From NCBI RefSeq assembly GCF_022012395.1, contig NZ_JAKLTQ010000008.1, positions 1 to 64,000 on the forward strand: a DNA stretch of 64,000 nt, written 5' to 3'. Below the pieces are notes generated by a model, which saw nothing but the letters and a program-made list of their open reading frames with translations, had not been told where the DNA came from and searched no databases. This DNA is from Arthrobacter hankyongi (GTDB taxonomy: Bacteria > Actinomycetota > Actinomycetes > Actinomycetales > Micrococcaceae). Position numbers and translations under genes: made by a program. Positions 1 through 64,000 of this stretch are shown here, piece by piece; position 1 is the first letter of the stretch; every line of letters begins with the position of its first letter.

Positions 1-1059
1 GTCGCCGCGGCGGCGCTCGCCCTGGACCTGGGTGGCGTCGCGGATCTCGCCCACGAGCACCTCCAGCACGTCCTCCAGGAAGAGCACACCCATGGTCTGC
101 CCCTCGGGGCTGATCACGCGCGCCAGGTGTGAACCGGTACGCTGCATGGCGGCCAGCGCATCCTCGATTTCGTCGTCCGGTCCCAGATTCGCCAGGGTGC
201 GGACCTTACCCACCGAAACCGGGCTCCGGAAGCCCTCCTCGGGGATGGTCATCACGTCCTTCAGGTGCAGGTAGCCGGTCAGGTCCGAGCTGCCGTCAGC
301 CACCGGGAAGCGCGAGAAGCCGGTGCGGCGCACCATCCGCTCGAACTCTTCGGGCGTGGCGTCCACATCAAGGGTCACCAGCTCCTCGAGCGGGACCATC
401 ACGCTGCGCGCCGTCTGGCCGGAGAACTCCAGCGAACTAGAGATCAGGCCGGACTCATCGTCCACCAGGCCGTGGCGGGTGGACTCCTTGACGATGGATT
501 GGACCTCCTCCAGGGTGAAGGTGGAGCTCACCTCGTCCTTGGGCTGAATACCCATCAGGCGCAGGATGTGGTTGGCGGACCAGTTGAGCACGCTGATCAC
601 CGGCCGGACCGCCTTGGAGGCGTAGACCAGCGGCGGCGCCAGCAGCAGGGCCGCCTTGTCCGCACTGGACACCGAGATGTTCTTCGGAACCATCTCGCCC
701 AGGGTCACATGCAGGAACGTCACAAGCAGCAGGGCCACCAGGAACGAGATGCCGTAGGAGACCTCATGCGGGATACCCGCCCATTGTTCCAGCGGCACCA
801 GGAGCAGTTCCTTGATGGCCGGCTCGGCCACGTTCAGGATCAACAGCGAGCAGACGGTGATGCCCAGCTGGGCACAGGCCAGCATCAGGGATACATGCTC
901 CATGGCCCAGAGCGTGATTTTGGCCCGCCGGCCACCGCTGTCGGCCAGCGGCTCGATCTGGCTCCGGCGCGCCGACATGATGGCGAATTCCGCACCGACA
1001 AAAAACGCATTGCCGATCAGCAGGACGACAAGCCAGAAGATACCCGCTTCCGCGTTCAT
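1..1059 (-). CDS. CNNM/CorC-HlyC family membrane protein (partial, runs off the window)
   Basis: 353 codons are read without a stop, so the C-terminus lies outside the window. The first ~190 residues form a DUF21 (CNNM) transmembrane domain with several long hydrophobic stretches; a CBS-domain pair follows from about residue 200 (SGQTARSVMVPLEELV). The C-terminal CorC_HlyC domain would lie beyond the edge. Family members are linked to magnesium or cobalt transport and are often misnamed haemolysins; the substrate here is unknown. The ATG at 1059 overlaps the stop of the upstream paralogue by four bases (ATGA), so the two are probably translated together. Paired CNNM genes of this kind are common in actinobacteria. 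Confidence 0.88.
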   Translation of the reverse strand, partial: MNAEAGIFWLVVLLIGNAFFVGAEFAIMSARRSQIEPLADSGGRRAKITLWAMEHVSLMLACAQLGITVCSLLILNVAEPAIKELLLVPLEQWAGIPHEVSYGISFLVALLLVTFLHVTLGEMVPKNISVSSADKAALLLAPPLVYASKAVRPVISVLNWSANHILRLMGIQPKDEVSSTFTLEEVQSIVKESTRHGLVDDESGLISSSLEFSGQTARSVMVPLEELVTLDVDATPEEFERMVRRTGFSRFPVADGSSDLTGYLHLKDVMTIPEEGFRSPVSVGKVRTLANLGPDDEIEDALAAMQRTGSHLARVISPEGQTMGVLFLEDVLEVLVGEIRDATQVQGERRRGD

Positions 1060-2390
1060 CGCCCGCTCCCCTCGTCGCTGCTGTCAGTGGCTGGCTGCGG
1101 CGCCGGGATGAACCGGACGCGGTCCACCCGGCGGCCATCCATCCGCTCCACTTCCAGGACCCCGCCCTCGACGGCGACGGTGTCCCCGACCGCGGCGATC
1201 CGGCCCAGCCCCGCCATGATGAACCCGCCCACGGTTTCGTAACTGGCCTCATCCGGCACGGTGAGCGCAGGGATCTGCTCGGATACCTCGTCCGGGCGCA
1301 TCAGCCCGGGAAAATACCAGTTGCCGGTGGCGCTTTGCAGCACGCCGGGCTTGACCCGGTCATGCTCGTCCTTGACTTCGCCGACGATTTCCTCGACCAG
1401 GTCCTCCAGCGTTACCACGCCGGCGGTGCCGCCGTATTCGTCCAGGACGACGGCGAACTGCAGGTTCGCGGCGCGAAGCTCACCGAGCAGCGAGTCCAGA
1501 TGCACGGTTTCGGGCACCCGGAGCACCTCGGACATGATCGCCGCGGCCGCCAGTGTGGGGCGTTTCTGCCGCGGCACGGCGATGGCCTTCTTCAGATGGG
1601 CCACACCGCGCACGTCGTCCGGGGAATCCCCGAGGATCGGGAAGCGCGAAAAACCGGTCCGGCGCGCCACCGCCACCAGCTCCGCCACACTCTGGTCCGC
1701 ATCGATGAACTCGACCCGGATCCGGGGAGTCATCACGTCCGCGGCCGTGCGGCCGGAAAAGGTCAGCGTGCGGGACAGGAACGTGGCGGTCCCCGCATCC
1801 AGCGTGCCCATCTCGGCCGAGCGGCGCACCAGCGAGGCCAGTTCGGATGGGGTGCGAGCACCCGAAAGCTCTTCCTTCGCTTCCAGTCCAAACAGGTGCA
1901 GGACTTTGTTGGCGAAGCCATTGAGCACCACGATGGCCGGTTTGAAGATGGCGGTGAAAACCAGCTGCGGGCGCGCCACCGCCTTGCCGACGGCCATCGG
2001 CAGCGCGATGGAGGCGTTCTTGGGCACCAGTTCGCCGAGCAGCATGGAGAGCAGCGTGGCCACGACCATGGCAATGATGACGGCGGTGGGCTCAACCACG
2101 GCCGCCGGCAGACCGGCGGCCGTCAGCGGCCCCCGCAGCAGGGCACTGAAGGAGGGCTCGAGCAGGAAGCCGGTCAACAGCGTAGTCAGGGTAATGCCCA
2201 GCTGGCAGCTGGACAGCTGGGTGGAGAGTGACTTAAGGCACCGCATCAGCGGCACTGCGGCCTTGTCCCCGTTGTCGATGGCGCGCTGGACCGTGGGCTG
2301 GTCCAGGGCGACCAGGGCGAATTCGACGGCAACAAAGAATCCGGTGCCCAGGATCAGGAGCAAACCGGCGGCGATCTGGAGCCATTCCAT
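1056..2390 (-). CDS. CNNM/CorC-HlyC family membrane protein
   Basis: 444 residues. An N-terminal DUF21 domain (residues 1-~190) starts with a membrane segment (LQIAAGLLLILGTGFFVAVE). Two CBS domains follow at about 205-335 (motifs TAADVMTPRIRVEF and VVLDEYGGTAGVVTLEDLVE), and a C-terminal CorC_HlyC domain at ~350-430. The architecture is complete and of normal length. It is the promoter-proximal gene of a two-gene operon with the paralogue at 1-1059, overlapping it by four bases. Family proteins are proposed Mg2+/Co2+ transporters or regulators of transport; the actual ion cannot be read from the sequence. Confidence 0.9.
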   Translation of the reverse strand: MEWLQIAAGLLLILGTGFFVAVEFALVALDQPTVQRAIDNGDKAAVPLMRCLKSLSTQLSSCQLGITLTTLLTGFLLEPSFSALLRGPLTAAGLPAAVVEPTAVIIAMVVATLLSMLLGELVPKNASIALPMAVGKAVARPQLVFTAIFKPAIVVLNGFANKVLHLFGLEAKEELSGARTPSELASLVRRSAEMGTLDAGTATFLSRTLTFSGRTAADVMTPRIRVEFIDADQSVAELVAVARRTGFSRFPILGDSPDDVRGVAHLKKAIAVPRQKRPTLAAAAIMSEVLRVPETVHLDSLLGELRAANLQFAVVLDEYGGTAGVVTLEDLVEEIVGEVKDEHDRVKPGVLQSATGNWYFPGLMRPDEVSEQIPALTVPDEASYETVGGFIMAGLGRIAAVGDTVAVEGGVLEVERMDGRRVDRVRFIPAPQPATDSSDEGSGR

Positions 2391-2720
2391 TAGCTGGCTC
2401 CTCCCGCGCGGCCGGCCCGGAAGCCGGGCGGCAAATACTCAGGCCCTCGCGGAGGGTGGTCGTCCGGATCCGGACTGGAAGGCTCCTGTCCGGCCGCTCC
2501 GGCGGCAGGCAGCGAGTGATGGGCACGTGTACGGGGTCTGCCGGTGCTGGGTGGGACTGCCTTGGTGCATGCCGCAGTGGGCGAGGCAGACGTCACGGAC
2601 CGGCGCCTAGAATAGCTGTCCATTGTCATTAAATGCTATCAGCCGGACCGTGCACTCCGCCCGGCCGCCGGCCGTTAACAGGGTGTCCAGCCTTCGTTTG
2701 ATCTGCAGGAAGTTCCGCGG
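2391..2720. other. Intergenic region upstream of the CNNM gene pair
   Basis: About 330 bases between the start of the CNNM gene (minus) and the end of guaB1 (minus). It must carry the promoter of the CNNM pair and any terminator of guaB1. I see no convincing -35/-10 pair, hairpin with a T-run, or small gene. The stretch around 2620-2645 is locally AT-rich and is the likeliest promoter site. Confidence 0.4.
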
Positions 2721-4249
<1,529 letters not shown>

Positions 4250-4337
4250 CAGATTGTGCCGCCGCGGCAGTCCCGCGCCGGCACCCGGTCACCAGCCCGG
4301 CCGAAAGTGCCGGCCGGCGTAGCAGTAGATCAGGTAA

Positions 4338-4368
4338 TTGGCCGTACTCCCCGAAGTGTTACTAGACT
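4338..4368 (+). promoter_or_regulatory. Possible kgd promoter
   Basis: TTGGCC at 4338-4343 and TAGACT at 4363-4368 are separated by 19 bases, about 135 bases upstream of the kgd start. Both boxes are weak and the spacing is long, so this is only the best candidate in the 328-base divergent region between guaB1 and kgd. Confidence 0.3.
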
Positions 4369-4503
4369 GGCTTGAGGTCCAAATCTTGCGCGCCGGCACG
4401 CGCCCGCAGTTGCCTCGGCTTGCGGCAAGGCCACGGGAGTACGCAGTTTCAAGGCGCGCAATTGGACGGGCAAGCGGCAACTGATGGAAGAGGCGTAAAC
4501 AAA

Positions 4504-7500
4504 GTGCCAGAGCATCCCAACCTTCGTCTACCCGAGGAATTCGGTGGCAACGAATGGCTCGTTGATGAGATCTACGAGCAGTACCTCCAGGATAAGAATT
4601 CGGTGGACCGGAAGTGGTGGAGCATCTTCGAATCCGCTACCGAGGCTGCGCCTGCCGGCAACAGCGCCCCGGCCACCTCCCCCGCGGCCGAACCCAGCAC
4701 CAGCACCAAGGCACTTCCCGTGATCAGGCAGGCGGTCTCCCCGGCCGCCGATGGCACCGTTGCCGGCACGGCGCGGATTCCCGCCGATCCCGCCCCCGCC
4801 CCGAACACTTCCACGACGGTGTCGGTATCCGCCCCCATTCCCGTCCAGCCGGCCCCCGCCGCGCAGGCGCCCGCACCGAAGGCTTCCGCCCCGAAGTCCG
4901 CCCCCATTCCCGCCCAGCTTCCCAAGTCCACGCCGAGCGCGAAGACCGAAGAGGACACCGTCTCCGTGCTGCGCGGGCCGGCCAAGGCCATCGCCACCAA
5001 CATGGACCAGAGCCTGAGCGTGCCGACGGCGACCACCGTGCGCGCTGTCCCGGCGAAGCTGCTGATCGACAACCGGGTGGTCATCAATTCCAACCTCGCC
5101 CGCGCCCGTGGCGGCAAGGTGTCGTTCACGCACCTGATCGGCTACGCGGTGGTCAAGGCACTGGGCCAGTTCCCCAGCCAGAACGTGCACTATGACGAGG
5201 TCGACGGGAAGCCCGTGGCCGTCCAGCCCGCCCATGTGAACTTCGGCATCGCCATCGACATGCCCAAGCCCGACGGCTCCCGCCTGCTTGTTGTCCCGAA
5301 CATCAAGAAGGCCGAGACGATGAACTTCTCGGAGTTCTGGCACACGTACGAGGCCCTGATCAAGCGTGCCCGCAACGGCCAGCTGACCGCCGACGACTAT
5401 GCCGGCACCACTGCCTCGCTGACCAACCCGGGCGGCATCGGCACGGTGCACTCCGTGCCGCGCCTGTCCAAGGGCCAGGCCACCATCATCGGCGTCGGCG
5501 CCCTCGAGTACCCGGCCGAGTTCCGCGGTTCGAGCGAAAAGACGCTTGCCCTGCAGGGCGTGGGCAAGATCATCACCCTGACGTCCACCTACGACCACCG
5601 CGTCATCCAGGGCGCCGGTTCGGGCGAGTTCCTGCGCCTGGTCGAATCCCTCCTGCTCGGCGAGCAGGGCTTCTACGACGAGATCTTCGAAGCGCTGCGC
5701 ATTCCGTACGAGCCGGTGCGCTGGCACGCTGACAACCAGGTCGACGTGGAGCTGCAGGTCAACAAGATTGCCCGCATCCAGCAGCTGGTCCATGCCTACC
5801 GTGTGCGCGGCCACCTGATGGCGGACACCAACCCGCTCGAATACGTCCAGCGCAAGCACCCGGACCTGGACATCCTCACCTACGGCCTGACCCTGTGGGA
5901 CCTGGACCGCGAATGGGTGACCGGCGGCTTCGGCGGCAAGCCGCGGCTGAAGCTGCGCGACATCCTGGGCGTGCTGCGCGATGCCTACTGCCGCACCACC
6001 GGTGTGGAGTACATGCACATCCAGGACCCGGAAGAGCGCAAGTGGTTCCAGGACGAGCTTGAGCGGCCCTATGCCAAGCCCAGCCGGGAAGAACAGCTGC
6101 GGATCCTGGGCAAGCTCAACGCCGCGGAAGCGTTCGAGACTTTCCTGCAGACCAAGTTCGTGGGCCAGAAGCGCTTCTCGCTCGAGGGCGGCGAGTCGCT
6201 GATTCCGCTGCTGGACGCCGTCATCTCCGACGCGGCCGACGACGGACTGGACGAGGTCGCCATCGGCATGGCGCACCGCGGCCGGCTGAACGTGCTGACC
6301 AACATCGCCGGGAAGACCTACGCCCAGGTCTTCCGCGAGTTCGAGGGCACCCAGGACCCGCGCAGCGTGCAGGGCTCCGGCGACGTAAAGTACCACCTGG
6401 GCACCGAGGGCACGTTCACCTCGGACAGCGGCAACGCAACCCGGGTCTACCTGGCCGCGAACCCGTCCCACCTCGAGGCCGTTGACCCGGTCCTCGAGGG
6501 CATCGTCCGCGCCAAGCAGGACCGTCTGGACCAGGGCGCCACCGGCGTCTTCCCGGTGCTGCCGATCATGATCCACGGCGACGCGGCCTTCGCCGGCCAG
6601 GGCGTGGTGGCGGAGACGCTGAACCTTTCCCAGCTGCGCGGCTACCGCACCGGCGGCACCATCCACATCGTGGTGAACAACCAGATCGGCTTCACCACCT
6701 CGCCGCAGTCCTCACGCTCCTCGGTGTACTCCACCGATGTGGCGAAGATGATCCAGTCCCCGGTCTTCCATGTGAACGGCGACGACCCCGAGGCCGTGGT
6801 CCGCGTGGCCCAGCTGGCATACGAATACCGCCAGCGCTTCCACAAGGACGTCGTCATCGACATGGTCTGCTACCGCCGGCGCGGCCACAACGAGGGCGAC
6901 GACCCCTCGATGACCCAGCCGATGATGTACAACCTGATCGAAGCCAAGCGCTCCACCCGCAAGCTGTACACCGAGGCCCTGGTCGGCCGCGGCGACATCA
7001 CGCAGGACGAAGCGGACCAGGCACTGCGCGACTACCAGGAGCGCCTGGAGCGGGTGTTCGCCGAGACCCATGCCGCCCAGACGTCGCCGATCCCGATCGT
7101 GACCAAGGACGCGGCCGCGGTGAGCGACCTGGAGCGTCCGCGCTCCCAGCAGAAGGAAGACACGGCGCACGTCCCGGGCAGCACTGCGATCACCGCCGAC
7201 ACCCTGGCCTACATCGGCAAGGCGCACATCAATGTGCCCGAGGGCTTCACCATCCACCCGAAGCTCAAGGCCCTGCTGGAAAAGCGCGAACAAATGTCCC
7301 GCGAGGGCGGCATCGACTGGGGCTTTGGCGAAATTGCCGCCTTCGGTTCGCTGCTGATGGAGGGTGTCCCGGTCCGGCTTGCCGGCCAGGACTCCCGCCG
7401 CGGCACGTTCGTCCAGCGCCACGCTGTCTTCCACGACCGCGCCACCGGCGGCGAGTGGGCCCCGCTGACCCACCTCACCCCGGACCAGGCCAAGCTGTGG

Positions 7501-8334
7501 ATCTACGACTCGCTGCTGTCCGAATACGCCGCCCTCGGCTTCGAGTACGGCTACTCGGTGGAGCGCCCGGACGCGCTGGTGCTCTGGGAGGCGCAGTTCG
7601 GTGACTTCGTCAACGGCGCACAGACCGTCATCGACGAATTCATCTCCTCCGCGGAACAGAAGTGGGGCCAGCGCTCCTCGCTGGTCATGCTGCTGCCGCA
7701 CGGCTACGAAGGCCAGGGCCCGGACCACTCCTCGGCCCGGATCGAGCGCTTCCTGCAGCTGTGCGCCGAGGACAACCTGGTGGTGGCCAACCCGACCACC
7801 CCGGCCTCGCACTTCCACCTGCTGCGCCGGCAGGCCTACAGCAAGCCCAGCAAACCGCTGATCGTCTTCACGCCGAAGCAGCTGCTGCGCCTGAAGGCCG
7901 CTGCCTCCTCGGTGGAGGAATTCACCCAGGGCAGCTTCCGTCCGGTGCTGCCGGAGGTCGAAGCCCTTAATCCGGCAGTGGTGGACCGCGTCGTCCTGGT
8001 GTCCGGGCGCCTGTACTACGATCTGGTTGCTGCCCGCCGGAAGAACGGTGACACCCGCACCGCCGTCGTGCGGGTCGAGCAGCTTTACCCGCTGCCGATC
8101 GAGGAGATCAAGGCGGAGCTGGCCAAGTACCCGAACGCCGAGTATGTCTGGGCCCAGGACGAGCCAGCCAACCAAGGCCCGTGGCCGTTCATCGGCCTTC
8201 ACCTGCCCGATCTGCTGGACAAGGAGATCCGCCTGGTCTCGCGGCAGGCGTCGGCGGCAACCTCCACCGGTTCCGCCAAGCGTCACGCCGTTGAGCAGGA
8301 TGTGCTGGTCAAGAAGGCTTTCGAGCGCCGATAG
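4504..8334 (+). CDS. kgd: Multifunctional 2-oxoglutarate metabolism enzyme (2-oxoglutarate decarboxylase/dehydrogenase E1 fused to E2-like domain)
   Basis: 1,276 residues, the normal size for actinobacterial Kgd/SucA fusions. Order: a short E1 N-terminal segment ([15 protein letters not shown]), an Ala/Pro-rich linker to ~residue 150, an E2-type acyltransferase core (~175-400, with TYDHRVIQG), then the thiamine-diphosphate E1 part ([13 protein letters not shown] at ~588, [11 protein letters not shown] at ~692, VVNNQIGF at ~722) to the end. It feeds 2-oxoglutarate into the TCA cycle at the succinyl-transfer step. It has no lipoyl domain, as in the family, so it relies on shared E2/E3 partners. 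I chose GTG at 4504, with GGAAGAGG upstream, because homology begins there; an open frame extends upstream to 4372. Confidence 0.95.
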
Positions 8335-8342
8335 GTAAGATG

Positions 8343-8381
8343 GTGGGTGGGGTGCCAGCAGCACCCCACCCACTTTCTTTT
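8343..8381 (+). terminator. Rho-independent terminator of kgd
   Basis: A perfect 13-bp GC-rich stem (8343-8355 pairing with 8361-8373) with a five-base loop is followed by TTTCTTTT. It begins eight bases after the kgd stop codon. Confidence 0.85.
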
Positions 8382-8432
8382 AAACAAAATTCCGCCCATG
8401 CCAACTAGCGGGTATCGAGCAGAAAGCAGCTT

Positions 8433-9032
8433 GTGGAGCAACGCAAAATCAGGATTGCCGCCGTCGGTGACGAGCTGCTGGCCGGCGCCGGGGATCCCCG
8501 GGCGCTGGGCTGGCTGGGCCGGACACTTGCCCGGACCAATCCCGCGCCGGCCTCCCTGGTGACCTTCACGCTGGCCTCCCCCAATGAAGGCACCGAGGAG
8601 CTCGCGGGCCGGTGGCTGCAGGAAGCCGGGCGCCGCTTCGATGACGGCTTCGAAAACCGTCTGGTCATCGGCCTCTCCAGCCGGGACCTGGATCTGGGCC
8701 TGACCACCGCGCGCAGCCGGCTGAACCTGGCCAACATCCTCGACGGCGCCTCGCAGTTGAGCATCCGGGTGTTCGTGGTGGGCCCGCCCCCGGGCCTGGA
8801 CCCGGAGCGTAACCTCCGGCTGGCCGAGCTGTCGACTGCCTTCGGCGATGTAACCACGCGGCGCAAGCATGTCTACGTGGACACCTTCACACCACTGCTC
8901 AACCACGGGCAGTGGCGCACGGATCTGGCCGCCAACGGCGGCGGTCCCGGACAGGCCGGCTACGGGCTGATGGCGTGGCTCGTGTTGCACCGCGGCTGGT
9001 ACCAGTGGCTGGAATTGCCCGAGCCGGCGTAG
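8433..9032 (+). CDS. GDSL/SGNH hydrolase-like protein lacking the catalytic serine
   Basis: 199 residues with an SGNH-type layout: block I near residue 12, a Gly block near residues 51-55, and a late block near 178-188 (GGGPGQAGYGLMAWLV). Block I reads GDELLAG where active GDSL enzymes have GDSxxxG, so the nucleophilic Ser is Glu. The late block lacks the DxxH signature. The fold assignment is supported but ordinary esterase activity is not. The GTG at 8433 has a modest AGAAAG upstream. It stands alone after the kgd terminator. It may be a non-catalytic or altered member of the family. Confidence 0.65.
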   Translation: MEQRKIRIAAVGDELLAGAGDPRALGWLGRTLARTNPAPASLVTFTLASPNEGTEELAGRWLQEAGRRFDDGFENRLVIGLSSRDLDLGLTTARSRLNLANILDGASQLSIRVFVVGPPPGLDPERNLRLAELSTAFGDVTTRRKHVYVDTFTPLLNHGQWRTDLAANGGGPGQAGYGLMAWLVLHRGWYQWLELPEPA

Positions 9033-9078
9033 TACGGACCGCACAGTTTCCACGCATCGCCGGTTAGCACGTCACCGG

Positions 9079-9114
9079 CTCCCAAACCCCGCTTCGCTCG
9101 GTTCGGGGCCCTCG
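9079..9114. repeat. REP-like palindromic intergenic repeat, copy 1
   Basis: The stretch starting CTCCCAAACCCCGCTTCGCT is imperfectly palindromic and matches a second copy at 14240-14277 over about 37 bases (shared CTCCCAAACC, CTCGGTT and GGGCCC-type segments). Both lie in short intergenic gaps just upstream of a gene. Confidence 0.5.
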
Positions 9115-9187
9115 CCGGTTAGGCTGGGCCGCTGAGGGTGTGGAAGACTGTTACCCGGTTATTATCCAGCCACGTAAGGAGGCAGCA

Positions 9188-9262
9188 ATGAGCAAGCGTG
9201 CACGCAAGCGCCGTGACCGTAAGCGCGGCGGCGCAAACCACGGCAAGCGCCCCAACACCTGA
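9188..9262 (+). CDS. 50S ribosomal protein bL37
   Basis: A 24-residue, highly basic protein beginning MSKRARKRRDRK and ending NHGKRPNT. This matches the tiny actinobacterial ribosomal protein bL37 seen in mycobacterial ribosome structures, where it is bound to 23S rRNA. A strong Shine-Dalgarno AAGGAGG (9176-9182) sits five bases before the ATG. It lies convergent to rsrA-sigR. The gene is short enough to be missed by ordinary gene finders. Confidence 0.88.
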   Translation: MSKRARKRRDRKRGGANHGKRPNT

Positions 9263-9281
9263 GCAGCCGGTCCACCGGACT

Positions 9282-9342
9282 GCAGGTATTGCACAGAACC
9301 CCCGCGGCAACTCTGCCGGCGGGGGTTCTGTGCAATACCTGC
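9282..9342. terminator. Bidirectional hairpin between bL37 and rsrA
   Basis: A perfect 24-bp inverted repeat (9282-9305 with 9319-9342) around a 13-base loop, placed between the convergent ends of the bL37 gene and rsrA. There is no T-run on either side, so termination efficiency is uncertain. The stem is unusually long for a terminator. Confidence 0.7.
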
Positions 9343-9352
9343 GGAGATACGC

Positions 9353-9616
9353 TCACACGACGCTGGCGGGCTCCACGTGGCTGATCTGGGCCAGGATGCG
9401 CTCCTTGAGGGTCTGCGGCGCAGCCTCCCGGCAGGAGCGCTTGACCACATCGCGGATCAGGCACTCCAGGTTGTATTCCTTGGCGCACTCAGGGCAGGAC
9501 TCCAGATGTGACTGGATTTCCCTGACGTCCTCGCGCGAGAGTACGCCGTCGACGTATTCGTAGATTCGCTTCATGCGTTCGTCATCGCAATCGCCCAAGC
9601 CCTGGCAGTCGCTCAT
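9353..9616 (-). CDS. rsrA: Anti-sigma factor RsrA (zinc, thiol-responsive)
   Basis: 87 residues with the zinc-binding anti-sigma (ZAS) signature HLESCPEC at residues ~37-44 and further Cys residues at ~51 and 62 (Cys51 in NLECLI, KRSCRE). In Streptomyces and mycobacteria (RshA) this protein binds SigR/SigH in reducing conditions and releases it when its cysteines form disulfides, switching on mycothiol and thioredoxin genes. Its ATG overlaps the sigR stop by four bases (ATGA), the usual coupling. No extra domain is seen. Confidence 0.93.
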
Positions 9617-10416
9617 TTGCCGTTCTCCTGTTGTGTCCCGGCGGTGGTGTCCGTCTTCTCTGGCCGCCGAATGCCGCGTTCGGCTGCATAGTCCGCGAGC
9701 AGCTCACGTAGCATTTTGCGCCCGCGGTGCAGGCGGGACATCACCGTTCCGATAGGGGTGTTCATGATTTCCGATATTTCCTTGTAGGCAAAGCCCTCCA
9801 CATCGGAAAAGTAGACGGCCAACCTGAATTCTTCCGGAATGGACTGCAGCGCGTCCTTCACATCAGAATCCGGCAGATGGTCCAAGGCCTCCGCTTCGGC
9901 AGACCGCAGCCCCGTGGCAGTGTGCGAAGCGGCCTGGTACATCTGCCAGTCCTCCACCTGGTCCGTGTTGGACTGCTGCGGCTCACGCTGACGCTTGCGG
10001 TAGAGGTTGATATAGGTATTCGTCAGGATCCGGTACAGCCAAGCCTTAAGGTTGGTCCCGGGCTTGTACTGGTGAAAGGCGGCAAACGCCTTGGCGTAAG
10101 CCTCCTGGACCAGATCCTCCGCGTCGCTCGGATTGCGCGCCATGCGCATGGCCGCGGAATACAGCTGGTCCACGTACTGCATGGCATCACGCTCAAAACG
10201 GGCAACTCGCTCGTCGGCCGTTTCTTCAGTTTCGTTCCCGGGTCCTGCACCGGAAGCAGCCTGGGACGCCCGAGAGGCGGCAAGCTGCCCGTTGTCGGCC
10301 ATGACCTCGGCTTCGGAATTGTCGGTAGTCATTGGCTCCAAGTCTACGCTTGGCACCGTCGATACCGGCCGCGGCACCATAAAGTCCTTGGTCGGTTCGG
10401 TGATCGCTGCTGACAC
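9613..10416 (-). CDS. sigR: RNA polymerase sigma factor SigR/SigH (ECF, disulfide stress)
   Basis: 267 residues from the GTG at 10416. Region 2 ([56 protein letters not shown]) and region 4 ([37 protein letters not shown]) are intact. The GTG has AGGAAGGGGAGG just upstream, giving a ~70-residue acidic extension before region 2. A second start, ATG at 10332 (GGAG upstream), would give a shorter form. Streptomyces SigR is also made in long and short forms. A consensus SigR promoter lies 90-115 bases upstream, so the pair is probably autoregulated. Confidence 0.93.
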
Positions 10417-10504
10417 CGGGCCTCCCCTTCCTGACCTCATGGCTTTCCACGCCCGCATCCCGCCGGCCCGGAGGTGTGCCGGATGCAGTGCTTCCACTTA
10501 GGGC

Positions 10505-10530
10505 AACGGCCACCGGTCCCACACTATTCC
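10505..10530 (-). promoter_or_regulatory. SigR/SigH-type promoter upstream of sigR
   Basis: On the minus strand GGAAT (10526-10530) is followed after exactly 18 bases by GTT (10505-10507). This matches the published SigR/SigH consensus GGAAT-N18-GTT. It would place the transcript start just before 10500, about 80 bases upstream of the GTG start, and implies autoregulation. Confidence 0.8.
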
Positions 10531-10979
10531 CGTCGTTTTCGGCCCCCAGGCAACCGCCGCGACCGTCCGGACCGCGCAAAGCCTCCCCGAAGGTGCAGGA
10601 CCTTTTCAAAGTCCGGAGCGTCGTGGCGGGAAATCGCCACCTATCAGTTCCGGCCGTCCGGCCTGGCCATGTGGCCCAAAACTCCACGCGGAAAAGTCCG
10701 CCTACCTGGTGCGGGCCGGCGCCCGCGCCGCGGCCGGTACACCGTCGTCTCCGGTATTGGCCCGGCTGCCGTCCGGCAACAAGACCGACATGCCGGCCCG
10801 AAGGCAGGACACGATCGGACACCGGAGGCCGCCGTGTGCCGGTTCCCGGCTGCCTCCGCCTCCGGCCGGGCATGACGGCGCCGGGCCGCGCCTACCCCGG
10901 ACAGGGCACCAGTTCTGCCCGAAGGTGTGCCCCGGAGTCAAAAGTGCAAAACTAGAGACCAGTACCACGGTGCTGACTT
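10531..10979. other. Intergenic region between sigR and the DoxX gene
   Basis: About 450 bases between divergent genes. Apart from the SigR promoter at its left edge and the DoxX promoter at its right edge I see no convincing gene. A short inverted repeat GTGGCG/CGCCAC occurs near 10620-10640. Open frames here are GC-rich, without ribosome binding sites or recognisable protein. Confidence 0.4.
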
Positions 10980-11008
10980 TTGTCAGTTCCGACCAGTCGT
11001 TGTATTCC
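10980..11008 (+). promoter_or_regulatory. Putative promoter of the DoxX gene
   Basis: TTGTCA (10980-10985) and TATTCC (11003-11008) with a 17-base spacer, 52 bases before the ATG. The -35 overlaps a small inverted repeat CTGAC/GTCAG (10972-10986). Confidence 0.45.
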
Positions 11009-11059
11009 TTGTAAGTTTGCGCTGCCGGCCCACCGGCAGCACTACGCCAGGAGGCACCT

Positions 11060-11641
11060 ATGACAGTTGTCCGTCGTCTCGCCCGTCCGCTCCTAGCCGC
11101 CACCTTCGTCGCCTCCGGCGTGGACCAGCTGCGCAACGCCCGGCAGACAGCGGACCAGCTGCAGCCGGTGCTGCAGCGGGCCGGCTCCATTGTGCCGCAG
11201 GCTTCGGTTGTTACCGACAACGAAATGCTGGTCGCCCGCATGGTCGGCGCCGTGCAGGTGGGTGCCGGCGTGATGCTGGCCGCCGGCAAGTTTCCGCGCC
11301 TCTCCGCCCTGGTCCTGGCCAAAATGGCGGCGATCAATGCGATCGTGGAATACCGCAACGCGGAACAGTCCACCCCGGAAGGCCGCCGGCTGCGCCGCAG
11401 CCAGCTGCTGAAGAACCTGGGTCTGGTCGGCGCCGGCCTGCTGGCCGCCGTCGATACCGCAGGCCGGCCCGGACTGGCGTGGCGTGCGAGCCATCTGGCC
11501 GAAGATGCCCGCCGGAACATCCAGTCACTGGGCAAAGACACCGGCAAGACCGCCAAGTCGGTGTCGAGGACTGCGAAGGCCGCGTCCCGGACCGCCTCGA
11601 AGGCGGCCGAGAAGGCCACTGCAGCCGTGGCGGGTTCCTGA
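11060..11641 (+). CDS. DoxX family membrane protein
   Basis: 193 residues. The first ~145 residues form a DoxX-like domain with hydrophobic segments at about 9-22, 55-75 ([20 protein letters not shown]), 78-95 and 118-135. The last ~45 residues are a Lys/Ala/Ser/Thr-rich tail ([20 protein letters not shown]) likely exposed in the cytoplasm. AGGAGG lies just before the ATG. DoxX proteins are quinone-linked or redox-related membrane proteins; in mycobacteria one works in a radical-detoxifying complex. Neighbouring sigR-rsrA fits a redox role, but that is inference. Stop is five bases before aroA, suggesting an operon. Confidence 0.8.
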
Positions 11642-11646
11642 GCTTC

Positions 11647-13002
11647 ATGACCGGTTCCACCACAACCAACGCCGCACCGCACGGCACCTACTGGCCGGCG
11701 CCCTTCGCCACCGCGCCGCTGGACGCCACGGTACGGGTGCCGGCGTCGAAATCCCTGACCAATCGGTACCTGGTCCTGGCCGCGCTGGCGGACGGGCCGT
11801 CCCGGCTGCGCTCGCCCCTGCACTCGCGGGACTCGGCGCTGATGGTCGGGGCGCTGCGCGCCCTGGGCGCCGGCGTCGAGGAGGTCGAAGGCGACGGCCT
11901 CTTCGGGCCGGACCTGCTGGTCACCCCGATCCAGCCGGACCGGCCGCTGGGCGCGGCGGCCGTGGACTGCGGGCTGGCCGGGACGGTGATGCGCTTTGTC
12001 CCGCCGCTGGCGGCGCTGTGCAGCGGGCACATCACCTTCGATGGGGATCCGCATGCGCGCAACCGTCCCATGGGACCGATCATCGCCGGCCTGCGCGGCC
12101 TCGGCATCGACGTCGACGACGACGGGCGCTCGGCGCTGCCCTTCAGCCTGGCGGCCGGGGGCAGCGTGGAGGGCGGCCACCTGGTGATCGATGCCAGTTC
12201 CTCCTCCCAGTTCGTCTCGGCGCTGCTGCTGGCCGGTGCCCGGTTCCGCCGGGGGCTGCATCTGGAGCATTCCGGTCCGCCGGTGCCGAGCCTGGACCAC
12301 ATCGCCATGACCGTCCAGGTGCTGCGCGGCCTGGGCGTGGATGTGGATGATTCCACTCCGGACCATTGGATCGTCTCCCCGGGCCCGGTGCGCGCCTTCG
12401 ATCTGCGGATCGAACAGGACCTGTCCAACGCCGGCCCGTTCCTGGCCGCGGCTCTGGCCACCCGTGGCACGGTGCGGATTCCGGACTGGCCGGCCGAGAC
12501 TACCCAGGTGGGCGACCAGTGGCGTTCCATCCTGGTCCGGCTGGGCGCCAGCGTGGAGTACGACGGCGGCACCCTGACCGTCACCGGCGGTGCGCGCATC
12601 CTCGGTGCGGACCTTGCCGATACCAGCGAATTGGCCCCCACCGTCGCGGCGCTGTGCGCGCTGGCCGGCTCCGAGTCGCGGCTCAGCGGCATCGCCCACC
12701 TGCGCGGGCACGAGACGGACCGGCTGGCAGCCCTGGTCACCGAGATCAACCGGCTGGGCGGCGACGCGGAGGAAACCGCGGACGGGCTGATCATCCGGCC
12801 GCGGCCGCTGCACGCCGGCGTCTTCCACTCCTACGCGGATCACCGGATGGCGACGGCGGGCGCCATCATCGGCCTCGCCGTCGAAGGGGTCCAGGTCGAA
12901 GACATCGGCACGACGTCCAAGACCATGCCGGAGTTCCCCGAACTGTGGCGGGGAATGTTCGAGGCCGGCAACAGTGTCCCGGAACGGACGGGAGCGCACT
13001 AA
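11647..13002 (+). CDS. aroA: 3-phosphoshikimate 1-carboxyvinyltransferase (EPSP synthase)
   Basis: 451 residues. It transfers enolpyruvate from PEP to shikimate-3-phosphate in chorismate synthesis. Family motifs are present: [16 protein letters not shown] near the N-terminus, [45 protein letters not shown] and [13 protein letters not shown] near the C-terminus. The ATG at 11647 follows the DoxX stop by five bases, and rsgA starts two bases after the aroA stop, so the genes are probably cotranscribed. The order aroA-rsgA-hisN is conserved in actinobacteria. Confidence 0.96.
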
Positions 13003-13004
13003 GC

Positions 13005-14108
13005 ATGGGCCGCACTACCGGCAGCTGGGATGAATCCGATATCCGCATCCGGCCGAACAAGCGCGGGTCCCGCCCGCGGACCAAGGACCGCCCGGCCCAC
13101 GAGGACGCCGTGATCGGCCGCATCATCACGGTGGACCGCGGCCGCTATACCGCCGTCGTCGGCGAAGACACGCCGGACGAGCGCATCGTGGTGGCTGCCC
13201 GGGCCCGCGAGCTGCGCCGCATGCCCGTCGTCGCCGGGGACTTCGTTGCCCTGGTCGGAGATGTCTCCGGCGCCCCGGACACCTTGGCCCGGCTCGTGCG
13301 GGTGGAAGAACGCCGGACGCTGCTGCGCCGCAGCGCGGACGACACGGATCCGATTGAACGGGTGGTGGTGGCCAACGCGGACCAGCTGGTCATCGTGGTG
13401 GCATCGGCAAATCCGGAGCCACGCACCGGCTTCATCGACCGCGCACTGGTGGCCGCCTACGACGCCGGCATCAAGCCGCTGCTGTGCGTGACGAAGGCGG
13501 ATGTGAAGGACCCCGCCGAGCTGCTGGCCAACTACGAGAGCCTGGACCTGCCGGTCGTGGTCAGCCGCACGGCTTCCACCGACGCTTCGGGTATCGACGC
13601 CCGGTCCGACGACGGCGCCTCGGCCCGCCTGGACACGGACGCCGTGGCAGGCCTGCGCAAGCATTTGGACGGTATGGTCAGCGTGATGCTCGGCCACTCC
13701 GGCGTCGGCAAGTCCACCATGGTCAATGCGCTGACCGGTGCCGACCGGGCCACCGGTGGCGTCAATGCCGTGACCGGCCGGGGCCGGCACACTTCCTCCT
13801 CGGCACTCGCGTTGAGGCTGCAGGGCGCGCCCGCCGGCAGCTGGATCATCGACACCCCCGGGATCCGGTCGTTCGGCCTGGCGCACGTGGACCCGGACCG
13901 GATCCTGGCCGCCTTCCCGGATCTGGCACCGGGTACCGAGGACTGCGAGCGCGGCTGCCGGCATGACGACGCCGCGGTCAAGTGCGGCCTCGATGCCTGG
14001 GTGGCCTCCGGCAGCGCCGGCGCGGCCGGGCCGGCCCGGCTGGCTTCCCTGCGCCGGCTGCTGGGCGCGCAGGAACGCACCGAGGCGAAAGAACTCGGCA
14101 ACGTCTGA
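13005..14108 (+). CDS. rsgA: Ribosome small-subunit GTPase RsgA
   Basis: 367 residues. An N-terminal basic region and OB fold (to ~110) is followed by a circularly permuted GTPase domain: the G4 motif CVTKAD at ~165 comes before G1 ([14 protein letters not shown], ~228) and G3 ([10 protein letters not shown], ~285). The C-terminal zinc finger has CERGCRHDD and a later Cys. RsgA helps late 30S maturation. The start is two bases after aroA, so it is probably translationally coupled. Confidence 0.95.
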
Positions 14109-14239
14109 GCGATCAGCGGCAGGGGTGCCCCACAGGGCCAGCCGTGCCCGGGACCGGGCCCTCGGCAAGAGTGTTGCCCGGGTCCCCGTGCTGAGCTTGC
14201 GAAGCACGGGGAAGGCAGCGAACGCTACCGCTTCGTGCC

Positions 14240-14277
14240 CTCCCAAACCTCGCGAGCTCGGTTTGGGCCCCTCGGGC
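14240..14277. repeat. REP-like palindromic intergenic repeat, copy 2
   Basis: A palindromic stretch with CCAAACCTCGCGAGCTCGGT at its core, similar to 9079-9114. It lies in the 184-base gap between rsgA and hisN, together with a second inverted repeat (CCGTGCT/AGCACGG) near 14186-14209. Confidence 0.5.
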
Positions 14278-14292
14278 ACTACGCTGGGAACC

Positions 14293-15138
14293 ATGACCTT
14301 GGAACCCCGCAGCTATACCGACGACCTCCGCCTGGCCCATGTCATGGCCGACGCCGTGGACGCCCAGACCATGTCCCGCTTCAAGGCCTTGGATCTGCAG
14401 GTCGACACCAAGCCGGACCTGACGCCGGTCACCGACGCGGATCGGGCCGCCGAAGAGACGATCCGCGGGCAGCTGTCCCGGGCCCGGGCGCGCGATGCCG
14501 TCCTGGGCGAGGAATTCGGCAGTACCGGCCAGGGGCCGCGACAGTGGGTCATCGACCCGATCGACGGCACCAAGAACTTTGTCCGGGGCGTTCCGGTGTG
14601 GGCCACCCTGATTGCCCTGATCGATGACGGCGTACCCGTGGTGGGCGTGGTCAGCGCGCCGGCACTGGGCCGGCGCTGGTGGGCCGCTAAGGGAGCGGGA
14701 GCCTACACCGGACGGTCGCTGTCCGCGGCCACCCGGCTGGCTGTCTCCAGCGTCGCCCAGCTGGCCGATGCCTCGTTGTCCTATTCCAGCCTGACCGGCT
14801 GGAAGGAACGCGGCAATTTGGACGAGTTCCTGGGCCTGACCGAGGCGGTGTGGCGGACGCGGGCCTACGGGGACTTCTGGTCATACTGCCTGGTGGCCGA
14901 GGGCGCCGTCGATATTGCCTGCGAGCCGGAGCTCAATCTGTACGATATGGCCGCCCTGGTGCCGATCGTCACCGAGGCCGGCGGCAGGTTCACCTCGCTG
15001 GAGGGCGAAGAAGGCCCGTTCGGCGGCAACGCTCTGGCGACCAACGGCGCGCTGCACGAGGAAGTGCTGCAACTGCTCAATCCGGAGCTGCGCGGCCAGC
15101 GGCCTGCCGGACGCGAAGGGTCCGTGGCCCGGGATTAA
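14293..15138 (+). CDS. hisN: Histidinol-phosphatase, inositol monophosphatase type
   Basis: 281 residues. The metal-binding motifs of the inositol monophosphatase fold are present: [33 protein letters not shown] and the late [17 protein letters not shown]. In actinobacteria this clade, next to aroA and rsgA, is the histidinol-phosphatase of histidine synthesis. Substrate choice is inferred from that gene order. The ATG at 14293 begins the family homology; the in-frame extension upstream is not similar to anything I recognise. Confidence 0.9.
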
Positions 15139-15190
15139 GCGCTTGTGCCCGGTGCCGTAACACAGCGGCGTCCCGACACCGGCGAGCAGC

Positions 15191-15196
15191 TAGGAT
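15191..15196 (+). promoter_or_regulatory. Putative -10 box for the SAM-IV riboswitch transcript
   Basis: TAGGAT sits a few bases before the first riboswitch helix. No good -35 is visible at the expected distance. Confidence 0.4.
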
Positions 15197-15200
15197 GGGA

Positions 15201-15285
15201 CCAGGTCACGAGTGCCAGCGCGAAACCCCGGTTTGCTGGCCGGCAACCCTCCCGACGCGGCGGGGTGCCCCGGGTGACGACCTGG
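15201..15285 (+). promoter_or_regulatory. SAM-IV riboswitch
   Basis: The region has the SAM-IV pattern: outer helix CCAGGTCA with TGACGACCTGG, an internal GAGTGCCAGCG element, CCCCGGTTTGCTGGCCGGCA followed by ACCCTCC, and GCGGCGGGGTGCCCCGGGTGA. This class binds S-adenosylmethionine, occurs in actinobacteria, and controls sulfur-metabolism genes. It lies 70 bases before the cysteine desulfurase start. The identification is by eye against the remembered consensus. Confidence 0.85.
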
Positions 15286-15336
15286 CCACGCCTGCCCGGC
15301 GCGGCAAGCGCGGACCCGCCGGCCCGGCCGGCGGTC

Positions 15337-15350
15337 CCTCACAAGTGAGG
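15337..15350 (+). promoter_or_regulatory. Hairpin masking the ribosome binding site downstream of SAM-IV
   Basis: CCTCA-CAAG-TGAGG forms a five-bp stem with a four-base loop; the right arm TGAGG is the Shine-Dalgarno sequence of the ATG at 15355. It could be the expression platform that turns translation off when the riboswitch is occupied. Confidence 0.55.
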
Positions 15351-15354
15351 TCAG

Positions 15355-16719
15355 ATGAGTACCAGCTTCCTGTCAACGATCCTGCCTGCCGGCCGCCGGT
15401 CCGCGGCCCTGCCGCTGCGCGAGGTGGCCGGCGCGGATCTGGCCGTGCCGCTGGCCGATGGCCGCCAAATCCGCTTCGCGAACCTGGACTACGCTGCTTC
15501 TGCCCCGGCGTTGGCCGGGGTGGCCGCACACCTGCAGGAGCTGCTGCCCTACTGCGCCAGCGTGCACCGCGGGGCCGGCTATACGGCCCAGGTTTCCACT
15601 GCAGTGTATGAACGGGCGCGCAGCACTCTGCGCGGGTTCGTCGGCGGCCGGAACGGGGACCAGGTCGTCTTCACGCGTAATTCCACGGATGCGCTGAACC
15701 TGCTCTCCGGCTGTGTCCCGGGTGAGGTGCTCTACCTGGACATCGAGCACCACGCCAATCTGCTGCCGTGGCAGCGCATTCCCCACCGCGGCATCGCCGC
15801 CGAACCGACTATTGCCGGGACCTTGGCTGCCCTCGAGGCCGAACTGGCGCTGGGGCGGACGTCCTTGCTGGCCGTAACCGGCGCGTCCCACGTCACCGGC
15901 GAGCTGTTCCCGGTGGCCGAGGCGGCCCGGCTGGCGCGGCGCCACGGAGCGCGCATCCTGGTGGATGCGGCCCAGCTGGCCGCGCACCGGCGGATCGATA
16001 TGGCCGCGGACGGTATCGACTATGTGGTGTTGTCGGGGAACAAGCTCTATGCGCCGTTCGGCGCCGGCGCCCTCATCGGCCCGGGCGACTGGCTCGACTC
16101 CGGCACGCCTTATCTGGCCGGCGGCGGCCCGGTGCGCCGGGCACGGCTGGATACCGCCACGTGGTCCACCGGACCGGCCCGGCACGAGGCAGGCTCGCCC
16201 AACCTGATGGGCGTGGCAGCGCTGGCCAAGGCCGCCGAACTCCTCGCCGAGCTGGACACCAAGGCCTGGTACCGGCACGAGGAAGCGCTGCGCAACTACC
16301 TTGTGGCCGGCTTGGAGGCCCTGCCCGATGTCAAGGTGCACCGGATCTTTCCCGGTGATGCCGCGGACGCCGTCGGCATTGTCAATTTCTCCATCGCGGG
16401 GTACGACGCAGGTCTGGCGGCAGCCTACCTCTCGGCCGAGCACGGGGTGGGCGTCCGGGATGGCAAATTCTGCGCGCACCCGCTGCTCAACCGCCTCGGC
16501 CTGCCGTCCGGATCGCTGCGGGCCAGCTTCGGCATCGGTTCCCGGCTCGACGACGCCGCGCGGCTGATCGCCGGCGTCGATGCGCTGCTGCGCGAGGGGC
16601 TGGGCCAGGACTATGTGGTCGAGCACGATCGCTGGGTCCCGGCCCTCGAGACACGCCCGTTCCCCGACTGGGCTCCGGCGATGCCGGGCACGGCCGGTGC
16701 AGCGCCCGCTGACAGCTAA
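15355..16719 (+). CDS. Aminotransferase class V family cysteine desulfurase
   Basis: 454 residues, PLP-dependent fold type I. The Schiff-base lysine is in VVLSGNKLYAPFGAG (family norm SGHKxxGP), the PLP-holding Asp in ILVDAAQLAAH, and the catalytic Cys in DGKFCAHPLLNRLG. IEHHANLLPWQ is the typical early motif. It releases sulfur from cysteine, probably for cofactor or thiol metabolism. The upstream SAM-IV riboswitch ties its expression to the methionine/SAM state. It stands alone rather than in a suf operon, so it is probably a sulfur-metabolism paralogue and not the essential SufS. Confidence 0.85.
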   Translation: MSTSFLSTILPAGRRSAALPLREVAGADLAVPLADGRQIRFANLDYAASAPALAGVAAHLQELLPYCASVHRGAGYTAQVSTAVYERARSTLRGFVGGRNGDQVVFTRNSTDALNLLSGCVPGEVLYLDIEHHANLLPWQRIPHRGIAAEPTIAGTLAALEAELALGRTSLLAVTGASHVTGELFPVAEAARLARRHGARILVDAAQLAAHRRIDMAADGIDYVVLSGNKLYAPFGAGALIGPGDWLDSGTPYLAGGGPVRRARLDTATWSTGPARHEAGSPNLMGVAALAKAAELLAELDTKAWYRHEEALRNYLVAGLEALPDVKVHRIFPGDAADAVGIVNFSIAGYDAGLAAAYLSAEHGVGVRDGKFCAHPLLNRLGLPSGSLRASFGIGSRLDDAARLIAGVDALLREGLGQDYVVEHDRWVPALETRPFPDWAPAMPGTAGAAPADS

Positions 16720-16822
16720 ACGGTCCGGTACAATTTCCCCCGATCGGCTAGACGGATAACGCCCTTTCCAGCCCGGAAAGCGGCTTTAAGTGGCAAGTCG
16801 ATGGAAGAGAGGGTGGATAGCG

Positions 16823-17587
16823 GTGGTTCAGCGCGGGCCGAAGCTGGACGAGGACCGCCGCCGCGCCTTCGGCGGCAGCTTCCAGGCCGGCGGCGAACAC
16901 TATGACAGGGTGCGGCCGGGATACCCGGCGGATGCGGTGGACTGGCTGCTGGCTGCGGCGCCGGAGGCCGCACAAGCCGCTGACGTGGGGGCCGGCACCG
17001 GCAAGTACACTGCGGAACTGCTTTCCCGCGGGCTGCAGGTGGTGGCGGTGGACCCCTCGGCGGACATGCTCGCGCAGCTGACCCGCAAGTTCCGCAGCGT
17101 GCCGACCCTGGTCGGCACGGCCGAGCACACCGGCCTGCCTGACACCTCGATGGACGTGGTCACGGTAGCCCAGGCCTGGCACTGGGCAGATCCGCTGGCC
17201 GCCAGTACCGAATTGGCGCGGGTGCTGCGCCCCGGAGGCCTGCTCGGCCTGGTCTGGAACCAGCTGGACGTGACCGTGCCGTGGGTGCACCGGCTCTCGC
17301 GCATCATGCATGCCGGGGATGTGCACCGGCCCGGCTACCGGCCGCAGCTGGGGCCCGAGTTCACCGGGCTGGAGCGGCACGAGACCCATTGGAGCGACCC
17401 GCTCACCCCGGCGGAGCTGATCGAGCTGGCGAAGTCCCGCAGCTACTACCTGCGGGCGAACGAGGCCACGCGGGCCAAGGTACTGGGCAACCTGTCCTGG
17501 TACCTGCATGACCATCTGGCCTACGCCGGCACGTCCGTCATCCAGCTCCCCTATTACACGCAGACCTGGCGGGCGTTCAAAGCCTGA
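16823..17587 (+). CDS. Class I SAM-dependent methyltransferase
   Basis: 254 residues from the GTG at 16823, which has GAGAGGGTGG upstream; an in-frame GTG at 16790 is possible but has no binding site. The SAM-binding motif I is ADVGAGTGKYTAELL, followed by VVAVDPSADMLAQL (motif II) and VVTVAQAWHWADP (post II). These are typical of the UbiE/Methyltransf_11 group. The substrate cannot be read. It lies alone between the desulfurase and the metal transport operon. Confidence 0.85.
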   Translation: MVQRGPKLDEDRRRAFGGSFQAGGEHYDRVRPGYPADAVDWLLAAAPEAAQAADVGAGTGKYTAELLSRGLQVVAVDPSADMLAQLTRKFRSVPTLVGTAEHTGLPDTSMDVVTVAQAWHWADPLAASTELARVLRPGGLLGLVWNQLDVTVPWVHRLSRIMHAGDVHRPGYRPQLGPEFTGLERHETHWSDPLTPAELIELAKSRSYYLRANEATRAKVLGNLSWYLHDHLAYAGTSVIQLPYYTQTWRAFKA

Positions 17588-17606
17588 CGCACAGACACTT
17601 CTTTTC

Positions 17607-17638
17607 AGGCATGCCATCAAGCTATATTTAGGCATGCC
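17607..17638 (+). promoter_or_regulatory. Two DtxR/MntR-type operator half-sites over the metal ABC promoter and start codon
   Basis: The nine-base palindrome AGGCATGCC occurs at 17607-17615 (context TTCAGGCATGCC) and at 17630-17638 (context TTTAGGCATGCCGAAA), 23 bases centre to centre. The -10 box TATATT (17623-17628) lies between them and the ATG at 17634 is inside the second. Binding by the DtxR-family protein encoded at 20236-20979 would block the promoter. The ATG lies six bases after the -10 box, so the mRNA may be leaderless. Confidence 0.6.
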
Positions 17639-18551
17639 GAAAAATTGGTGGACTGCCCTCGCCCTGCTGCTGTCGCTGGGCGCGCTGACTGCCTGCGGGG
17701 GCGCGGGGTCGGCGGACAGCCGCTCCGCCGCGGAGGATCCGCGGCCGCTGGTGCTGACCACATTCACGGTGCTGGCGGATATGGCGCGGACGATCGCCGG
17801 CGGACATATGCGGGTTGAATCGATCACCAAAATCGGCGCCGAGATCCACGGCTACGAACCCACGCCCTCGGATCTGGTCAACGCCCAAGAGGCCGACCTG
17901 ATCCTGGACAACGGGCTGGGACTGGAGCGGTGGTTCGAGCGGTTCGTGGCCTCCGTTCCCGCGCCGCACGCGGTGCTGTCGGAGGGCGTGGAACCGGTCA
18001 ACATCCGGTCCGGCGACTACGAGGGCAAGCCGAATCCGCACGCCTGGATGTCCCCGCTGGCCGCCAAGACCTATGTGGACAATACAGTCAAGGCGCTGAG
18101 CCGGCTCGACCCGGCCCATGCCGCGGATTTCCGCGCCAACGGCGAAAGCTACAAGGCCGAACTGGATCAGGTCATGGCGGACCTGACCGGGGCGTTCAAG
18201 GAGCCGCGGTCCAGCCGGGCGCTGGTTACCTGCGAGGGGGCATTCTCCTACCTGGCCCGGGACGCCGGGCTGCAGGAAGCCTTCCTCTGGCCGGTGAACT
18301 CGGATGCCGAAGGCACGCCGCACCAGATCAAGAATGCGATCGGGTTCGTGCAGCAGCACAAGGCGCCGTCGGTTTTCTGCGAGTCCACGGTCAATCCCTC
18401 GGCCATGGAACAGGTCGCCGCGGCCACCGGCGCCCGGCTGGTGAAACCACTGTACGTAGACTCGCTCTCCGCCGCGGGCGGGCCGGTCCCCACGCATCTG
18501 GACCTGATCCGGCACGACATCGACATGATCAAGGAAGGACTGGCGCCATGA
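17634..18551 (+). CDS. Metal ABC transporter, substrate-binding lipoprotein (Mn/Zn type)
   Basis: 305 residues. A signal peptide ends in a lipobox (LGALTAC, Cys ~22), so it is membrane-anchored. The cluster A-1/ZnuA fold metal ligands are visible: EIHGYEPTP (His), NPHAWMSP (His), a Glu in FCESTVNP, and Asp in YVDSLS. No His-rich loop is present, which leans towards manganese rather than zinc. The start has no good Shine-Dalgarno and may be leaderless. Its stop overlaps the ATPase start (ATGA). It begins a three-gene importer operon followed by the DtxR-type regulator. Confidence 0.9.
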   Translation: MPKNWWTALALLLSLGALTACGGAGSADSRSAAEDPRPLVLTTFTVLADMARTIAGGHMRVESITKIGAEIHGYEPTPSDLVNAQEADLILDNGLGLERWFERFVASVPAPHAVLSEGVEPVNIRSGDYEGKPNPHAWMSPLAAKTYVDNTVKALSRLDPAHAADFRANGESYKAELDQVMADLTGAFKEPRSSRALVTCEGAFSYLARDAGLQEAFLWPVNSDAEGTPHQIKNAIGFVQQHKAPSVFCESTVNPSAMEQVAAATGARLVKPLYVDSLSAAGGPVPTHLDLIRHDIDMIKEGLAP

Positions 18552-19339
18552 GCCTGCAGCAGATCCCCTCCGGGGCGGCCGCGATCGCCGTCAACGAACT
18601 GCACGTGGACTACCACGGCGTGACCGCGCTCGACGGCGTCAACCTCACCATCGAAGAGCGGAGAATCTGCGGCCTGATCGGAGTGAACGGCTCGGGCAAG
18701 TCCACGTTGTTCAAATCCCTGATGGGCCTGGTCCAGCCGACCCGGGGTTCGGTGCGGCTATTCGGCCTCGACTCCGTCCAGTCGCGGAAACTGAACCTGG
18801 TCACCTATGTGCCGCAGTCCGAAGACGTCGATTGGACGTTCCCGGTCTGCGTCCGCGACGTCGTGATGATGGGCCGCTACGGCAGGCTCGGTCCCATGCG
18901 CCGCGCCCGCCGCCAGGACCGCGAGGCCGTGGACCACGCCCTGGACCGGGTCGGCCTGGCCGACCTGCAGCACCGGCAGATCGGCGAACTGTCCGGCGGC
19001 CAGCGCAAGCGGGCCTTCGTGGCCCGGGGCATTGCCCAGGACGCGGCGCTGATGCTGCTCGATGAGCCGTTTGCCGGCGTCGACAAGTCCTCAGAGGGCG
19101 CTCTCGTGGCGCTGTTCCGCGACCTGCGGGACGAGGGCAGGACCATCCTGGTTTCCACCCACGACCTGGCCGGAATCCCGCAGTTATGCGATGAAGCCGT
19201 ACTGCTGCACCGGCATGTGCTCGCGCACGGCACACCCGGGTCCGTGCTGACCAACGACAACCTTGCGCGGGCTTTCGGCCCGCTGCCTGCCGCGGCCGGA
19301 ACCGCCGCCTTGGAGGAGACCCCCGATGGACTTGCTTAA
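18548..19339 (+). CDS. Metal ABC transporter, ATP-binding protein
   Basis: 263 residues with Walker A GVNGSGKSTLFKSL (~46), signature LSGGQRKRAFVARG, Walker B ALMLLDEPFAGVD and the switch His in VSTHD. It overlaps the lipoprotein gene by four bases and the permease by 14, so the three are translated together. It powers metal uptake with the neighbouring permease. Confidence 0.92.
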   Translation: MSLQQIPSGAAAIAVNELHVDYHGVTALDGVNLTIEERRICGLIGVNGSGKSTLFKSLMGLVQPTRGSVRLFGLDSVQSRKLNLVTYVPQSEDVDWTFPVCVRDVVMMGRYGRLGPMRRARRQDREAVDHALDRVGLADLQHRQIGELSGGQRKRAFVARGIAQDAALMLLDEPFAGVDKSSEGALVALFRDLRDEGRTILVSTHDLAGIPQLCDEAVLLHRHVLAHGTPGSVLTNDNLARAFGPLPAAAGTAALEETPDGLA

Positions 19340-20219
19340 CTGGCTGGTGGAGCCGCTGCAGTATGGTTTCCTGACCCGCGCCCTGCTGGTTACCGTGGCC
19401 GCCGCCGTCGTCTGCTCGGTACTCTCCTGCTGGCTGATCCTGATGGGCTGGTCGCTGATGGGCGATGCGGTCTCGCACGCCGTCCTGCCGGGCGTGGCCC
19501 TGGCCTACATTGCCGGCATTCCGTTTTCGATCGGCGCCTTCGTGTTCGGCGCCGGCGCGGTGGCGCTGATCGGCGCGGTCCGGGCCAACAGCAAACTGAA
19601 GGCCGATACGGCCATCGGCGTCGTCTTCACCGGCCTGTTCGCGGCCGGCCTGGCCATCATCTCCAAGACGCCGAGCCAGATCGACCTGCAGCACATCCTC
19701 TTCGGCAATGTCCTGGGCGTCACCACCGGCGAACTCATCCAGGTGCTGGTGCTGGGCGCCCTGACCCTGGCCGTGCTGCTGTTCAAGCGGCGGGACCTGA
19801 CGGTCTTTGCCTTCGACCGCGTCCACGCCCACGCCATCGGCCTGGGCACGCGCCGGCTGTCCGCGCTGCTGCTGGGCCTGCTGGCACTGACCGTCGTCGT
19901 CGGACTCCAGGCGGTGGGAATCATCCTCGTCGTCGCCATGCTCATCACCCCCGGCGCCACCGCGTTCCTGCTGACCCGCAGCTTCGACCGGATGCTGCTG
20001 ATCGCCGGTTCGGTCACCGCGGCCGCCTCGGTGGCAGGCATCTACGCCAGCTACTACCTGGATATTGCGACCGGCGCGTCGGTGGTGCTGGCGCAGTCAG
20101 TGGTCTTCATCATCGTGTTCCTCTTCGCCCGCCGCAGCGGGGTAGTCTGGCAATGGCGGCGCCGCCGCGCCTCCCGTCTTGAGGCGGCCAGGCCCGCCGG
20201 ACAGTTAGCCGGCCGCTAG
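19326..20219 (+). CDS. Metal ABC transporter, permease (ABC-3 family)
   Basis: 297 residues, strongly hydrophobic with about eight membrane segments. ABC-3 features include LMGDAVSHAVLPGVALAY and VGIILVVAMLITPGATAFLL. It is the membrane channel for the preceding binding protein and ATPase. The C-terminus ends in a basic cytoplasmic tail. Start overlaps the ATPase gene. Confidence 0.92.
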   Translation: MDLLNWLVEPLQYGFLTRALLVTVAAAVVCSVLSCWLILMGWSLMGDAVSHAVLPGVALAYIAGIPFSIGAFVFGAGAVALIGAVRANSKLKADTAIGVVFTGLFAAGLAIISKTPSQIDLQHILFGNVLGVTTGELIQVLVLGALTLAVLLFKRRDLTVFAFDRVHAHAIGLGTRRLSALLLGLLALTVVVGLQAVGIILVVAMLITPGATAFLLTRSFDRMLLIAGSVTAAASVAGIYASYYLDIATGASVVLAQSVVFIIVFLFARRSGVVWQWRRRRASRLEAARPAGQLAGR

Positions 20220-20235
20220 AATCCCGGAAGCGAAG

Positions 20236-20979
20236 ATGTCCCCAGCCAACAAGCAGCACAAAAAGAACTCCGTCCTGAGCAGCGACTCGTCCAGCGTCCA
20301 GGACTACGTCAAGGTCCTCTACGGCTTCACCGAGTGGCAGGACCGCCCGGCCAGCTCCTCCCGCCTGGCCGCCCGGCTCGGGGTAGCCAATTCTTCCGTA
20401 TCCGAAATGGTCCGCAAGCTCGTCGAACTCGGACTCGTGTCTCACGAGCCCTACGGCAGCGTCGAACTCACCGACGAAGGCCGCCGGCTCGCCCTGGCCA
20501 TGGTGCGCCGGCACCGGCTGCTGGAAACCTACTTGGTCCAGGAACTGGGCTACGCCTGGGACGAGGTTCATGACGAGGCCGAACTGCTGGAGCACACGGT
20601 CTCGGAAAAGCTGGTCGAACGCATGGCGGCCAAGCTGGGCGACCCGGAGCGGGACCCGCACGGGGATCCAATTCCGGCTGCCGACGGTTCCATCACGGTC
20701 CCCCGGGCCTACCGGCTGCAGGACCTGGATGAGGGCCATACCGGCAGGATCACCCGGATCAGCGATGCGGACCCGGAGTTGCTGCGCTTCCTGCAGGCCG
20801 AGAGCATCGGCCTGGACGAACCGGTCAGCATCATCGGACGGCGCCCCTTCGGCGGCGCACTGGTAGTCAGGTTCGGCGCGGAGGACGCCGCACGCGAACT
20901 CGACCTCGGCGCCGAGACGGCAGCCGCGCTGTGGATCAGCAGCGACCGGCCGCATCCCGGCTGTGTCGTCGGGGGCTGA
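20236..20979 (+). CDS. DtxR/MntR family metal-dependent repressor
   Basis: 247 residues. An N-terminal winged helix (SSRLAARLGVANSSVSEMVR) is followed by the dimerisation and metal-binding domain with the family signature RRHRLLETYLVQELGYAWDE and HDEAELLEHTVSEKLVERM. A C-terminal SH3-like FeoA domain occupies ~165-235. It lies 16 bases after the importer operon, so it is probably cotranscribed. It most likely represses the operon through the AGGCATGCC sites at 17607-17638 when Mn or Fe is bound. Confidence 0.9.
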   Translation: MSPANKQHKKNSVLSSDSSSVQDYVKVLYGFTEWQDRPASSSRLAARLGVANSSVSEMVRKLVELGLVSHEPYGSVELTDEGRRLALAMVRRHRLLETYLVQELGYAWDEVHDEAELLEHTVSEKLVERMAAKLGDPERDPHGDPIPAADGSITVPRAYRLQDLDEGHTGRITRISDADPELLRFLQAESIGLDEPVSIIGRRPFGGALVVRFGAEDAARELDLGAETAAALWISSDRPHPGCVVGG

Positions 20980-21060
20980 ACCCGCCTACCGGATTCAACA
21001 GACAGCATGCTGATCAACTAAGCTCAAACTGTCCGCCAACATCCGAAGGAAGGGCAGCAC

Positions 21061-22215
21061 ATGCACCACCCGGCCAATGCAGCCGCCGCGGCAGCCACCG
21101 GCGCCCGGCAGGTAGTTCCGACGATCGGCGTCGAAGAAGAATACCTGCTGCTGGACCCGCACAGTGCCAAGCCCGCGGCGGTCGCAGACACGGTCGCCGC
21201 GTACCTGGAGGGCTCCGCCGTGGTGGCCCGCGGAGACATCCAGCGGGAACTGCTCAGTTGCCAGATCGAGACGGCCACCAGCGTGTGCAGCACGCTGACC
21301 GAGGCTGAGGAGTCCCTGCTTAATTTCCGCCGCAGCCTGGCTGCCGCCGCGCGCAAGGCCGGCGTACGGGCCGCCGCAACCGCAACAGCGCCGAGCATCG
21401 ACGAAAGCTTTCCGGAGGTCACGGACAAGCCGCGCTACCACCAGCTCAAGGCCAGCGCGAAAGGGATTGTGGCGGACCAGTTCATCAACGGCCAGCATGT
21501 GCACGTCGAAGTGCCGGACAGGGAAACCGGCGTCCAGGTGCTGAACCGGATCCGCCCGTGGCTGCCGGCCATCATAGCGGTCAGCGCGAACTCACCGTTC
21601 TGGCAGGGCCGGGACAGCGGCTTCGCCAGTTGGCGCACCATCAACTACCGCCGCTGGCCACTCCAAGGCTGCCCGCCGGTATTCGCCGATGCCGCCGACT
21701 ATGAACGGCGCATCCAGCGGCTGGTGGACACTTCGGTGATTATCGACCGCGGCGTGCTGACCTGGATTGCCCGGCTTTCGGACCATTACCCCACCGTCGA
21801 GGTCCGCGCCGCGGATGTGCAGCTTCGGGCCCAGGACGCGGTGCTGCTGGCCGCCCTGATCCGTGGTCTGGTCTCCACCGCGGCGGCCGAGGCGGCGCGC
21901 GGGCTGCCGTGTCCGGAGCCCGACGCCGAGGTGCTGGACGCCGCCGTATGGCAGGCCGGGCGCCACGGCATGGCCGGGAAGCTGATTGACCCGCTGGCCG
22001 GCGTGCTGCTGCCGGCGGAGATGGTGCTGGCCCAACTGCTGCGGCACATCCGCCCCGCGCTCGAGGAAGCGGGCGAGACCGAATGGGTCGACGCTTCGCT
22101 CGCCGAGGTGCGCGCCGACGGCACCGGAGCCGAGCGCCAGCGCAAGGCCATGGAACAGGGCGGCATGCCCGCGCTGCTGGACCTCTACGCCAACTCGCTG
22201 ACTGCCGAGCCCTGA
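21061..22215 (+). CDS. ybdK: Carboxylate-amine ligase, glutamate-cysteine ligase 2 type
   Basis: 384 residues, the usual size of the YbdK family. The ATP-grasp-like GCS2 motif TIGVEEEYLLLDP opens the domain, with FINGQHVHVEVPD and WLPAIIAVSANSPFWQGRDS later. These enzymes can join glutamate and cysteine weakly, but in mycothiol-producing actinobacteria the real substrate is not established. AGGAAGGG precedes the ATG by 7-8 bases. No partner gene is adjacent. Confidence 0.9.
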   Translation: MHHPANAAAAAATGARQVVPTIGVEEEYLLLDPHSAKPAAVADTVAAYLEGSAVVARGDIQRELLSCQIETATSVCSTLTEAEESLLNFRRSLAAAARKAGVRAAATATAPSIDESFPEVTDKPRYHQLKASAKGIVADQFINGQHVHVEVPDRETGVQVLNRIRPWLPAIIAVSANSPFWQGRDSGFASWRTINYRRWPLQGCPPVFADAADYERRIQRLVDTSVIIDRGVLTWIARLSDHYPTVEVRAADVQLRAQDAVLLAALIRGLVSTAAAEAARGLPCPEPDAEVLDAAVWQAGRHGMAGKLIDPLAGVLLPAEMVLAQLLRHIRPALEEAGETEWVDASLAEVRADGTGAERQRKAMEQGGMPALLDLYANSLTAEP

Positions 22216-22235
22216 TCCCGCGGTCCATAGGGGGC

Positions 22236-23045
22236 CTACCGGGCCGGCAAGCCGCCGAACCGCAGCCGGCCGGCCGCCCCCGCGCCTTCGAATCCGTGTT
22301 CGGGAGCCGCGTCCTGCCGCCGGCTGCCGCGCTCAAGCCTGAGAGGGCTGATCAGCTCGGAGATCTTTGCGGAGGGCTCCACTCCGAACTCGTCCCAGAG
22401 CCGGGAGCTGAAGGCGTCATAGTTGCGCAATGCCTGCGCGTAGTTCCCCTCGGCCAGATGGGCCTCCAGGAGCAGGCGCTGGGCGCTTTCCCGCAGCGGC
22501 TCGATCGCGATGGCGCAGGCAGCGGCCTCCACGGCCTGTCCGGTCTCGCCGTGCTCCAGGAACCGGGTGGCGAGGCGTTCCAGTGCGGTCAGGCGCAGCT
22601 GGTTCCAGCGTTCCTGCTCCACCGTCACCCAGTCTTCGTACCAGCCGGGCAGCAGCTCCGCGTTCCGGAGCGCGTCCAGCATCTCCGCGCTGCGCTGGTC
22701 CCCGCGGTTTCCCGGGCTGCGGTCCAGTTCGGCGGCCCGGCGCCGGACGGTATGCACGTCCACCGTCACGGAAGCCGACAAGGCCAGCGGATCCCTGCCC
22801 TCCACCAGCAGTCCCGGCAGCTGGTGCGACACCATCCAGATGCTCTCGCGCAGGCTCCCGGTGGCCTGCTTCTCCGAACTGTTCGGCCACAGGGTCCCGG
22901 CCAGGAAGGAGCGGGGCTGGCTGCCGTACAGGGCCAGGACAGCAATCAATCGTTGCTGGCGGATGGTGACTTTGACAGGGTGCCTGTTGTGGAACAGGTG
23001 CCACCCTCCGAGCAGATGGACTTCCCAATTGCGGTTTACGGACAT
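22236..23045 (-). CDS. SARP-type transcriptional regulator with BTAD domain
   Basis: 269 residues from the ATG at 23045; a GTG at 23075 in frame is an alternative. An N-terminal winged-helix domain (VHLLGGWHLF to ~95) precedes a bacterial transcriptional activation domain (~100-245; LRNAELLPGWYEDWVTVEQE, ATRFLEHGETGQAVEAAACA, EAHLAEGNYAQALRNYDAF). There are no ATPase or TPR extensions. SARP proteins activate secondary-metabolism genes in Streptomyces; the target here is unknown and no biosynthetic cluster is adjacent. It is divergent from the aspartate kinase remnant. Confidence 0.8.
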   Translation of the reverse strand: MSVNRNWEVHLLGGWHLFHNRHPVKVTIRQQRLIAVLALYGSQPRSFLAGTLWPNSSEKQATGSLRESIWMVSHQLPGLLVEGRDPLALSASVTVDVHTVRRRAAELDRSPGNRGDQRSAEMLDALRNAELLPGWYEDWVTVEQERWNQLRLTALERLATRFLEHGETGQAVEAAACAIAIEPLRESAQRLLLEAHLAEGNYAQALRNYDAFSSRLWDEFGVEPSAKISELISPLRLERGSRRQDAAPEHGFEGAGAAGRLRFGGLPAR

Positions 23046-23318
23046 GATATTCCGGCTCCCCCCAGCACTGGCCACCCGCTGACCGCCCCCACGGCCGCTG
23101 CGGGAATCCCCGTTTGTTCCAGCTTGCCACCCTGCCCGGGGATGTCAACGGGGCTAAAGGTTTCATCAGGAAACTAATCGGCGAGCGGTAACGTGCCGAT
23201 AACGGGCGCGTAACGGAGACGCGGGTGAACTGCACAGACAGGACCTGGCCCGACATGATCTGCCGGGGAAGCCATGTAGCACCGCACCTCGGCAGGAAGC
23301 GCCTACCAGGAGGCGGCC

Positions 23319-23888
23319 ATGGTCCCGCAGCCGCCCGGGGCGCCGGCCGCTTTGGAGGCTGATTTCGGCGCTGGACTGATCGTCCAGAAATTCGGCGGAA
23401 CTTCTGTCGCAACGGCCGAAGCAATTACCCGGGTCGCCCGCAGGATCACGGATACGTACGAGTCAGGCTACCGGGTCGTGGTGGTGGTTTCCGCCATGGG
23501 CGACACCACGGACGATCTGCTCGACTTGGCCGGCCAAGTGGCCCCGGCACCGGCAGCCCGCGAGCTTGACCTGCTGTTGACCACCGGAGAGCGGATCTCC
23601 GGTGCCCTGCCCGCCCTGGCGCTGGCCAACCTCGGCGCGGTCCCACCTCCCTTCACCGGAGGCAAGACCGGACTGATCACCGGCGAGGTCCATGGCGAGG
23701 CCCGGGTGGTCGATGTCGATGCCAGACGGATCCGGACCTCGCTCAGCCGGGCGAGCTCCGGATCGTGGCCGGCTTCCAGGGCCGCAGCCACCGGGACTGT
23801 TAGCCGAATAGGAGGATCCCGGGGCGGTTCAATCGGCCGGCCAGGTACAGCCCTTCGTCCCAAAAGACTCCAGAGGTCCATGCCGTGA
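23319..23888 (+). pseudogene. Aspartate kinase N-terminal remnant
   Basis: The first ~140 codons read as aspartate kinase: IVQKFGGTSVATAEAITRVA, VVVVVSAMGDTTDDLLDLA, ARELDLLLTTGERISGALPA, then RRIRTSL. After that the frame shifts: the next recognisable block (GELRIVAGFQG) is in another frame and soon stops, and a degraded match to the GRGGSD motif reads SRGGSIG. The rest of the kinase and both ACT domains are missing. A good ribosome site (AGGAGG) still precedes the ATG. A functional lysC is expected elsewhere in the genome. Confidence 0.8.
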
Positions 23889-24209
23889 GTTCCCGAACCC
23901 AGCGGATACAAGTCATCCCCCGGCCGGCAGCGACCCTCCCATGCAGAAAAACCGCCACTCCGAGCTGCGATTTCACCGCCCTACTCGGCTAACAGTCACA
24001 GGACCGCCGTGCCTGCCACTGAGCCACCCACGCCGGACGGTGATGGTGGGCCAATGACCGCATGGACGGTGGCGTGCTCTACGGCGGCATGAAGGCCCCG
24101 CCCGTGCGAACGGGCGTGGGGCGGCTCATTGATCTATCCGTTGAAATTCGGGTTTGAAGGAGGGGTCCCGGCGGCCCATCGAGCCGTCGCGGTGCATCCA
24201 CAATCACAC
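23889..24209. other. Non-coding stretch between lysC remnant and P450 cassette
   Basis: No convincing gene is seen. One GC-rich hairpin, GCCCCGCCCGT with ACGGGCGTGGGGC (24095-24122, one bulge), could terminate transcription. GC content falls sharply after about 24200. Confidence 0.4.
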
Positions 24210-24320
24210 TACGTCATGTTAAGTAAGTTGTCATTGCATATTTTTTGCAGGCCCTGCGGAGAGTCAATGTAATTCACGTCATAATTTTTATTGACATGAC
24301 GTAAACCTTAAGGTCACACT
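24210..24320 (+). promoter_or_regulatory. Promoter and candidate TetR operators of the exporter-P450 operon
   Basis: The ten-mer TACGTCATGT occurs at 24210-24219 on the plus strand and at 24294-24303 on the minus strand. The second copy is part of an inverted repeat ACGTCA-N15-TGACGT (24276-24302). That repeat overlaps a good -35 TTGACA (24291-24296); the matching -10 is near 24315-24320. The region is much more AT-rich than its surroundings. The likely binder is the TetR protein at 28802-29416. Confidence 0.6.
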
Positions 24321-24428
24321 GTCTCAGGAAACGCTCCTTCCGCCGAGGCCCGCCGGGCACCCGGAGACCAGCGAGCGTGGTCCGTCGCCCACCACCCGAG
24401 CTTCGACCGGAACAAGGGAGTTTCATCG

Positions 24429-26150
24429 ATGAGTCAAACCAGCACGGTATCGAGCCGCGGCTCAGCCCGAGCGACATTCGTGGCCGCCTACAGCGCGGTC
24501 GCCCTCGCGCAGATCACCAATGCACTGCCGGGCGCCCTCAACGGCACCTTCGCTACGGAATTCCACACCTCCGGCGCTGGCCTGACCTGGATCGCGGGCA
24601 TGTTTATGATGGGCATCGTCGTGTTCGAGCTCAGCTGGGGACTTCTGGGCGACCTGTTCGGCCGCAAGAAGCTGCTGTACATCGGTGCCGTGGTCAGTGT
24701 CGTCGGCTCCGTCCTGGCCGCGCTGGCGTCGACGACCGGGATGATGATCGCCGCGCAGGCTATCGGCGGCATCGGGGCGGGCATCCTCTTCCCCATCTCG
24801 CTGTCCATGATCGCGGCGATTACCCCCGGCCATCGGGCGCGGGCGCGGGCCATTGCCACCTGGGCCGGATTCCTGTCGCTCGGCGCGGTGATCTCCCCCG
24901 TGCTCGCCGGCCTCACCGCGCAGGTCTTCACCGTGCCGGGCGCCGAGGCGGGCGCTCCGAACGTGTTCAGCGGCTGGCGTGTGGCCTACTACGTGGCAGC
25001 CGCGGTCGCCGTCATCGTCCTGATCATCGCGCTCCGGGCGAAAGACTCCGCGGCCGCCGAGGGGCGCAAACTCGACCTGCCCGGCCAGATCACCCTCGCG
25101 CTCGGCCTCATCGCCGTCCTCTTCGCGACCGTGCAGGCGGTCGATTCCGGCTTCGGCTCCGGGGAAGTCATCGCGAGCTACGTCGCCGGCGGCATCCTCC
25201 TGGTCCTCTTCATCGTCATCGAGACGCGCACCCGGCAGCCCCTGATCCACCTCTCGCTGTTCAAGAACAGCGCCTACTCGATCACCGGAATCGTCGCGGT
25301 CACCGGTATGTTCGCCTTCCTCGCGATCTGCTACAGCACGAGTGTCGCCGTCGGCGGACTCGCCCTGGCCGAGGCCTGGAAGGTCGGCGTGCTGTTCGTC
25401 TTCATCCAGGGCCCCGCCTTCGCGTTCATCCCGGTCGTGGGGTGGCTCATCCACCACGTCGCGCCGCGCTGGGTGCTCACCGCGGGATTCGCCCTGATGG
25501 CGGTCTCCGGCTACTGGCTCTCGACGTTCGCCCTGGGCACGCCGGAGGCCTTCGGCGGTACCTCGTGGACGGCCTTCATTCCGCCGCTTCTGCTGCTGGG
25601 CCTCGGATTCGCGCTCACCGTTGGCTCCATTACCGCCGTGGCGATCAACACCGTCCGGCCGCAAGATATCGGCATGGCCTCGGCGACGACGAACCTGCTG
25701 CGCGACCTCGGCTTCGCCCTCGGCCCCGTCGTTGGCTCGGCCATCGCGTTCAGCGTCGGTGCCTCGGTCTTCGCCGGACCTCTCGCCGGGATCCTTGGCG
25801 GGGCTGGGCTGCCGGCCAACGCCGTCGCCGGGCTCTCCCAGGTGCCGCCGCTGGGCTATCTCTCCGGCTGGGAGGGCATCATCGGGCAGTTCTCCGGACA
25901 GGCGCTGGCCGGCGGCGCACCCGGCCAGGCCGTCGACGGCATGGTCCAGGCCCTCAGCTCCGCGCAGCAGCAGATCCAAGGCGCGGCAGGGACCGCCCTC
26001 GGCCAGGGCTTCCAGATTGTCTTCCTCGTCGCGGGCATCGCGGCGACAGTCTCCGCCATCCTCACTCTGTTCATCTCCGCACGCTCCTCGGCCCCCGCGC
26101 CCGGCGCCGTCACGGAGACGACGGAGGCCAATGCCGAGGCCGCCGTCTGA
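24429..26150 (+). CDS. MFS transporter, DHA2 drug-exporter family
   Basis: 573 residues with about 14 membrane segments, typical of the DHA2 (14-TMS) branch. The loop 2-3 motif GLLGDLFGRKKLLYIGAVV and motif C-like GFLSLGAVISPVLAGL are visible. A long hydrophilic insert at ~465-525 precedes the last helix (GFQIVFLVAGIAATVSAILT). As first gene of the P450 cassette it may export the P450 substrate or product, or import it. The ATG has AAGGGAG upstream. Confidence 0.88.
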   Translation: MSQTSTVSSRGSARATFVAAYSAVALAQITNALPGALNGTFATEFHTSGAGLTWIAGMFMMGIVVFELSWGLLGDLFGRKKLLYIGAVVSVVGSVLAALASTTGMMIAAQAIGGIGAGILFPISLSMIAAITPGHRARARAIATWAGFLSLGAVISPVLAGLTAQVFTVPGAEAGAPNVFSGWRVAYYVAAAVAVIVLIIALRAKDSAAAEGRKLDLPGQITLALGLIAVLFATVQAVDSGFGSGEVIASYVAGGILLVLFIVIETRTRQPLIHLSLFKNSAYSITGIVAVTGMFAFLAICYSTSVAVGGLALAEAWKVGVLFVFIQGPAFAFIPVVGWLIHHVAPRWVLTAGFALMAVSGYWLSTFALGTPEAFGGTSWTAFIPPLLLLGLGFALTVGSITAVAINTVRPQDIGMASATTNLLRDLGFALGPVVGSAIAFSVGASVFAGPLAGILGGAGLPANAVAGLSQVPPLGYLSGWEGIIGQFSGQALAGGAPGQAVDGMVQALSSAQQQIQGAAGTALGQGFQIVFLVAGIAATVSAILTLFISARSSAPAPGAVTETTEANAEAAV

Positions 26151-26215
26151 GGCCCACGGCCTTCACTTCAGCTACCCACTACCCCATCCCCATCCCCAAC
26201 CTCAAGGAGAATACT

Positions 26216-27388
26216 GTGACTGCACCCACCGAGTCGGCCATCGACATCTGGGACGACGGCGTCCTGGTCGACCCCTACCCCACCTACGCAGCGCTGCGCG
26301 AGCAGGCCGGCGTCGTCTACCTGCCGAAGAACGACCTGTATGTCCTGACCCGTTACGACATCATCCGCGACGCGCTCGGCGATCCGGCGACGTTCTCGTC
26401 CACGGCCCTGGGCTTCAACCCCATGGTGAACGAGGCGCTGCAGGGCACTTCGCTTGCCTCCGACCCGCCACTGCACACCCAGCTGCGCGCGACGCTGTCG
26501 GAGAACCTCACGCCGCGGGCCCTGCGCGGCCTGAAGGTCACCATCGATGAGAAGGCGGACAAGCTTGTCGCCGAGCTCGCCGCCAGCGGCAGCTTCGAAG
26601 CCGTCGATTCCCTGGCCCGCGCCTTCCCGCTCGAGATCGTCGCCGACTTGATCGGCTTCAGCGGGCACGTCAAGGACAACATGCTGCGCTGGGGGCAGGC
26701 CGCCATGCAGGTCATCGGGCCGATGAACCAGCGCACGCAGGAGAGCTTCCCGATCGCCGGCGAGCTCTACGGCTGGTGCTCCACGGTCACCGCCGACGAC
26801 CTCGCTCCCGGCTCGATCGGCCGCGGAATCTTCGACGCCGAGACGCGCGGTGACATCCCCGAAGGCACGGCCGGACACATCATCCACCAGTACCTCGGGG
26901 CCGGCGTCGACACGACCATCGCCTCGATCGGCAACATCGTCGCGCTGTTCGGCCGCCACCCGGAGCAGCTCGAACTCGTCCGCGAAAACCCGGACCTTGT
27001 CCCCGCCGCCTTCGCCGAGGTCCTGCGCTACTGGGCCCCGATCCATATCTGGGGCCGCACGGCGACGCGCGACGTCGAGATCGACGGGGTCACGGTTCCC
27101 GCAGGCGCCCAGCTGGGCATCCTCTTCGGCGCCGGCAACCGCGACCCGCGGCACTACGAGAATCCCGATGTCTTCGACGTGACGCGCAACCCGGTCGACC
27201 ATCTCTCCTTCGGCTACGGGCCGCATGGCTGCGCCGGCCAAGGCCTGGCGAAGCTTGAGGCCCATGCGATCATCGACGCGCTCGCCCGCCGGGTGAGGTC
27301 GATGGCGATCGCGGACGAAGTCCGGGAGCCAAGCAACATCACGCGAAGCCACGAGCAGCTCCAGGTCGTCAAGGTGGTGGCAGCATGA
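26216..27388 (+). CDS. Cytochrome P450 (class I, bacterial)
   Basis: 390 residues. The I-helix oxygen-activation motif is GAGVDTT, the ExxR motif EVLR, and the heme-binding loop FGYGPHGCAGQGLA with the Cys ligand. SDPPLHTQLRATLSENLTPR and the overall pattern resemble CYP199-like aromatic-acid P450s; that is a resemblance, not an assignment. The GTG start is favoured by AAGGAGA five bases upstream. Electrons come from the ferredoxin and reductase encoded directly downstream. Its stop overlaps the ferredoxin start by four bases. Confidence 0.93.
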   Translation: MTAPTESAIDIWDDGVLVDPYPTYAALREQAGVVYLPKNDLYVLTRYDIIRDALGDPATFSSTALGFNPMVNEALQGTSLASDPPLHTQLRATLSENLTPRALRGLKVTIDEKADKLVAELAASGSFEAVDSLARAFPLEIVADLIGFSGHVKDNMLRWGQAAMQVIGPMNQRTQESFPIAGELYGWCSTVTADDLAPGSIGRGIFDAETRGDIPEGTAGHIIHQYLGAGVDTTIASIGNIVALFGRHPEQLELVRENPDLVPAAFAEVLRYWAPIHIWGRTATRDVEIDGVTVPAGAQLGILFGAGNRDPRHYENPDVFDVTRNPVDHLSFGYGPHGCAGQGLAKLEAHAIIDALARRVRSMAIADEVREPSNITRSHEQLQVVKVVAA

Positions 27389-27579
27389 GGATCGAACTCG
27401 ACCGGCCGCGCTGCGAGGGACACGGCCTCTGCGAAGAAGCCGCACCCAAGCTCATGCACCTCGACGACGACGGCGAACTCGTGATCGATACCCCCGAGGT
27501 GGACGGGGCCGATCTGGACACCGCCAAGGCGGCGGTACGGGTCTGCCCGGTCGCCGCGCTCCGGCTGGCGGGGCAGTGA
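27385..27579 (+). CDS. P450-associated ferredoxin ([3Fe-4S]-type)
   Basis: 64 residues. The cluster motif is C-x2-H-x2-C ... CP: CEGHGLC at residues 10-16 and VCPVAAL near residue 54. The His replaces the second Cys of a regular [4Fe-4S] site, as in many P450 ferredoxins. It carries electrons from the reductase to the P450. It overlaps both neighbours by four bases (ATGA and GTGA). Confidence 0.93.
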   Translation: MRIELDRPRCEGHGLCEEAAPKLMHLDDDGELVIDTPEVDGADLDTAKAAVRVCPVAALRLAGQ

Positions 27580-28760
27580 CGATGCGCCGGATCGTCGTCG
27601 TCGGCAACGGCATCGCCGGGCTCACGGCCTGCGACTCACTGCGCTCGGCCGGGTTCGACGGCGAGCTGACGGTGGTCGGCGCCGAGCGCCACCACCCCTA
27701 CAGCCGCCCCGCCCTGTCGAAGGCGCTGCTGCACCGCGACGACGGCCTGACGGCCCACGAGCTGCCCGCGCCGACCCACGAAGCGACCGAGCTGCTCGGC
27801 GTCAGCGCCGCAGGCCTGGACATCGACGCCCGGGTGGTCCGGCTCGACAGCGGCGGCGAGCTGCCGTATGACGGCCTGGTCATCGCCTCCGGCTCCCGGG
27901 CGAGGCGCCTCGCTCCGGAGCCGCGGCCCGACGGCGCGCCCCGGGAACTCACCCTGCGCACGATCGAGGATGCGATCACGCTGAAGCAGCGCGTCGCTGG
28001 GCGGCCCTCGGTCATCGTGGTCGGCGGCGGTCCGCTGGGCATGGAGGTCGCGTCAGGCTGCCTGCACGTCGGCTGCGAGGTCACGCTCGTCTCCGACGCC
28101 AAACCGCTCGCGAACCAGCTCGGCGACCATTTGTCCGCTCTGTTCACTTCCGCCGCCATCCGGCGCGGACTGCGGTTGGTCAGCGGCGGAAAGGCCCGCC
28201 TCATCGACTCCGCTGCCGGGACGCGGGTCGCCCTGGCCGACGGTACCGAAATGGAGGCGGACCTCGTCATCAGCGCGATCGGCGACGAGCCGAACGTCGA
28301 CTGGCTGGCCGGCTCGGGACTGCTCGTCGACGGGTCGCTGCGCGTCGACTCACGCGGCCGGCTCCGGCCGGACGTCGTCGCCGCCGGCGACGTGGCGTTC
28401 TTCCCGACCCGCCGCGGGATGGGACGGGTGCCGCTGTGGACAAGCGCCATCGACCAGGCCAAGGTCGCAGCCGTCGGCCTGCTCAAGGGTGACGCGGCGC
28501 CCGAGTTCGACTTCCAGCCGTACTTCTGGACCGAGGGCTTCGGCCTGTCGCTCAAGTCCGTCGGCTTTACGCCGGTGGTCGGCGCACCCGACTTCTGCGA
28601 GCCGGGCGAGGACCGGGAGTCGATGCTGATGCGCTGGGAGAACGAGGACGGCTCCGGGACCGCCGCGGCGGTCAACTACCGGATTCCCATCCCGAAACTG
28701 CGTCGTCTGGCCGGCGCCGGTCCGGGAACGCTGCGCCCGGCAGCACCGGTGACAATCTGA
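27576..28760 (+). CDS. NAD(P)H-dependent ferredoxin reductase (FAD)
   Basis: 394 residues. Two Rossmann motifs are visible: FAD-binding VVVGNGIAGLTACDSL at the N-terminus and NAD-binding VIVVGGGPLGMEVASGC at ~150. The late FAD motif is VVAAGDVAFFP, and a C-terminal reductase domain contains FWTEGFGLSLKSVGF. It fits the oxygenase-coupled ferredoxin reductase family and completes a three-part P450 system. GTG at 27576 overlaps the ferredoxin stop; ATG at 27582 is an alternative. Confidence 0.9.
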   Translation: MTMRRIVVVGNGIAGLTACDSLRSAGFDGELTVVGAERHHPYSRPALSKALLHRDDGLTAHELPAPTHEATELLGVSAAGLDIDARVVRLDSGGELPYDGLVIASGSRARRLAPEPRPDGAPRELTLRTIEDAITLKQRVAGRPSVIVVGGGPLGMEVASGCLHVGCEVTLVSDAKPLANQLGDHLSALFTSAAIRRGLRLVSGGKARLIDSAAGTRVALADGTEMEADLVISAIGDEPNVDWLAGSGLLVDGSLRVDSRGRLRPDVVAAGDVAFFPTRRGMGRVPLWTSAIDQAKVAAVGLLKGDAAPEFDFQPYFWTEGFGLSLKSVGFTPVVGAPDFCEPGEDRESMLMRWENEDGSGTAAAVNYRIPIPKLRRLAGAGPGTLRPAAPVTI

Positions 28761-28789
28761 TGCCGATCTCACGTCCCTCACACCACCGT

Positions 28790-28801
28790 TAGAATCTCCT
28801 T
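28790..28801 (+). promoter_or_regulatory. Putative -10 box giving a leaderless tetR mRNA
   Basis: TAGAAT (28790-28795) ends six bases before the ATG of the TetR gene, so the transcript would begin at the start codon. No Shine-Dalgarno is visible before that ATG, consistent with leaderless translation. A -35 is not clear. Confidence 0.5.
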
Positions 28802-29416
28802 ATGGTGTCACTGCGGGAAGCCCAGAAACAGCTGACCCGCGACATAATCGTCGAACGGGCGCTCGAGCTCTTCACCGAGAAGGGCTACGCTGCGACGACG
28901 ATCGACGAAATCGCCGCAGCCGCCGGCACCAGCCGGGTAACCTTCTATGCGCATTACCCCTCGCGCAGTGATCTCATGAGGGACTTCATGGCGCGCGTCA
29001 ACACCGTACTCGACCGCGCGGATGGCCCCGACCACGCGTCGACCGCCGCGGAACTGGTCGACGTCGTGCGCGCGGGCGAGCTGCCGGGTATCCTCGCCTG
29101 GCTCGAGTCCCGCGCGGCGCTCTGGCCGGTCTTCCGCCCGTACCTCGACGTGCTCGATGAGGCCGCCGCGGTTGATCGCGAGGTGCGGGCGATGCTCGCG
29201 GAATGGCATGAGGAGGTCATTTCCGACCTCATCCGGGGCATGCAGCTGGCCGGCCGCTTCTCCGAGGAAACGCTCCATGTGCGCGGAATGCTCGCCTTCA
29301 CGCAGCTCAACTACGTCTCGACGCTCTGGACCCGCCGCAAGTCCGAGCCGCACCGCGACCACGTACTGGAGGTGCTGGCCGACAGCTGGTACCACCTGCT
29401 CTGCGGCGAAGGCTGA
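28802..29416 (+). CDS. TetR/AcrR family transcriptional regulator
   Basis: 204 residues. The N-terminal helix-turn-helix is intact (ALELFTEKGYAATTIDEIAA, GTSRVTFYAHYPSR), followed by an all-helical ligand domain. It sits at the end of the exporter-P450-ferredoxin-reductase cassette in the same direction and is the likely local regulator, acting on the TACGTCATGT sites at 24210-24303. The ligand is unknown but would plausibly be the P450 substrate. Confidence 0.9.
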   Translation: MVSLREAQKQLTRDIIVERALELFTEKGYAATTIDEIAAAAGTSRVTFYAHYPSRSDLMRDFMARVNTVLDRADGPDHASTAAELVDVVRAGELPGILAWLESRAALWPVFRPYLDVLDEAAAVDREVRAMLAEWHEEVISDLIRGMQLAGRFSEETLHVRGMLAFTQLNYVSTLWTRRKSEPHRDHVLEVLADSWYHLLCGEG

Positions 29417-29438
29417 ACCGGCTCAGCGCACGGCCTCC

Positions 29439-29471
29439 CGGGGAGACGGGCCTATCCGCTCCGTCTCCCCG
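29439..29471 (+). terminator. Terminator after the tetR gene
   Basis: An 11-bp perfect stem (CGGGGAGACGG with CCGTCTCCCCG) and an 11-base loop, 22 bases after the tetR stop. Only a short weak T-stretch follows. Confidence 0.65.
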
Positions 29472-29493
29472 ATCGTTTGAGCGGCTGCCGGGA

Positions 29494-29533
29494 AACAGCG
29501 AAGGCCTGCCCCGAGGGGCAGGCCTTCGCTGTT
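29494..29533. terminator. Terminator hairpin between tetR and ssrA
   Basis: A perfect 18-19 bp stem (29494-29512 with 29515-29533) with a tiny loop, lying 60 bases beyond the 3' end of the minus-strand ssrA. It can serve transcripts from both directions. Confidence 0.7.
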
Positions 29534-29591
29534 CTGCAGGAGCAGACCCAATGCGATACAGGGAGTGGGAAGACACTTCCTGAATCTCAGA

Positions 29592-29959
29592 GGTGGAGAT
29601 GGGGGGAATTGAACCCCCGTCCGATGTTGTGTTGCCAGGGCTTCTCCGGGCGCAGTTTGCTTCGGGTTTTCTCGGCCCTAGCCATCATGCAAACGAGTGG
29701 CTAACCCGGGCCCAGCCGTCTAAAAGTCCCGGACACTCCAACGGCGAAAGTGTCCAGCAGTGGCCCTCTAAATGACGCCAGTTACCGGGGCGAGAGCATC
29801 CCCGGGCTGACGGACTGAACTACTGCTTAGGCAGCGAGTTCGAAGTCAGTGCGCTTAGATTCGGCACTTATTGGTTTACAGAGAGCGTTTACGAGATAAC
29901 TCTGCATCCTCGGCCCGCTTCACCTGTCGCGACTAACATCGTCGAAACCAGTCATCCCC
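29592..29959 (-). ncRNA. ssrA: Transfer-messenger RNA (tmRNA)
   Basis: The 5' end reads GGGGATGACTGGTTTCGAC, the conserved tmRNA start. The 3' end has the T-arm (GGGGGTTCAATTCCCCCC) and an acceptor strand ATCTCC that pairs with GGGGAT at the 5' end. The tag frame at 29827-29865 (read on the minus strand) is AESKRTDFELAA followed by TAA. After the discriminator base the genome has CCT rather than CCA, so the 3' CCA is probably added. It rescues stalled ribosomes with SmpB, encoded just upstream. Confidence 0.95.
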
Positions 29960-30087
29960 TTATTCAGTTACCAATCCCAGTTGCCTTTGGCTGGCACTGT
30001 CCGTTGCCGAACCCATCTGGTGGCTCCGGAGTACTTATTGTAACCCATCCCCCGGCGCAATTATTTCCCGCCGGGAGACCTAAGTTC

Positions 30088-30558
30088 CTAGCCCCGGTTG
30101 CGTGCCCGCATCGCGCGCAGTGCCTCGCGGGTGTCCTGCTTCTCGCGCAGCGCCTGCCGCTTGTCGTAGTCCTTCTTGCCTCGGGCCACGGCAATCTCGA
30201 CCTTGGCCTTTCCGTTAAGGAAGTAGAGCTGGAGCGGAACAATCGTAAACCCCGACTCGCGGATCTTGTGCGAGATCTTGGCCAGCTCCTCGCGGTGCAG
30301 CAGCAGCTTCCGCCGGCGCCGGGCCGCATGGTTGGTCCAGCTGCCGTTGAGGTACTCCGGGATGTAGACGTTCTCCAGGTAGAGTTCGTCGTTGTAGAAG
30401 GTGGCAAAGCCGTCGACCAGGGACGCCCGGCCTTCCCGGAGGGACTTGACCTCCGTGCCCATCAGCGACATCCCGGCCTCGTAGGTATCCAGGACGTGGT
30501 AGTCGTGGAACGCCTTGCGATTGGTGGCCACCGCCTTGCGGCCACTTTCCCTGGGCAC
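30088..30558 (-). CDS. smpB: SsrA-binding protein SmpB
   Basis: 156 residues, normal length. Family motifs include ATNRKAFHDYHVLDTYEAGM, GTEVKSLREGRASLVDGFA, NGSWTNHAARRRRKLLLHR and the basic tail KKDYDKRQALREKQD. It binds tmRNA and delivers it to stalled ribosomes. Its partner ssrA is 128 bases downstream on the same strand. GGAGATG lies just upstream of the ATG. Confidence 0.97.
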   Translation of the reverse strand: MPRESGRKAVATNRKAFHDYHVLDTYEAGMSLMGTEVKSLREGRASLVDGFATFYNDELYLENVYIPEYLNGSWTNHAARRRRKLLLHREELAKISHKIRESGFTIVPLQLYFLNGKAKVEIAVARGKKDYDKRQALREKQDTREALRAMRARNRG

Positions 30559-30686
30559 GGGGCATCTCCTTCGATCGGTGGAAAGCTCCAGTATAACGGC
30601 CCGGCCCTCCCCACAGCTCGCAAGCTCGCCACGGGCCCCGCGGGCCCCGCGGCCCGGGCCTTGCCCTACCCGGGCGGGCTACCGCG

Positions 30687-32186
30687 TCAGAGCAGGCCCG
30701 CCGGGTTGACCAGCGTCCCGTTGAGCACGGTCTCGAAGTGCAGGTGGCAGCCGGTGGAGTTTCCGGTGGTGCCGGAGTAGCCGATCAGCTGGCCCTGGCC
30801 GACCTGCTGTCCCGGGTACACGACGGAGCGGGTGAGGTGGAAGAACTTGGTCATCAGGGCATTGCCGCCGACCACGCCGTGGTCCAGGATCACGAAGTTA
30901 CCGGCACCGTAGGTGTCGAAGGCGGCCCGCCACACCGTGCCCGCTGCCGGTGCCCGCACCGGGGTGCCGCAGCTGGCGGCATAGTCGAGGCCGGTATGCA
31001 TGTACCCGCCGGTGCCGTTGAAGTCGATGGTGCCGGCCGGCGTCGGGCGCCAGCCAAAGCCCGAGGAAACGTAGGCCGAAACCGGTGCCATCAGGCCAAA
31101 CGAGGAAGGCTGGGACGGAGCCGGTGCCGGCTGCGACACGGTCGGAACAATCTGCGGCACCGGCTGGCCCTTGGCAGCGGCGGCAGCCTGGGCTGCCTTG
31201 ATCCGCCGCTGTTCCTTCTCCCAAGCCGCCTGCTGCGCCTTGCGCTTGGCTTCCTCGCGCTTGCGCCGTTCCTCGGCCTCCCGGCGCAGCCGTTCCTGCC
31301 GCTCGGCGATATCAGCCTGCACCTGGGCGTGCGCCGATTCGGCCTCGGCCAGCTTCTGCTGGATTTCCGGCTTCCGGGCCTGGAGCTTGTCCGACAGCGC
31401 GGAGGTGTCCGCGATGAGCCGGTCCACCTTGTCCTTTTCCGCGGCGGCCGCGTCCCGGGCAACCTGCTCGGCAGCCAGGGCGGCCTCGGCCTGCTCCTTG
31501 AGGCCGCGGATCTCTTCCTCGACCGCGGCCAGCCGGGCCTCGGAGTTCACGTTCGTGGCGTTCTGCTGCGAGAGCCGGTCCAGGGCGGCGTTCTGCGTGC
31601 GCAGCGCCTGGTCCGCCAGGCTGATGGTATCCGCCAGGCCGGCCTTGGGCCCGGAGCCGAAGAACAGCTGGAGGTTGCTGGGCACCCCGCCCTGCTTGTA
31701 TGCCTGGGTGGCGATCTGGCCGATCAATTTCTTCGTGTCGGCCAGCCGCGCCTCGTCGTCGGCCATCTGCTGGTTGATCTTGTCCTTGGTCTGCAGCGCC
31801 AGGTCGACCCGCTGGGACAGGGCGGACACCTGGCCGGCGGCCTCCTCCACGCGGCCCTGCGCCTCGGACAACGCTTCCTGGGCGGCCGGGAGCTGATGCT
31901 GGTATTCCTTCAGCTGGGTCACGGTCTTGACGATGTCCGTGTCCAGGAACTCGAGCGACTCCTGGACGTCGGAAATCTCCTGCTCCAGTGCCTGCTTGCG
32001 GTCATCCAGGTTGTCTGCCCGTGCGGGACCGGCTGCGGCCAGGGTCAACAGCAGCAGGCCGGTGAGTCCGGCTGCCAGAATGCCGTGCGGAAACCTCTTC
32101 GGACGGCACTGCTGACTCGAACGGACAAAGCTGTAGCCACGCTGCACCGACCGGTCCCCCCACCTGTTATTTTGTTGACTAGTCAT
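30687..32186 (-). CDS. M23 (LytM) peptidase with coiled coil, FtsEX partner
   Basis: 499 residues. A signal/anchor segment near 35-55 (GILAAGLTGLLLLTLAAA, then ARADNLDD) is followed by a long coiled coil (~60-315, rich in Glu/Arg/Ala), an Ala/Pro linker, and a C-terminal LytM domain. The zinc ligands are present: HTGLDYA and CHLHFET. This is the EnvC/RipC-like layout. Directly after ftsX it is very likely the peptidoglycan hydrolase controlled by FtsEX during cell division. It starts four bases after the ftsX stop, with AAGGT inside ftsX as its ribosome site. Confidence 0.9.
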   Translation of the reverse strand: MTSQQNNRWGDRSVQRGYSFVRSSQQCRPKRFPHGILAAGLTGLLLLTLAAAGPARADNLDDRKQALEQEISDVQESLEFLDTDIVKTVTQLKEYQHQLPAAQEALSEAQGRVEEAAGQVSALSQRVDLALQTKDKINQQMADDEARLADTKKLIGQIATQAYKQGGVPSNLQLFFGSGPKAGLADTISLADQALRTQNAALDRLSQQNATNVNSEARLAAVEEEIRGLKEQAEAALAAEQVARDAAAAEKDKVDRLIADTSALSDKLQARKPEIQQKLAEAESAHAQVQADIAERQERLRREAEERRKREEAKRKAQQAAWEKEQRRIKAAQAAAAAKGQPVPQIVPTVSQPAPAPSQPSSFGLMAPVSAYVSSGFGWRPTPAGTIDFNGTGGYMHTGLDYAASCGTPVRAPAAGTVWRAAFDTYGAGNFVILDHGVVGGNALMTKFFHLTRSVVYPGQQVGQGQLIGYSGTTGNSTGCHLHFETVLNGTLVNPAGLL

Positions 32187-32190
32187 GAGT

Positions 32191-33105
32191 CTAGACCTTC
32201 AAATACCGGCGCAGGGTCAGCAGTGAGGAAACCCCCGCCAGCAGCGCGCCCAGCAGCAGCAGCGCCGGGGCGATCAGCAGCACCGACGTATCGGAGATGA
32301 AGGCGGTGTCCGGGTATTGATCCGCCAGCCAGCCGCCGATGAAGAAACGCGCAACGGTCCAGAGCACCAGCGAGGCCAGCACCGCACCGATGACTGCGGC
32401 GATCACCCCTTCCAGGATGAAGGGCAGCTGGATCACGGCCTTGGAGGCACCGACCAGGCGCATGATGCCGGTCTCGCGGCGACGGCTGAACGCGGAGAGC
32501 CGGATGGTGGTGGCGATCAGCAGGATGGCGCAGATGATCATGACGGCGGCGATACCGACGGCCACCAGTGAGGCAATGTTCATGACGCTGAAGACGCGCT
32601 CGAGGACTTCGCGCTGGTCCACCACCACTTCCACGCCCGGTAGCGAGGAAAAGACCTCGTTGATGACCTCGTACTTCTGCGGATCCACCAGGCTGACCCG
32701 GAACGATTCGGGCAACTGGTCCGCGGTCACCGAATCCACGATCGGCGAATTGGCGAACTGTTCCTTGAAGTGCGCCAGGGCGTCCGCCTGGGACTCGAAT
32801 TGGTAGTTGGCGACGTACTGGGCCACCGCCGGGGACTTGAGCGTGCTTTCGATCTCGCCGCGCTGCTCGTCCGTGACCGGACCTGAGGCACAGCTGGCCG
32901 TCGTTGACGTGTCCACGCAAAGGAAGACGGCCACCTGGACCTTGTCGTACCAGAAGCCCTTCATCTGGTTGATCTGCAGCTGCAGCATGCCAGCCGCGCC
33001 CACGAAGGTCAGCGAAATGAAGGTCACCAGGACCACCGAAACGACCATCGAGAGGTTCCGGCGCAGGCCCGAAGCGATTTCACCGAGGATGAATGCCAGC
33101 CTCAT
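32191..33105 (-). CDS. ftsX: Cell division permease-like protein FtsX
   Basis: 304 residues. One membrane segment at ~20-42, a periplasmic domain ~43-170 with two Cys ([10 protein letters not shown], possible disulfide), then three further segments (~172-195, 225-250, 272-295). The motif [20 protein letters not shown] is typical of FtsX. It overlaps ftsE by four bases and is followed by its hydrolase partner. Confidence 0.95.
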
Positions 33106-33830
33106 ACGGCACTCTGCTTCGGCTCTGCGGCGCGCTTCCGATCCTGGGCGCCGACATAGATGCCCTGTGCTTCGTCCCGGACCAGCCGGCCGTCCCGCAG
33201 CTCGATCACGCGGCGGCGCATTTCATTGACGATGACGTTATCGTGCGTGGCCATGACCACGGTGGTGCCGTTCTGGTTGATCCGGTCCAGCACGCTCATG
33301 ATGCCCATCGAGGTGGTGGGGTCCAGGTTGCCGGTGGGCTCGTCTGCGAGCAGGATGCCGGGCTTGTTGACGACGGCGCGGGCGATCGCCACGCGCTGCT
33401 GCTCACCACCGGACAGCTCGTGGGGCATGCGGTGGTCCTTGCCTTCCAGGCCCACGGTCTTGAGCACCTCGGGAACGGTTTCCCGGATGACCGCCCGGCT
33501 CTTGCCGATCACCTGCATGGCGAAGGCCACGTTCGCGGCCACCGTCTTGTTCGGCAGCAGGCGGAAGTCCTGGAAGACGACGCCGATGCCGCGGCGCAGC
33601 TTGGGCACGCGCCAGCTGGGGATGTTGGCCACGTTCTGGCCCGCCACGTAGACGGCCCCGCGGGTGGCCCTGTCCTCCTTCAGGACCAGCCGGATAAAGG
33701 TGGACTTGCCCGAGCCGGAAGACCCGACCAGGAAGGCGAAGTCCCCGCGGTCGATCTCCACACTGATGTCCTCCAGTGCGGGCCGCGAGTTCTGGTCGTA
33801 GATCTTGGTGACCTGGTCGAATCGAATCAT
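33102..33830 (-). CDS. ftsE: Cell division ATP-binding protein FtsE
   Basis: 242 residues from the ATG at 33830. Walker [16 protein letters not shown]-loop [15 protein letters not shown], signature [13 protein letters not shown], Walker [14 protein letters not shown] and the switch His in ATHD are all present. It forms the FtsEX complex that signals to the M23 peptidase. In many actinobacteria prfB lies immediately upstream; here that position is taken by an alpha/beta hydrolase operon and prfB is 11 kb away. Confidence 0.96.
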
Positions 33831-33965
33831 GAGTGCTTTTGCCCAAATTTCTGCCACCGATGTCGAAAGGCCTGGCTCGGGGTGCATCGGCCTTTCGACT
33901 ATAGGCAGGCGCGCTTGGGATTACCCTGCAGGTGGGCGGGCGTGTCGCTACTGGTGAACGCGTGG

Positions 33966-34925
33966 TTAACAGCCGGCGGGCTGGGATAATTGCGGCTCCA
34001 GCGCCTCGCGGACCGCCCCGGCCACCGCCTGCACGCCCGGATGGTCCATCACGATGCTGTAGTGGTTGGTCCCCGGAACATCGCGGGCCGAGAGCAGGGC
34101 GGTCCTATCCGTCCACTGCCGCACATACTCCGGCTGGTACAGTCCCTGCGGCTCGTCCAGCAGCCCGCGCGGGCTGCGCAGCAGCACCGCCGGCACGCTC
34201 AGTCCCGCCAAGGCGGCCAGCAGGACCGCGCCGCCATTCAGGTCGGCAGTGTCCTCGGCCACCGCCTGGTAGCTGGTGGAGGGCTGCAGCCGCTGCCCCT
34301 GGCCGTCCAGGTCATAGTCCACGTAGGCCTCCACCAGCGGGTTCCAGTTCCGCTCGAAGGCCGGGTGCTCCCGCCAGAACAGGCGGTAGTCCCGGCGGCT
34401 TGGGAACACCCGGCTCAGCCGCTCGGCCGCCGGGCCGAGCACGGCCGCCACTACCTCGTCGGCGCTGAGTCCGGCCGGGACCTGCAGCGGCAGTCCGCCG
34501 TCCACCAGGACCAGCCGCCGCACCAGCGCCGGATGCCGGTGGGCGAACACCAGCGCGGCGAACGCCCCCATGGAATGGCCAGCGACGACGACGGGCCCGC
34601 CGCCGGCGCCGACGTCGCCGGCGGCGAGCACGGCCGCCAGGTCATCGGCGTGCGAGGCCATGCCGAACGGGCCGGGCAGCCGGTTGCTGCGGCCGCGGCC
34701 GCGCAGGTCCGGGGCGACGATGCGGACCCCGGGCAGCTCGTCCGCGAGCAGGCCCCAGGCCAGGTGCGATGCGGTCACCCCGTGGATGGCCAGGATGGTC
34801 GGGACGGCCTGGCCCTGGGGACCGGAGCCGGGCCCCCATACACCGGTGCGCAGCAGGCCGCCGCGGACCGGGACGTCGATGGCGCGGTAGTCGCGGCGCT
34901 GCCAGGGGTTCACCGGCTGCTCCAT
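33966..34925 (-). CDS. Alpha/beta hydrolase
   Basis: 319 residues with an intact alpha/beta hydrolase core: oxyanion segment ILAIHGVTASHLAW, VRIVAPDLRGRGRS, nucleophile elbow VVAGHSMGAFAAL, and the catalytic His in VPGTNHYSIV. The substrate is unknown. It is the last gene of a nine-gene operon with an ABC importer and an acyl-CoA synthetase and overlaps the dehydrogenase gene by 16 bases, so it probably acts on an ester or thioester in the same pathway. Confidence 0.88.
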   Translation of the reverse strand: MEQPVNPWQRRDYRAIDVPVRGGLLRTGVWGPGSGPQGQAVPTILAIHGVTASHLAWGLLADELPGVRIVAPDLRGRGRSNRLPGPFGMASHADDLAAVLAAGDVGAGGGPVVVAGHSMGAFAALVFAHRHPALVRRLVLVDGGLPLQVPAGLSADEVVAAVLGPAAERLSRVFPSRRDYRLFWREHPAFERNWNPLVEAYVDYDLDGQGQRLQPSTSYQAVAEDTADLNGGAVLLAALAGLSVPAVLLRSPRGLLDEPQGLYQPEYVRQWTDRTALLSARDVPGTNHYSIVMDHPGVQAVAGAVREALEPQLSQPAGC

Positions 34926-35662
34926 CCGCCGTCCATGGTGTAGGACGCGCCGGTGACCATGCCGGCGTCCTCCCCGGCCAGCCAGCAGGCCAGCGAGGCG
35001 ACCTCGTGCGGCTCGACGAGGCGCTTGATGGCGCTCTCGGTCAGCATGATCTTCGCCACGACCTCCGCCTCGGGCAGGTTGTGCACCCGCGCCTGGTCCG
35101 CGATCTGCTTCTCAACCAGCGGGGTCTTGACGTAGCCGGGGTTGATGCAGTTGCTGGTGACCCCGTGCGCGCCGCCCTCCAGCGCCGTCACCTTGGACAG
35201 GCCCTCGAGCCCGTGCTTGGCCGAGACGTAGGCGGACTTGTAGGCCGAGGCACGCAGCCCGTGCACGGAGGAGATGTTGATGATCCGGCCGTAGCCGCGC
35301 TGGTACATGCCCGGCAGCACCGCCCGTACCAGCAGGAACGGGGATTCGAGCATCAGGCGCAGGATCAGCCGGAAGGCCTCCGGGTCGAAGTCCTCGATCG
35401 GGCTGATCCGCTGGATCCCGGCGTTGTTGACCAGGATGTCCGCCTCCAGTTCGAGGTCCTGGAGCGCGACGGTGTCGCTCAGGTCCACCTGCCAGGCCTC
35501 TCCCCCGATGGCTGCGGCCAGTGCCTCGGCCGCGGCCCCGTCCAGGTCCGCCACGGTCACCTTGGCGCCGCGCGCGGCCAGGGCGCGGGCACAGGCTTCG
35601 CCGATCCCGCTGGCTCCTCCGGTCACGATCGCCCGCTTGCCGGTGAGGGTCTGCTCAACCAT
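34910..35662 (-). CDS. Short-chain dehydrogenase, 3-hydroxybutyrate dehydrogenase type
   Basis: 250 residues. The cofactor motif TGGASGIGEA, NNAG, catalytic Ser in NISSVHG and YVSAK are intact. NISSVHGLRASAYKSAYVSA and the segment INPGYVKTPLVEKQI resemble D-3-hydroxybutyrate dehydrogenases. The ATG at 35662 has GGAAGGA seven bases upstream and is preferred to an upstream in-frame start. It overlaps both neighbours, so it belongs to the liv-type operon. The true substrate may be another 3-hydroxy acid. Confidence 0.85.
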   Translation of the reverse strand: MVEQTLTGKRAIVTGGASGIGEACARALAARGAKVTVADLDGAAAEALAAAIGGEAWQVDLSDTVALQDLELEADILVNNAGIQRISPIEDFDPEAFRLILRLMLESPFLLVRAVLPGMYQRGYGRIINISSVHGLRASAYKSAYVSAKHGLEGLSKVTALEGGAHGVTSNCINPGYVKTPLVEKQIADQARVHNLPEAEVVAKIMLTESAIKRLVEPHEVASLACWLAGEDAGMVTGASYTMDGGWSSR

Positions 35663-36311
35663 CTGTGGTTCCTTCCTGGTCCGGTGCAGCATCCGGTGCC
35701 AGTGCCCGTTCGATGAACTGCATCATTTCTTCAAAAACCTCTTCGGGGACTTCGCGGCGCGGCCCGGCCGCCGCGGGCCCGGCGTCGCCGGGCTCGTCCC
35801 AGAGCACCCAGCGCATGCCAATCAGTTCGCCGACGCCCATCAGTGCCCACGCGGCGACCGTCGGATCCAGCGGCCGGACCTCGCCGGCGGCCTGGGCGCT
35901 CTTGAGTCCTTCGATGTAGCCGTTGACGATCCGGGTGTAGTGCATCCGCAGCGCGCCGGGCGAAACGAATTCGGCCTGCCGGATGATCCGGTAGAGCGCC
36001 GGGTGTTCGGCGGTGAAGCGGAAGAACGCGCGGAAGCCGGCCCGCTCGGCCTCGAGCCGGGTACCGGCGCTGCGGGCCGCCTCGGTCATCGCGTGGCGGA
36101 CCCGGCGGTTCAGGTCCTCCACCACCTCGTCGAAAATGGCCTGCTTGCCCTCGAAGTAGAGGTAGAACGTGCCCAGGCCCACCTGGGCCTGTTCGGTGAT
36201 CTTCACTATCGAGGCGTCGTGGTAGCCCACCGAGGCGAAGATGCTTTCGGCCGCTTCCAGCAGCTTGGCCCGCGTCCGCGTGCCGCGGGCGGTGCGCGGC
36301 GCCCCGCTCAC
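35655..36311 (-). CDS. TetR/AcrR family transcriptional regulator
   Basis: 218 residues from a GTG at 36311. The helix-turn-helix is clear (LLEAAESIFASVGYHDASIV, QAQVGLGTFYLYFEGKQAIF). The start overlaps the acyl-CoA synthetase stop (GTGA) and the end overlaps the dehydrogenase start by eight bases. A regulator in the middle of its operon suggests feedback control by a pathway ligand, perhaps an acyl-CoA. Its operator is not evident. Confidence 0.88.
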   Translation of the reverse strand: MSGAPRTARGTRTRAKLLEAAESIFASVGYHDASIVKITEQAQVGLGTFYLYFEGKQAIFDEVVEDLNRRVRHAMTEAARSAGTRLEAERAGFRAFFRFTAEHPALYRIIRQAEFVSPGALRMHYTRIVNGYIEGLKSAQAAGEVRPLDPTVAAWALMGVGELIGMRWVLWDEPGDAGPAAAGPRREVPEEVFEEMMQFIERALAPDAAPDQEGTTDG

Positions 36312-37858
36312 CACCGGGCCCCCGCTTCGGCCCGGGTCCGCAGCCGGCCGCGGGCCACCTTGTTCAGTGCGGTGCGCGGCAGCGCCGGGACGAATTCGAT
36401 CCGGCCGGGCAGCTTGAACCGGGCCAGCCGCTGCGCGCAGTGCTCCAGCAGGTCCTGTTCGTCCGTGGCCATGCTGGCCCGCACCACTACGAAGGCCGCG
36501 CCGATCTCGCCCCAGCGTTCGTCCGGCACGCCGACGACGGCGGCTTCGGCCACCGCCGGGTGGGCCAGCAGCACCGCCTCCACCTGCGCCGGGGAGACGT
36601 TTTCCCCGCCGGAGATATAGAGGTCCTTGATCCGGTCCACGATCTTCACGAATCCCTCCGCATCCCGCTCCACCAGGTCCCCGGTGCACAGCCAGCCGTC
36701 CACCAGGGTGGCTGAGGTGGCCGCCGGGTCCCTGAAGTAGCCGGCGAAAACGCCGGGGCCGCGCACCCGGAGCTCGCCGGTCGCGGCGCCGTCGAGCCTG
36801 GCACCGGTGGCCGGATCCACCACGGCGATTTCCAGATGCGGATACGGCTTGCCGGCGTAGCCGAGCATCCGCTCGGCGTCCTCGGGCGGCAGGCACAGCA
36901 CGTTCGGGGAGGCCTCGGTCAGCCCGTAGCCCTGGCTCAGTGCCACGCCCCGGCTGTGCCAGATCCGCAGCAGCGGGGCGGGCATCGAGGCGCCGCCGAC
37001 CACGGCCCGGGTGAGCGTGGACAGGTCCGCGGCGGCAAAGCCCGGGTGTTCGGCCAGCATCAGGTACTGGCTGGGCACGCCCATCATGGTGGTCACGCCG
37101 CGCTCGGCGATCAGCGCCAGCACGCGGCCGGCGTCGAAATGGCGCTCCAGCACCACCGTGGCCCCGGTCCACCAGGCCAGCAGCGGCTGGATGTTCCAAC
37201 CGCCGGCATGGAACTGCGGCAACACCGAGAGCACCACGTCCGAACTGCTCAGCTCCATGGTGCGGGAGAGGGAAAGGTTGGTCCAGAAGCAGTTGGCGTG
37301 GGTGAGCACCGCCGCCTTGCTCGGCCCTTCCGTGCCCGATGTGAAGACCATCAGCAGCGGGTCATCGTCGCGGACCGGGCGCACCGGGCCGGGGATCGCA
37401 CCGGTGCGCGCGGGCAGCAGGCGTTCGACGCCGGCCGGGCCCGGCGCCGCGGTCCGCGGCGGCTCCGCCAGCAGTTCCAGCGCAGCGGCGGCCAGCGCGT
37501 CGAATTCGTGCTCCACCACCAGCAGGGCCGGATCGGCCAACTGCAGCTGGGCGGCCAGTTCCGCCGGGGCCAGCCGCCAGGACAACGGCACCAGCACCAG
37601 GCCGGCCTTGGCACAGGCAAAGAAAAGGACCACGTGGTCCGCGCAGTTCCCGGTGACCGTCCCGATCCGGTCCCCCGCCCGGTAGCCGGCGGCGCCGAAC
37701 GCGGCGGCGAGCGCTGCCGCCCGCCGTTCCAGCTCGCGGTAGTGCAGCCGGACGCCGCGGTCATCGATGGCCACCCGGTCCGGGGTGGAAACGGACCTGT
37801 CCGTCGTCCAGCGGCCGAGAGTGTGCAGCCCGTCGCCTGCTGCCGGGTTTTGGCTCAT
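36308..37858 (-). CDS. AMP-dependent acyl-CoA synthetase/ligase
   Basis: 516 residues, ANL superfamily. The P-loop-like motif VFTSGTEGPSKAAVLTH, YGLTEASP, the adenylate Asp motif WLCTGDLVERDAEGFVKIVD, and the C-terminal Lys region LPRTALNKVARGRL are intact. It activates a carboxylic acid as its CoA thioester. The acid is unknown; the first domain resembles medium/long-chain and aromatic-acid ligases. Its ATG overlaps the livM stop by four bases, linking uptake directly to activation. Confidence 0.9.
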   Translation of the reverse strand: MSQNPAAGDGLHTLGRWTTDRSVSTPDRVAIDDRGVRLHYRELERRAAALAAAFGAAGYRAGDRIGTVTGNCADHVVLFFACAKAGLVLVPLSWRLAPAELAAQLQLADPALLVVEHEFDALAAAALELLAEPPRTAAPGPAGVERLLPARTGAIPGPVRPVRDDDPLLMVFTSGTEGPSKAAVLTHANCFWTNLSLSRTMELSSSDVVLSVLPQFHAGGWNIQPLLAWWTGATVVLERHFDAGRVLALIAERGVTTMMGVPSQYLMLAEHPGFAAADLSTLTRAVVGGASMPAPLLRIWHSRGVALSQGYGLTEASPNVLCLPPEDAERMLGYAGKPYPHLEIAVVDPATGARLDGAATGELRVRGPGVFAGYFRDPAATSATLVDGWLCTGDLVERDAEGFVKIVDRIKDLYISGGENVSPAQVEAVLLAHPAVAEAAVVGVPDERWGEIGAAFVVVRASMATDEQDLLEHCAQRLARFKLPGRIEFVPALPRTALNKVARGRLRTRAEAGARW

Positions 37859-39048
37859 GCCTGCTCCTCGGGAATCTGCCGTGCGGTCGCGGCGGTTGCG
37901 GTCCGGCCCGGCTGCCCGCCCCGCGGCCGGGCAAACCGCCGTGCCGCGCCCCGAATGCCGCCGGTAATCCCGCCGGGGAGGAAGAGCACCACGAGGATAA
38001 ACAGTGTACCGAGGATGAACAGCGGTTCCGAGAGCGGGATCCGCAGCACGTCCGGCAGGCCCGCCACTGCCTCGGAGTTGGCCAGGGCGGTGAGCCGCTG
38101 GTCCAGCAGCGTGTAGAAGATGCCGCCGGCCACCGCTCCCCAGCGCGAGCCCACGCCGCCCAAGACCACCATGACCAGCAGCGTGATGGTGAAGTCCGAG
38201 GAGACCGCCCGCGGCACCGCGCCGGACTGCAGCAGCAGGTAGACCATACCCACGAGCCCGGCCATCAGGGCGCCGGCGACGAACACCAGCAGTTTGGCCA
38301 GGTACGGCTGCAGGCCCAGCACCCGCACGCGCAGCTCGTTTTCGCGCACCGCGGCGGCCACGTGGCCGGCCCGGCTGTACTGGATCCAGCTCACGGCGGC
38401 GAAGACCAGCACCAGGGCGGCCAGGGCCAGCCAGTAGAGGTTGCGGGTGTTCGCCACGCCGACCAGGAAGTCCGGCAGGTTCGCCGTGTCCAGGGCGAGC
38501 CCTTCCTCGCCGCCGGTGGTTCCGCCCGGATTGCGCCGGACCATCACGGACCCGGCCTGGGCGAAGGCGAGCGTCACCATCGCGAACGGGATGCCGCCCA
38601 CGCGCAGGCTGATGCTGCCGACCACGTGGGCCAGGATCACGACCACCAGCAGGGTCAGTCCCATCGCCGGCAGCAGCGGGATCTGCAGGTTGGACAGGAT
38701 CACCGCCAGCCCGTAAACCCCCGCGCCGAAGTAGAGCGCGTGGCCGAAGGAGAGCAGCCCGGCCACGCCCAGGAGCATGTGGTAGCTCAGGGCTGCCGCC
38801 GCCATCAGCAGGCACATGGCCAGCAGCTGCAGCGAGCCGGGCGTGTAGGTGGGGCCGGGCAGGATGCCGGGCAGGGAGAGGTTCAACAGCGGCAGCAGGG
38901 CCAGCAGCACGACGGCGGCCAGGCCGCCTCCGATGCCCAGCAGCTTCCGGCGGCCGCCGTCGGAGTCCTTGCCGCCGCGCAGGCGGCGCGGACTCGGAGC
39001 CGGGCTTCCGGCCGCAAGCCCGGCGTTCTCGGTGCGGGTGGTGGTCAT
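37855..39048 (-). CDS. livM: Branched-chain amino acid-type ABC transporter permease LivM
   Basis: 397 residues with about ten membrane segments. The BPD_transp_2 motif GHALYFGAGVYGLAVILS and the segment RENELRVRVLGLQPYLAKLL mark LivM. Both ends overlap neighbours by four bases. Transport specificity in this family covers amino acids, urea, and aromatic or short-chain acids; the linked acyl-CoA synthetase favours an organic acid. Confidence 0.9.
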   Translation of the reverse strand: MTTTRTENAGLAAGSPAPSPRRLRGGKDSDGGRRKLLGIGGGLAAVVLLALLPLLNLSLPGILPGPTYTPGSLQLLAMCLLMAAAALSYHMLLGVAGLLSFGHALYFGAGVYGLAVILSNLQIPLLPAMGLTLLVVVILAHVVGSISLRVGGIPFAMVTLAFAQAGSVMVRRNPGGTTGGEEGLALDTANLPDFLVGVANTRNLYWLALAALVLVFAAVSWIQYSRAGHVAAAVRENELRVRVLGLQPYLAKLLVFVAGALMAGLVGMVYLLLQSGAVPRAVSSDFTITLLVMVVLGGVGSRWGAVAGGIFYTLLDQRLTALANSEAVAGLPDVLRIPLSEPLFILGTLFILVVLFLPGGITGGIRGAARRFARPRGGQPGRTATAATARQIPEEQA

Positions 39049-39917
39049 GATTTCCTCCCGAGCAGTCCGGCGGGGCGGAAGAGCAGCACCAGCGCCAGGG
39101 CGAGCACCACGGCGAGGTCCCCGAGGCCGAAGTAGAAGTTGGCGAACTGCTGCAGCAGGGCCACCGCAACGGAGGCCACCGCCGCCCCGGTGAGCGAACC
39201 GAGCCCGCCGATGACGGTGACGATGAAGGCGAAGATCAGCAGCGAGCCGCCGAGCAGCGGCGAGACGTAGCCAAAGTAGTGGGAGGCCAGCACCCCGCCC
39301 AGGCCTGCGGCGGCACCGCCGATGGTGAAGACCAAGGTGAAGGCCTTGCGCACGTCGATACCCAGGGCGGTGACCATCGAGCGGTTCTCGACGCCGGCGC
39401 GGATGATCATGCCGTAGCGGGTGCGCTTGAGGAACAGCACCATGGCCAGCAGCACCAGGACCGCGGCGATGATGCAGACGAACCTGTCGTTCGGGATCCG
39501 GGCGCCGAGCAGCTCGGTGGTGTCCTTGAACCAGGCCGGGCCCTGGATGAATACCGGGTCGGTACCCCAGATGCCCTCGAACAGGGCCACCGTGGCCAGC
39601 GCCAGCCCCACGGTGATCAGCACCTGCTCGATGTGCCGCTGGTACAGCCGGCGGATCAGCACGAACTCGGTGAACGCCGCGAAGAGTGCACCGACCGCCG
39701 CGCCGATGAGGATGGAGAGCAGGAAGGTCCACCAGCTGTCCGCCCCGGTGCGGCGGGCCACCTCCCAGCCGGCGAACGCACCGAGGGTCAGGAAGGAACC
39801 GTGGGCGAAGTTCAGCACGCCCATCAGCCCGTAGATCAGGGACAGCCCGGAGGCCACCAGGAAGTACAGCGCGCCGAGCCCGAGCCCGGTCGCGGCCAGC
39901 AGGATGACGGTGCTCAT
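39045..39917 (-). CDS. livH: Branched-chain amino acid-type ABC transporter permease LivH
   Basis: 290 residues, about eight membrane segments. LIYGLMGVLNFAHGSFLTLG is the LivH hallmark, with VENRSMVTALGIDVRKAFTL in the cytoplasmic coupling loop. It pairs with LivM. Start and stop overlap neighbouring genes by four bases. Confidence 0.92.
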   Translation of the reverse strand: MSTVILLAATGLGLGALYFLVASGLSLIYGLMGVLNFAHGSFLTLGAFAGWEVARRTGADSWWTFLLSILIGAAVGALFAAFTEFVLIRRLYQRHIEQVLITVGLALATVALFEGIWGTDPVFIQGPAWFKDTTELLGARIPNDRFVCIIAAVLVLLAMVLFLKRTRYGMIIRAGVENRSMVTALGIDVRKAFTLVFTIGGAAAGLGGVLASHYFGYVSPLLGGSLLIFAFIVTVIGGLGSLTGAAVASVAVALLQQFANFYFGLGDLAVVLALALVLLFRPAGLLGRKS

Positions 39918-40681
39918 CGGGCCACCTCCGGGGCCGGCTCCCCCGCGCCGGAACCCGCGGCCGGGGCCGCGGCGCCCGCGCCGTCGTCGTGCACGCCGAG
40001 CAGGCGGCGGGTCAGGTCCTCATCGGCCAGGAAGTCCGCGGCGCTGTCGGCGGTATGCGCCACCCGGCCGCCGGAGAGCACCACGGCCCCGTCCGCGAGC
40101 TGGCGGACCACCTGCAGGTTCTGTTCCACCAGCAGGATCGGCACCGTGGCTGCGGCCTGTGCCAGGGTATCGGCCACTTCCTGCACGATCTTGGGCGCCA
40201 GGCCCTTGGTCGGCTCGTCGATCAGCAGCACCTTGTTCTCGTTCAGCAGCGCGCGGGCGAGGCTGACCATCTGCTGCTGGCCGCCGGAGAGCGTGCCGGC
40301 CAGCTGGCCGGAGCGCTTGACCAGGTCCGGGAACAGCTCCTCCACGAGCTGTCGGCGCGGATGGGCGTCCCGCTCGGCCAGCTTCAGGTTCTCGGCGACG
40401 GTGAGCTTGGAGAAGACCTCGCGGTCCTCGGGGACGTAGCCGACGCCGCGGCGGATGATCCGGTGGGTCTCCTCCTTCTCGATCCGCTGCCCGTCCAGCT
40501 CCACCGTGCCGGTGCGGCCGATCAGCCCGATGATGGCCTTGATGGTGCTGGTCTTGCCCACGCCGTTGCGGCCGAGCAGGGCCGTAATGCCGGTGGCCGG
40601 GACCGAGAAGGAGACATCCTCGATGACCTGCTGGCCGGCGATAAAGGCATTGAGCCCGGCGATGTTGAGGATCGGTTTCAT
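39914..40681 (-). CDS. livF: ABC transporter ATP-binding protein LivF
   Basis: 255 residues. Walker A GRNGVGKTSTIKAI, signature LSGGQQQMVSLARAL, Walker B VLLIDEPTKGLAP, and the LivF trademark ILLVEQNLQVVRQLADGAVV. An Ala/Gly/Pro-rich tail of ~25 residues extends the C-terminus. It overlaps livH and livG by four bases. Confidence 0.92.
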   Translation of the reverse strand: MKPILNIAGLNAFIAGQQVIEDVSFSVPATGITALLGRNGVGKTSTIKAIIGLIGRTGTVELDGQRIEKEETHRIIRRGVGYVPEDREVFSKLTVAENLKLAERDAHPRRQLVEELFPDLVKRSGQLAGTLSGGQQQMVSLARALLNENKVLLIDEPTKGLAPKIVQEVADTLAQAAATVPILLVEQNLQVVRQLADGAVVLSGGRVAHTADSAADFLADEDLTRRLLGVHDDGAGAAAPAAGSGAGEPAPEVAR

Positions 40682-41442
40682 ACGGGTTCCCCCAGGTAGG
40701 CGCTCTGCACGGTGGGATTGGCCATCACCGCGTCCGGAGTGTCGATGGCCAGCAGCTTGCCGTGGTGCATCACGGCCACCCGGTCCACCAGACCCAGCAC
40801 CACGTCCATATGGTGCTCGACCATCAGCACGGTGCAGCCGCGGTCCCGGTGCATCCGCCGGATGATGGCGCTCAGCGAGGGCACGTCCCCGGAGGCGACG
40901 CCGGCCATCGGCTCGTCCAGCAGGATCACCGACGGATCCGCGGCCAGCAGCATCGCGATCTCCACCTTGCGCTTGTCCCCGTGCGCCAGGTCCCCCGCCG
41001 CCGTGGCGGCCTTGTCCTGCAACCCGACTTCCGCCAGGTTCTCCCGGGCCACCCGGGTGGCCTCGTCCGCGGAGCGGGGAAACTTCAGGACCGACAGGCT
41101 GCCGCCCCGCCGGGCCTGGGCGGCGAGCCGGACATTTTCCAGCACGCTCAGCTGCGGGAACAGGCTCGAAGTCTGGAACGTCCTCCCCAGTCCCGCCCTG
41201 GCCCGGGCGTGGATGGAGGCACCCGTGACGTCCGCACCCCCAAGGACGATGCGGCCCTCGGTGGGCCTGAGCACCCCCGAAATCAGGTTGAACAGGGTGG
41301 TCTTGCCGGCACCGTTCGGGCCGATCACGCCGACCATTTCGCCGGCGGCGACCTCGAAGCGGACATCCTCGAGGATGCGGGCACCGCCGATCTTCAGGCC
41401 GGCGCCGTCCACGGCGAGCGCAGGGCGGGCTGGGGAGGACAT
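40678..41442 (-). CDS. livG: ABC transporter ATP-binding protein LivG
   Basis: 254 residues. Walker A GPNGAGKTTLFNLI, the LivG-type signature LAHGDKRKVEIAMLLA in place of LSGGQ, Walker B VILLDEPMAGV and MVEHHMDVVLGL. The short C-terminal LivG extension ends TVQSAYLGEPV. It starts 24 bases after the binding-protein gene. Confidence 0.92.
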   Translation of the reverse strand: MSSPARPALAVDGAGLKIGGARILEDVRFEVAAGEMVGVIGPNGAGKTTLFNLISGVLRPTEGRIVLGGADVTGASIHARARAGLGRTFQTSSLFPQLSVLENVRLAAQARRGGSLSVLKFPRSADEATRVARENLAEVGLQDKAATAAGDLAHGDKRKVEIAMLLAADPSVILLDEPMAGVASGDVPSLSAIIRRMHRDRGCTVLMVEHHMDVVLGLVDRVAVMHHGKLLAIDTPDAVMANPTVQSAYLGEPV

Positions 41443-41466
41443 AGGTTTCCTTTGGATGGCGGCTGG

Positions 41467-42663
41467 CTATTTGGCTTCGGCCGGGGCGACGGTGTCCGAC
41501 GGGACAACCTCGACCAGCTCGGGCGTCCACGCGCCGTCCTTCTCGACGAGCTTGGCCTGGTACATGTCCTGCAGCAGGGCGTGGTCCGAGGCGCGGACGC
41601 TGGTCCTGCCCTTGGGCCCGTCGAAGCTGTAGCCCTCGAGCGCGGAAACCATGGCGTCGACGTCGCTGCCGCCCTCCTTGACCGCCTGAACGATCAGCTG
41701 GCCGGCCACGAAGCCGTCCGGGGTGAAGAGGTCCGGCTTCTTGCCCGCCTTCTCGACGGCGGCGATCATCGCCTTCTCCACGTCGTTGCCGGCAGCGCCC
41801 GGGAAGTAGTGGTTCAGGAAGCTGATCTTGCCCGCGGCCGCACCGTAGGCCCCGAAGGTCGCGGCGTCGCCGAGACCGGTCACGATCGGCGCGGCGTCGA
41901 ACGCGCCCTGCTGGTTCAGCGCCTGCCACATGGACCCGGAGCTCGCCCCGGCCCAGGCGGCGAAGACCAGGTCCGGCTTCGCGTCGATCAACTGGCGGGC
42001 GAACGGGGTGAACTCGGTGGCGTCCTCGGGCACCAGCACGCTGTCCACGGTGGCGCCCTTGCCGCCGAGGGCGGCCTTGACCGCGGCGAGGTTGCCCTGG
42101 CCGAAGGCATTGTCCTGGGCGAAGACCACAACCTTCTTGCCCTTGAGGTCATCGACGAACGTGCCGGCCGTGGCCACGTCCTGCAGGCTCTGCCGGCCGG
42201 AACGGAAGGTGTACTTGTTGATGCCCTGGATCGCGTCCGTGGCGGCGGGGCCGGAGATGTACAGGACCTTGTTCTGCGCCGCCTGCTCGGCCAGCTTCAG
42301 CGCAATGCCCGAGACCACGGTGCCGGCGAGGATCTTGTAATCCTGGCCGATCAGGTCCTTGGCGACGCTGACCGCCTTGTCCGGATCCCCGCCGTCGTCA
42401 TGGTAGGTCAGGTTCAGCTTGGTGCCGTCCACTTCGCCGGTGCCACCGGTGGCATAGTCGATGCCGGCCTGCAGGCCCTCGTAGTAGGCCTCGCCGTAGG
42501 CGGCCAGCGGCCCGGTCTTGGAGTAGACGATGCCGACGTTCACGCTCCCGGCACCATCGGTGGCGCTGCCGCTGCCGGCGCTGCCGGGAGTGGGTGCGCA
42601 GGCGCTGAGGGTCAGGCCGCCGACCAGCGCGGCGGCCATCAGGAACTTCTTTGTTGCCTTCAC
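41467..42663 (-). CDS. ABC transporter substrate-binding lipoprotein (Leu/Ile/Val-binding type)
   Basis: 398 residues from a GTG with AAAGGT seven bases upstream. A lipoprotein signal ends at LTLSAC (Cys 22). A periplasmic-binding fold type I follows (GIVYSKTGPLAAYGEAYYEG, VVVFAQDNAFGQGNLAAVKA). It is the first gene of the nine-gene operon and sets the transporter's specificity, which is unknown. A strong promoter lies 120-155 bases upstream. Confidence 0.9.
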   Translation of the reverse strand: MKATKKFLMAAALVGGLTLSACAPTPGSAGSGSATDGAGSVNVGIVYSKTGPLAAYGEAYYEGLQAGIDYATGGTGEVDGTKLNLTYHDDGGDPDKAVSVAKDLIGQDYKILAGTVVSGIALKLAEQAAQNKVLYISGPAATDAIQGINKYTFRSGRQSLQDVATAGTFVDDLKGKKVVVFAQDNAFGQGNLAAVKAALGGKGATVDSVLVPEDATEFTPFARQLIDAKPDLVFAAWAGASSGSMWQALNQQGAFDAAPIVTGLGDAATFGAYGAAAGKISFLNHYFPGAAGNDVEKAMIAAVEKAGKKPDLFTPDGFVAGQLIVQAVKEGGSDVDAMVSALEGYSFDGPKGRTSVRASDHALLQDMYQAKLVEKDGAWTPELVEVVPSDTVAPAEAK

Positions 42664-42788
42664 GGGATACCTTTCGTCGGAACCAGCCGCCGGCGGGACC
42701 CCCTGTCCCCCGGCGGCCTGAAAGAGGACGGCGCAGCTCCCCGCGGGGACTGCAAGACTAAACCTGAAAGGTGATTCAGATTACGGCA

Positions 42789-42817
42789 AATCTATGGCGA
42801 GGCTCACAGATTGTCAA
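42789..42817 (-). promoter_or_regulatory. Promoter of the liv-type/acyl-CoA synthetase operon
   Basis: On the minus strand TTGACA (42812-42817) and TAGATT (42789-42794) with an exact 17-base spacer. It leaves a leader of about 120 bases before the binding-protein start; no riboswitch or terminator is obvious in it. Confidence 0.7.
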
Positions 42818-42908
42818 CGTGAAGGGGCCGCTTCAGGGTCACGAAGCGGTTACGAAGCAGCCAGGCCCGACCGAGGGCGGCCGCCCGGCCCTCAGCCGGG
42901 CAGGACCG

Positions 42909-42957
42909 TTTGCCATACCTAGATCTGCTAGGTTTAATGCCTAGTAGATCTAGGTAT
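42909..42957 (+). promoter_or_regulatory. PadR promoter with an 18-bp near-perfect inverted repeat operator
   Basis: ATACCTAGATCTGCTAGG (42915-42932) and CCTAGTAGATCTAGGTAT (42940-42957) are inverted repeats with one mismatch and a seven-base spacer. The spacer contains TTTAAT (42933-42938), a -10 candidate 18 bases from TTTGCC (42909-42914). The right arm abuts the ribosome site AGGAGGT. Autorepression by the PadR protein is the simplest reading. Confidence 0.7.
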
Positions 42958-42967
42958 AGGAGGTGCG

Positions 42968-43330
42968 GTGCATATCGACAAGGACCTGGTCGCCGCTTCG
43001 GCCACCCCGCTGGTGCTGGGGATCCTGGCGGAGGGCGATCTGTACGGCTATGCGATCCTCAAGCGGGTGGGCGAGCTCTCGGGCGGCGGCATGCAGTGGA
43101 CCGACGGGATGCTCTATCCGCTGCTGCACCGGCTCGAGCGGCTCGGCTACGTGTCCTCGTCGTGGGGCATGTCCGAGGCCGGCCGCCGGCGCAAGCACTA
43201 CGCGATCACGCCGGCGGGCCGGGCGGCGCTCGCCGACCGGCAGGAGCAATGGAACGTGGTTGCCGACGCACTGCGGCAGGTTTGGCAGGCCGCACAGCGG
43301 CCGCCCGCCGCAGAGGCGGGGTGGGCATGA
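42968..43330 (+). CDS. PadR family transcriptional regulator
   Basis: 120 residues. The PadR winged helix is clear: LVLGILAEGDLYGYAILKRV, WTDGMLYPLLHRLERLGYVS, and RRRKHYAITPAGRAAL. It is the short PadR-s2 type. The GTG start has AGGAGGT four bases upstream. The stop overlaps the start of the following membrane protein by four bases, a common PadR/permease-prefix pairing. Confidence 0.92.
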   Translation: MHIDKDLVAASATPLVLGILAEGDLYGYAILKRVGELSGGGMQWTDGMLYPLLHRLERLGYVSSSWGMSEAGRRRKHYAITPAGRAALADRQEQWNVVADALRQVWQAAQRPPAAEAGWA

Positions 43331-44679
43331 TGGAGCTGCACGCGGATCTGGAGGCCCAGATCGGCCGGTGGCGCGGCTACGTCCAGCGGCGCCAGGCCAT
43401 CTCCCCCGCCGACGTCGATGAGCTGGAGGACCACCTGCGCGAGCAGATCGCCGAGCGGCAGGCGACCGGGCTCGACGACGAGGAGGCCTTCCTCGTTGCC
43501 ATCAAGCGCCTGGGTAACCTCGACGCCGTCTCGCGCGAGTTTGCCCGCGAGCACTCCGACCGGCTGTGGAAGCAGCTCGTGCTCGTGCCGGAGGACTCCG
43601 GCGCCGCCGGTGCCCCGTCGTGGCGCGAGCTGGCGGTCGTCCTCACGCTCGCCGTCGGGGCGGGTGTGGCGATTAAGGCCGGTCTTGCCTGGCTCGGTGA
43701 CGGCGCCGTGCTGGCGCGCAACCTCGGGTTGCTCGTGTTCCCGTTCCTCGCCTCTTACTTCGCGTGGAAGCGCCGGCTCACCGCACGGGTGGGGGCGGTG
43801 CTGCTCGTTTCGTTCGCGGCACTGGCGGTGGTGCTCAACGTCTATCCGTTCGCCGCCGGCGGTTCCACCGAGGTGCTCGCCGCGCTGCATGCGCCGGTCG
43901 TCCTGTGGCTGCTGGCCGGGATCGCCTACGCCGGAGGAAGATGGCGGTCCGACAGTCGGCGGATGGACTTCGTCCGGTTCACCGGCGAGCTCGCAATCTA
44001 CTTCACGCTCCTGGCCTTGGGCGGCGCCGTCCTGATCGGGCTCACGTCCGCGGTCCTCCAGATCGTCGGCGTGGACCTCGAACCGGTGCTGGAGGACTGG
44101 CTCCTGCCGTTCGCCGTCCCCGGTGCGTTCGTCGTCGCCGCGTGGCTCGTGGAGGCCAAGCAGAACGTCGTCGAGAACATCGCTCCGGTCCTCACCCGGG
44201 TCTTCACTCCCCTGACGATTGCCATGCTGCTGGCCGTGCTGGCTGTGCTCGCGGCCGCCGGCGGCCTCACCGACGTCGACCGCAACCTGCTCATCCTGAT
44301 GGATGCGATCCTCGTGCTCGTCCTGTGCCTGCTGCTCTACTCGATTTCCGCCCGCGACCCGCTGGCGCCACCCGGCCTGTTCGATGCCCTGCAGCTGGTC
44401 ATGGTCGTCGCGGCCCTCGCGGTTGATGCCGTGATGCTGACCGCGATGCTGACCCGCATCGCCGAGTTCGGCTTCAGCCCCAACAAGATCGCCGCCTTGG
44501 GCCTGAACGTCCTGCTGCTGGTGCACCTGGTTCGGGCGGCCTGGCTCAGCGTCGGGTTCCTGCGCGGGCGGCGCCCGTTCACCGCGCTCGAGCGCTGGCA
44601 GACGCGTTACCTGCCGGTCTATGGGATCTGGGCCGCCGCCGTGGTGGTGGTGTTCCCGCCCGTTTTCGGCTTCGCCTGA
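43327..44679 (+). CDS. Membrane protein with permease-prefix domain
   Basis: 450 residues. The first ~85 residues are a soluble helical domain (ISPADVDELEDHLREQIAER, EEAFLVAIKRLGNLDAVSRE) of the permease prefix domain 1 type that often follows PadR genes. About ten or more hydrophobic segments follow to the C-terminus. No transport motif is recognisable. It is translationally coupled to padR, so PadR presumably controls its level in response to an envelope or drug signal. Confidence 0.75.
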   Translation: MMELHADLEAQIGRWRGYVQRRQAISPADVDELEDHLREQIAERQATGLDDEEAFLVAIKRLGNLDAVSREFAREHSDRLWKQLVLVPEDSGAAGAPSWRELAVVLTLAVGAGVAIKAGLAWLGDGAVLARNLGLLVFPFLASYFAWKRRLTARVGAVLLVSFAALAVVLNVYPFAAGGSTEVLAALHAPVVLWLLAGIAYAGGRWRSDSRRMDFVRFTGELAIYFTLLALGGAVLIGLTSAVLQIVGVDLEPVLEDWLLPFAVPGAFVVAAWLVEAKQNVVENIAPVLTRVFTPLTIAMLLAVLAVLAAAGGLTDVDRNLLILMDAILVLVLCLLLYSISARDPLAPPGLFDALQLVMVVAALAVDAVMLTAMLTRIAEFGFSPNKIAALGLNVLLLVHLVRAAWLSVGFLRGRRPFTALERWQTRYLPVYGIWAAAVVVVFPPVFGFA

Positions 44680-44709
44680 GCGGCGCGCCCGGGGTATCCG
44701 CGGGCAAAC

Positions 44710-44751
44710 AAACAGCCCGGTCCGCCCCAAAATGGGCGGGCCGGGCTGTTT
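44710..44751. terminator. Bidirectional terminator between the PadR operon and prfB
   Basis: An 18-bp stem (44710-44727 with 44734-44751, one G-T pair) flanked by A-run on the left and T-run on the right, between convergent genes. Confidence 0.85.
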
Positions 44752-44765
44752 GGTCCGGAGGCAGG

Positions 44766-45881
44766 TTACTCGGCGGCGTTGCGGTTGTTGGCCCGCCAGC
44801 GGATGCCTGCGTCGATGAAATCGTCGATCTCGCCGTCGAGCACGGCGGAGGTGTTGCCCACCTCGTGCTCGGTGCGCAGGTCCTTGACCATCTGGTACGG
44901 GTTGAGCACGTAGGAGCGCATCTGGTCCCCCCAAGACGCCTTCACGTCCCCGGCCAGCGCCTTCTTCTCCGCGTCCTCCTGCTCCTTCTTCAGCAGCAGC
45001 AGCCGGGACTGCAACACGCGCAGCGCCGCGGCACGGTTCTGGATCTGGGACTTCTCGTTCTGCATCGACACCACGATGCCGGTGGGGATGTGGGTCAGGC
45101 GCACCGCCGAGTCCGTGGTGTTCACCGACTGGCCGCCGGGGCCGGAGGACCGGAAGACGTCCACCCGGATCTCGTTCTCCGGGATCTCGATCGAGTCCGT
45201 CTGCTCGATCAGCGGAATGACCTCGACGGCGGCGAACGACGTCTGGCGGCGGCCCTGGTTGTCGAACGGGCTGATCCGCACCAGCCGGTGCGTGCCGGCC
45301 TCGACCGAGAGCGTGCCGTAGGCGTAGGGGGCCTTGACCTCGAAGGTGGCGGATTTCAGGCCCGCCTCTTCGGCGTAGGAGGTGTCCAGCACCTGGGTCG
45401 GGTAACCGTGGCGCTCGGCCCAGCGCAGGTACATGCGCATCAGCATTTCGGCAAAGTCCGCCGCATCGACGCCGCCGGCGCCGGAGCGGATGGTGACCAC
45501 GGCCTCGCGTTCGTCATAATCGCCCGAGAGCAGGGTCACGACCTCCAGCTCCGCCAACGCCTTCTTCAGCGAGGCCAACTCCTGGGCCGCTTCGGCCATC
45601 GAGTCGGCGTCGTCCTCGCCCTGGCCCAGCTCCACGAGCACCTCGAGGTCGTCAATGCGCGAGGAGAGGGTTTCGAGCCGCTCCAGCTCGGACTGGCGGT
45701 GCGAGAGCTTCGAGGTCACCTTCTGCGCCGCCGCCGGGTCATCCCACAGATCCGGCACGCCGGCCTGCTCGCTCAGGACGGCGATGTCCTTGCGGATGGT
45801 CTCCACGTCGGAGACTGCCTCGATGGAGTCATAGGTGGCACGCAGCGCGCGGATTTCAGCAGGAAAATCGATTTCAGCCAT
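44766..45881 (-). CDS. prfB: Peptide chain release factor 2
   Basis: 371 residues, complete in a single frame. The GGQ loop [20 protein letters not shown] and the stop-codon recognition tripeptide SPF ([12 protein letters not shown]) are present. It recognises UGA and UAA. The programmed frameshift of many bacteria is absent, as in other actinobacteria. The usual downstream neighbour ftsE is displaced by 11 kb. A ~150-base relic of this gene lies at 47565-47714. Confidence 0.96.
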
Positions 45882-46017
45882 GGTTATCCAAGCCTACGCC
45901 ATGGCGCAAGGCCCGAGGCCGCCGGTCGCTTGGACGACCTCCCCACACCTGCACCCGCCCCGCGCAAAGCAATCGACGGCTTCAACGGGCCCTGGCACAT
46001 TGGCCGGGCACCCTTGC

Positions 46018-46806
46018 CTATTTCTCCCGTTTGGGACCGCTATTGCATTCGGGTGTCGATGGCGGGAACTCGCACCATTGGCTTTTTGACTTATTTGGAT
46101 GGACAGCCGCTGGTGCTGTCGCGTCCTGCTCGGCCGCGGCCGGTTTCTCCCCCGTTTGCGCCGCGGTTTCCTGTTCCGCTGTGGCCGGTTCGTCCGCCTC
46201 TGCTGCAGCCTTTTCCGTCGCGGCCTGCTTGGCAACTGCTTCCTCGGCAGGCGCCGTCCCGGAGGCTGCCTCCTCGGCGGCAGCTTCCTCCGCTGCCCGG
46301 TTGGCTGCGAGCTTTTCCGAGGTTGCCTTGTCCAGCCACACCAAGGCCCCTGCTTCGTTCACGGTACACACCAAAACCTTGTCCTGAACCTGCCTGACCG
46401 ATGCTTCATCGCTGCAGGCCGCGCGAGCGGGACCCGCCTCCGTGGCCGCCGGCGTCGCGGCAACGGTCTGAGCGGCGGCAGGCGCATTAGCAGTCGGGTC
46501 GCCGGCAGTCGGGGCCGGCGGTCCAGGGATGCCGCCGCCGACCACGGTCACGACCAAGCCGCCTAAGCCCACGATTGCCGCGATCTTCCGGCCTGGCAGA
46601 CCTGCCCATGACCTGCGCTCGAAGACAATGGCATACAAGCCGGTCAACAATGCGAAGCTGCCCAGCGTTATCAGGATTCCGGCAAGCCCGCGGGACGCCG
46701 CAGCCACAGTTGACAGCAGCAACAGGACAACGGCCGTGATCCAAAACGAGACCGTCGGACGCCACCGTCCCAAACGGTGGGCAGGACGAAACCCTGAACT
46801 TCTCAT
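46018..46806 (-). CDS. Membrane protein with Ala/Glu-rich region, function unknown
   Basis: 262 residues. Three hydrophobic segments at ~20-35, 42-60 and 75-92 are followed by a Pro/Ala linker, a small domain with two Cys (RAACSDEASV, KVLVCTVNEAGALVWLDKA), and a long Ala/Glu/Thr-rich low-complexity stretch (~165-235). It ends with another pair of Cys (WCEFPPSTPECNSG). It could be an envelope-stress or wall-associated protein; nothing more can be said. It is alone, 137 bases from prfB. Confidence 0.6.
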   Translation of the reverse strand: MRSSGFRPAHRLGRWRPTVSFWITAVVLLLLSTVAAASRGLAGILITLGSFALLTGLYAIVFERRSWAGLPGRKIAAIVGLGGLVVTVVGGGIPGPPAPTAGDPTANAPAAAQTVAATPAATEAGPARAACSDEASVRQVQDKVLVCTVNEAGALVWLDKATSEKLAANRAAEEAAAEEAASGTAPAEEAVAKQAATEKAAAEADEPATAEQETAAQTGEKPAAAEQDATAPAAVHPNKSKSQWCEFPPSTPECNSGPKREK

Positions 46807-47276
46807 GATTCCCCTGGAAACGAATGCGAGTGGACGCGCTTGCGCCGGGGCTAGGTTAACACGCTGGCGGATCCGGCCCCGCGTCCATGTCGCCTTGAGG
46901 CAGCGGGCGGCCGGCCTTCCGGCAAATCCTTATGCGCCGGACGTGGCACCGGATCAATCCCGTGCCGACCCTGCCCCTGCCGCGCGTCCGCGGCCCGCGG
47001 CCCACGGCTGAGTTCGCCTCGCTTCCACCTGCTCGCGGCCGTTGGACTCAGCTACTGCGGCGTGGACTTCGAGGTCACCTGCCTGTTCCCGCAGGGCATC
47101 CCGGCACAGCGCCTGCCGGAGGCATCAACAGGAAACGGAAGCGCAGTAGAGCAGCGCAGCAGGTCCGGGGCGAGACGGGGCGTAACCTCGGCAGGTGCCG
47201 CGTCGATTACCAAAATGACGACCCGTGCCAGCCGGCCCGGGGAAGGGACCACCGTCCGCCGCACAAATGAGGTGTC
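46807..47276. other. Probable gene graveyard between a membrane protein and a small hypothetical
   Basis: About 470 bases with several overlapping short GC-rich frames on both strands but no ribosome site plus recognisable protein. Together with the prfB relic further right this looks like decayed or rearranged sequence. Confidence 0.4.
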
Positions 47277-47507
47277 ATGAGCTTTTTGCAGATCCCCGCC
47301 CACACCGTCGTGGAAGAACCGACGGGTTCGGCAGTCCCGGGCCATCCGGACTTGAGACTGGTCCGGGGCACCGTAAGCGACCGCGTTATCTATGCCGGCT
47401 CCGGCCTCGGCACCAGGGTCAGCCCCGTCGAAAGCATCGATGATGCCTGTGCCCGGCTGCGCTCGGGCGTGGCCCGGTTGGCAGCCGACTTGATGCCCGG
47501 GCGGTAA
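47277..47507 (+). CDS. Small hypothetical protein
   Basis: 76 residues (MSFLQIPAHTVVEEPTGSAV to AADLMPGR), with TGAGG six bases before the ATG. No membrane segment or motif is recognised. It may be genuine because of its ribosome site and ordinary composition, but it sits among relics and could be a fragment. Confidence 0.4.
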   Translation: MSFLQIPAHTVVEEPTGSAVPGHPDLRLVRGTVSDRVIYAGSGLGTRVSPVESIDDACARLRSGVARLAADLMPGR

Positions 47508-47564
47508 CGCCCCGGCGAAGGCCATGCGCCAGACCGTCCGAAGGTCAGTCGGTGCCTCCTTCAG

Positions 47565-47714
47565 CGAGGAAAGGATTTCAAGCCGCTCCAGTTCGGACTG
47601 GCGGTGCGAGAGCTTCGACGCCACCTGGTGCACCACAGGCGGGTCATCCCGCAGGTCCGGGGCGCCGGCCTGCTCGCCCAGGACGGCGACGTCCCTGCGG
47701 TTGGGCGCCACGTC
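47565..47714 (-). pseudogene. prfB fragment (relic)
   Basis: The minus-strand frame reads RRDVAVLGEQAGAPDLRDD and [17 protein letters not shown], matching prfB residues around 30-75 ([36 protein letters not shown]). At DNA level it aligns with 45659-45808 over about 150 bases with scattered differences. The rest of the gene is absent. Confidence 0.8.
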
Positions 47715-47782
47715 GGCACCCTACGGGCCGACGCCGGCAAGTGCTCCTGCGGACGCCGGCTACGTGCAGGATTCCCGGTGGA

Positions 47783-47989
47783 TCATTCGGCCAGTTTGAC
47801 AACTGCCTGCGCCCACAAGAAGTACTTGTTGGTGCCCAGATCCCCGATGGTCTTGATGTTGAACGCTTCCTTGAGCTTTTGCGCGTCGGACTCGGAAACT
47901 CCCTTGAGGGCGGAAACTGGTGCGTCCACGAGTTCGGACATTTCCTTGCCGGACCATTCCTTGTCGAACTGCGCCGTCAACTCGGCCAT
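47783..47989 (-). CDS. Small protein with helix-hairpin-helix-like repeat
   Basis: 68 residues from the ATG at 47989, which has a strong AGGAGG eight bases upstream. The sequence VSALKGVSESDAQKLKEAFN followed by IKTIGDLGTNKYFLWAQAVV resembles a helix-hairpin-helix unit of the kind in DUF4332 proteins. No catalytic residues. It might bind nucleic acid; that is inference. It is a monocistronic gene beside the Tad locus. Confidence 0.65.
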   Translation of the reverse strand: MAELTAQFDKEWSGKEMSELVDAPVSALKGVSESDAQKLKEAFNIKTIGDLGTNKYFLWAQAVVKLAE

Positions 47990-48098
47990 GGCGTTCCTCC
48001 TTGTTCCGTTGGAAAGCACCGCCGGCACGACGCCCCGGTGCATCGGACGGGACCACTCAAGCACTGCACGGCGGTTTCGTCCAGAGCCAGCGGGCGGT

Positions 48099-48569
48099 TC
48101 ACCGGGTCAGTTCGCTGCGGGCGTCGCTGGCGGCCGAAACGGGGATGCCGGCAGGGACCAGGAAGTTCACCACCGGCGGATGCACGACGGCGGAGAGCGA
48201 GACGTGGGCCGTGCGCCCCTCGGGTGAACCGGTTTCCGGTTCCACGGACAGTGCGCTGAACCGTCCGGCGGCCCCGGTGTCGGCCAGGTAGCGCTGTGCC
48301 GCCCGGCGCACCGCGGCGTCGTCGAGCACCGGCAGCGGCACCCCGGCTCCGGCCTCGACGTCGCCCAGGCTAAAGGTATCCGCCGCGGCGAGCGCCGCGC
48401 CGTCGGCCAGGGACAGCAGCTTCTTATGTTCCAGGTACACCGTCGAGGCGGCCATGACGACGGTGGCAACCACCAGGCACAGGACCACCAGCCCGATAGT
48501 CAGCAGCAGCACCTGCCCGTCCTCGGATTTACCGCGGTGCCGCCGGCCTGTCTCCCGCAGTCCCGCCAC
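48099..48569 (-). CDS. TadG-like/Flp pilus assembly protein (Rv3655-type)
   Basis: 156 residues from the GTG at 48569. The N-terminal TadE/G-like start EDGQVLLLTIGLVVLCLVVA is a single membrane helix, followed by the ADGAALAAADTFSLGD motif typical of TadG-type pseudopilin-like proteins. The rest is extracytoplasmic. It begins two bases after the TadE gene stop. It is the last gene of the Tad operon here. Confidence 0.75.
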   Translation of the reverse strand: MAGLRETGRRHRGKSEDGQVLLLTIGLVVLCLVVATVVMAASTVYLEHKKLLSLADGAALAAADTFSLGDVEAGAGVPLPVLDDAAVRRAAQRYLADTGAAGRFSALSVEPETGSPEGRTAHVSLSAVVHPPVVNFLVPAGIPVSAASDARSELTR

Positions 48570-48571
48570 GG

Positions 48572-49063
48572 CTATCGGAACCTTCCCACGATCTGCGTGG
48601 CCGTGGAGCTGACCTGTACCGCCGACAAGTCCAGGCCCGCGAGGAACGGCAAGGGCACCTCGAGGGACACATCCACCGTCACGGCCGATCCCGGTTCGAG
48701 GCAGGGATCGGCGCTGCAGCGGGCGTCGACGCGCAGCCGCCCGCCGTCGAACCCGAAATCCTGGGCCGACACCAGCACCGCCTGTTCGGCCCGGGCCCGT
48801 CCCTCGGCGGGACTGTGGGCGGCGGCGAAGACTTTCGCCGCGTGGTCGGCAGCGCTGACGACGGCGAAGGAGCCGGCCTGCACCTGCCCGATGCCGACAA
48901 TGAAGTAGACCACCGGTACCAGCAGCAGCGTGCCCAGGAACAGGAACTCGACCACGGCACTGCCGCATTCGGAGCGGCTGCCCTCGTCCGGCAACAGGGC
49001 ACCGGCCAGCCGCTCCCGCAGCCCGGACAGCACACCGCCGGCGTCACCGCGGCAGCGGCGCAT
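48572..49063 (-). CDS. TadE-like pilus protein
   Basis: 163 residues. After a ~30-residue leader the prepilin-like motif CGSAVVEFLFLGTLLLVPVV appears (Glu five of the helix), then an extracytoplasmic domain with a Cys pair (RCSADPC). Such minor pseudopilins belong to Tad (Flp) pilus systems. It overlaps the preceding TadE-like gene by 20 bases. Confidence 0.8.
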   Translation of the reverse strand: MRRCRGDAGGVLSGLRERLAGALLPDEGSRSECGSAVVEFLFLGTLLLVPVVYFIVGIGQVQAGSFAVVSAADHAAKVFAAAHSPAEGRARAEQAVLVSAQDFGFDGGRLRVDARCSADPCLEPGSAVTVDVSLEVPLPFLAGLDLSAVQVSSTATQIVGRFR

Positions 49064-49439
49064 GGCCTTCGACCCTCACCATGCCGGCAGGACCGAGCAG
49101 GCCAAACGTCGGCAGGGGTGCGGCAACCGACACCTGCAGCATGCGCGCGCCGCCGCTGCCCACCGTCCCGACGGCTACCTCCCGGGCGTAGGCCGGACCG
49201 AGCGACGAGGTAATCAGGGAAACAGTCCTGGCTTTGGCATCCTCCAGGTTCCGGTCCGCCAGGGTCCCGTAGCGGGCCCCCGAGCCGGCGGCGTCGATGA
49301 GGGTGTTGCGCACGTGCAACACCAGCGCCAACTGCACGATGGACATGCACATCAGCACCGCGACGGCGCCGATCAGTACAAAGTCGACCGCCGCCGAACC
49401 CGCTTCGCCGCCACCCCGCGCGGTCCCGGAGCCGTGCAT
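49044..49439 (-). CDS. TadE family protein
   Basis: 131 residues with the motif AGSAAVDFVLIGAVAVLMCM as N-terminal helix (Asp where Glu is usual), then LHVRNTLIDAAGSGARYG, the common TadE continuation. It starts one base after the stop of the split small Tad gene. Part of the Tad pilus locus. Confidence 0.8.
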   Translation of the reverse strand: MHGSGTARGGGEAGSAAVDFVLIGAVAVLMCMSIVQLALVLHVRNTLIDAAGSGARYGTLADRNLEDAKARTVSLITSSLGPAYAREVAVGTVGSGGARMLQVSVAAPLPTFGLLGPAGMVRVEGHAPLPR

Positions 49440-49440
49440 G

Positions 49441-49548
49441 TCAGCGCTGGCTGACCTGGTTCATGGCGTCATTGAACAGCCCCTCCAGCGCAGGCTTGGC
49501 AATGGCCAGGATCCCGGCGACGAGCACCGCGGACATGAGTATGACTAG
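49441..49548 (-). pseudogene. Small Tad-locus protein, C-terminal part (gene split by insertion)
   Basis: Reads LVILMSAVLVAGILAIAKPA and ends NDAMNQVSQR. Joined to 51076-51215 through the shared five bases CTAGT (minus strand) it gives an uninterrupted 80-codon frame ending one base before the TadE ATG. This is the C-terminal membrane helix of a small actinobacterial Tad-locus protein. Confidence 0.8.
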
Positions 49549-51075
49549 TACTGGAAGTAGTTACGTTTAACTGCCAACGCCCGTAAGACATGCTGAAGTG
49601 AAGCGGTCTACCACTTACCAAGGCTGGACACGACGCGACTTAGCTCGGCGCCGCAACTACGGTGATTTCAAAGCACAGTCATCAGGGTGGCCAGAGCCCA
49701 TCCGCCCATAGTAATTATGAGATGAAACTCTTCCAGTCTAAGGAGTTTGTCATTTCATCGGCACCATATCGGTTTATGGTCAACCAATGCTTAGAACTGC
49801 TATCTTCAGCCGCCCAGCCGAGTGCGCGTTCAACGTCATGACGAGATGGCTGATCACCATACGTGACTACAAGAACCTTCGGCTTCACCACGCGCTCCGA
49901 GAATTCAGCCCTTAACATCTCATTTACACATTCATCTCGGAATGAATAACCCACCACAAGCCAGTGCTGGGCGTCCTTGAGACCGCGCCCGAACATCTCA
50001 TAGGCAAGAGAAAACGGAAATTCCGTTACATGCGCCGCTTTGTCTCGCTGGTTGGCAAGCACAACGACAGGCCGGACGTTCGTCTCCTGATCTCTGACAG
50101 CCTGCCACTGGTCGTACGTCTGGAGAAAGGCTGTATCCAACTTGGCGAAAACAGTTCGTTCCCTGTCCGACCAATAGGTCAAGGAGCCGTGGAGGTGCAG
50201 CAACCGAATGCGGCTATCCGGGAAGTCTTCCGGACGCCGCCTGAGGGCAGGGACTGACAGTTCGTCGCCCTCAGTGCTCTTGATCGTTACTCTTTTCCAG
50301 CCATGTCCCAAGTCAGCAGGTTATGCTGATTGGTTGCAATCAGAGCCGCTAGCAGAAGGGTGTCGTAATTAAGGTTGCCGAACGCGATCTTTCCATCGAA
50401 GGCTTCGACGATAGCTTCTACAAAATCATGCATCGATTCAGATTCGTCCCGGTATGCACGGGATCTCTCAAAAATCACTTCCAGGACATGACTAATGCCG
50501 TTATCCCTAACCTGCTCGGCGAAGTCACTGACTTGCGCGATAGCTTCAAGAAGCTTGGCGTCTTGAGGCGAGACCAGAGCGGCGAGTTGCTGGAGATACG
50601 TCAGGGTTCTGCTTTCAGCCCCGAACGCGCCGACGAGTACCTCAAAATCGTCGTCGGTAGTAGCACCATGAGGGAGAGCCCGCTCAGCTATCTCCTTCAT
50701 CGCGGCGACAACATCAGAACCATCGTCTGTAGCGTTGCTGATCCGTTCAACTAACTCCTGGGTGATGGAGCGGAGGTTAAGCTTCGAGTTGAAAGCGACG
50801 CTGAGTCCGTTGCCCACCAAGATTGCTGCATTACGCTTCTCGTCTTCGACGTCCGTCATTGACCTTGCCCCATAGCTTGAATTGACCTATTTCAAGGGGA
50901 ACTGTACCTTTACGCTGGCCACATGCAGTGCTTGATGACACGGTCTGTTAATGCTCCGTCACCTGGGACAGAGCAAGGACTCCCCTCCGGCTTCGACCGA
51001 AGTCGAATTTCTCGAAGCACGTATAGGATCCTCCGACCCTTTCAAGAGCCGCCGCGGTGAGTTCAGGGCCGAGTT
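49549..51075. mobile_element. 1.5-kb insertion carrying a SIR2-like gene, flanked by ACTAG
   Basis: The block lies between two copies of ACTAG (49544-49548 and 51076-51080). Removing it and one copy restores the small Tad gene exactly. It contains one gene, no transposase, and I find no terminal inverted repeats. Base composition is clearly lower in GC than the host genes. The mobilising mechanism is unknown. Confidence 0.75.
49715..50859 (-). pseudogene. SIR2-like (DUF4917-type) domain protein, frameshifted
   Basis: Two frames form one protein of ~380 residues. The first (50287-50859) has the nucleotide-binding start AILVGNGLSVAFNSKLNL and FGNLNYDTLLLAAL. The second (49715-50311) has RLLHLHGSLTYWSDR, PVVVLANQRDK and LVVGYSFRDECVNEML. 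They overlap at 50287-50311 and the junction needs about one inserted base near 50300-50315. These motifs are those of SIR2-like proteins, several of which are NAD-consuming anti-phage effectors. It may be a true pseudogene, a sequencing error, or a frameshifting gene. Confidence 0.6.
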
Positions 51076-51215
51076 ACTAGGGTAATCATCACCCAGCCCG
51101 GCACGTCCCCTCGTTCGCGGTCCTCCCCGGCCATCGTCGTCCGCAGACGTGCCAGTCCGGCGGTGAATACCACCGACAGTATGGCCGCGGCTCTCAGGCC
51201 CAGTGTGCGTCTCAT
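51076..51215 (-). pseudogene. Small Tad-locus protein, N-terminal part (gene split by insertion)
   Basis: Starts ATG at 51215 with GAGGGGAAACG upstream, reads MRRTLGLRAAAILSVVFTAG and then ERGDVPGWVMITL, the conserved core of these small Tad proteins, before being cut at CTAGT. The C-terminal part is at 49441-49548. Confidence 0.8.
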
Positions 51216-51279
51216 CGTTTCCCCTCGGTAGTTCGCTGAACTTTCTTCGGTCGTAACGGATCCGGGATTCGTGGCATGG

Positions 51280-51363
51280 TCACCACCCCAGGTTCAGCAG
51301 GGCCAGGCCCGGGTACACCGCGAACAGCACGGTCAGCGGCAGCACCCCAAAGACCAGCGGGAC
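51280..51363 (-). pseudogene. tadC-like gene, 3' fragment
   Basis: Reads VPLVFGVLPLTVLFAVYPGL and ends ALLNLGW then TGA. This is the C-terminal membrane helix of actinobacterial TadC (type II secretion F family). The N-terminal part is at 61419-62025; about 40 central residues are missing from both. Confidence 0.8.
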
Positions 51364-51596
51364 GCCGCTAGTGCAAGGTTGTGATTGCTAAACCAAATAG
51401 AAAAGCTCCGGCAGGACTGCAATCCTCCGGGGCGTGGCAATCAAGCGGTCAGGTTTGATTGCAGTTCCAGCGTACCGGCTGGGGCTGCCATTCTCCACCG
51501 TCTGCGGATTGCCGCAGTCGGTTCTTTTTTACGCTCTTACGCCTAAACCAATGAGCGGGCGGTTATCTCCACCGAATGCCGGCAACCGCGCCAGCA

Positions 51597-51638
51597 AGGC
51601 TCCCAGCACGCGACTGCGGCCCAGGTCCACACGCTAGA
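51597..51638. repeat. 42-bp direct repeat, left copy, flanking the IS1634-type element
   Basis: Identical to 53285-53326. It starts AGGCTCCCAGCACGCGACTG and ends ACGCTAGA. IS1634-family elements are known for unusually long target duplications, which explains the length. Confidence 0.9.
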
Positions 51639-53284
51639 CCCGACTTGGCTCATTTAGTGCCTATTGTGTTGGCGGGCGGCCGTGACGATGGCGCCGATCT
51701 CCGGGGGTGCCGGGTCTTCGGCGGTGACGGTCTGCCCGCCGACCTGGATCTGGATCTGGATGGTGCGGTAGCGGCGCAGGGTCTTCACGAGCCGGCGGAT
51801 GGACCAGCCGGTGGCTGATTCCAGCCAGCGGCTGACGGCCAGGGCGGCGAACACGATGGTCAGGTGCGCGTCGATCGACTCGCGGGTGTGGTGGTAGATG
51901 GGCCGGGCCGCGAGGTCGCTCTTGGACATGCGGAACGATTTCCCGGCCTGGTAGAGCCGGTGGTAGGCGGCGATGACCTGCCCGACGGGCCAGTCGACCA
52001 GGTTCGTCACGTACCCCTTGATCCCCGCCAGCGCCCGCGCCTTGGCCTCCAGGTCGCGGTTCACGGCCCGGTCGCCGCCGGTCAGCTTCACGAACCGGTT
52101 CCGCTTCACGGACGTCTTCCCGGCGACGGCCGCCTCGGCCTTGGCGATCTGCTGGTCGATGCCGTGCAGGGTGCGGCGGGCGTTGTCGGCGGAGTACCGG
52201 TAGTAGAACACGTGGTCCCGGCGCTTGTCGGTGGGGCCGGCCGGCCACGGCTGGGCGAACACGTGCCCGTCCGGGAAGTCCCGGCCCGGGTGCTCCTTGC
52301 GCCACCGGTCGATCACGTACGGGACTGCCGGGATCTTCGCGCCCAGGATGAACGAGAGCCCTTCGGCTTCGAGCAGCTTCTTGTTGGCGTCGGAGACCAT
52401 GCCCGCGTCGGCGACCACGACCACGTCGGTGAGCCGGTGTGCGGCCATGGGCCATGAAGGAGCGGATCACCGGCAGCATGGTGGCCGATCCCGGCCCTGT
52501 TCCCCTCGAACGCCTGGATCATGAGCGGGAACCCGTCCGCGTCGGCGAGCAGGCCGACGGTGATCTGCGGCTCCAGGCGCCGTTCCTTCGAGAACCCGGG
52601 TTCGCGGAACCCGTCACCCTCATGCGTCTCGAAATACAGGGTCGTCACGTCGTAGAGGACCACCGTGGCCGGCCCCAGCCCCACGTGGTCCGCGTTCGCG
52701 GCGGCGATCTTCTGTCGAAACTCCGGCTTCGCATAGGCCGGCAGGCGGCGCTTGACCGTCGGGTACGACGGCGCCTCGATCCCCGCTTCCTCCAGAACAC
52801 GCACCGCGTCCAGCTTGCTGGTCGGCCCGATGATCCGGGCCAGCACGAGCCGGCGGAAGACGTCCCCGTCCTCCTCACCGGCCACGGCCGCGAACCCGAG
52901 CCGGTGGTAGGCCAGTTCCAGCAGGTCCCACAGCACGCCCATCCGGGACGCGGTGATCGGCACGGCCGCAGCCGGGTCCTCCAGGCCCAGGTCCAGCTGC
53001 GGCTGCCGCGCGGCAAGCTTCTGCTCCGCCGCGGCCAGCAGCAGCTCGTACTCGGCGTCCGTGTGCGCGGATCCGACATGCTCCAGATCCCGCTGCCCGC
53101 GCCGCTTCGAGTACACGATCTGCACCGCCCGCGCCCCCGACGCGGTCTTCACGGTCCGTATGTGCGGCGCCATCACCCCAGAATACGGCCCCGCTTAGTG
53201 CACAAATCCCGCGCAGGCAGCCACCAAAACCCCACGTCAGAGACTCACAACCCGCGAGAAGCCACCTTCGTGAGCCAAGTCAGG
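51639..53284 (-). mobile_element. IS1634-family insertion sequence (1,646 bp)
   Basis: Terminal inverted repeats CCCGACTTGGCTCA (51639-51652) and TGAGCCAAGTCAGG (53271-53284, inverse) match at 13 of 14 positions. Identical 42-bp direct repeats lie directly outside. It carries one transposase gene, now frameshifted. Confidence 0.88.
51654..53176 (-). pseudogene. IS1634-family transposase, frameshifted
   Basis: The N-terminal frame (from 53176) has TVKTASGARAVQIVYSKRRG, GPTSKLDAVRVLEEAGIEAP and TTLYFETHEGDGFREPGFSK; the C-terminal frame (to 51654) has VVVVADAGMVSDANKKLLEA and KGYVTNLVDWPVGQVIAAYH. The frame changes twice: one extra base near 52490, just after QAFEGNRA, and a seven-base tandem duplication CATGGCCCATGGCC near 52445-52460. 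Together these do not restore the frame, so the protein is not made intact. Confidence 0.85.
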
Positions 53285-53326
53285 AGGCTCCCAGCACGCG
53301 ACTGCGGCCCAGGTCCACACGCTAGA
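53285..53326. repeat. 42-bp direct repeat, right copy, flanking the IS1634-type element
   Basis: Identical to 51597-51638, immediately outside the right terminal repeat of the IS. Confidence 0.9.
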
Positions 53327-53348
53327 CACATCCCGCTCCGGGGTGGGT

Positions 53349-53404
53349 CTGGTTGTCGTGGGCAAATGCAGCAGAGCGGAGACGGGGGCAGCGGGTTTCT
53401 TTGG
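53349..53404. repeat. Inverted repeat of the island, left arm
   Basis: About 56 bases starting CTGGTTGTCGTGGGCAAATG. The reverse complement matches 61163-61219 at roughly 90%. It lies just beyond the 3' end of a membrane coiled-coil gene (53460-54131); weaker similarity extends on both sides. Confidence 0.8.
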
Positions 53405-53459
53405 GGATGGGGTCAAGCAAACAATCAGATCCCGCAGAGATCCCATGACAAGCAAAGGA

Positions 53460-54131
53460 TCAAACTGCTTGCTCCAGCCCCACGCGGGCTTTCCCGAGCT
53501 TCTCATCACGGGACAGTTGCTCCCATTCATCCAGCGATTTGGTTTCGAGATATGCGTTCGTGTATTTTACGCCTGCCAGCATCTCCGAGCGCTCATCTGT
53601 CGAACCACGAACCCAGATAACAAGAACGGCACCCATCCAACCGAAGAGTCGTTGAACGTTCTCGGGCGTTGCTGCCTCGTACTCGTCCATAAGACACTTT
53701 TCAACTTCTTCAAAAGCTCTGATGCCCAGCTCTCGAATGGCGAAGTACATGTCCTTCTCATCCGCCGGCACCTCAAGGTGAAAGCTTTCTAGCCCAACTG
53801 CAAACTGGGACTTCAATCTGGGGAGTTCGTCGAATGGTTTTTGAGTCGTACTCAGTTCAAACAGGTCTTGACTTTCGACCAAGGTATTGAGCAAACGCGC
53901 CACAACATCGTGCATCCGTGCCCGCGAATTCTCTTCGCGTTGAACCCTCAACTGTTCCTGGTGGTGTGTGTCCTGCTTGTCAAGCTGTTGTGTAAGCCCT
54001 ACACGCTGTTCACGCAGAGTGAGCCGCAGGACTACAACCGCCACAGCCGCACCGACTCCAGCCCCCAACAGCCCATCAAACAGCGTTTGCAACACGTCGG
54101 CTGAGAGCAGCCATCCCCAAAAAATATTCAC
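53460..54131 (-). CDS. Coiled-coil membrane protein, function unknown
   Basis: 223 residues from a GTG at 54131; a TTG at 54137 is also in frame. One N-terminal membrane segment (~16-35, GLLGAGVGAAVAVVVLRL) is followed by a Gln/Glu/Arg-rich coiled coil (~36-75) and a helical cytoplasmic region (LNTLVESQDLFELST, YFAIRELGIRAFEEVEKCLM). No known domain. The layout resembles the protein at 60457-61065 in the opposite arm of the island. GC content is lower than the core. Confidence 0.55.
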   Translation of the reverse strand: MNIFWGWLLSADVLQTLFDGLLGAGVGAAVAVVVLRLTLREQRVGLTQQLDKQDTHHQEQLRVQREENSRARMHDVVARLLNTLVESQDLFELSTTQKPFDELPRLKSQFAVGLESFHLEVPADEKDMYFAIRELGIRAFEEVEKCLMDEYEAATPENVQRLFGWMGAVLVIWVRGSTDERSEMLAGVKYTNAYLETKSLDEWEQLSRDEKLGKARVGLEQAV

Positions 54132-54153
54132 GAACAAATACTATTTGCTGCGG

Positions 54154-54231
54154 TCAGTTGTCTCGTTCATCAAGTTCGTTGTAGGGATCCTGACAGGACG
54201 ATTCTTCCCGACTGATCCGCTTGACCCACTT
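54154..54231 (-). pseudogene. Truncated third copy of the 100-residue orphan family
   Basis: The minus strand reads KWVKRISREESSCQDPYNEL and ends in a stop, matching the C-terminus of the proteins at 55111-55413 (WVKRISREESSWQDPYDE) and 59531-59833. The N-terminal three quarters are missing; the adjoining DNA belongs to the opposite-strand gene at 54352. Confidence 0.75.
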
Positions 54232-54351
54232 ACACGGCCGAGGGCTACGGCGGAGAAACATCGTCCGAGGCTGGTGCCATCTGCCCGATGTGTGCCGACA
54301 TCTACGCCAGAATGAAGTATCAGACGTACGAACCATGAGGGGGAAACGAAA

Positions 54352-54690
54352 ATGACGGCAACACCTACCTGTCAGCCTTGGTGCGACAATCACCAGGACG
54401 GCGACGGCGAACCGTACTGCAATACCATCCGCCGCCTTTACACCTCGCCGTACCGGCGAGCCGACGCTTCTCCCGAACCGTCTGGGTTTATCGACCCCGA
54501 CCCTGCGCCCGACGCCGTAATCCTGGAGGCTATCCACGATCTGGAGGCGGACGCCACGGAGGTGGCTATCGAAAACTGGGACTTTAGGACTGACGAACTG
54601 CAGTCGAAACTGTGGACAGACCTTGACGGCATTAAAGCGATGCACGCAGCCCTTGGTCAGTTCATCAAACAGGCCGAATCCAGCAAATAG
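54352..54690 (+). CDS. Small Cys/Trp-motif protein (DUF6907-like)
   Basis: 112 residues. The N-terminal motif CQPWCDNHQDGDGEPYC suggests a small metal-binding unit of the kind found in many actinobacterial and phage hypotheticals. A helical C-terminus follows (IKAMHAALGQFIKQAES). GAGGGGGAAACG precedes the ATG. Function unknown. Confidence 0.6.
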   Translation: MTATPTCQPWCDNHQDGDGEPYCNTIRRLYTSPYRRADASPEPSGFIDPDPAPDAVILEAIHDLEADATEVAIENWDFRTDELQSKLWTDLDGIKAMHAALGQFIKQAESSK

Positions 54691-54774
54691 CCACAGCAGA
54701 AACAAGGATCCCCCGCCAACCGCATTGGCTGACGGGGGATCCTGCTATTCAGAGCACAAACGCGACGGCATCCG

Positions 54775-55056
54775 CTATCGTGCCCCGCGCCCCTTGAAAA
54801 ATTGATCGTCGAGTTCCCTGACCTGTTCCAGGCTCAAGGCGTTCTGCGGTCGCTCTCCGGGGCCATCCCAGCTAATGATCGGGGGCCACGCGATCCTATC
54901 AGCGTGCATCAGTATCGAGCCGAGATGATCCGGGCAAACATGCAACGGCATGTCAACCGCCGTCCGTTCTACACCGAACATCGTGGGTTGACCGCAGAGG
55001 GTTTCCCCTTCCGGGCCTTCGAGGTAAGCGTCACAGCAATACGTTGAGTCGTCCAT
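54775..55056 (-). CDS. Small Cys-rich hypothetical protein
   Basis: 93 residues from the ATG at 55056. It has CCDAY, a TLCGQP and HVCPDH, so four Cys and nearby His could bind a metal. The C-terminal half is Pro/Trp-rich (WPPIISWDGPGE). No ribosome site is clear. It resembles small phage or plasmid proteins; function unknown. Confidence 0.5.
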   Translation of the reverse strand: MDDSTYCCDAYLEGPEGETLCGQPTMFGVERTAVDMPLHVCPDHLGSILMHADRIAWPPIISWDGPGERPQNALSLEQVRELDDQFFKGRGAR

Positions 55057-55110
55057 GATGACCAGACTAGGCGATGCTTTAACGCTCAAAACATCGGAGG
55101 TCGGGTGGGT

Positions 55111-55413
55111 TCAGTCGGTTTCGTCGTAGGGATCCTGCCAAGATGATTCCTCCCGGCTGATCCGCTTCACCCAGACTGCTGGCACCCAGCGCGTTTCAAT
55201 GCTCAGATCAACATCCTGCCACTTCACCTGCACATAATGCGGTGTCCAACCGATGGCCTTGCCGTTGACCGTCTCCATCTCCATACGCACCCGCGCGTAG
55301 GGTTCACGGTTGTATGTGGGCCGGGTTACCGGTTCCTGCTCGAAGTCCGGGTGCCAACGAGGGTACTTCGACGCGAAGATGCCCCCGGCCCGCGAAATAT
55401 CAACCTTGTTCAC
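55111..55413 (-). CDS. Orphan ~100-residue family protein, copy 1
   Basis: 100 residues from a GTG at 55413. The sequence MNKVDISRAGGIFASKYPRW, RVRMEMETVNGKAIGWTPHY, VQVKWQDVDL and WVKRISREES is about 80% identical to the protein at 59531-59833. There is no membrane segment or Cys; it is rich in Trp and Arg and likely beta-rich. No family is recognised. A third C-terminal fragment lies at 54154-54231. Confidence 0.65.
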   Translation of the reverse strand: MNKVDISRAGGIFASKYPRWHPDFEQEPVTRPTYNREPYARVRMEMETVNGKAIGWTPHYVQVKWQDVDLSIETRWVPAVWVKRISREESSWQDPYDETD

Positions 55414-55596
55414 AGCCCCATTGTGGCACCTTGCCCGCTATCTCTATTGACTTGAGATACGGTCACCAGTGGAGAGCCAAACATCCATCCACGGAAAGCA
55501 ATTAACTGCTCCGCTTGCTCGGCTTCATTGTGACGCTGCCCAATCGCCTGATGCGGCAGCATTGAACGAGCGCAGCGGTACTTGATAGGAGATTTT

Positions 55597-56043
55597 ATGA
55601 CGATACGGCCGCGCGGGTGGTATCAGGATCCATGGGATCCAAGCCTACGCAGGTTGTGGGATGGACAGGGCTGGACGCACCACACCCAAGCCCCCGCCTT
55701 ACAAGACCTCCTGCACACGATAGGGCCGCTGAACCACGCGCCGGCACCGGTTCAACCTTCCCACCCGGCAGAAACCCAATCAGCCAAAGCGAGCAACAAT
55801 CAAGTCATCGTTGGCTTTACTTTGGCGATCGTCTCCTTGTTTTTTGCCGCTGTACCGGTCAACGGAACCTTGTTGACCCTCGCGGCCACAATTTTTTCCA
55901 CCGTGGGCCTGATACGACAAACCCCTGAAATGGGAAAGAAGTATCTAGTCCTCGGGATCATCGGCGTCGCTATAGGGCTCATCTACACCTTCGGCTCAGT
56001 TATAATCCTGATGCGTTTCTTCAACGGCGAACTCTACATCTGA
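55597..56043 (+). CDS. DUF2510 domain membrane protein
   Basis: 148 residues from the ATG at 55597, with AGGAGA upstream. The N-terminal DUF2510 signature is GWYQDPWDPSLRRLWDGQGW, a motif found at the N-terminus of many actinobacterial membrane proteins. A Pro/Ala linker and two to three membrane helices follow (~70-90, 92-108, 118-145). Function unknown. Confidence 0.75.
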   Translation: MTIRPRGWYQDPWDPSLRRLWDGQGWTHHTQAPALQDLLHTIGPLNHAPAPVQPSHPAETQSAKASNNQVIVGFTLAIVSLFFAAVPVNGTLLTLAATIFSTVGLIRQTPEMGKKYLVLGIIGVAIGLIYTFGSVIILMRFFNGELYI

Positions 56044-56123
56044 AAAGTCCGCCGCAGCCGCACTCTCGTGCCGGTATGCTCTATAAGATCGAACCAAGCG
56101 TTTTCCACACATAGAAGGCCAGA

Positions 56124-57017
56124 ATGACCTCCACGGCACAGAAGCCAAAAAAGCGGCGCATGAAATTTTCACCTTCTGTCAATTTCATTGGCATCATCAT
56201 GCTTATTCTTGCTGCATTATCCTTGTCCATTGTGGTCATTCTGACTATCAAGCAGCAGAACTTGACGCCTTTAGAAAACTTGATGTTCACCATCATTATC
56301 TTCATATTCTCCACGGTCGGTTCTGTGATAATTAGCGCCTACTTCAACCAAGACCAAGCCCGCAAGGAGTATGAACAGCTAGCTCGACCTTCTCTCCGCA
56401 GGGTTACATCCTTGCAGTCTGCGACGCTAATGATTGAGCAACGAGTTGCTGAAAGAGCCGACGATGTTAAGTCAACTGCCGACGGCCCAACCTCCGAATT
56501 GACCTGGCTGGAGGGATTGAGAAGTAATCTGCAGATGCTCCTTCATCAAATTGGTGACGCAAACTCCGATTGGCGCGAGCTGCTCCCGAAAGAGTATGAA
56601 GACGCCCTTCGCGAGCGATCTGCAGAAGTTGCTGAGAAAGAGGCGCAGATTAGAGAATACGTACAGCAGATTGAGTCTCTGCAAGGGAAGATAGAAGAGC
56701 AAGGGAAACGAGCCAAGGAAGGGGATGGCAAAGCTGCGGAGACGATCAAGGATCTGGAGCAACAGCTTTCGAAGCTCCAGAGAAATTCCCCCATTACAGG
56801 GAATCGATCTTATAACTACATGACCAGTTCTAGCAATCTATTCAATGTCAAGCCTACAAGTATCATTACTGATGACACCGGATTCATTATTGGAGGAAAA
56901 TATGATTTCAATGGGAGTCCTTCAGGCATAATTGGCTCAGGCCCGAGGCCCGGGGAAACCTCGAAGCCCAAAAATAACGTAGAAGGCAATGATGAAAATT
57001 CTCACAGGAAATCGTGA
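56124..57017 (+). CDS. Membrane protein with coiled coil, function unknown
   Basis: 297 residues. Two membrane helices near ~20-42 (NFIGIIMLILAALSLSIVVI) and ~52-72, then a long cytoplasmic coiled coil (~150-225; YEDALRERSAEVAEKEAQIR, EQGKRAKEGDGKAAETIKDL). The C-terminus is Ser/Asn/Gly-rich with ITDDTGFIIGGKYDFNGSPS. The DNA is notably AT-rich, a sign of transfer. Such membrane coiled-coil proteins can be phage-defence or exclusion factors, but nothing here proves it. Confidence 0.6.
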   Translation: MTSTAQKPKKRRMKFSPSVNFIGIIMLILAALSLSIVVILTIKQQNLTPLENLMFTIIIFIFSTVGSVIISAYFNQDQARKEYEQLARPSLRRVTSLQSATLMIEQRVAERADDVKSTADGPTSELTWLEGLRSNLQMLLHQIGDANSDWRELLPKEYEDALRERSAEVAEKEAQIREYVQQIESLQGKIEEQGKRAKEGDGKAAETIKDLEQQLSKLQRNSPITGNRSYNYMTSSSNLFNVKPTSIITDDTGFIIGGKYDFNGSPSGIIGSGPRPGETSKPKNNVEGNDENSHRKS

Positions 57018-57058
57018 CTTAAAATTGGTTTCTGATACCTGAATTTTTGTCTGAAAAA

Positions 57059-57529
57059 CTACCATCTCCGGCTCTGCGGCATAGGTACTTGGTGCAAGGG
57101 CAGGTGCGAGTAGTCCACCCCGGCAACGGGCCTCTGACGCGCCCAGTAGCCGCCTCTAGCTTCCAACCCGTCTATCTGCTCCTGAGTCCACACCAGCGGC
57201 TTCCTATCGGCACGGGGCGGCGGCGCGGGATCCATCATTGCCCGCCTGCCCCTGGTGCCGTCACCCTTACTGCTGTTGCAGCTCCGATGCATGCCCTGCA
57301 ACCCGTTCACCCCAGGTGCCATGCGCCCGCCATTGTTCACAGGGTCAATATGATCCGCGGTGAAACTCCGGGCATCCTTCCAGAACTCCGGATACATCGT
57401 CCGGTCCTCAAACTCCCACAGGAACGGCATGCCGCACGCCGCGCACGGCAGGTTATCCCGCTTATACCGACGCTTGAGGGTTTCCCGCTGCTTCACGTAG
57501 AAGTGATCATTCCGCCACGTCTTAGCCAA
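57059..57529 (-). CDS. Phage-type HNH endonuclease
   Basis: 156 residues from the TTG at 57529, which has AGGGGGAAGC directly upstream; a GTG at 57550 is in frame. A zinc Cys pair CAACG is followed by the HNH core FTADHIDPVNNGGRMAPGVN and GMHRSCNSSKGDG. Next to a terminase small-subunit gene this is the packaging-associated HNH nuclease of tailed phages. Confidence 0.85.
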   Translation of the reverse strand: MAKTWRNDHFYVKQRETLKRRYKRDNLPCAACGMPFLWEFEDRTMYPEFWKDARSFTADHIDPVNNGGRMAPGVNGLQGMHRSCNSSKGDGTRGRRAMMDPAPPPRADRKPLVWTQEQIDGLEARGGYWARQRPVAGVDYSHLPLHQVPMPQSRRW

Positions 57530-57580
57530 GCTTCCCCCTGACCGCAGCACGGGTTTCCAACATCCAGTCCAGAGGGGTAA

Positions 57581-57730
57581 TCACAGCCCGGATCCCCTCA
57601 CCCTGGCCCTATACCACGCCCACCGGTCCACCCGCCACGCCATCGGATCCGAACCCAACAGCTCCGAATCCAGCCGCAAATCGGCCGGCATCGGATACTC
57701 AGGCACTGGCTGACGCTTCCGCCTCACCAC
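57581..57730 (-). CDS. Small phage-type protein between terS and HNH
   Basis: 49 residues starting VVRRKRQPVPEYPMPADLRL, from GTG codons at 57730 or 57727. It overlaps the terS remnant and precedes the HNH gene with a tiny gap. The basic start and WRVDRWAWYRARVR are typical of small proteins in phage packaging clusters. Function unknown. Confidence 0.45.
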   Translation of the reverse strand: MVRRKRQPVPEYPMPADLRLDSELLGSDPMAWRVDRWAWYRARVRGSGL

Positions 57731-58062
57731 GCTTGCCCCCGTAGACACCCCGGACACCACGGGCCGCCGGCAAATCGTCCTCCACGCCGGGAATCTGCAA
57801 CGTTGCTAGCAACCGGGCCAGAGTCAACCGCTGCTGCCGTGCCTCAGCCACCCCCCGGATGCACCCGCGAACCCTGCGAGCTGGGCAGCATCAGCCCATC
57901 CTTCTTTACCGCAGCATCAAGCTCTGTGATCCGGTCCCGGATCCGGCACGCTTCCTCCAGGATCGCCAACTCGTGGTCGGCCCACTCATACTCATCCGTT
58001 GCGGCATCCCACAACCGCTTACCCGCAGCCCCCAAGCCACGGGGTTTATCAGTAACGCTCAC
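57699..58062 (-). pseudogene. Phage terminase small subunit, frameshifted
   Basis: The first frame (58062-57844, GTG start with GGAGAAAGA) reads KRLWDAATDEYEWADHELAI and LMLPSSQGSRVHPG. The second frame then gives VAEARQQRLTLARLLATLQI and DDLPAARGVRGVYGGKRG, ending at 57699. The shift is at a run of six G (minus strand) near 57855. The joined sequence matches phage P27-type small terminases. It could be a real mutation or a homopolymer sequencing error. Confidence 0.8.
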
Positions 58063-58377
58063 TCTTTCTCCAATGTCAGACTGGCCCCCTCAGGAGCCGA
58101 TTTAAGGGCCGGAAACAGCCCGATTAAGCCCGGTCCAATCCCGCCTCCAGACCCCGCCAAACCGGGCGTTTCAGGCTCCCCGCCCCGGCGGCCATCGCGG
58201 GACGTGCCGGACATGCCGTCGAGCCATCACCCGGCGGAACCGCCACGAGGCCACACCCGTCATCTAGGGACCTGCCGGCGCTGCATCCGGTGCAACACAG
58301 CTCGCATGTGCGAGTCCTTCAGCGAGGCTCGACGAAGCGGCGTAGAACAACCCCACTAGTCCATCGAACAGCGAAGC
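58063..58377. other. Non-coding stretch upstream of terS
   Basis: About 315 bases with no convincing gene. It precedes the phage terminase gene and ends at a strong terminator oriented rightwards; it could hold a phage packaging site or a small RNA, but I see no specific structure. Confidence 0.35.
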
Positions 58378-58415
58378 GCCCGCCCCAAGGAGGCCACCTT
58401 GGGGCGGGCTTTTTT
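58378..58415 (+). terminator. Strong rho-independent terminator
   Basis: A perfect 13-bp stem GCCCGCCCCAAGG / CCTTGGGGCGGGC with a six-base loop followed by TTTTTT. There is no obvious plus-strand gene directly upstream, so its transcript is unknown. Confidence 0.88.
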
Positions 58416-58544
58416 GTTGCCCCGCCGTGCCTGCCGCTCGGCATGACGGCCGTGGCCACCGGTCGCGCATAGAGGTTCCGGAAGTCGGGGCCGGGCCAAC
58501 CCGGGACACACCTCTGCTTCCAGCTTTCTACGAAACGGAGCACC

Positions 58545-58847
58545 ATGTCCTTCCACTTGCGGCCGCTGAACATCGACAGCCTGGACTTCGACGACCTGGG
58601 CGTCGACGGCAAAGACCTGCGGCTCGACGGCGACCTGTTCTACGCCGTCTACATTCTCAAGCCCGACGAGGCCCGGGTCGGTGTCTTCAAGCCCACCGGC
58701 CGAGACCTCCGCGACAGCGACCTGCTGGGTAATGCTGCTGTGGACCCGCGGGAATATCGCCGCACCAATAAGGAGGCCGCTCTGGCCATCGGAGTCATCG
58801 GGGCCAAAGCGGACTTCGACCAGAACTATCTGTCCAGAATCCGCTGA
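58545..58847 (+). CDS. Hypothetical acidic protein
   Basis: 100 residues. ACGGAGCACC precedes the ATG. It is Asp/Leu-rich (IDSLDFDDLGVDGKDLRLDG) with a mixed C-terminal half (GRDLRDSDLLGNAAVDPREY). No membrane segment or known motif. A 15-bp hairpin terminator follows directly. Function unknown. Confidence 0.5.
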   Translation: MSFHLRPLNIDSLDFDDLGVDGKDLRLDGDLFYAVYILKPDEARVGVFKPTGRDLRDSDLLGNAAVDPREYRRTNKEAALAIGVIGAKADFDQNYLSRIR

Positions 58848-58852
58848 CTCCC

Positions 58853-58897
58853 GTACGGAACCTGTCCACGGTCCTGAGCCTGGGACAGGTTCCGTAC
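58853..58897 (+). terminator. Hairpin terminator
   Basis: A perfect 15-bp stem (GTACGGAACCTGTCC and its complement) with a 15-base loop, starting five bases after the preceding stop codon. No T-run. Confidence 0.65.
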
Positions 58898-58962
58898 CTG
58901 TTCCGCAACCTGCTACTTTTCGTAGGGCAGGCGTCCGGACCAAAAAGACAGCGAGTAGCTAG

Positions 58963-59526
58963 ATGTCCAATCGAGACCGTACCGTCCCCACTGAGCTTGA
59001 CCGGCTCAAGCTGTTCCTGGACCTGGCCGAGCACTACATCGCCGTCTGCGAGCAGTTGCCCCTCGGCGAAGCGGGGAAAGTCAAAATCTCTCTTAGGGAC
59101 GAACCGCTGAGCGTCGCCTTCGAGATGCGGCTCATGCTCTTGCGCAAGTTCATTGACGGTAGCAACGTGGATCTTGAGAAGGTAGCCAAGGCGTTCGGCA
59201 GTTGCTATTCCGGTCCCGCGAACATGCTCAAGGAGAATCTGGAGTCCTACGCCGACGATATCGAAAGGACGCTCCAAGGGGAAATAGGCTTCTCCATTGT
59301 GGGGATGCCGCCCACGGTGCATATGGACTACTTTTACAATGCCCTCTATGGCCGCCTCATGCACGCCGACTGGAACCGCTGGAACCTGCTCCAGAAGCGG
59401 GCAGGCTTCGAGGTCAGGATGTCGCTCATGGAGACCTACCGCCGGCTCGACCACTTCGTGAGGGAAGCACACCACTCCGTAAAGTCGGCCTTCGACATGG
59501 GCGAACTACAGGGCTCACCGGAGTAA
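58963..59526 (+). CDS. Hypothetical helical protein
   Basis: 187 residues, soluble and mostly helical by appearance (LDRLKLFLDLAEHYIAVCEQ, RLMLLRKFIDGSNVDLEKVA, MLKENLESYADDIERTLQGE). No family recognised. It ends four bases before the orphan-family gene at 59531, so the two are probably cotranslated. Confidence 0.6.
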   Translation: MSNRDRTVPTELDRLKLFLDLAEHYIAVCEQLPLGEAGKVKISLRDEPLSVAFEMRLMLLRKFIDGSNVDLEKVAKAFGSCYSGPANMLKENLESYADDIERTLQGEIGFSIVGMPPTVHMDYFYNALYGRLMHADWNRWNLLQKRAGFEVRMSLMETYRRLDHFVREAHHSVKSAFDMGELQGSPE

Positions 59527-59530
59527 GCGT

Positions 59531-59833
59531 GTGAACAAGGTTGACGCTTCACGGGCCGCGGGCATCTTCGCGTCGAAGTACCCGCGCTGGCATCCGGACT
59601 TCGACGTCGAGCCGGTGACCCGGCCCAGCTACAACCGCGAACCCTACGTACGAGTCCGGATGGAGATGGAGGCGGTCAACGGCAAAGCCATCGCCTGGAC
59701 CCGGAACTATGTGCAGGTGAAGTGGCAAGACCATGACCTGAGCGTCGAAATACGCTGGGTGCCGGCGTCTTGGGTGAAGCGGATCAGTCGGGATGAATCT
59801 ATCTGGCGGGATCCCTACGACATCGTTGACTAA
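59531..59833 (+). CDS. Orphan ~100-residue family protein, copy 2
   Basis: 100 residues from GTG with GGAGTAAGC upstream. It reads MNKVDASRAAGIFASKYPRW, RVRMEMEAVNGKAIAWTRNY, VQVKWQDHDL and WVKRISRDESIWRDPYD, a close paralogue of 55111-55413 in the opposite orientation. Conserved Trp, Arg and acidic residues are spread along its length. Function unknown; linkage to the helical protein at 58963 may be informative. Confidence 0.65.
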   Translation: MNKVDASRAAGIFASKYPRWHPDFDVEPVTRPSYNREPYVRVRMEMEAVNGKAIAWTRNYVQVKWQDHDLSVEIRWVPASWVKRISRDESIWRDPYDIVD

Positions 59834-60040
59834 ACCCACAGGCAGACTCGCAGAAAAGACCACCCGCCCGTCGTCGTAACCGATGACCGGGGTTCTGCGC
59901 GCCTGCTCACGATCGCGACGACCGCCCTCGGCTTCGTGTCAATTCCGTCCGGGTGACAAGCGCAATGATTCAATGAGGCCACCCTTGCCAGTGCCCCACC
60001 TGCAAGCCAAAAGCCGCGTCCAAGCGAAAGAAGAGAACGA

Positions 60041-60241
60041 ATGATCGATCCGCGCGACAAGATGAAGTCAATATTCGGATCAATCGCGAGAGCAATTGAT
60101 GAGTCACTTCAGGAGAGCCAGCGCCGAGATGCTGCCCTCAAGGCCCTTAAAATAGACACCACGCATGACGAATGCCATCAAGCAATAGGAAAACTAGCCG
60201 TCGCGATTGTGGAGCTGCAAAACAAATCAGAAACCAAGTGA
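60041..60241 (+). CDS. Small helical hypothetical protein
   Basis: 66 residues, with GAAGAGAACGA before the ATG. It looks entirely helical (MKSIFGSIARAIDESLQESQ, ECHQAIGKLAVAIVELQNKS). No motif. Function unknown. Confidence 0.5.
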   Translation: MIDPRDKMKSIFGSIARAIDESLQESQRRDAALKALKIDTTHDECHQAIGKLAVAIVELQNKSETK

Positions 60242-60380
60242 GGAAGTGAACCCCTGCCGGTCATTACGACTAGCAGCCCGGCCCCGATCCGAATAGTTCC
60301 CTTGCGACTTGGCCCTGTTAACCGACGACTCCTAGGCGTATTAGACTCCCGCCACAGTCTGACGGCCGCCTCTACACCCC

Positions 60381-60419
60381 AAAAGCCCCGTCCCGGTTCA
60401 CGCCGGAGCGGGGCTTTTT
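60381..60419 (+). terminator. Rho-independent terminator
   Basis: AAAAGCCCCGTCCCGG pairs with CCGGAGCGGGGCTTTTT around a six-base loop, with A-run left and T-run right. It separates the small gene at 60041 from that at 60457. Confidence 0.8.
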
Positions 60420-60456
60420 GCGTCTCCGGCGCCCGTCGCTGACATAGGCTGACTCA

Positions 60457-61065
60457 GTGGATATTCAATCGTGGGATTGGGGCTCGGTGCCCGATTGGCT
60501 CGCCGCCATCGGCACCCTCGCCGCCGTCGTGTTTGCCTTGGCCGTTGCCACGAGGGACGCTAAGCGCCTCGAGGTCGAGCAGTACCAGGCGGCCCGTGAC
60601 CGGGAGGTGTTCCGTCAGGAGCAGCAGGAGCAGGCCGCCCAACGAAAGCGGCGCCTCGCTGCGCAGGTCACTTTGATAACTGAGGAAACTGCACTGATGG
60701 CCATCGGAATGGCCGACGTCCTCAAGCCCAATTTCGAGACCTTCGTTCAGCGCAATTACACAGTCCACAACGGCGGCGAGGAGCCTATATTCATGGCTAC
60801 CGTGGTAGACAACTTCCCTATGGATGGCAACCTCGCCGGCGACTACGAAGCCAGGACCATCGAGACCTGGAACGTGATTGAGCCGGATGGGCGGCGAACG
60901 ACGGCAGCTACCATCGATCCAGCCGCGCCTAGCCGCCGAGAAGTTCAGTTTAACGACGGTGCTGGCCATAGGTGGCAAAGACAAGAGCTAGGCGAACTGC
61001 GGGAGGTGTCGCCAGACGTCCCCGGCCAGGTTGGTTCTGGTGATACTTCCCCCGTGACCGCATAA
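60457..61065 (+). CDS. Coiled-coil membrane protein, function unknown
   Basis: 202 residues from a GTG. One N-terminal membrane segment (~12-32, WLAAIGTLAAVVFALAVA) is followed by a Gln/Glu/Arg-rich coiled coil (~33-72; REVFRQEQQEQAAQRKRRLA) and a beta-like domain (NYTVHNGGEEPIFMATVVDN). The layout parallels 53460-54131. Its 3' end lies ~100 bases before the right arm of the 57-bp inverted repeat. Confidence 0.6.
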   Translation: MDIQSWDWGSVPDWLAAIGTLAAVVFALAVATRDAKRLEVEQYQAARDREVFRQEQQEQAAQRKRRLAAQVTLITEETALMAIGMADVLKPNFETFVQRNYTVHNGGEEPIFMATVVDNFPMDGNLAGDYEARTIETWNVIEPDGRRTTAATIDPAAPSRREVQFNDGAGHRWQRQELGELREVSPDVPGQVGSGDTSPVTA

Positions 61066-61162
61066 CTCCTGTTCGCCGCACTCGAAGCCAGGAGTAGGGA
61101 GGGCGAGCTAAGGATGAAGCGGACTCCCTGCGAGAGATGTTTCCCGATCTGTCCCCTTCCTC

Positions 61163-61219
61163 CAAAGAAACCCGCTGCCCCCCACCTCCGCTCTGCTGCA
61201 TTAGCCCACGACGACCAGC
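61163..61219. repeat. Inverted repeat of the island, right arm
   Basis: Starts CCAAAGAAACCCGCTGCCCC and matches the complement of 53349-53404 with about five differences in 57 bases. It lies downstream of the coiled-coil membrane gene at 60457. Confidence 0.8.
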
Positions 61220-61418
61220 CCCCATCGGCCGTCCCGCACGGCTCCGGTCGCGACGTGGCCCTGTTCGCCGATAGTTCTTGGGCAATACTGGATCCCCTCG
61301 CCGCCACGTACTTGCGCTGCCGTCGTACAGCCCGCAGCCGCTTAGTCAATCCCAGCTCACCACGATGACTCCTAACGGTCGAGGTTGGCCCGACGTAAGT
61401 CTGTGACCATTGAACCGG

Positions 61419-62025
61419 TTCCATGGCCACGGAGATCCCGTCCACGAACCGCACGAGGGCCGGAAGCTGGGTCCGGTTGGAGAGTTCACGCAATGCCGCC
61501 AGCAGCGGGGTTCCGGACCGGGTGGCGGCCAGCACTTGGGCGAATTCCCCGGCAAGCTCGCCCTGGGTACTGCGGCAAATACGTTCCAAGGCCCCGGTGG
61601 CGTTTTCCCCGGCACCAACGGCCAGGGCCATGAGTTCGGCCAATCCGGGAAATTCGGTCAGCATCTTCGCTTCCCGGCGGCGGATCCGAACGCCGAGCAA
61701 GTAGTCCCGGAGCAGGAATCCCCCAACGGCGAGCGCCAGGGTAACGGCCACGGATACCAGCGGGTCTCCGAAACCCGCGGTTACGGACAGGACGGCCCAG
61801 GCAATCCCCGCCCGGAGGCCGGCCACCGACCAGAGCAACTGCCCGGCACGGAACTCCACCGGCGATTGGCTGAGTCCGGCCTGCGCCAGCCGCCGGGACA
61901 ATATGGTGGGAGCCGGATTGAACCGGCCCAGCCAGTGCACCACATCCAGCAGGATCGGCCGAACGATCCGTCCAAGCGGGCCGAACGGGGTAACATCTCC
62001 GGCCGCGGGATGCAGCAGGCGGGAC
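61419..62025 (-). pseudogene. tadC-like gene (type II secretion system F family), 5' fragment
   Basis: Reads LLDVVHWLGRFNPAPTILSR through LLRDYLLGVRIRRREAKMLT, then FPGLAELMALAVGAGENATG and LPALVRFVDGISVAME, where similarity stops at the island edge. A membrane pair lies at ~55-80. The 5' end is cut at 62026 by an IS21-family element. The conserved C-terminus is at 51280-51363. TadC anchors the Tad pilus assembly platform; this copy cannot work. Confidence 0.85.
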
Positions 62026-62051
62026 TGTCAACTGCAGGTTGTTTCTGACAT

Positions 62052-62117
62052 GGGCGGCAGTTGGCATTGACCGTAGGCGGCAGGTCGTTTGACCGCCGGC
62101 GGCAGCGGTTTTGACCG
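62052..62117. repeat. Three terminal direct repeats of the IS21-family element
   Basis: Units at 62052-62073, 62075-62095 and 62097-62117 share GGCGGCAG at the start and TTGACCG at the end. IS21-family ends carry such multiple repeats, which are transposase binding sites. Confidence 0.8.
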
Positions 62118-62169
62118 GTGGCCGGCGCCCGGAGGGTGTGCCGGTGGGTCCGGGCGCCGGCCTGTTTGG

Positions 62170-62952
62170 TCAGTTCATCGGTTGGGTTCCTTTCCCGGTT
62201 TGGGCCTGCATGAGGCGGACGGACTCGCCGCGGGTCTGGCAGAGGTGGGCGTGGTGGAGCAGCCGGTCCACGGTGGCCGTGGCGATGGCCTTGGGCATCA
62301 GCTCGTCGAACCCGGAGGGGTGGATGTTGGAGCTGATGGCCAGGGAGCGCTTTTCATAGGAGGCGTCCACGACCCGGTAGAAGCCCTCGGCGGCGTCCGC
62401 GGTGACCGGCAGCAGCCCGATATCGTCAACACAGACCAGATCGGCGCTGATCGCCCGCCCGATGGCCTTGTTCACGCTGTCATCGATCCGGTGCCTGCGC
62501 ACGAGTGCGCCGAGGTCCTCCAGGGTCAGCCAGGCCACGGTCATGCCCTCGTCGATGGCCTGCTGGCCCAGGGCTTCGAGCAGCAGGGTCTTGCCGGTGC
62601 CCGAAGGCCCGCAGGCGATGAGGTTCTCCTTCCGGCGGATCCACTCGAGGCTGCGCAGGAACCGGGTCGTGGCGGCCGGGATGGTGGACAGGGCCTCGTC
62701 CCAGACCTCGAAGGTCTTGCCGGTTGGGAACCCGGCGCGCTTGCGGCGGGTGGCCAGCATGGACCGGTTGCGTCCGGCCGCTTCAGCCTCCAGCAGCACG
62801 CGCACGGCCTCGGCGGGGTCCCAGCGCTGGGTCCGGGCCGTGGCCAGGACCTCGACGGCGATCGCGCGGGCGTGGGGCATCCGGTTGGTGCGCATCAGGG
62901 CGATCACGGCCTCGATGCCCGGGGCCTGGGCGGCGGCATGGTCAGTGCTCAT
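62170..62952 (-). CDS. istB: IS21-family helper ATPase IstB
   Basis: 260 residues from the ATG at 62952. Walker A GPSGTGKTLLLEAL, Walker B LVCVDDIGLLP, and the AAA+ context FLRSLEWIRRKENLIACG and AISSNIHPSGFDELMP are intact. It assists the IstA transposase in target choice. It overlaps the istA end by 11 bases. Confidence 0.93.
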   Translation of the reverse strand: MSTDHAAAQAPGIEAVIALMRTNRMPHARAIAVEVLATARTQRWDPAEAVRVLLEAEAAGRNRSMLATRRKRAGFPTGKTFEVWDEALSTIPAATTRFLRSLEWIRRKENLIACGPSGTGKTLLLEALGQQAIDEGMTVAWLTLEDLGALVRRHRIDDSVNKAIGRAISADLVCVDDIGLLPVTADAAEGFYRVVDASYEKRSLAISSNIHPSGFDELMPKAIATATVDRLLHHAHLCQTRGESVRLMQAQTGKGTQPMN

Positions 62953-64000
62953 CGCCGGCTCCTTCCAGGGGCTGGGCGTCGGCATCGGGGGTGGTGCCGA
63001 AGGCGGCCCAGGCGCCGGTGCCCTGGCTCAGCCACCGGTCCTCGGGCACGGCCGGGGACGGATGGCCGTGCCCGGTGCCGTTGGTGACGATGGAGACCAG
63101 GTCCTCGTGGGTGAAGCGCTGGTGCACCGCGGCGATGCCCAGGCCCTTGTCAACCTCGGCGGTGCCGAGCATCTTGGCCAGGGCCACGGCCCGTTCCATC
63201 TTGTGCCGGATCTTGTTCGTGCCGGCGGTCGCGGCTTCCTTGAGCCAGAGGGCTGCGCCGGAACCGATGGCCAGGAACTCGGCCTCGGCCGGATTCACCG
63301 CCCGCACCTTCCGCTCCAGCGGCCCGGACGGGGCCGGCGGGAAGTGCGCGTCGATGACCGCGGGCACGCCCGGGCGGGCCACCCGGTGCCGGGCGACCTC
63401 GACCGGGCCGGTATCCGACGTATGGACGATGACCACCTCCTCGCCCTGGCGGCGGACCCAGACCGCCGAACCCATCAGCGTGTGCGGCACCGAGTAGCGG
63501 GCGTGGTCGAAGGTGACCATCGGGGTGTTCGAGGGGACCTGGCGCACCTGGCCGAACGCCGCGGTCATCGGTGTGCCGGGCACCGGGTGCAGGCGGGCAC
63601 GCTCGATGACCTTGAGCATCTCGGCCGGGATTTCCAGCGTCGCACGGTGGACCCGTGAGTTCACCTCGTCCATGAACGCGGTGCAGGCGTCCTCGAGCTC
63701 ACTGAAGGAGGCGTACCCGGGCAGCAGGTTCGCGTCGGTGGGCACCAGGTCCGCCTTGGCGATCCTCACGGCGTTCTCCACCCCGCCCTTGGACACCGGG
63801 TCTGCCGGCAGGCAGGTGGCCACCGAGGTCGAGTAGTGCCGGGCGAAAGCGACCATCTGCGGGTTGCGCACCGGGATCCCGGCCACGTGCTCGATGGTGA
63901 CGGTCTTCTCGTTGTCGGTCAGCACGTACGTGGGGACCCCGCCGAGGATCCTAAAGCACCGGTCCAGGGCCGTGAACACGCTCGGCAGCGTCTTATCCAG
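62942..64000 (-). CDS. istA: IS21-family transposase IstA (5' end outside window)
   Basis: 352 residues are visible; the N-terminus is cut by the window. The DDE catalytic core shows YVLTDNEKTVTIEHVAG (Asp) and DPVSKGGVENAVRIAKADLV (Glu), followed by a C-terminal Mu-type domain (TFDHARYSVPHTLMGSAVWV). It mobilises the element with IstB. No stop or frameshift is seen in the visible part. Confidence 0.93.
   Translation of the reverse strand: MDKTLPSVFTALDRCFRILGGVPTYVLTDNEKTVTIEHVAGIPVRNPQMVAFARHYSTSVATCLPADPVSKGGVENAVRIAKADLVPTDANLLPGYASFSELEDACTAFMDEVNSRVHRATLEIPAEMLKVIERARLHPVPGTPMTAAFGQVRQVPSNTPMVTFDHARYSVPHTLMGSAVWVRRQGEEVVIVHTSDTGPVEVARHRVARPGVPAVIDAHFPPAPSGPLERKVRAVNPAEAEFLAIGSGAALWLKEAATAGTNKIRHKMERAVALAKMLGTAEVDKGLGIAAVHQRFTHEDLVSIVTNGTGHGHPSPAVPEDRWLSQGTGAWAAFGTTPDADAQPLEGAGDEH

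Follow-up and report, generated by a model that had tools for sequence, protein, structure and literature searches.

The two arms of a 57-bp inverted repeat in Arthrobacter hankyongi are two broken copies of a previously unlisted structured DNA/RNA element, here termed E, and the repeat is the conserved edge of this ~160-nt element. E is carried just inside one end by small phage-like islands, and by one prophage, of actinobacteria, usually directly before a variable small gene. The window analysed is a 64,000-nt stretch of the genome and its features are listed in Table 1. We consider it probable that decayed phage-satellite ends have piled up here in the Tad pilus operon, with E a structured element, probably a leader RNA, that controls the downstream gene.

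Table 1. Coordinates of features in the window
Feature	Position	Strand	Basis or remark
attR junction, element end against 3′ part of tadC	51343..51376	-	same junction as G120 island
Terminator-like hairpin H (U-rich tail), in outer part of module 2	51400..51435	-	
43-bp direct repeat copy 1, target duplication of IS, within E	51597..51639	.	identical to 53285-53327
IS1634-family insertion sequence, transposase split into two ORFs	51640..53284	-	NF033559 E 1.5e-37, 3.4e-56
E left copy	53244..53399	- (strand modelled)	model R2 66.4 bits, E 6e-14
43-bp direct repeat copy 2	53285..53327	.	identical to 51597-51639
Left repeat arm, conserved core of E	53345..53404	+	sequence comparison
Cargo ORF, 225 aa, points at E	53460..54137	-	no family found
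100-aa family gene, left copy	55111..55413	-	81% identity to 59531-59833
DUF2510 protein	55582..56043	+	PF10708 1.3e-9; relative on contig C22
HNH endonuclease, phage family	57059..57550	-	phrog_338 1.6e-14; Pfam HNH 0.00042, just below cut-off
Small-terminase remnant	57844..58062	-	BLASTP 64-67 bits to ORFs of L035, L031, L069
100-aa family gene, right copy	59531..59833	+	81% identity to left copy
Cargo ORF, 202 aa, points at E	60457..61065	+	adjoins right arm
Right repeat arm	61162..61222	-	sequence comparison
E right copy, truncated	61167..61300	+	model R2 28.6 bits, E 3e-4
5′ part of tadC, broken before att site	61417..61943	-	PF00482

The initial annotation had described an inverted repeat of about 90% identity, a gene beside each arm and a copy of one 100-residue family on each side, and all of these are present. 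The arms are identical at 55 of 60 positions, with 5 mismatches and one 1-base gap, which is far beyond chance, and the two 100-aa genes lie in inverted orientation. Read by eye, the sequence of each arm-side open reading frame suggests a single membrane helix together with a coiled coil. The two are unrelated in sequence, with a best BLASTP E-value of 3.4, and neither falls into a Pfam, NCBIfam or PADLOC family under the cut-offs applied; against PHROG the right one has only marginal matches, one at E = 0.041 and one, to a holin, at E = 0.085. The mirror arrangement had been thought to be explained by no known element. It is best read instead as two decayed phage-satellite right ends that face each other in opposite orientation, and not as a cassette system.

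The left end of the region is the attR of an island that interrupts tadC of the Tad pilus operon, a feature absent from the earlier description. tadC resumes at position 51357 on the minus strand, and the junction TTGCACTAG...CCG|CTGGTCTT.GGGGT is common to the window and to the G120 island, which is ~8.7 kb long, occupies the same tadC site in another genus and carries a large serine integrase just inside attL. An IS1634 insertion with 43-bp direct repeats, also missed earlier, splits the left E copy, and the displaced outer part is matched at 51549–51718 (38.1 bits, E = 1.1e-6). The right copy was accepted despite its low score because BLAST locates the repeat there too. The window island is not intact: no attL or integrase was found, the integrase-side end was not found at the 5′ tadC side, tadC is cut and the E copies are broken. 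Relatives of the terminase remnant in L069 and L031 are phrog_1496 terminase small subunits (TerS), but the TerS/HNH order of the window differs from that of L069.

A search of actinobacterial genomes for the repeat, as the initial annotation had suggested, showed further occurrences at the edges of mobile islands, next to accessory genes of diverse kinds. Two further copies are found on contig C22 of the same genome (BLAST with the left arm, E = 7.8e-19 and 1.3e-9; with the right arm, 2.2e-16), in direct orientation and both broken, and 18 further copies are found in 15 other genomes. Carriers of E include Micrococcus lylae NBRC 15355, Micrococcus sp. EYE_212 and Nesterenkonia sp. GX14115. 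A G676 match (27.6 bits, 55 nt) was left out of the count; the broken copies of the own genome score equally low (27.1 and 28.6 bits), but for these BLAST gives independent matches. In the large G221 prophage E is situated 114 nt ahead of the integrase gene, and no second copy of the supposed tRNA end was found on the left of this prophage.

No Rfam covariance model exceeds threshold over E; RF00523 gives a chance-level match overlapping the window E copy (16.2 bits vs. a threshold of 39, E = 1.2). Plasmid records yielded no match to one E variant by blastn, and none of five pattern scans of IMG/VR viral contigs for E gave a match. In the FF-phage region model R2 has no match, its best one in those two phage loci (E = 0.049) lying elsewhere. 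Four E variants run by BLAST against 50,697 phage records gave no E match, the matches of one search being confined to module 2. This argues against a packaging (cos) site recognised by a helper phage, as does the position of E, which does not adjoin the HNH/TerS genes in L069 or the G221 prophage. A duplex site also needs no covarying long-range helices. Thus a cos site appears very unlikely, although E is common to satellites and one prophage and some islands carry HNH/TerS genes.

Base pairing in E, a predicted structured element of ~160 nt, is shown by covariation. Among E sequences that are related to one another, compensatory double changes occur at 22 of 33 pairs when 14 copies are aligned with MAFFT and at 25 of 33 when 18 copies are aligned to the model. 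Shuffles reached the observed covariation in 0 of 500 cases on all five measures, and slid controls are 38–48% paired vs. 81–84% for E. Long-range helix 1 has five pairs, four of which form in all 18 copies, and as many as three pair types are used. E as a coding sequence was rejected, as the helices covary and inspection of the alignments by eye shows indels that are not multiples of three. An additional hairpin seen by eye inside helix 5 is not significant (Fisher p = 0.36).

The strand of E was also considered. The modelled strand displays no excess of G-U over C-A (30 and 43 of 589 cells, respectively), thus E may instead be a single-stranded DNA structure; the att-to-interior strand would convert the 43 C-A cells to G-U, compared with 30 G-U cells on the other strand. 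Folding energies are weak: mean z values for the two strands are −0.83/−1.48 in one test and −0.37/−0.91, barely below shuffles, in a second. In both tests the lower z belongs to the att-to-interior strand for 12 of 16 copies. The opposite strand carries the terminator-like hairpin H with its U-rich tail and a TAnnnT box, also found in Arthrobacter phages, which would fit an independent small RNA that runs from the interior outward and terminates at H. The strand statistics and the open reading frame starts modestly favor the other strand, however, and the TAnnnT box is downstream of E and therefore would not make E. We regard the small RNA as quite improbable.

An open reading frame starts 66–162 nt beyond E in 13 of 16 examinable copies, 11 of these within 66–118 nt, the starts having been picked by eye on the att-to-interior strand only. 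E therefore most likely acts as a putative structured 5′ leader of an accessory slot. Eleven of the 13 open reading frames are short and diverse, one is 193 aa and one is an integrase; most have no relatives among the loci, and one is only 35 aa. A Shine-Dalgarno sequence is not obvious before the slot open reading frame in L066, L067, L069 and L070, no gene start was recognised behind E in L035, and a mechanical scan of starts, with 9 of 18 on either strand, could not tell the strands apart. In five copies (both window copies, C22, L030 and L097) the neighbouring gene points at E.

The regular 66–118 nt spacing in 11 of 13 cases speaks, without being decisive, against the alternative that E is not a leader but a site where satellite replication starts or is primed, either through single-stranded DNA hairpins or as an RNA-primed origin. 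So does the location of the helicase/primase genes, which where identified (L067, L070) are on the integrase side. The position near att, the non-coding character and the covarying hairpins lacking a G-U excess are consistent with an origin, as are four G-runs in 12 of 18 copies. In addition, some cluster A mycobacteriophages have an ncRNA-expressing region as prophage origin, as given in an excerpt of PMC7157519. An origin is to us an unlikely function for E.

Four islands with both ends mapped (L067, L069, L033 and L030) are 8.7–9.7 kb long; in each, E sits ~190–375 bp inward of attR and the integrase occupies the other end. When eight loci were examined for att repeats, three gave 15–19 bp (L067 and L069 at tRNA-Ser, L033 at tmRNA), L071 gave only 12 bp, and L030, L068, L070 and L097 gave none; the ends of L030 were mapped by comparison with an uninterrupted tadC. 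Integrases were assigned by Pfam for L030, L069 and L070 and by BLASTP to L069 for L067 and L033. The small islands have no complete virion/lysis set: no tail or lysis genes were recognised by eye in the open reading frame lists of the four, part of the open reading frames having been searched. Replication genes (D5_N in L067 and L070, AAA_25 in L034 and L097) and packaging-redirection or capsid genes (TerS phrog_1496 in L069 and L031, HNH in L069, capsid PF05065 in L030 and L070, portal phrog_104 in L032) are found across the islands, not all in one.

The repeat had been proposed as an attachment or recombination site for adding cargo cassettes. The predicted recurrence beside diverse accessory genes holds, but the att junctions lie outside E in 4 of 4 mapped islands, at the distance given above, and the helices covary across copies; such a site is extremely doubtful. 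A transposon with long terminal inverted repeats was rejected, since the four delimited islands have one matched copy each with att junctions outside. An integron-like cassette array was rejected for the same arrangement and because both direct C22 copies are broken. An RNA that guides att choice is disfavored because islands of a single genus (g21) with E sequences alike in alignment are inserted at different sites: tRNA-Ser in L067, tmRNA in L033 and, as read by eye, a tad site in L070.

The islands, putative phage satellites, share with PICI and capsid-forming PICI a size of ~9 kb, an integrase at one end, and accessory genes near the far end; individual islands also have an excisionase, a helicase/primase, HNH and TerS genes, or portal and capsid genes. 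They differ in that their integrases include both serine and tyrosine types, that they insert in the tad operon and that they have the common element E. The inter-inverted-repeat (IIR) ncRNA of the PLE satellites of Vibrio, for which an excerpt of PMC7567579 reports RNA-seq support and a role that is unknown, is likewise a satellite-encoded non-coding region. It is likened by description; the hosts differ, and E is backed by covariation only. GOLLD and ROOL, large ornate phage ncRNAs often near tRNAs (same excerpt), are like E phage-linked non-coding elements, and neither they nor other Rfam families match over E at threshold. Cluster A RNA-based prophage origins, required for extrachromosomal replication according to the PMC7157519 excerpt, are similarly non-coding regions near lysogeny functions of actinobacterial phages, whereas the E islands are integrated; the sole comparison is the lack of a BLAST match of E in phage records.

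Pieced together from several related islands, the family would be ~9 kb with the order integrase (serine or tyrosine), excisionase, helicase/primase, HNH/TerS or portal/capsid, accessory slot, E and att. The leader RNA would probably be transcribed from the att side inward and control a gene ~90 nt downstream that differs in each island. The window would hold two broken, oppositely oriented E copies: the first, split by IS1634, adjoins a true attR, and the second is cut short beside the 5′ half of tadC. More tentatively, E may be a new class of cis-acting leader RNA, a switch, placed at the att end, for whatever accessory gene or integrase docks ~90 nt behind it, such that one common module would control the cargo slot in satellites that differ in their integrases and in their replication and packaging genes.

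Satellites are usually recognised by protein genes. E, common to a prophage and to islands with unrelated integrases and packaging genes, may serve as a nucleic-acid hallmark for finding satellites in actinobacteria and offers a testable handle on how they switch cargo on. The islands also point to the Tad pilus operon as a recurrent integration target, repeated in three genera by alignment and in a fourth by open reading frame reading.

The two arms of the 57-bp repeat are true inverted copies, as initially annotated (55 of 60 positions identical, 5 mismatches and one 1-base gap), and the 100-residue family is also copied on both sides in inverted orientation with 81% identity. The two membrane-type open reading frames next to the arms show no detectable similarity to each other; profile searches gave no family for either at the limits used, and the right one displays two marginal PHROG matches. 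Two further copies of the repeat, in direct orientation, are present on C22, another contig of the same genome. The proposed search for recurrence in actinobacterial genomes gave BLAST matches, few of them strong, in 20 of 395 genomes of the family at an E-value of 0.01. Alignment shows that conservation runs past the 57 bp, thus the repeat is a piece of a larger element, here termed E (~160 nt).

A sequence-only model built from 10 copies (R1) gives matches in 13 of the 395 genomes at an E-value of 3e-10 or better, A. hankyongi included, and in 33 at 0.01 or better, most beyond the 13 being weak. G004, a genome of the same genus (E-value = 3.3e-6), was retained because the whole element aligns. 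RNAalifold predicts a branched structure with compensatory changes from 14 copies. In their MAFFT alignment, from which the tested structure was itself derived, both-side changes occur at 22 of 33 pairs and 81.2% of cells are paired vs 64.7% in shuffled alignments; none of five measures was reached in any of 500 shuffles, and slid controls are 38–47% paired. A model with structure (R2) adds two copies from other families (G474 and G481). With these, and with a second G140 copy and a G112 copy that R1 had seen but the first alignment lacked, the fitted alignment holds 18 copies from 15 genomes. It shows both-side changes at 25 of 33 pairs and 83.5% pairing (0 of 500 shuffles), although it leans to the model and the copies are related, so that the counts are not independent events. 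At an E-value of 0.001, R2 finds 4 of 396 genomes of the order (A. hankyongi, G474, G481 and G676, the last left out of the E copies at 27.6 bits) and 1 of 396 of the phylum, again A. hankyongi; at 1e-4 it finds 5 of 11 genomes in one genus, 3 of 9 in a second and 1 of 30 in a third. Among named strains, E is carried by Nesterenkonia sp. GX14115, Micrococcus lylae NBRC 15355 and Micrococcus sp. EYE_212.

E is a covarying element that is absent from listings and has a very regular position. No Rfam family covers it at threshold, and RF00523 overlaps it at chance level (16.2 bits vs a threshold of 39). Four variants gave no match to E in 50,697 phage records, one variant query matching only module 2, whose outer part is a terminator-like hairpin, in Arthrobacter phages. 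One variant had no match among 72,556 plasmids, and five exact-pattern scans of IMG/VR likewise gave none. Among literature records from a library of limited coverage, PMC7157519, PMC10690885, PMC10023795, PMC7567579 and PMC13097055 included, none names such an element.

In all four islands with both ends mapped (see table) the integrase is situated at the end opposite E. An att-repeat test of eight loci showed no repeat of at least 11 bases in L030, L068, L070 and L097, and 12 bases only in L071. Confirmed genes, spread across the islands and not all in one, are serine or tyrosine integrase, HNH, capsid, MmeI-type restriction enzyme and DUF3800. Further confirmed genes, also across islands, are D5_N or AAA_25 helicase-primase, excisionase, TerS, portal, MFS transporter, NYN and GmrSD; the GmrSD of L097 is beyond E and may fall inside or outside the island. 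The type IIG (MmeI-like) restriction enzyme gene of L033 (1539–4379) is near the E end of the tmRNA-integrated satellite. A copy of E is also found in a large prophage of genome G221, with the integrase gene following 114 nt later; this prophage has ParB, HNH, TerL, portal, protease, capsid, endolysin, tyrosine integrase and tRNA-Arg.

Features of the window and position of E in islands with both ends mapped
Feature	Position	Strand	Remarks
Repeat arm, left	53345–53404	+	
Repeat arm, right	61162–61222	-	
TadE	49044–49439	-	PF07811
tadC, T2SSF-type	61417–61943	-	PF00482
flp-like ORF	51063–51215		matches same-genus tad locus of G004; presumably flp
ORF further on	44766–45881		matches same-genus tad locus of G004; taken to be prfB
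attR	51343–51376		common to window and G120 tadC island
IS1634-family element	51597–53327 incl. repeats		43-bp direct repeats (target duplication); transposase split into two ORFs
E of L067	~240 bp inside integrase-distal end		15-bp repeat; tRNA-Ser
E of L069	~375 bp inside integrase-distal end		19-bp repeat; tRNA-Ser
E of L033	~220 bp inside integrase-distal end		17-bp repeat; tmRNA
E of L030	~190 bp inside integrase-distal end		ends mapped vs uninterrupted tadC

Integration appears to have struck the Tad operon repeatedly, at differing att points. G120, from another genus, has a ~8.7-kb island inside tadC in the order attL, a large serine recombinase gene just inside, Phage_capsid in the middle, DUF3800 with one repeat copy, and attR. 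Repeat copies adjoin tadA in G004 and on C22, and tadB in G140; tad adjacency is found in three genera by alignment and in a fourth, G142, by open reading frames judged by eye, the copy lying beside a tad-like cluster. Overall, tadA, tadB or tadC adjoin E copies or satellite islands at L030, L032, L070, L073, 51.3–61.9 kb of the window and L007 (5.3–6.0 kb).

The window's own Tad pilus operon, which runs on the minus strand, is interrupted. The other end of the window island was not found, tadC ending at ~61417, short of the att site. The IS1634 element splits off the outer half of the left repeat copy, an IS21 is within the tad genes on the right side, and an HNH gene (phrog_338) and a small-terminase remnant are found mid-island. 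The mirror is accordingly interpreted as a pair of decayed right ends of satellites, each made up of 100-aa gene, cargo and repeat, that lie in opposite orientation. The finding of the initial annotation then comes down to a decayed pile-up of satellites of an ordinary kind, but it uncovers E.

Of the 18 copies, 13 (13 of the 16 examinable) have an open reading frame that starts 66–162 nt past the model edge on the att-to-interior strand; the starts were picked by eye ahead of measuring, and some show no obvious Shine-Dalgarno. L098 and L107 are at contig ends and not examinable; L030, L035 and L097 have no recognised start. Eleven of the 13 are 35–140 aa long, the other two being a 193-aa frame (L069) and the integrase; the short ones of L066/L070 and L032/L065 appear to be pairs of relatives. 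In each of two tests, 12 of 16 copies fold to a lower z on the same strand (second test, Wilcoxon p = 0.04, with related sequences), and 43 C-A cells would become G-U on it vs 30 G-U on the other strand. Against a leader are the weak absolute fold z-scores, the absence of an RNA-like G-U excess in a wobble test, and, on the opposite strand between E and att, a hairpin resembling a terminator, accompanied by a TAnnnT box. Weighed against these, the starts and strand statistics therefore suggest, with moderate confidence, that E is most likely a predicted structured leader of an accessory slot. A replication or priming site ranks second and is considered unlikely.

On the att-to-interior strand, the E core of 12 of 18 copies also contains four runs of G, a G-quadruplex-like motif; a contig end truncates one of the six copies that lack it.

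Cluster FF phages have a conserved noncoding stretch of ~550 bp that separates the integrase start from module 2; in Arthrobacter phage Ryan it is at ~29.2–29.8 kb (L101 5450–6060), with equivalents in Nandita, Zaheer, Elesar and Gusanita. It matches neither Rfam nor R2. At least 80% of it is covered in 14 of 17 matching records, some of which annotate a hypothetical open reading frame inside. A 401-nt part of the Ryan region gives a fold z of −4.48 on the strand directed at the integrase and −1.96 on the opposite one. In the five-phage alignment, both-side changes affect 19 of the 170 pairs predicted on one strand and 20 of the 216 predicted on the other.
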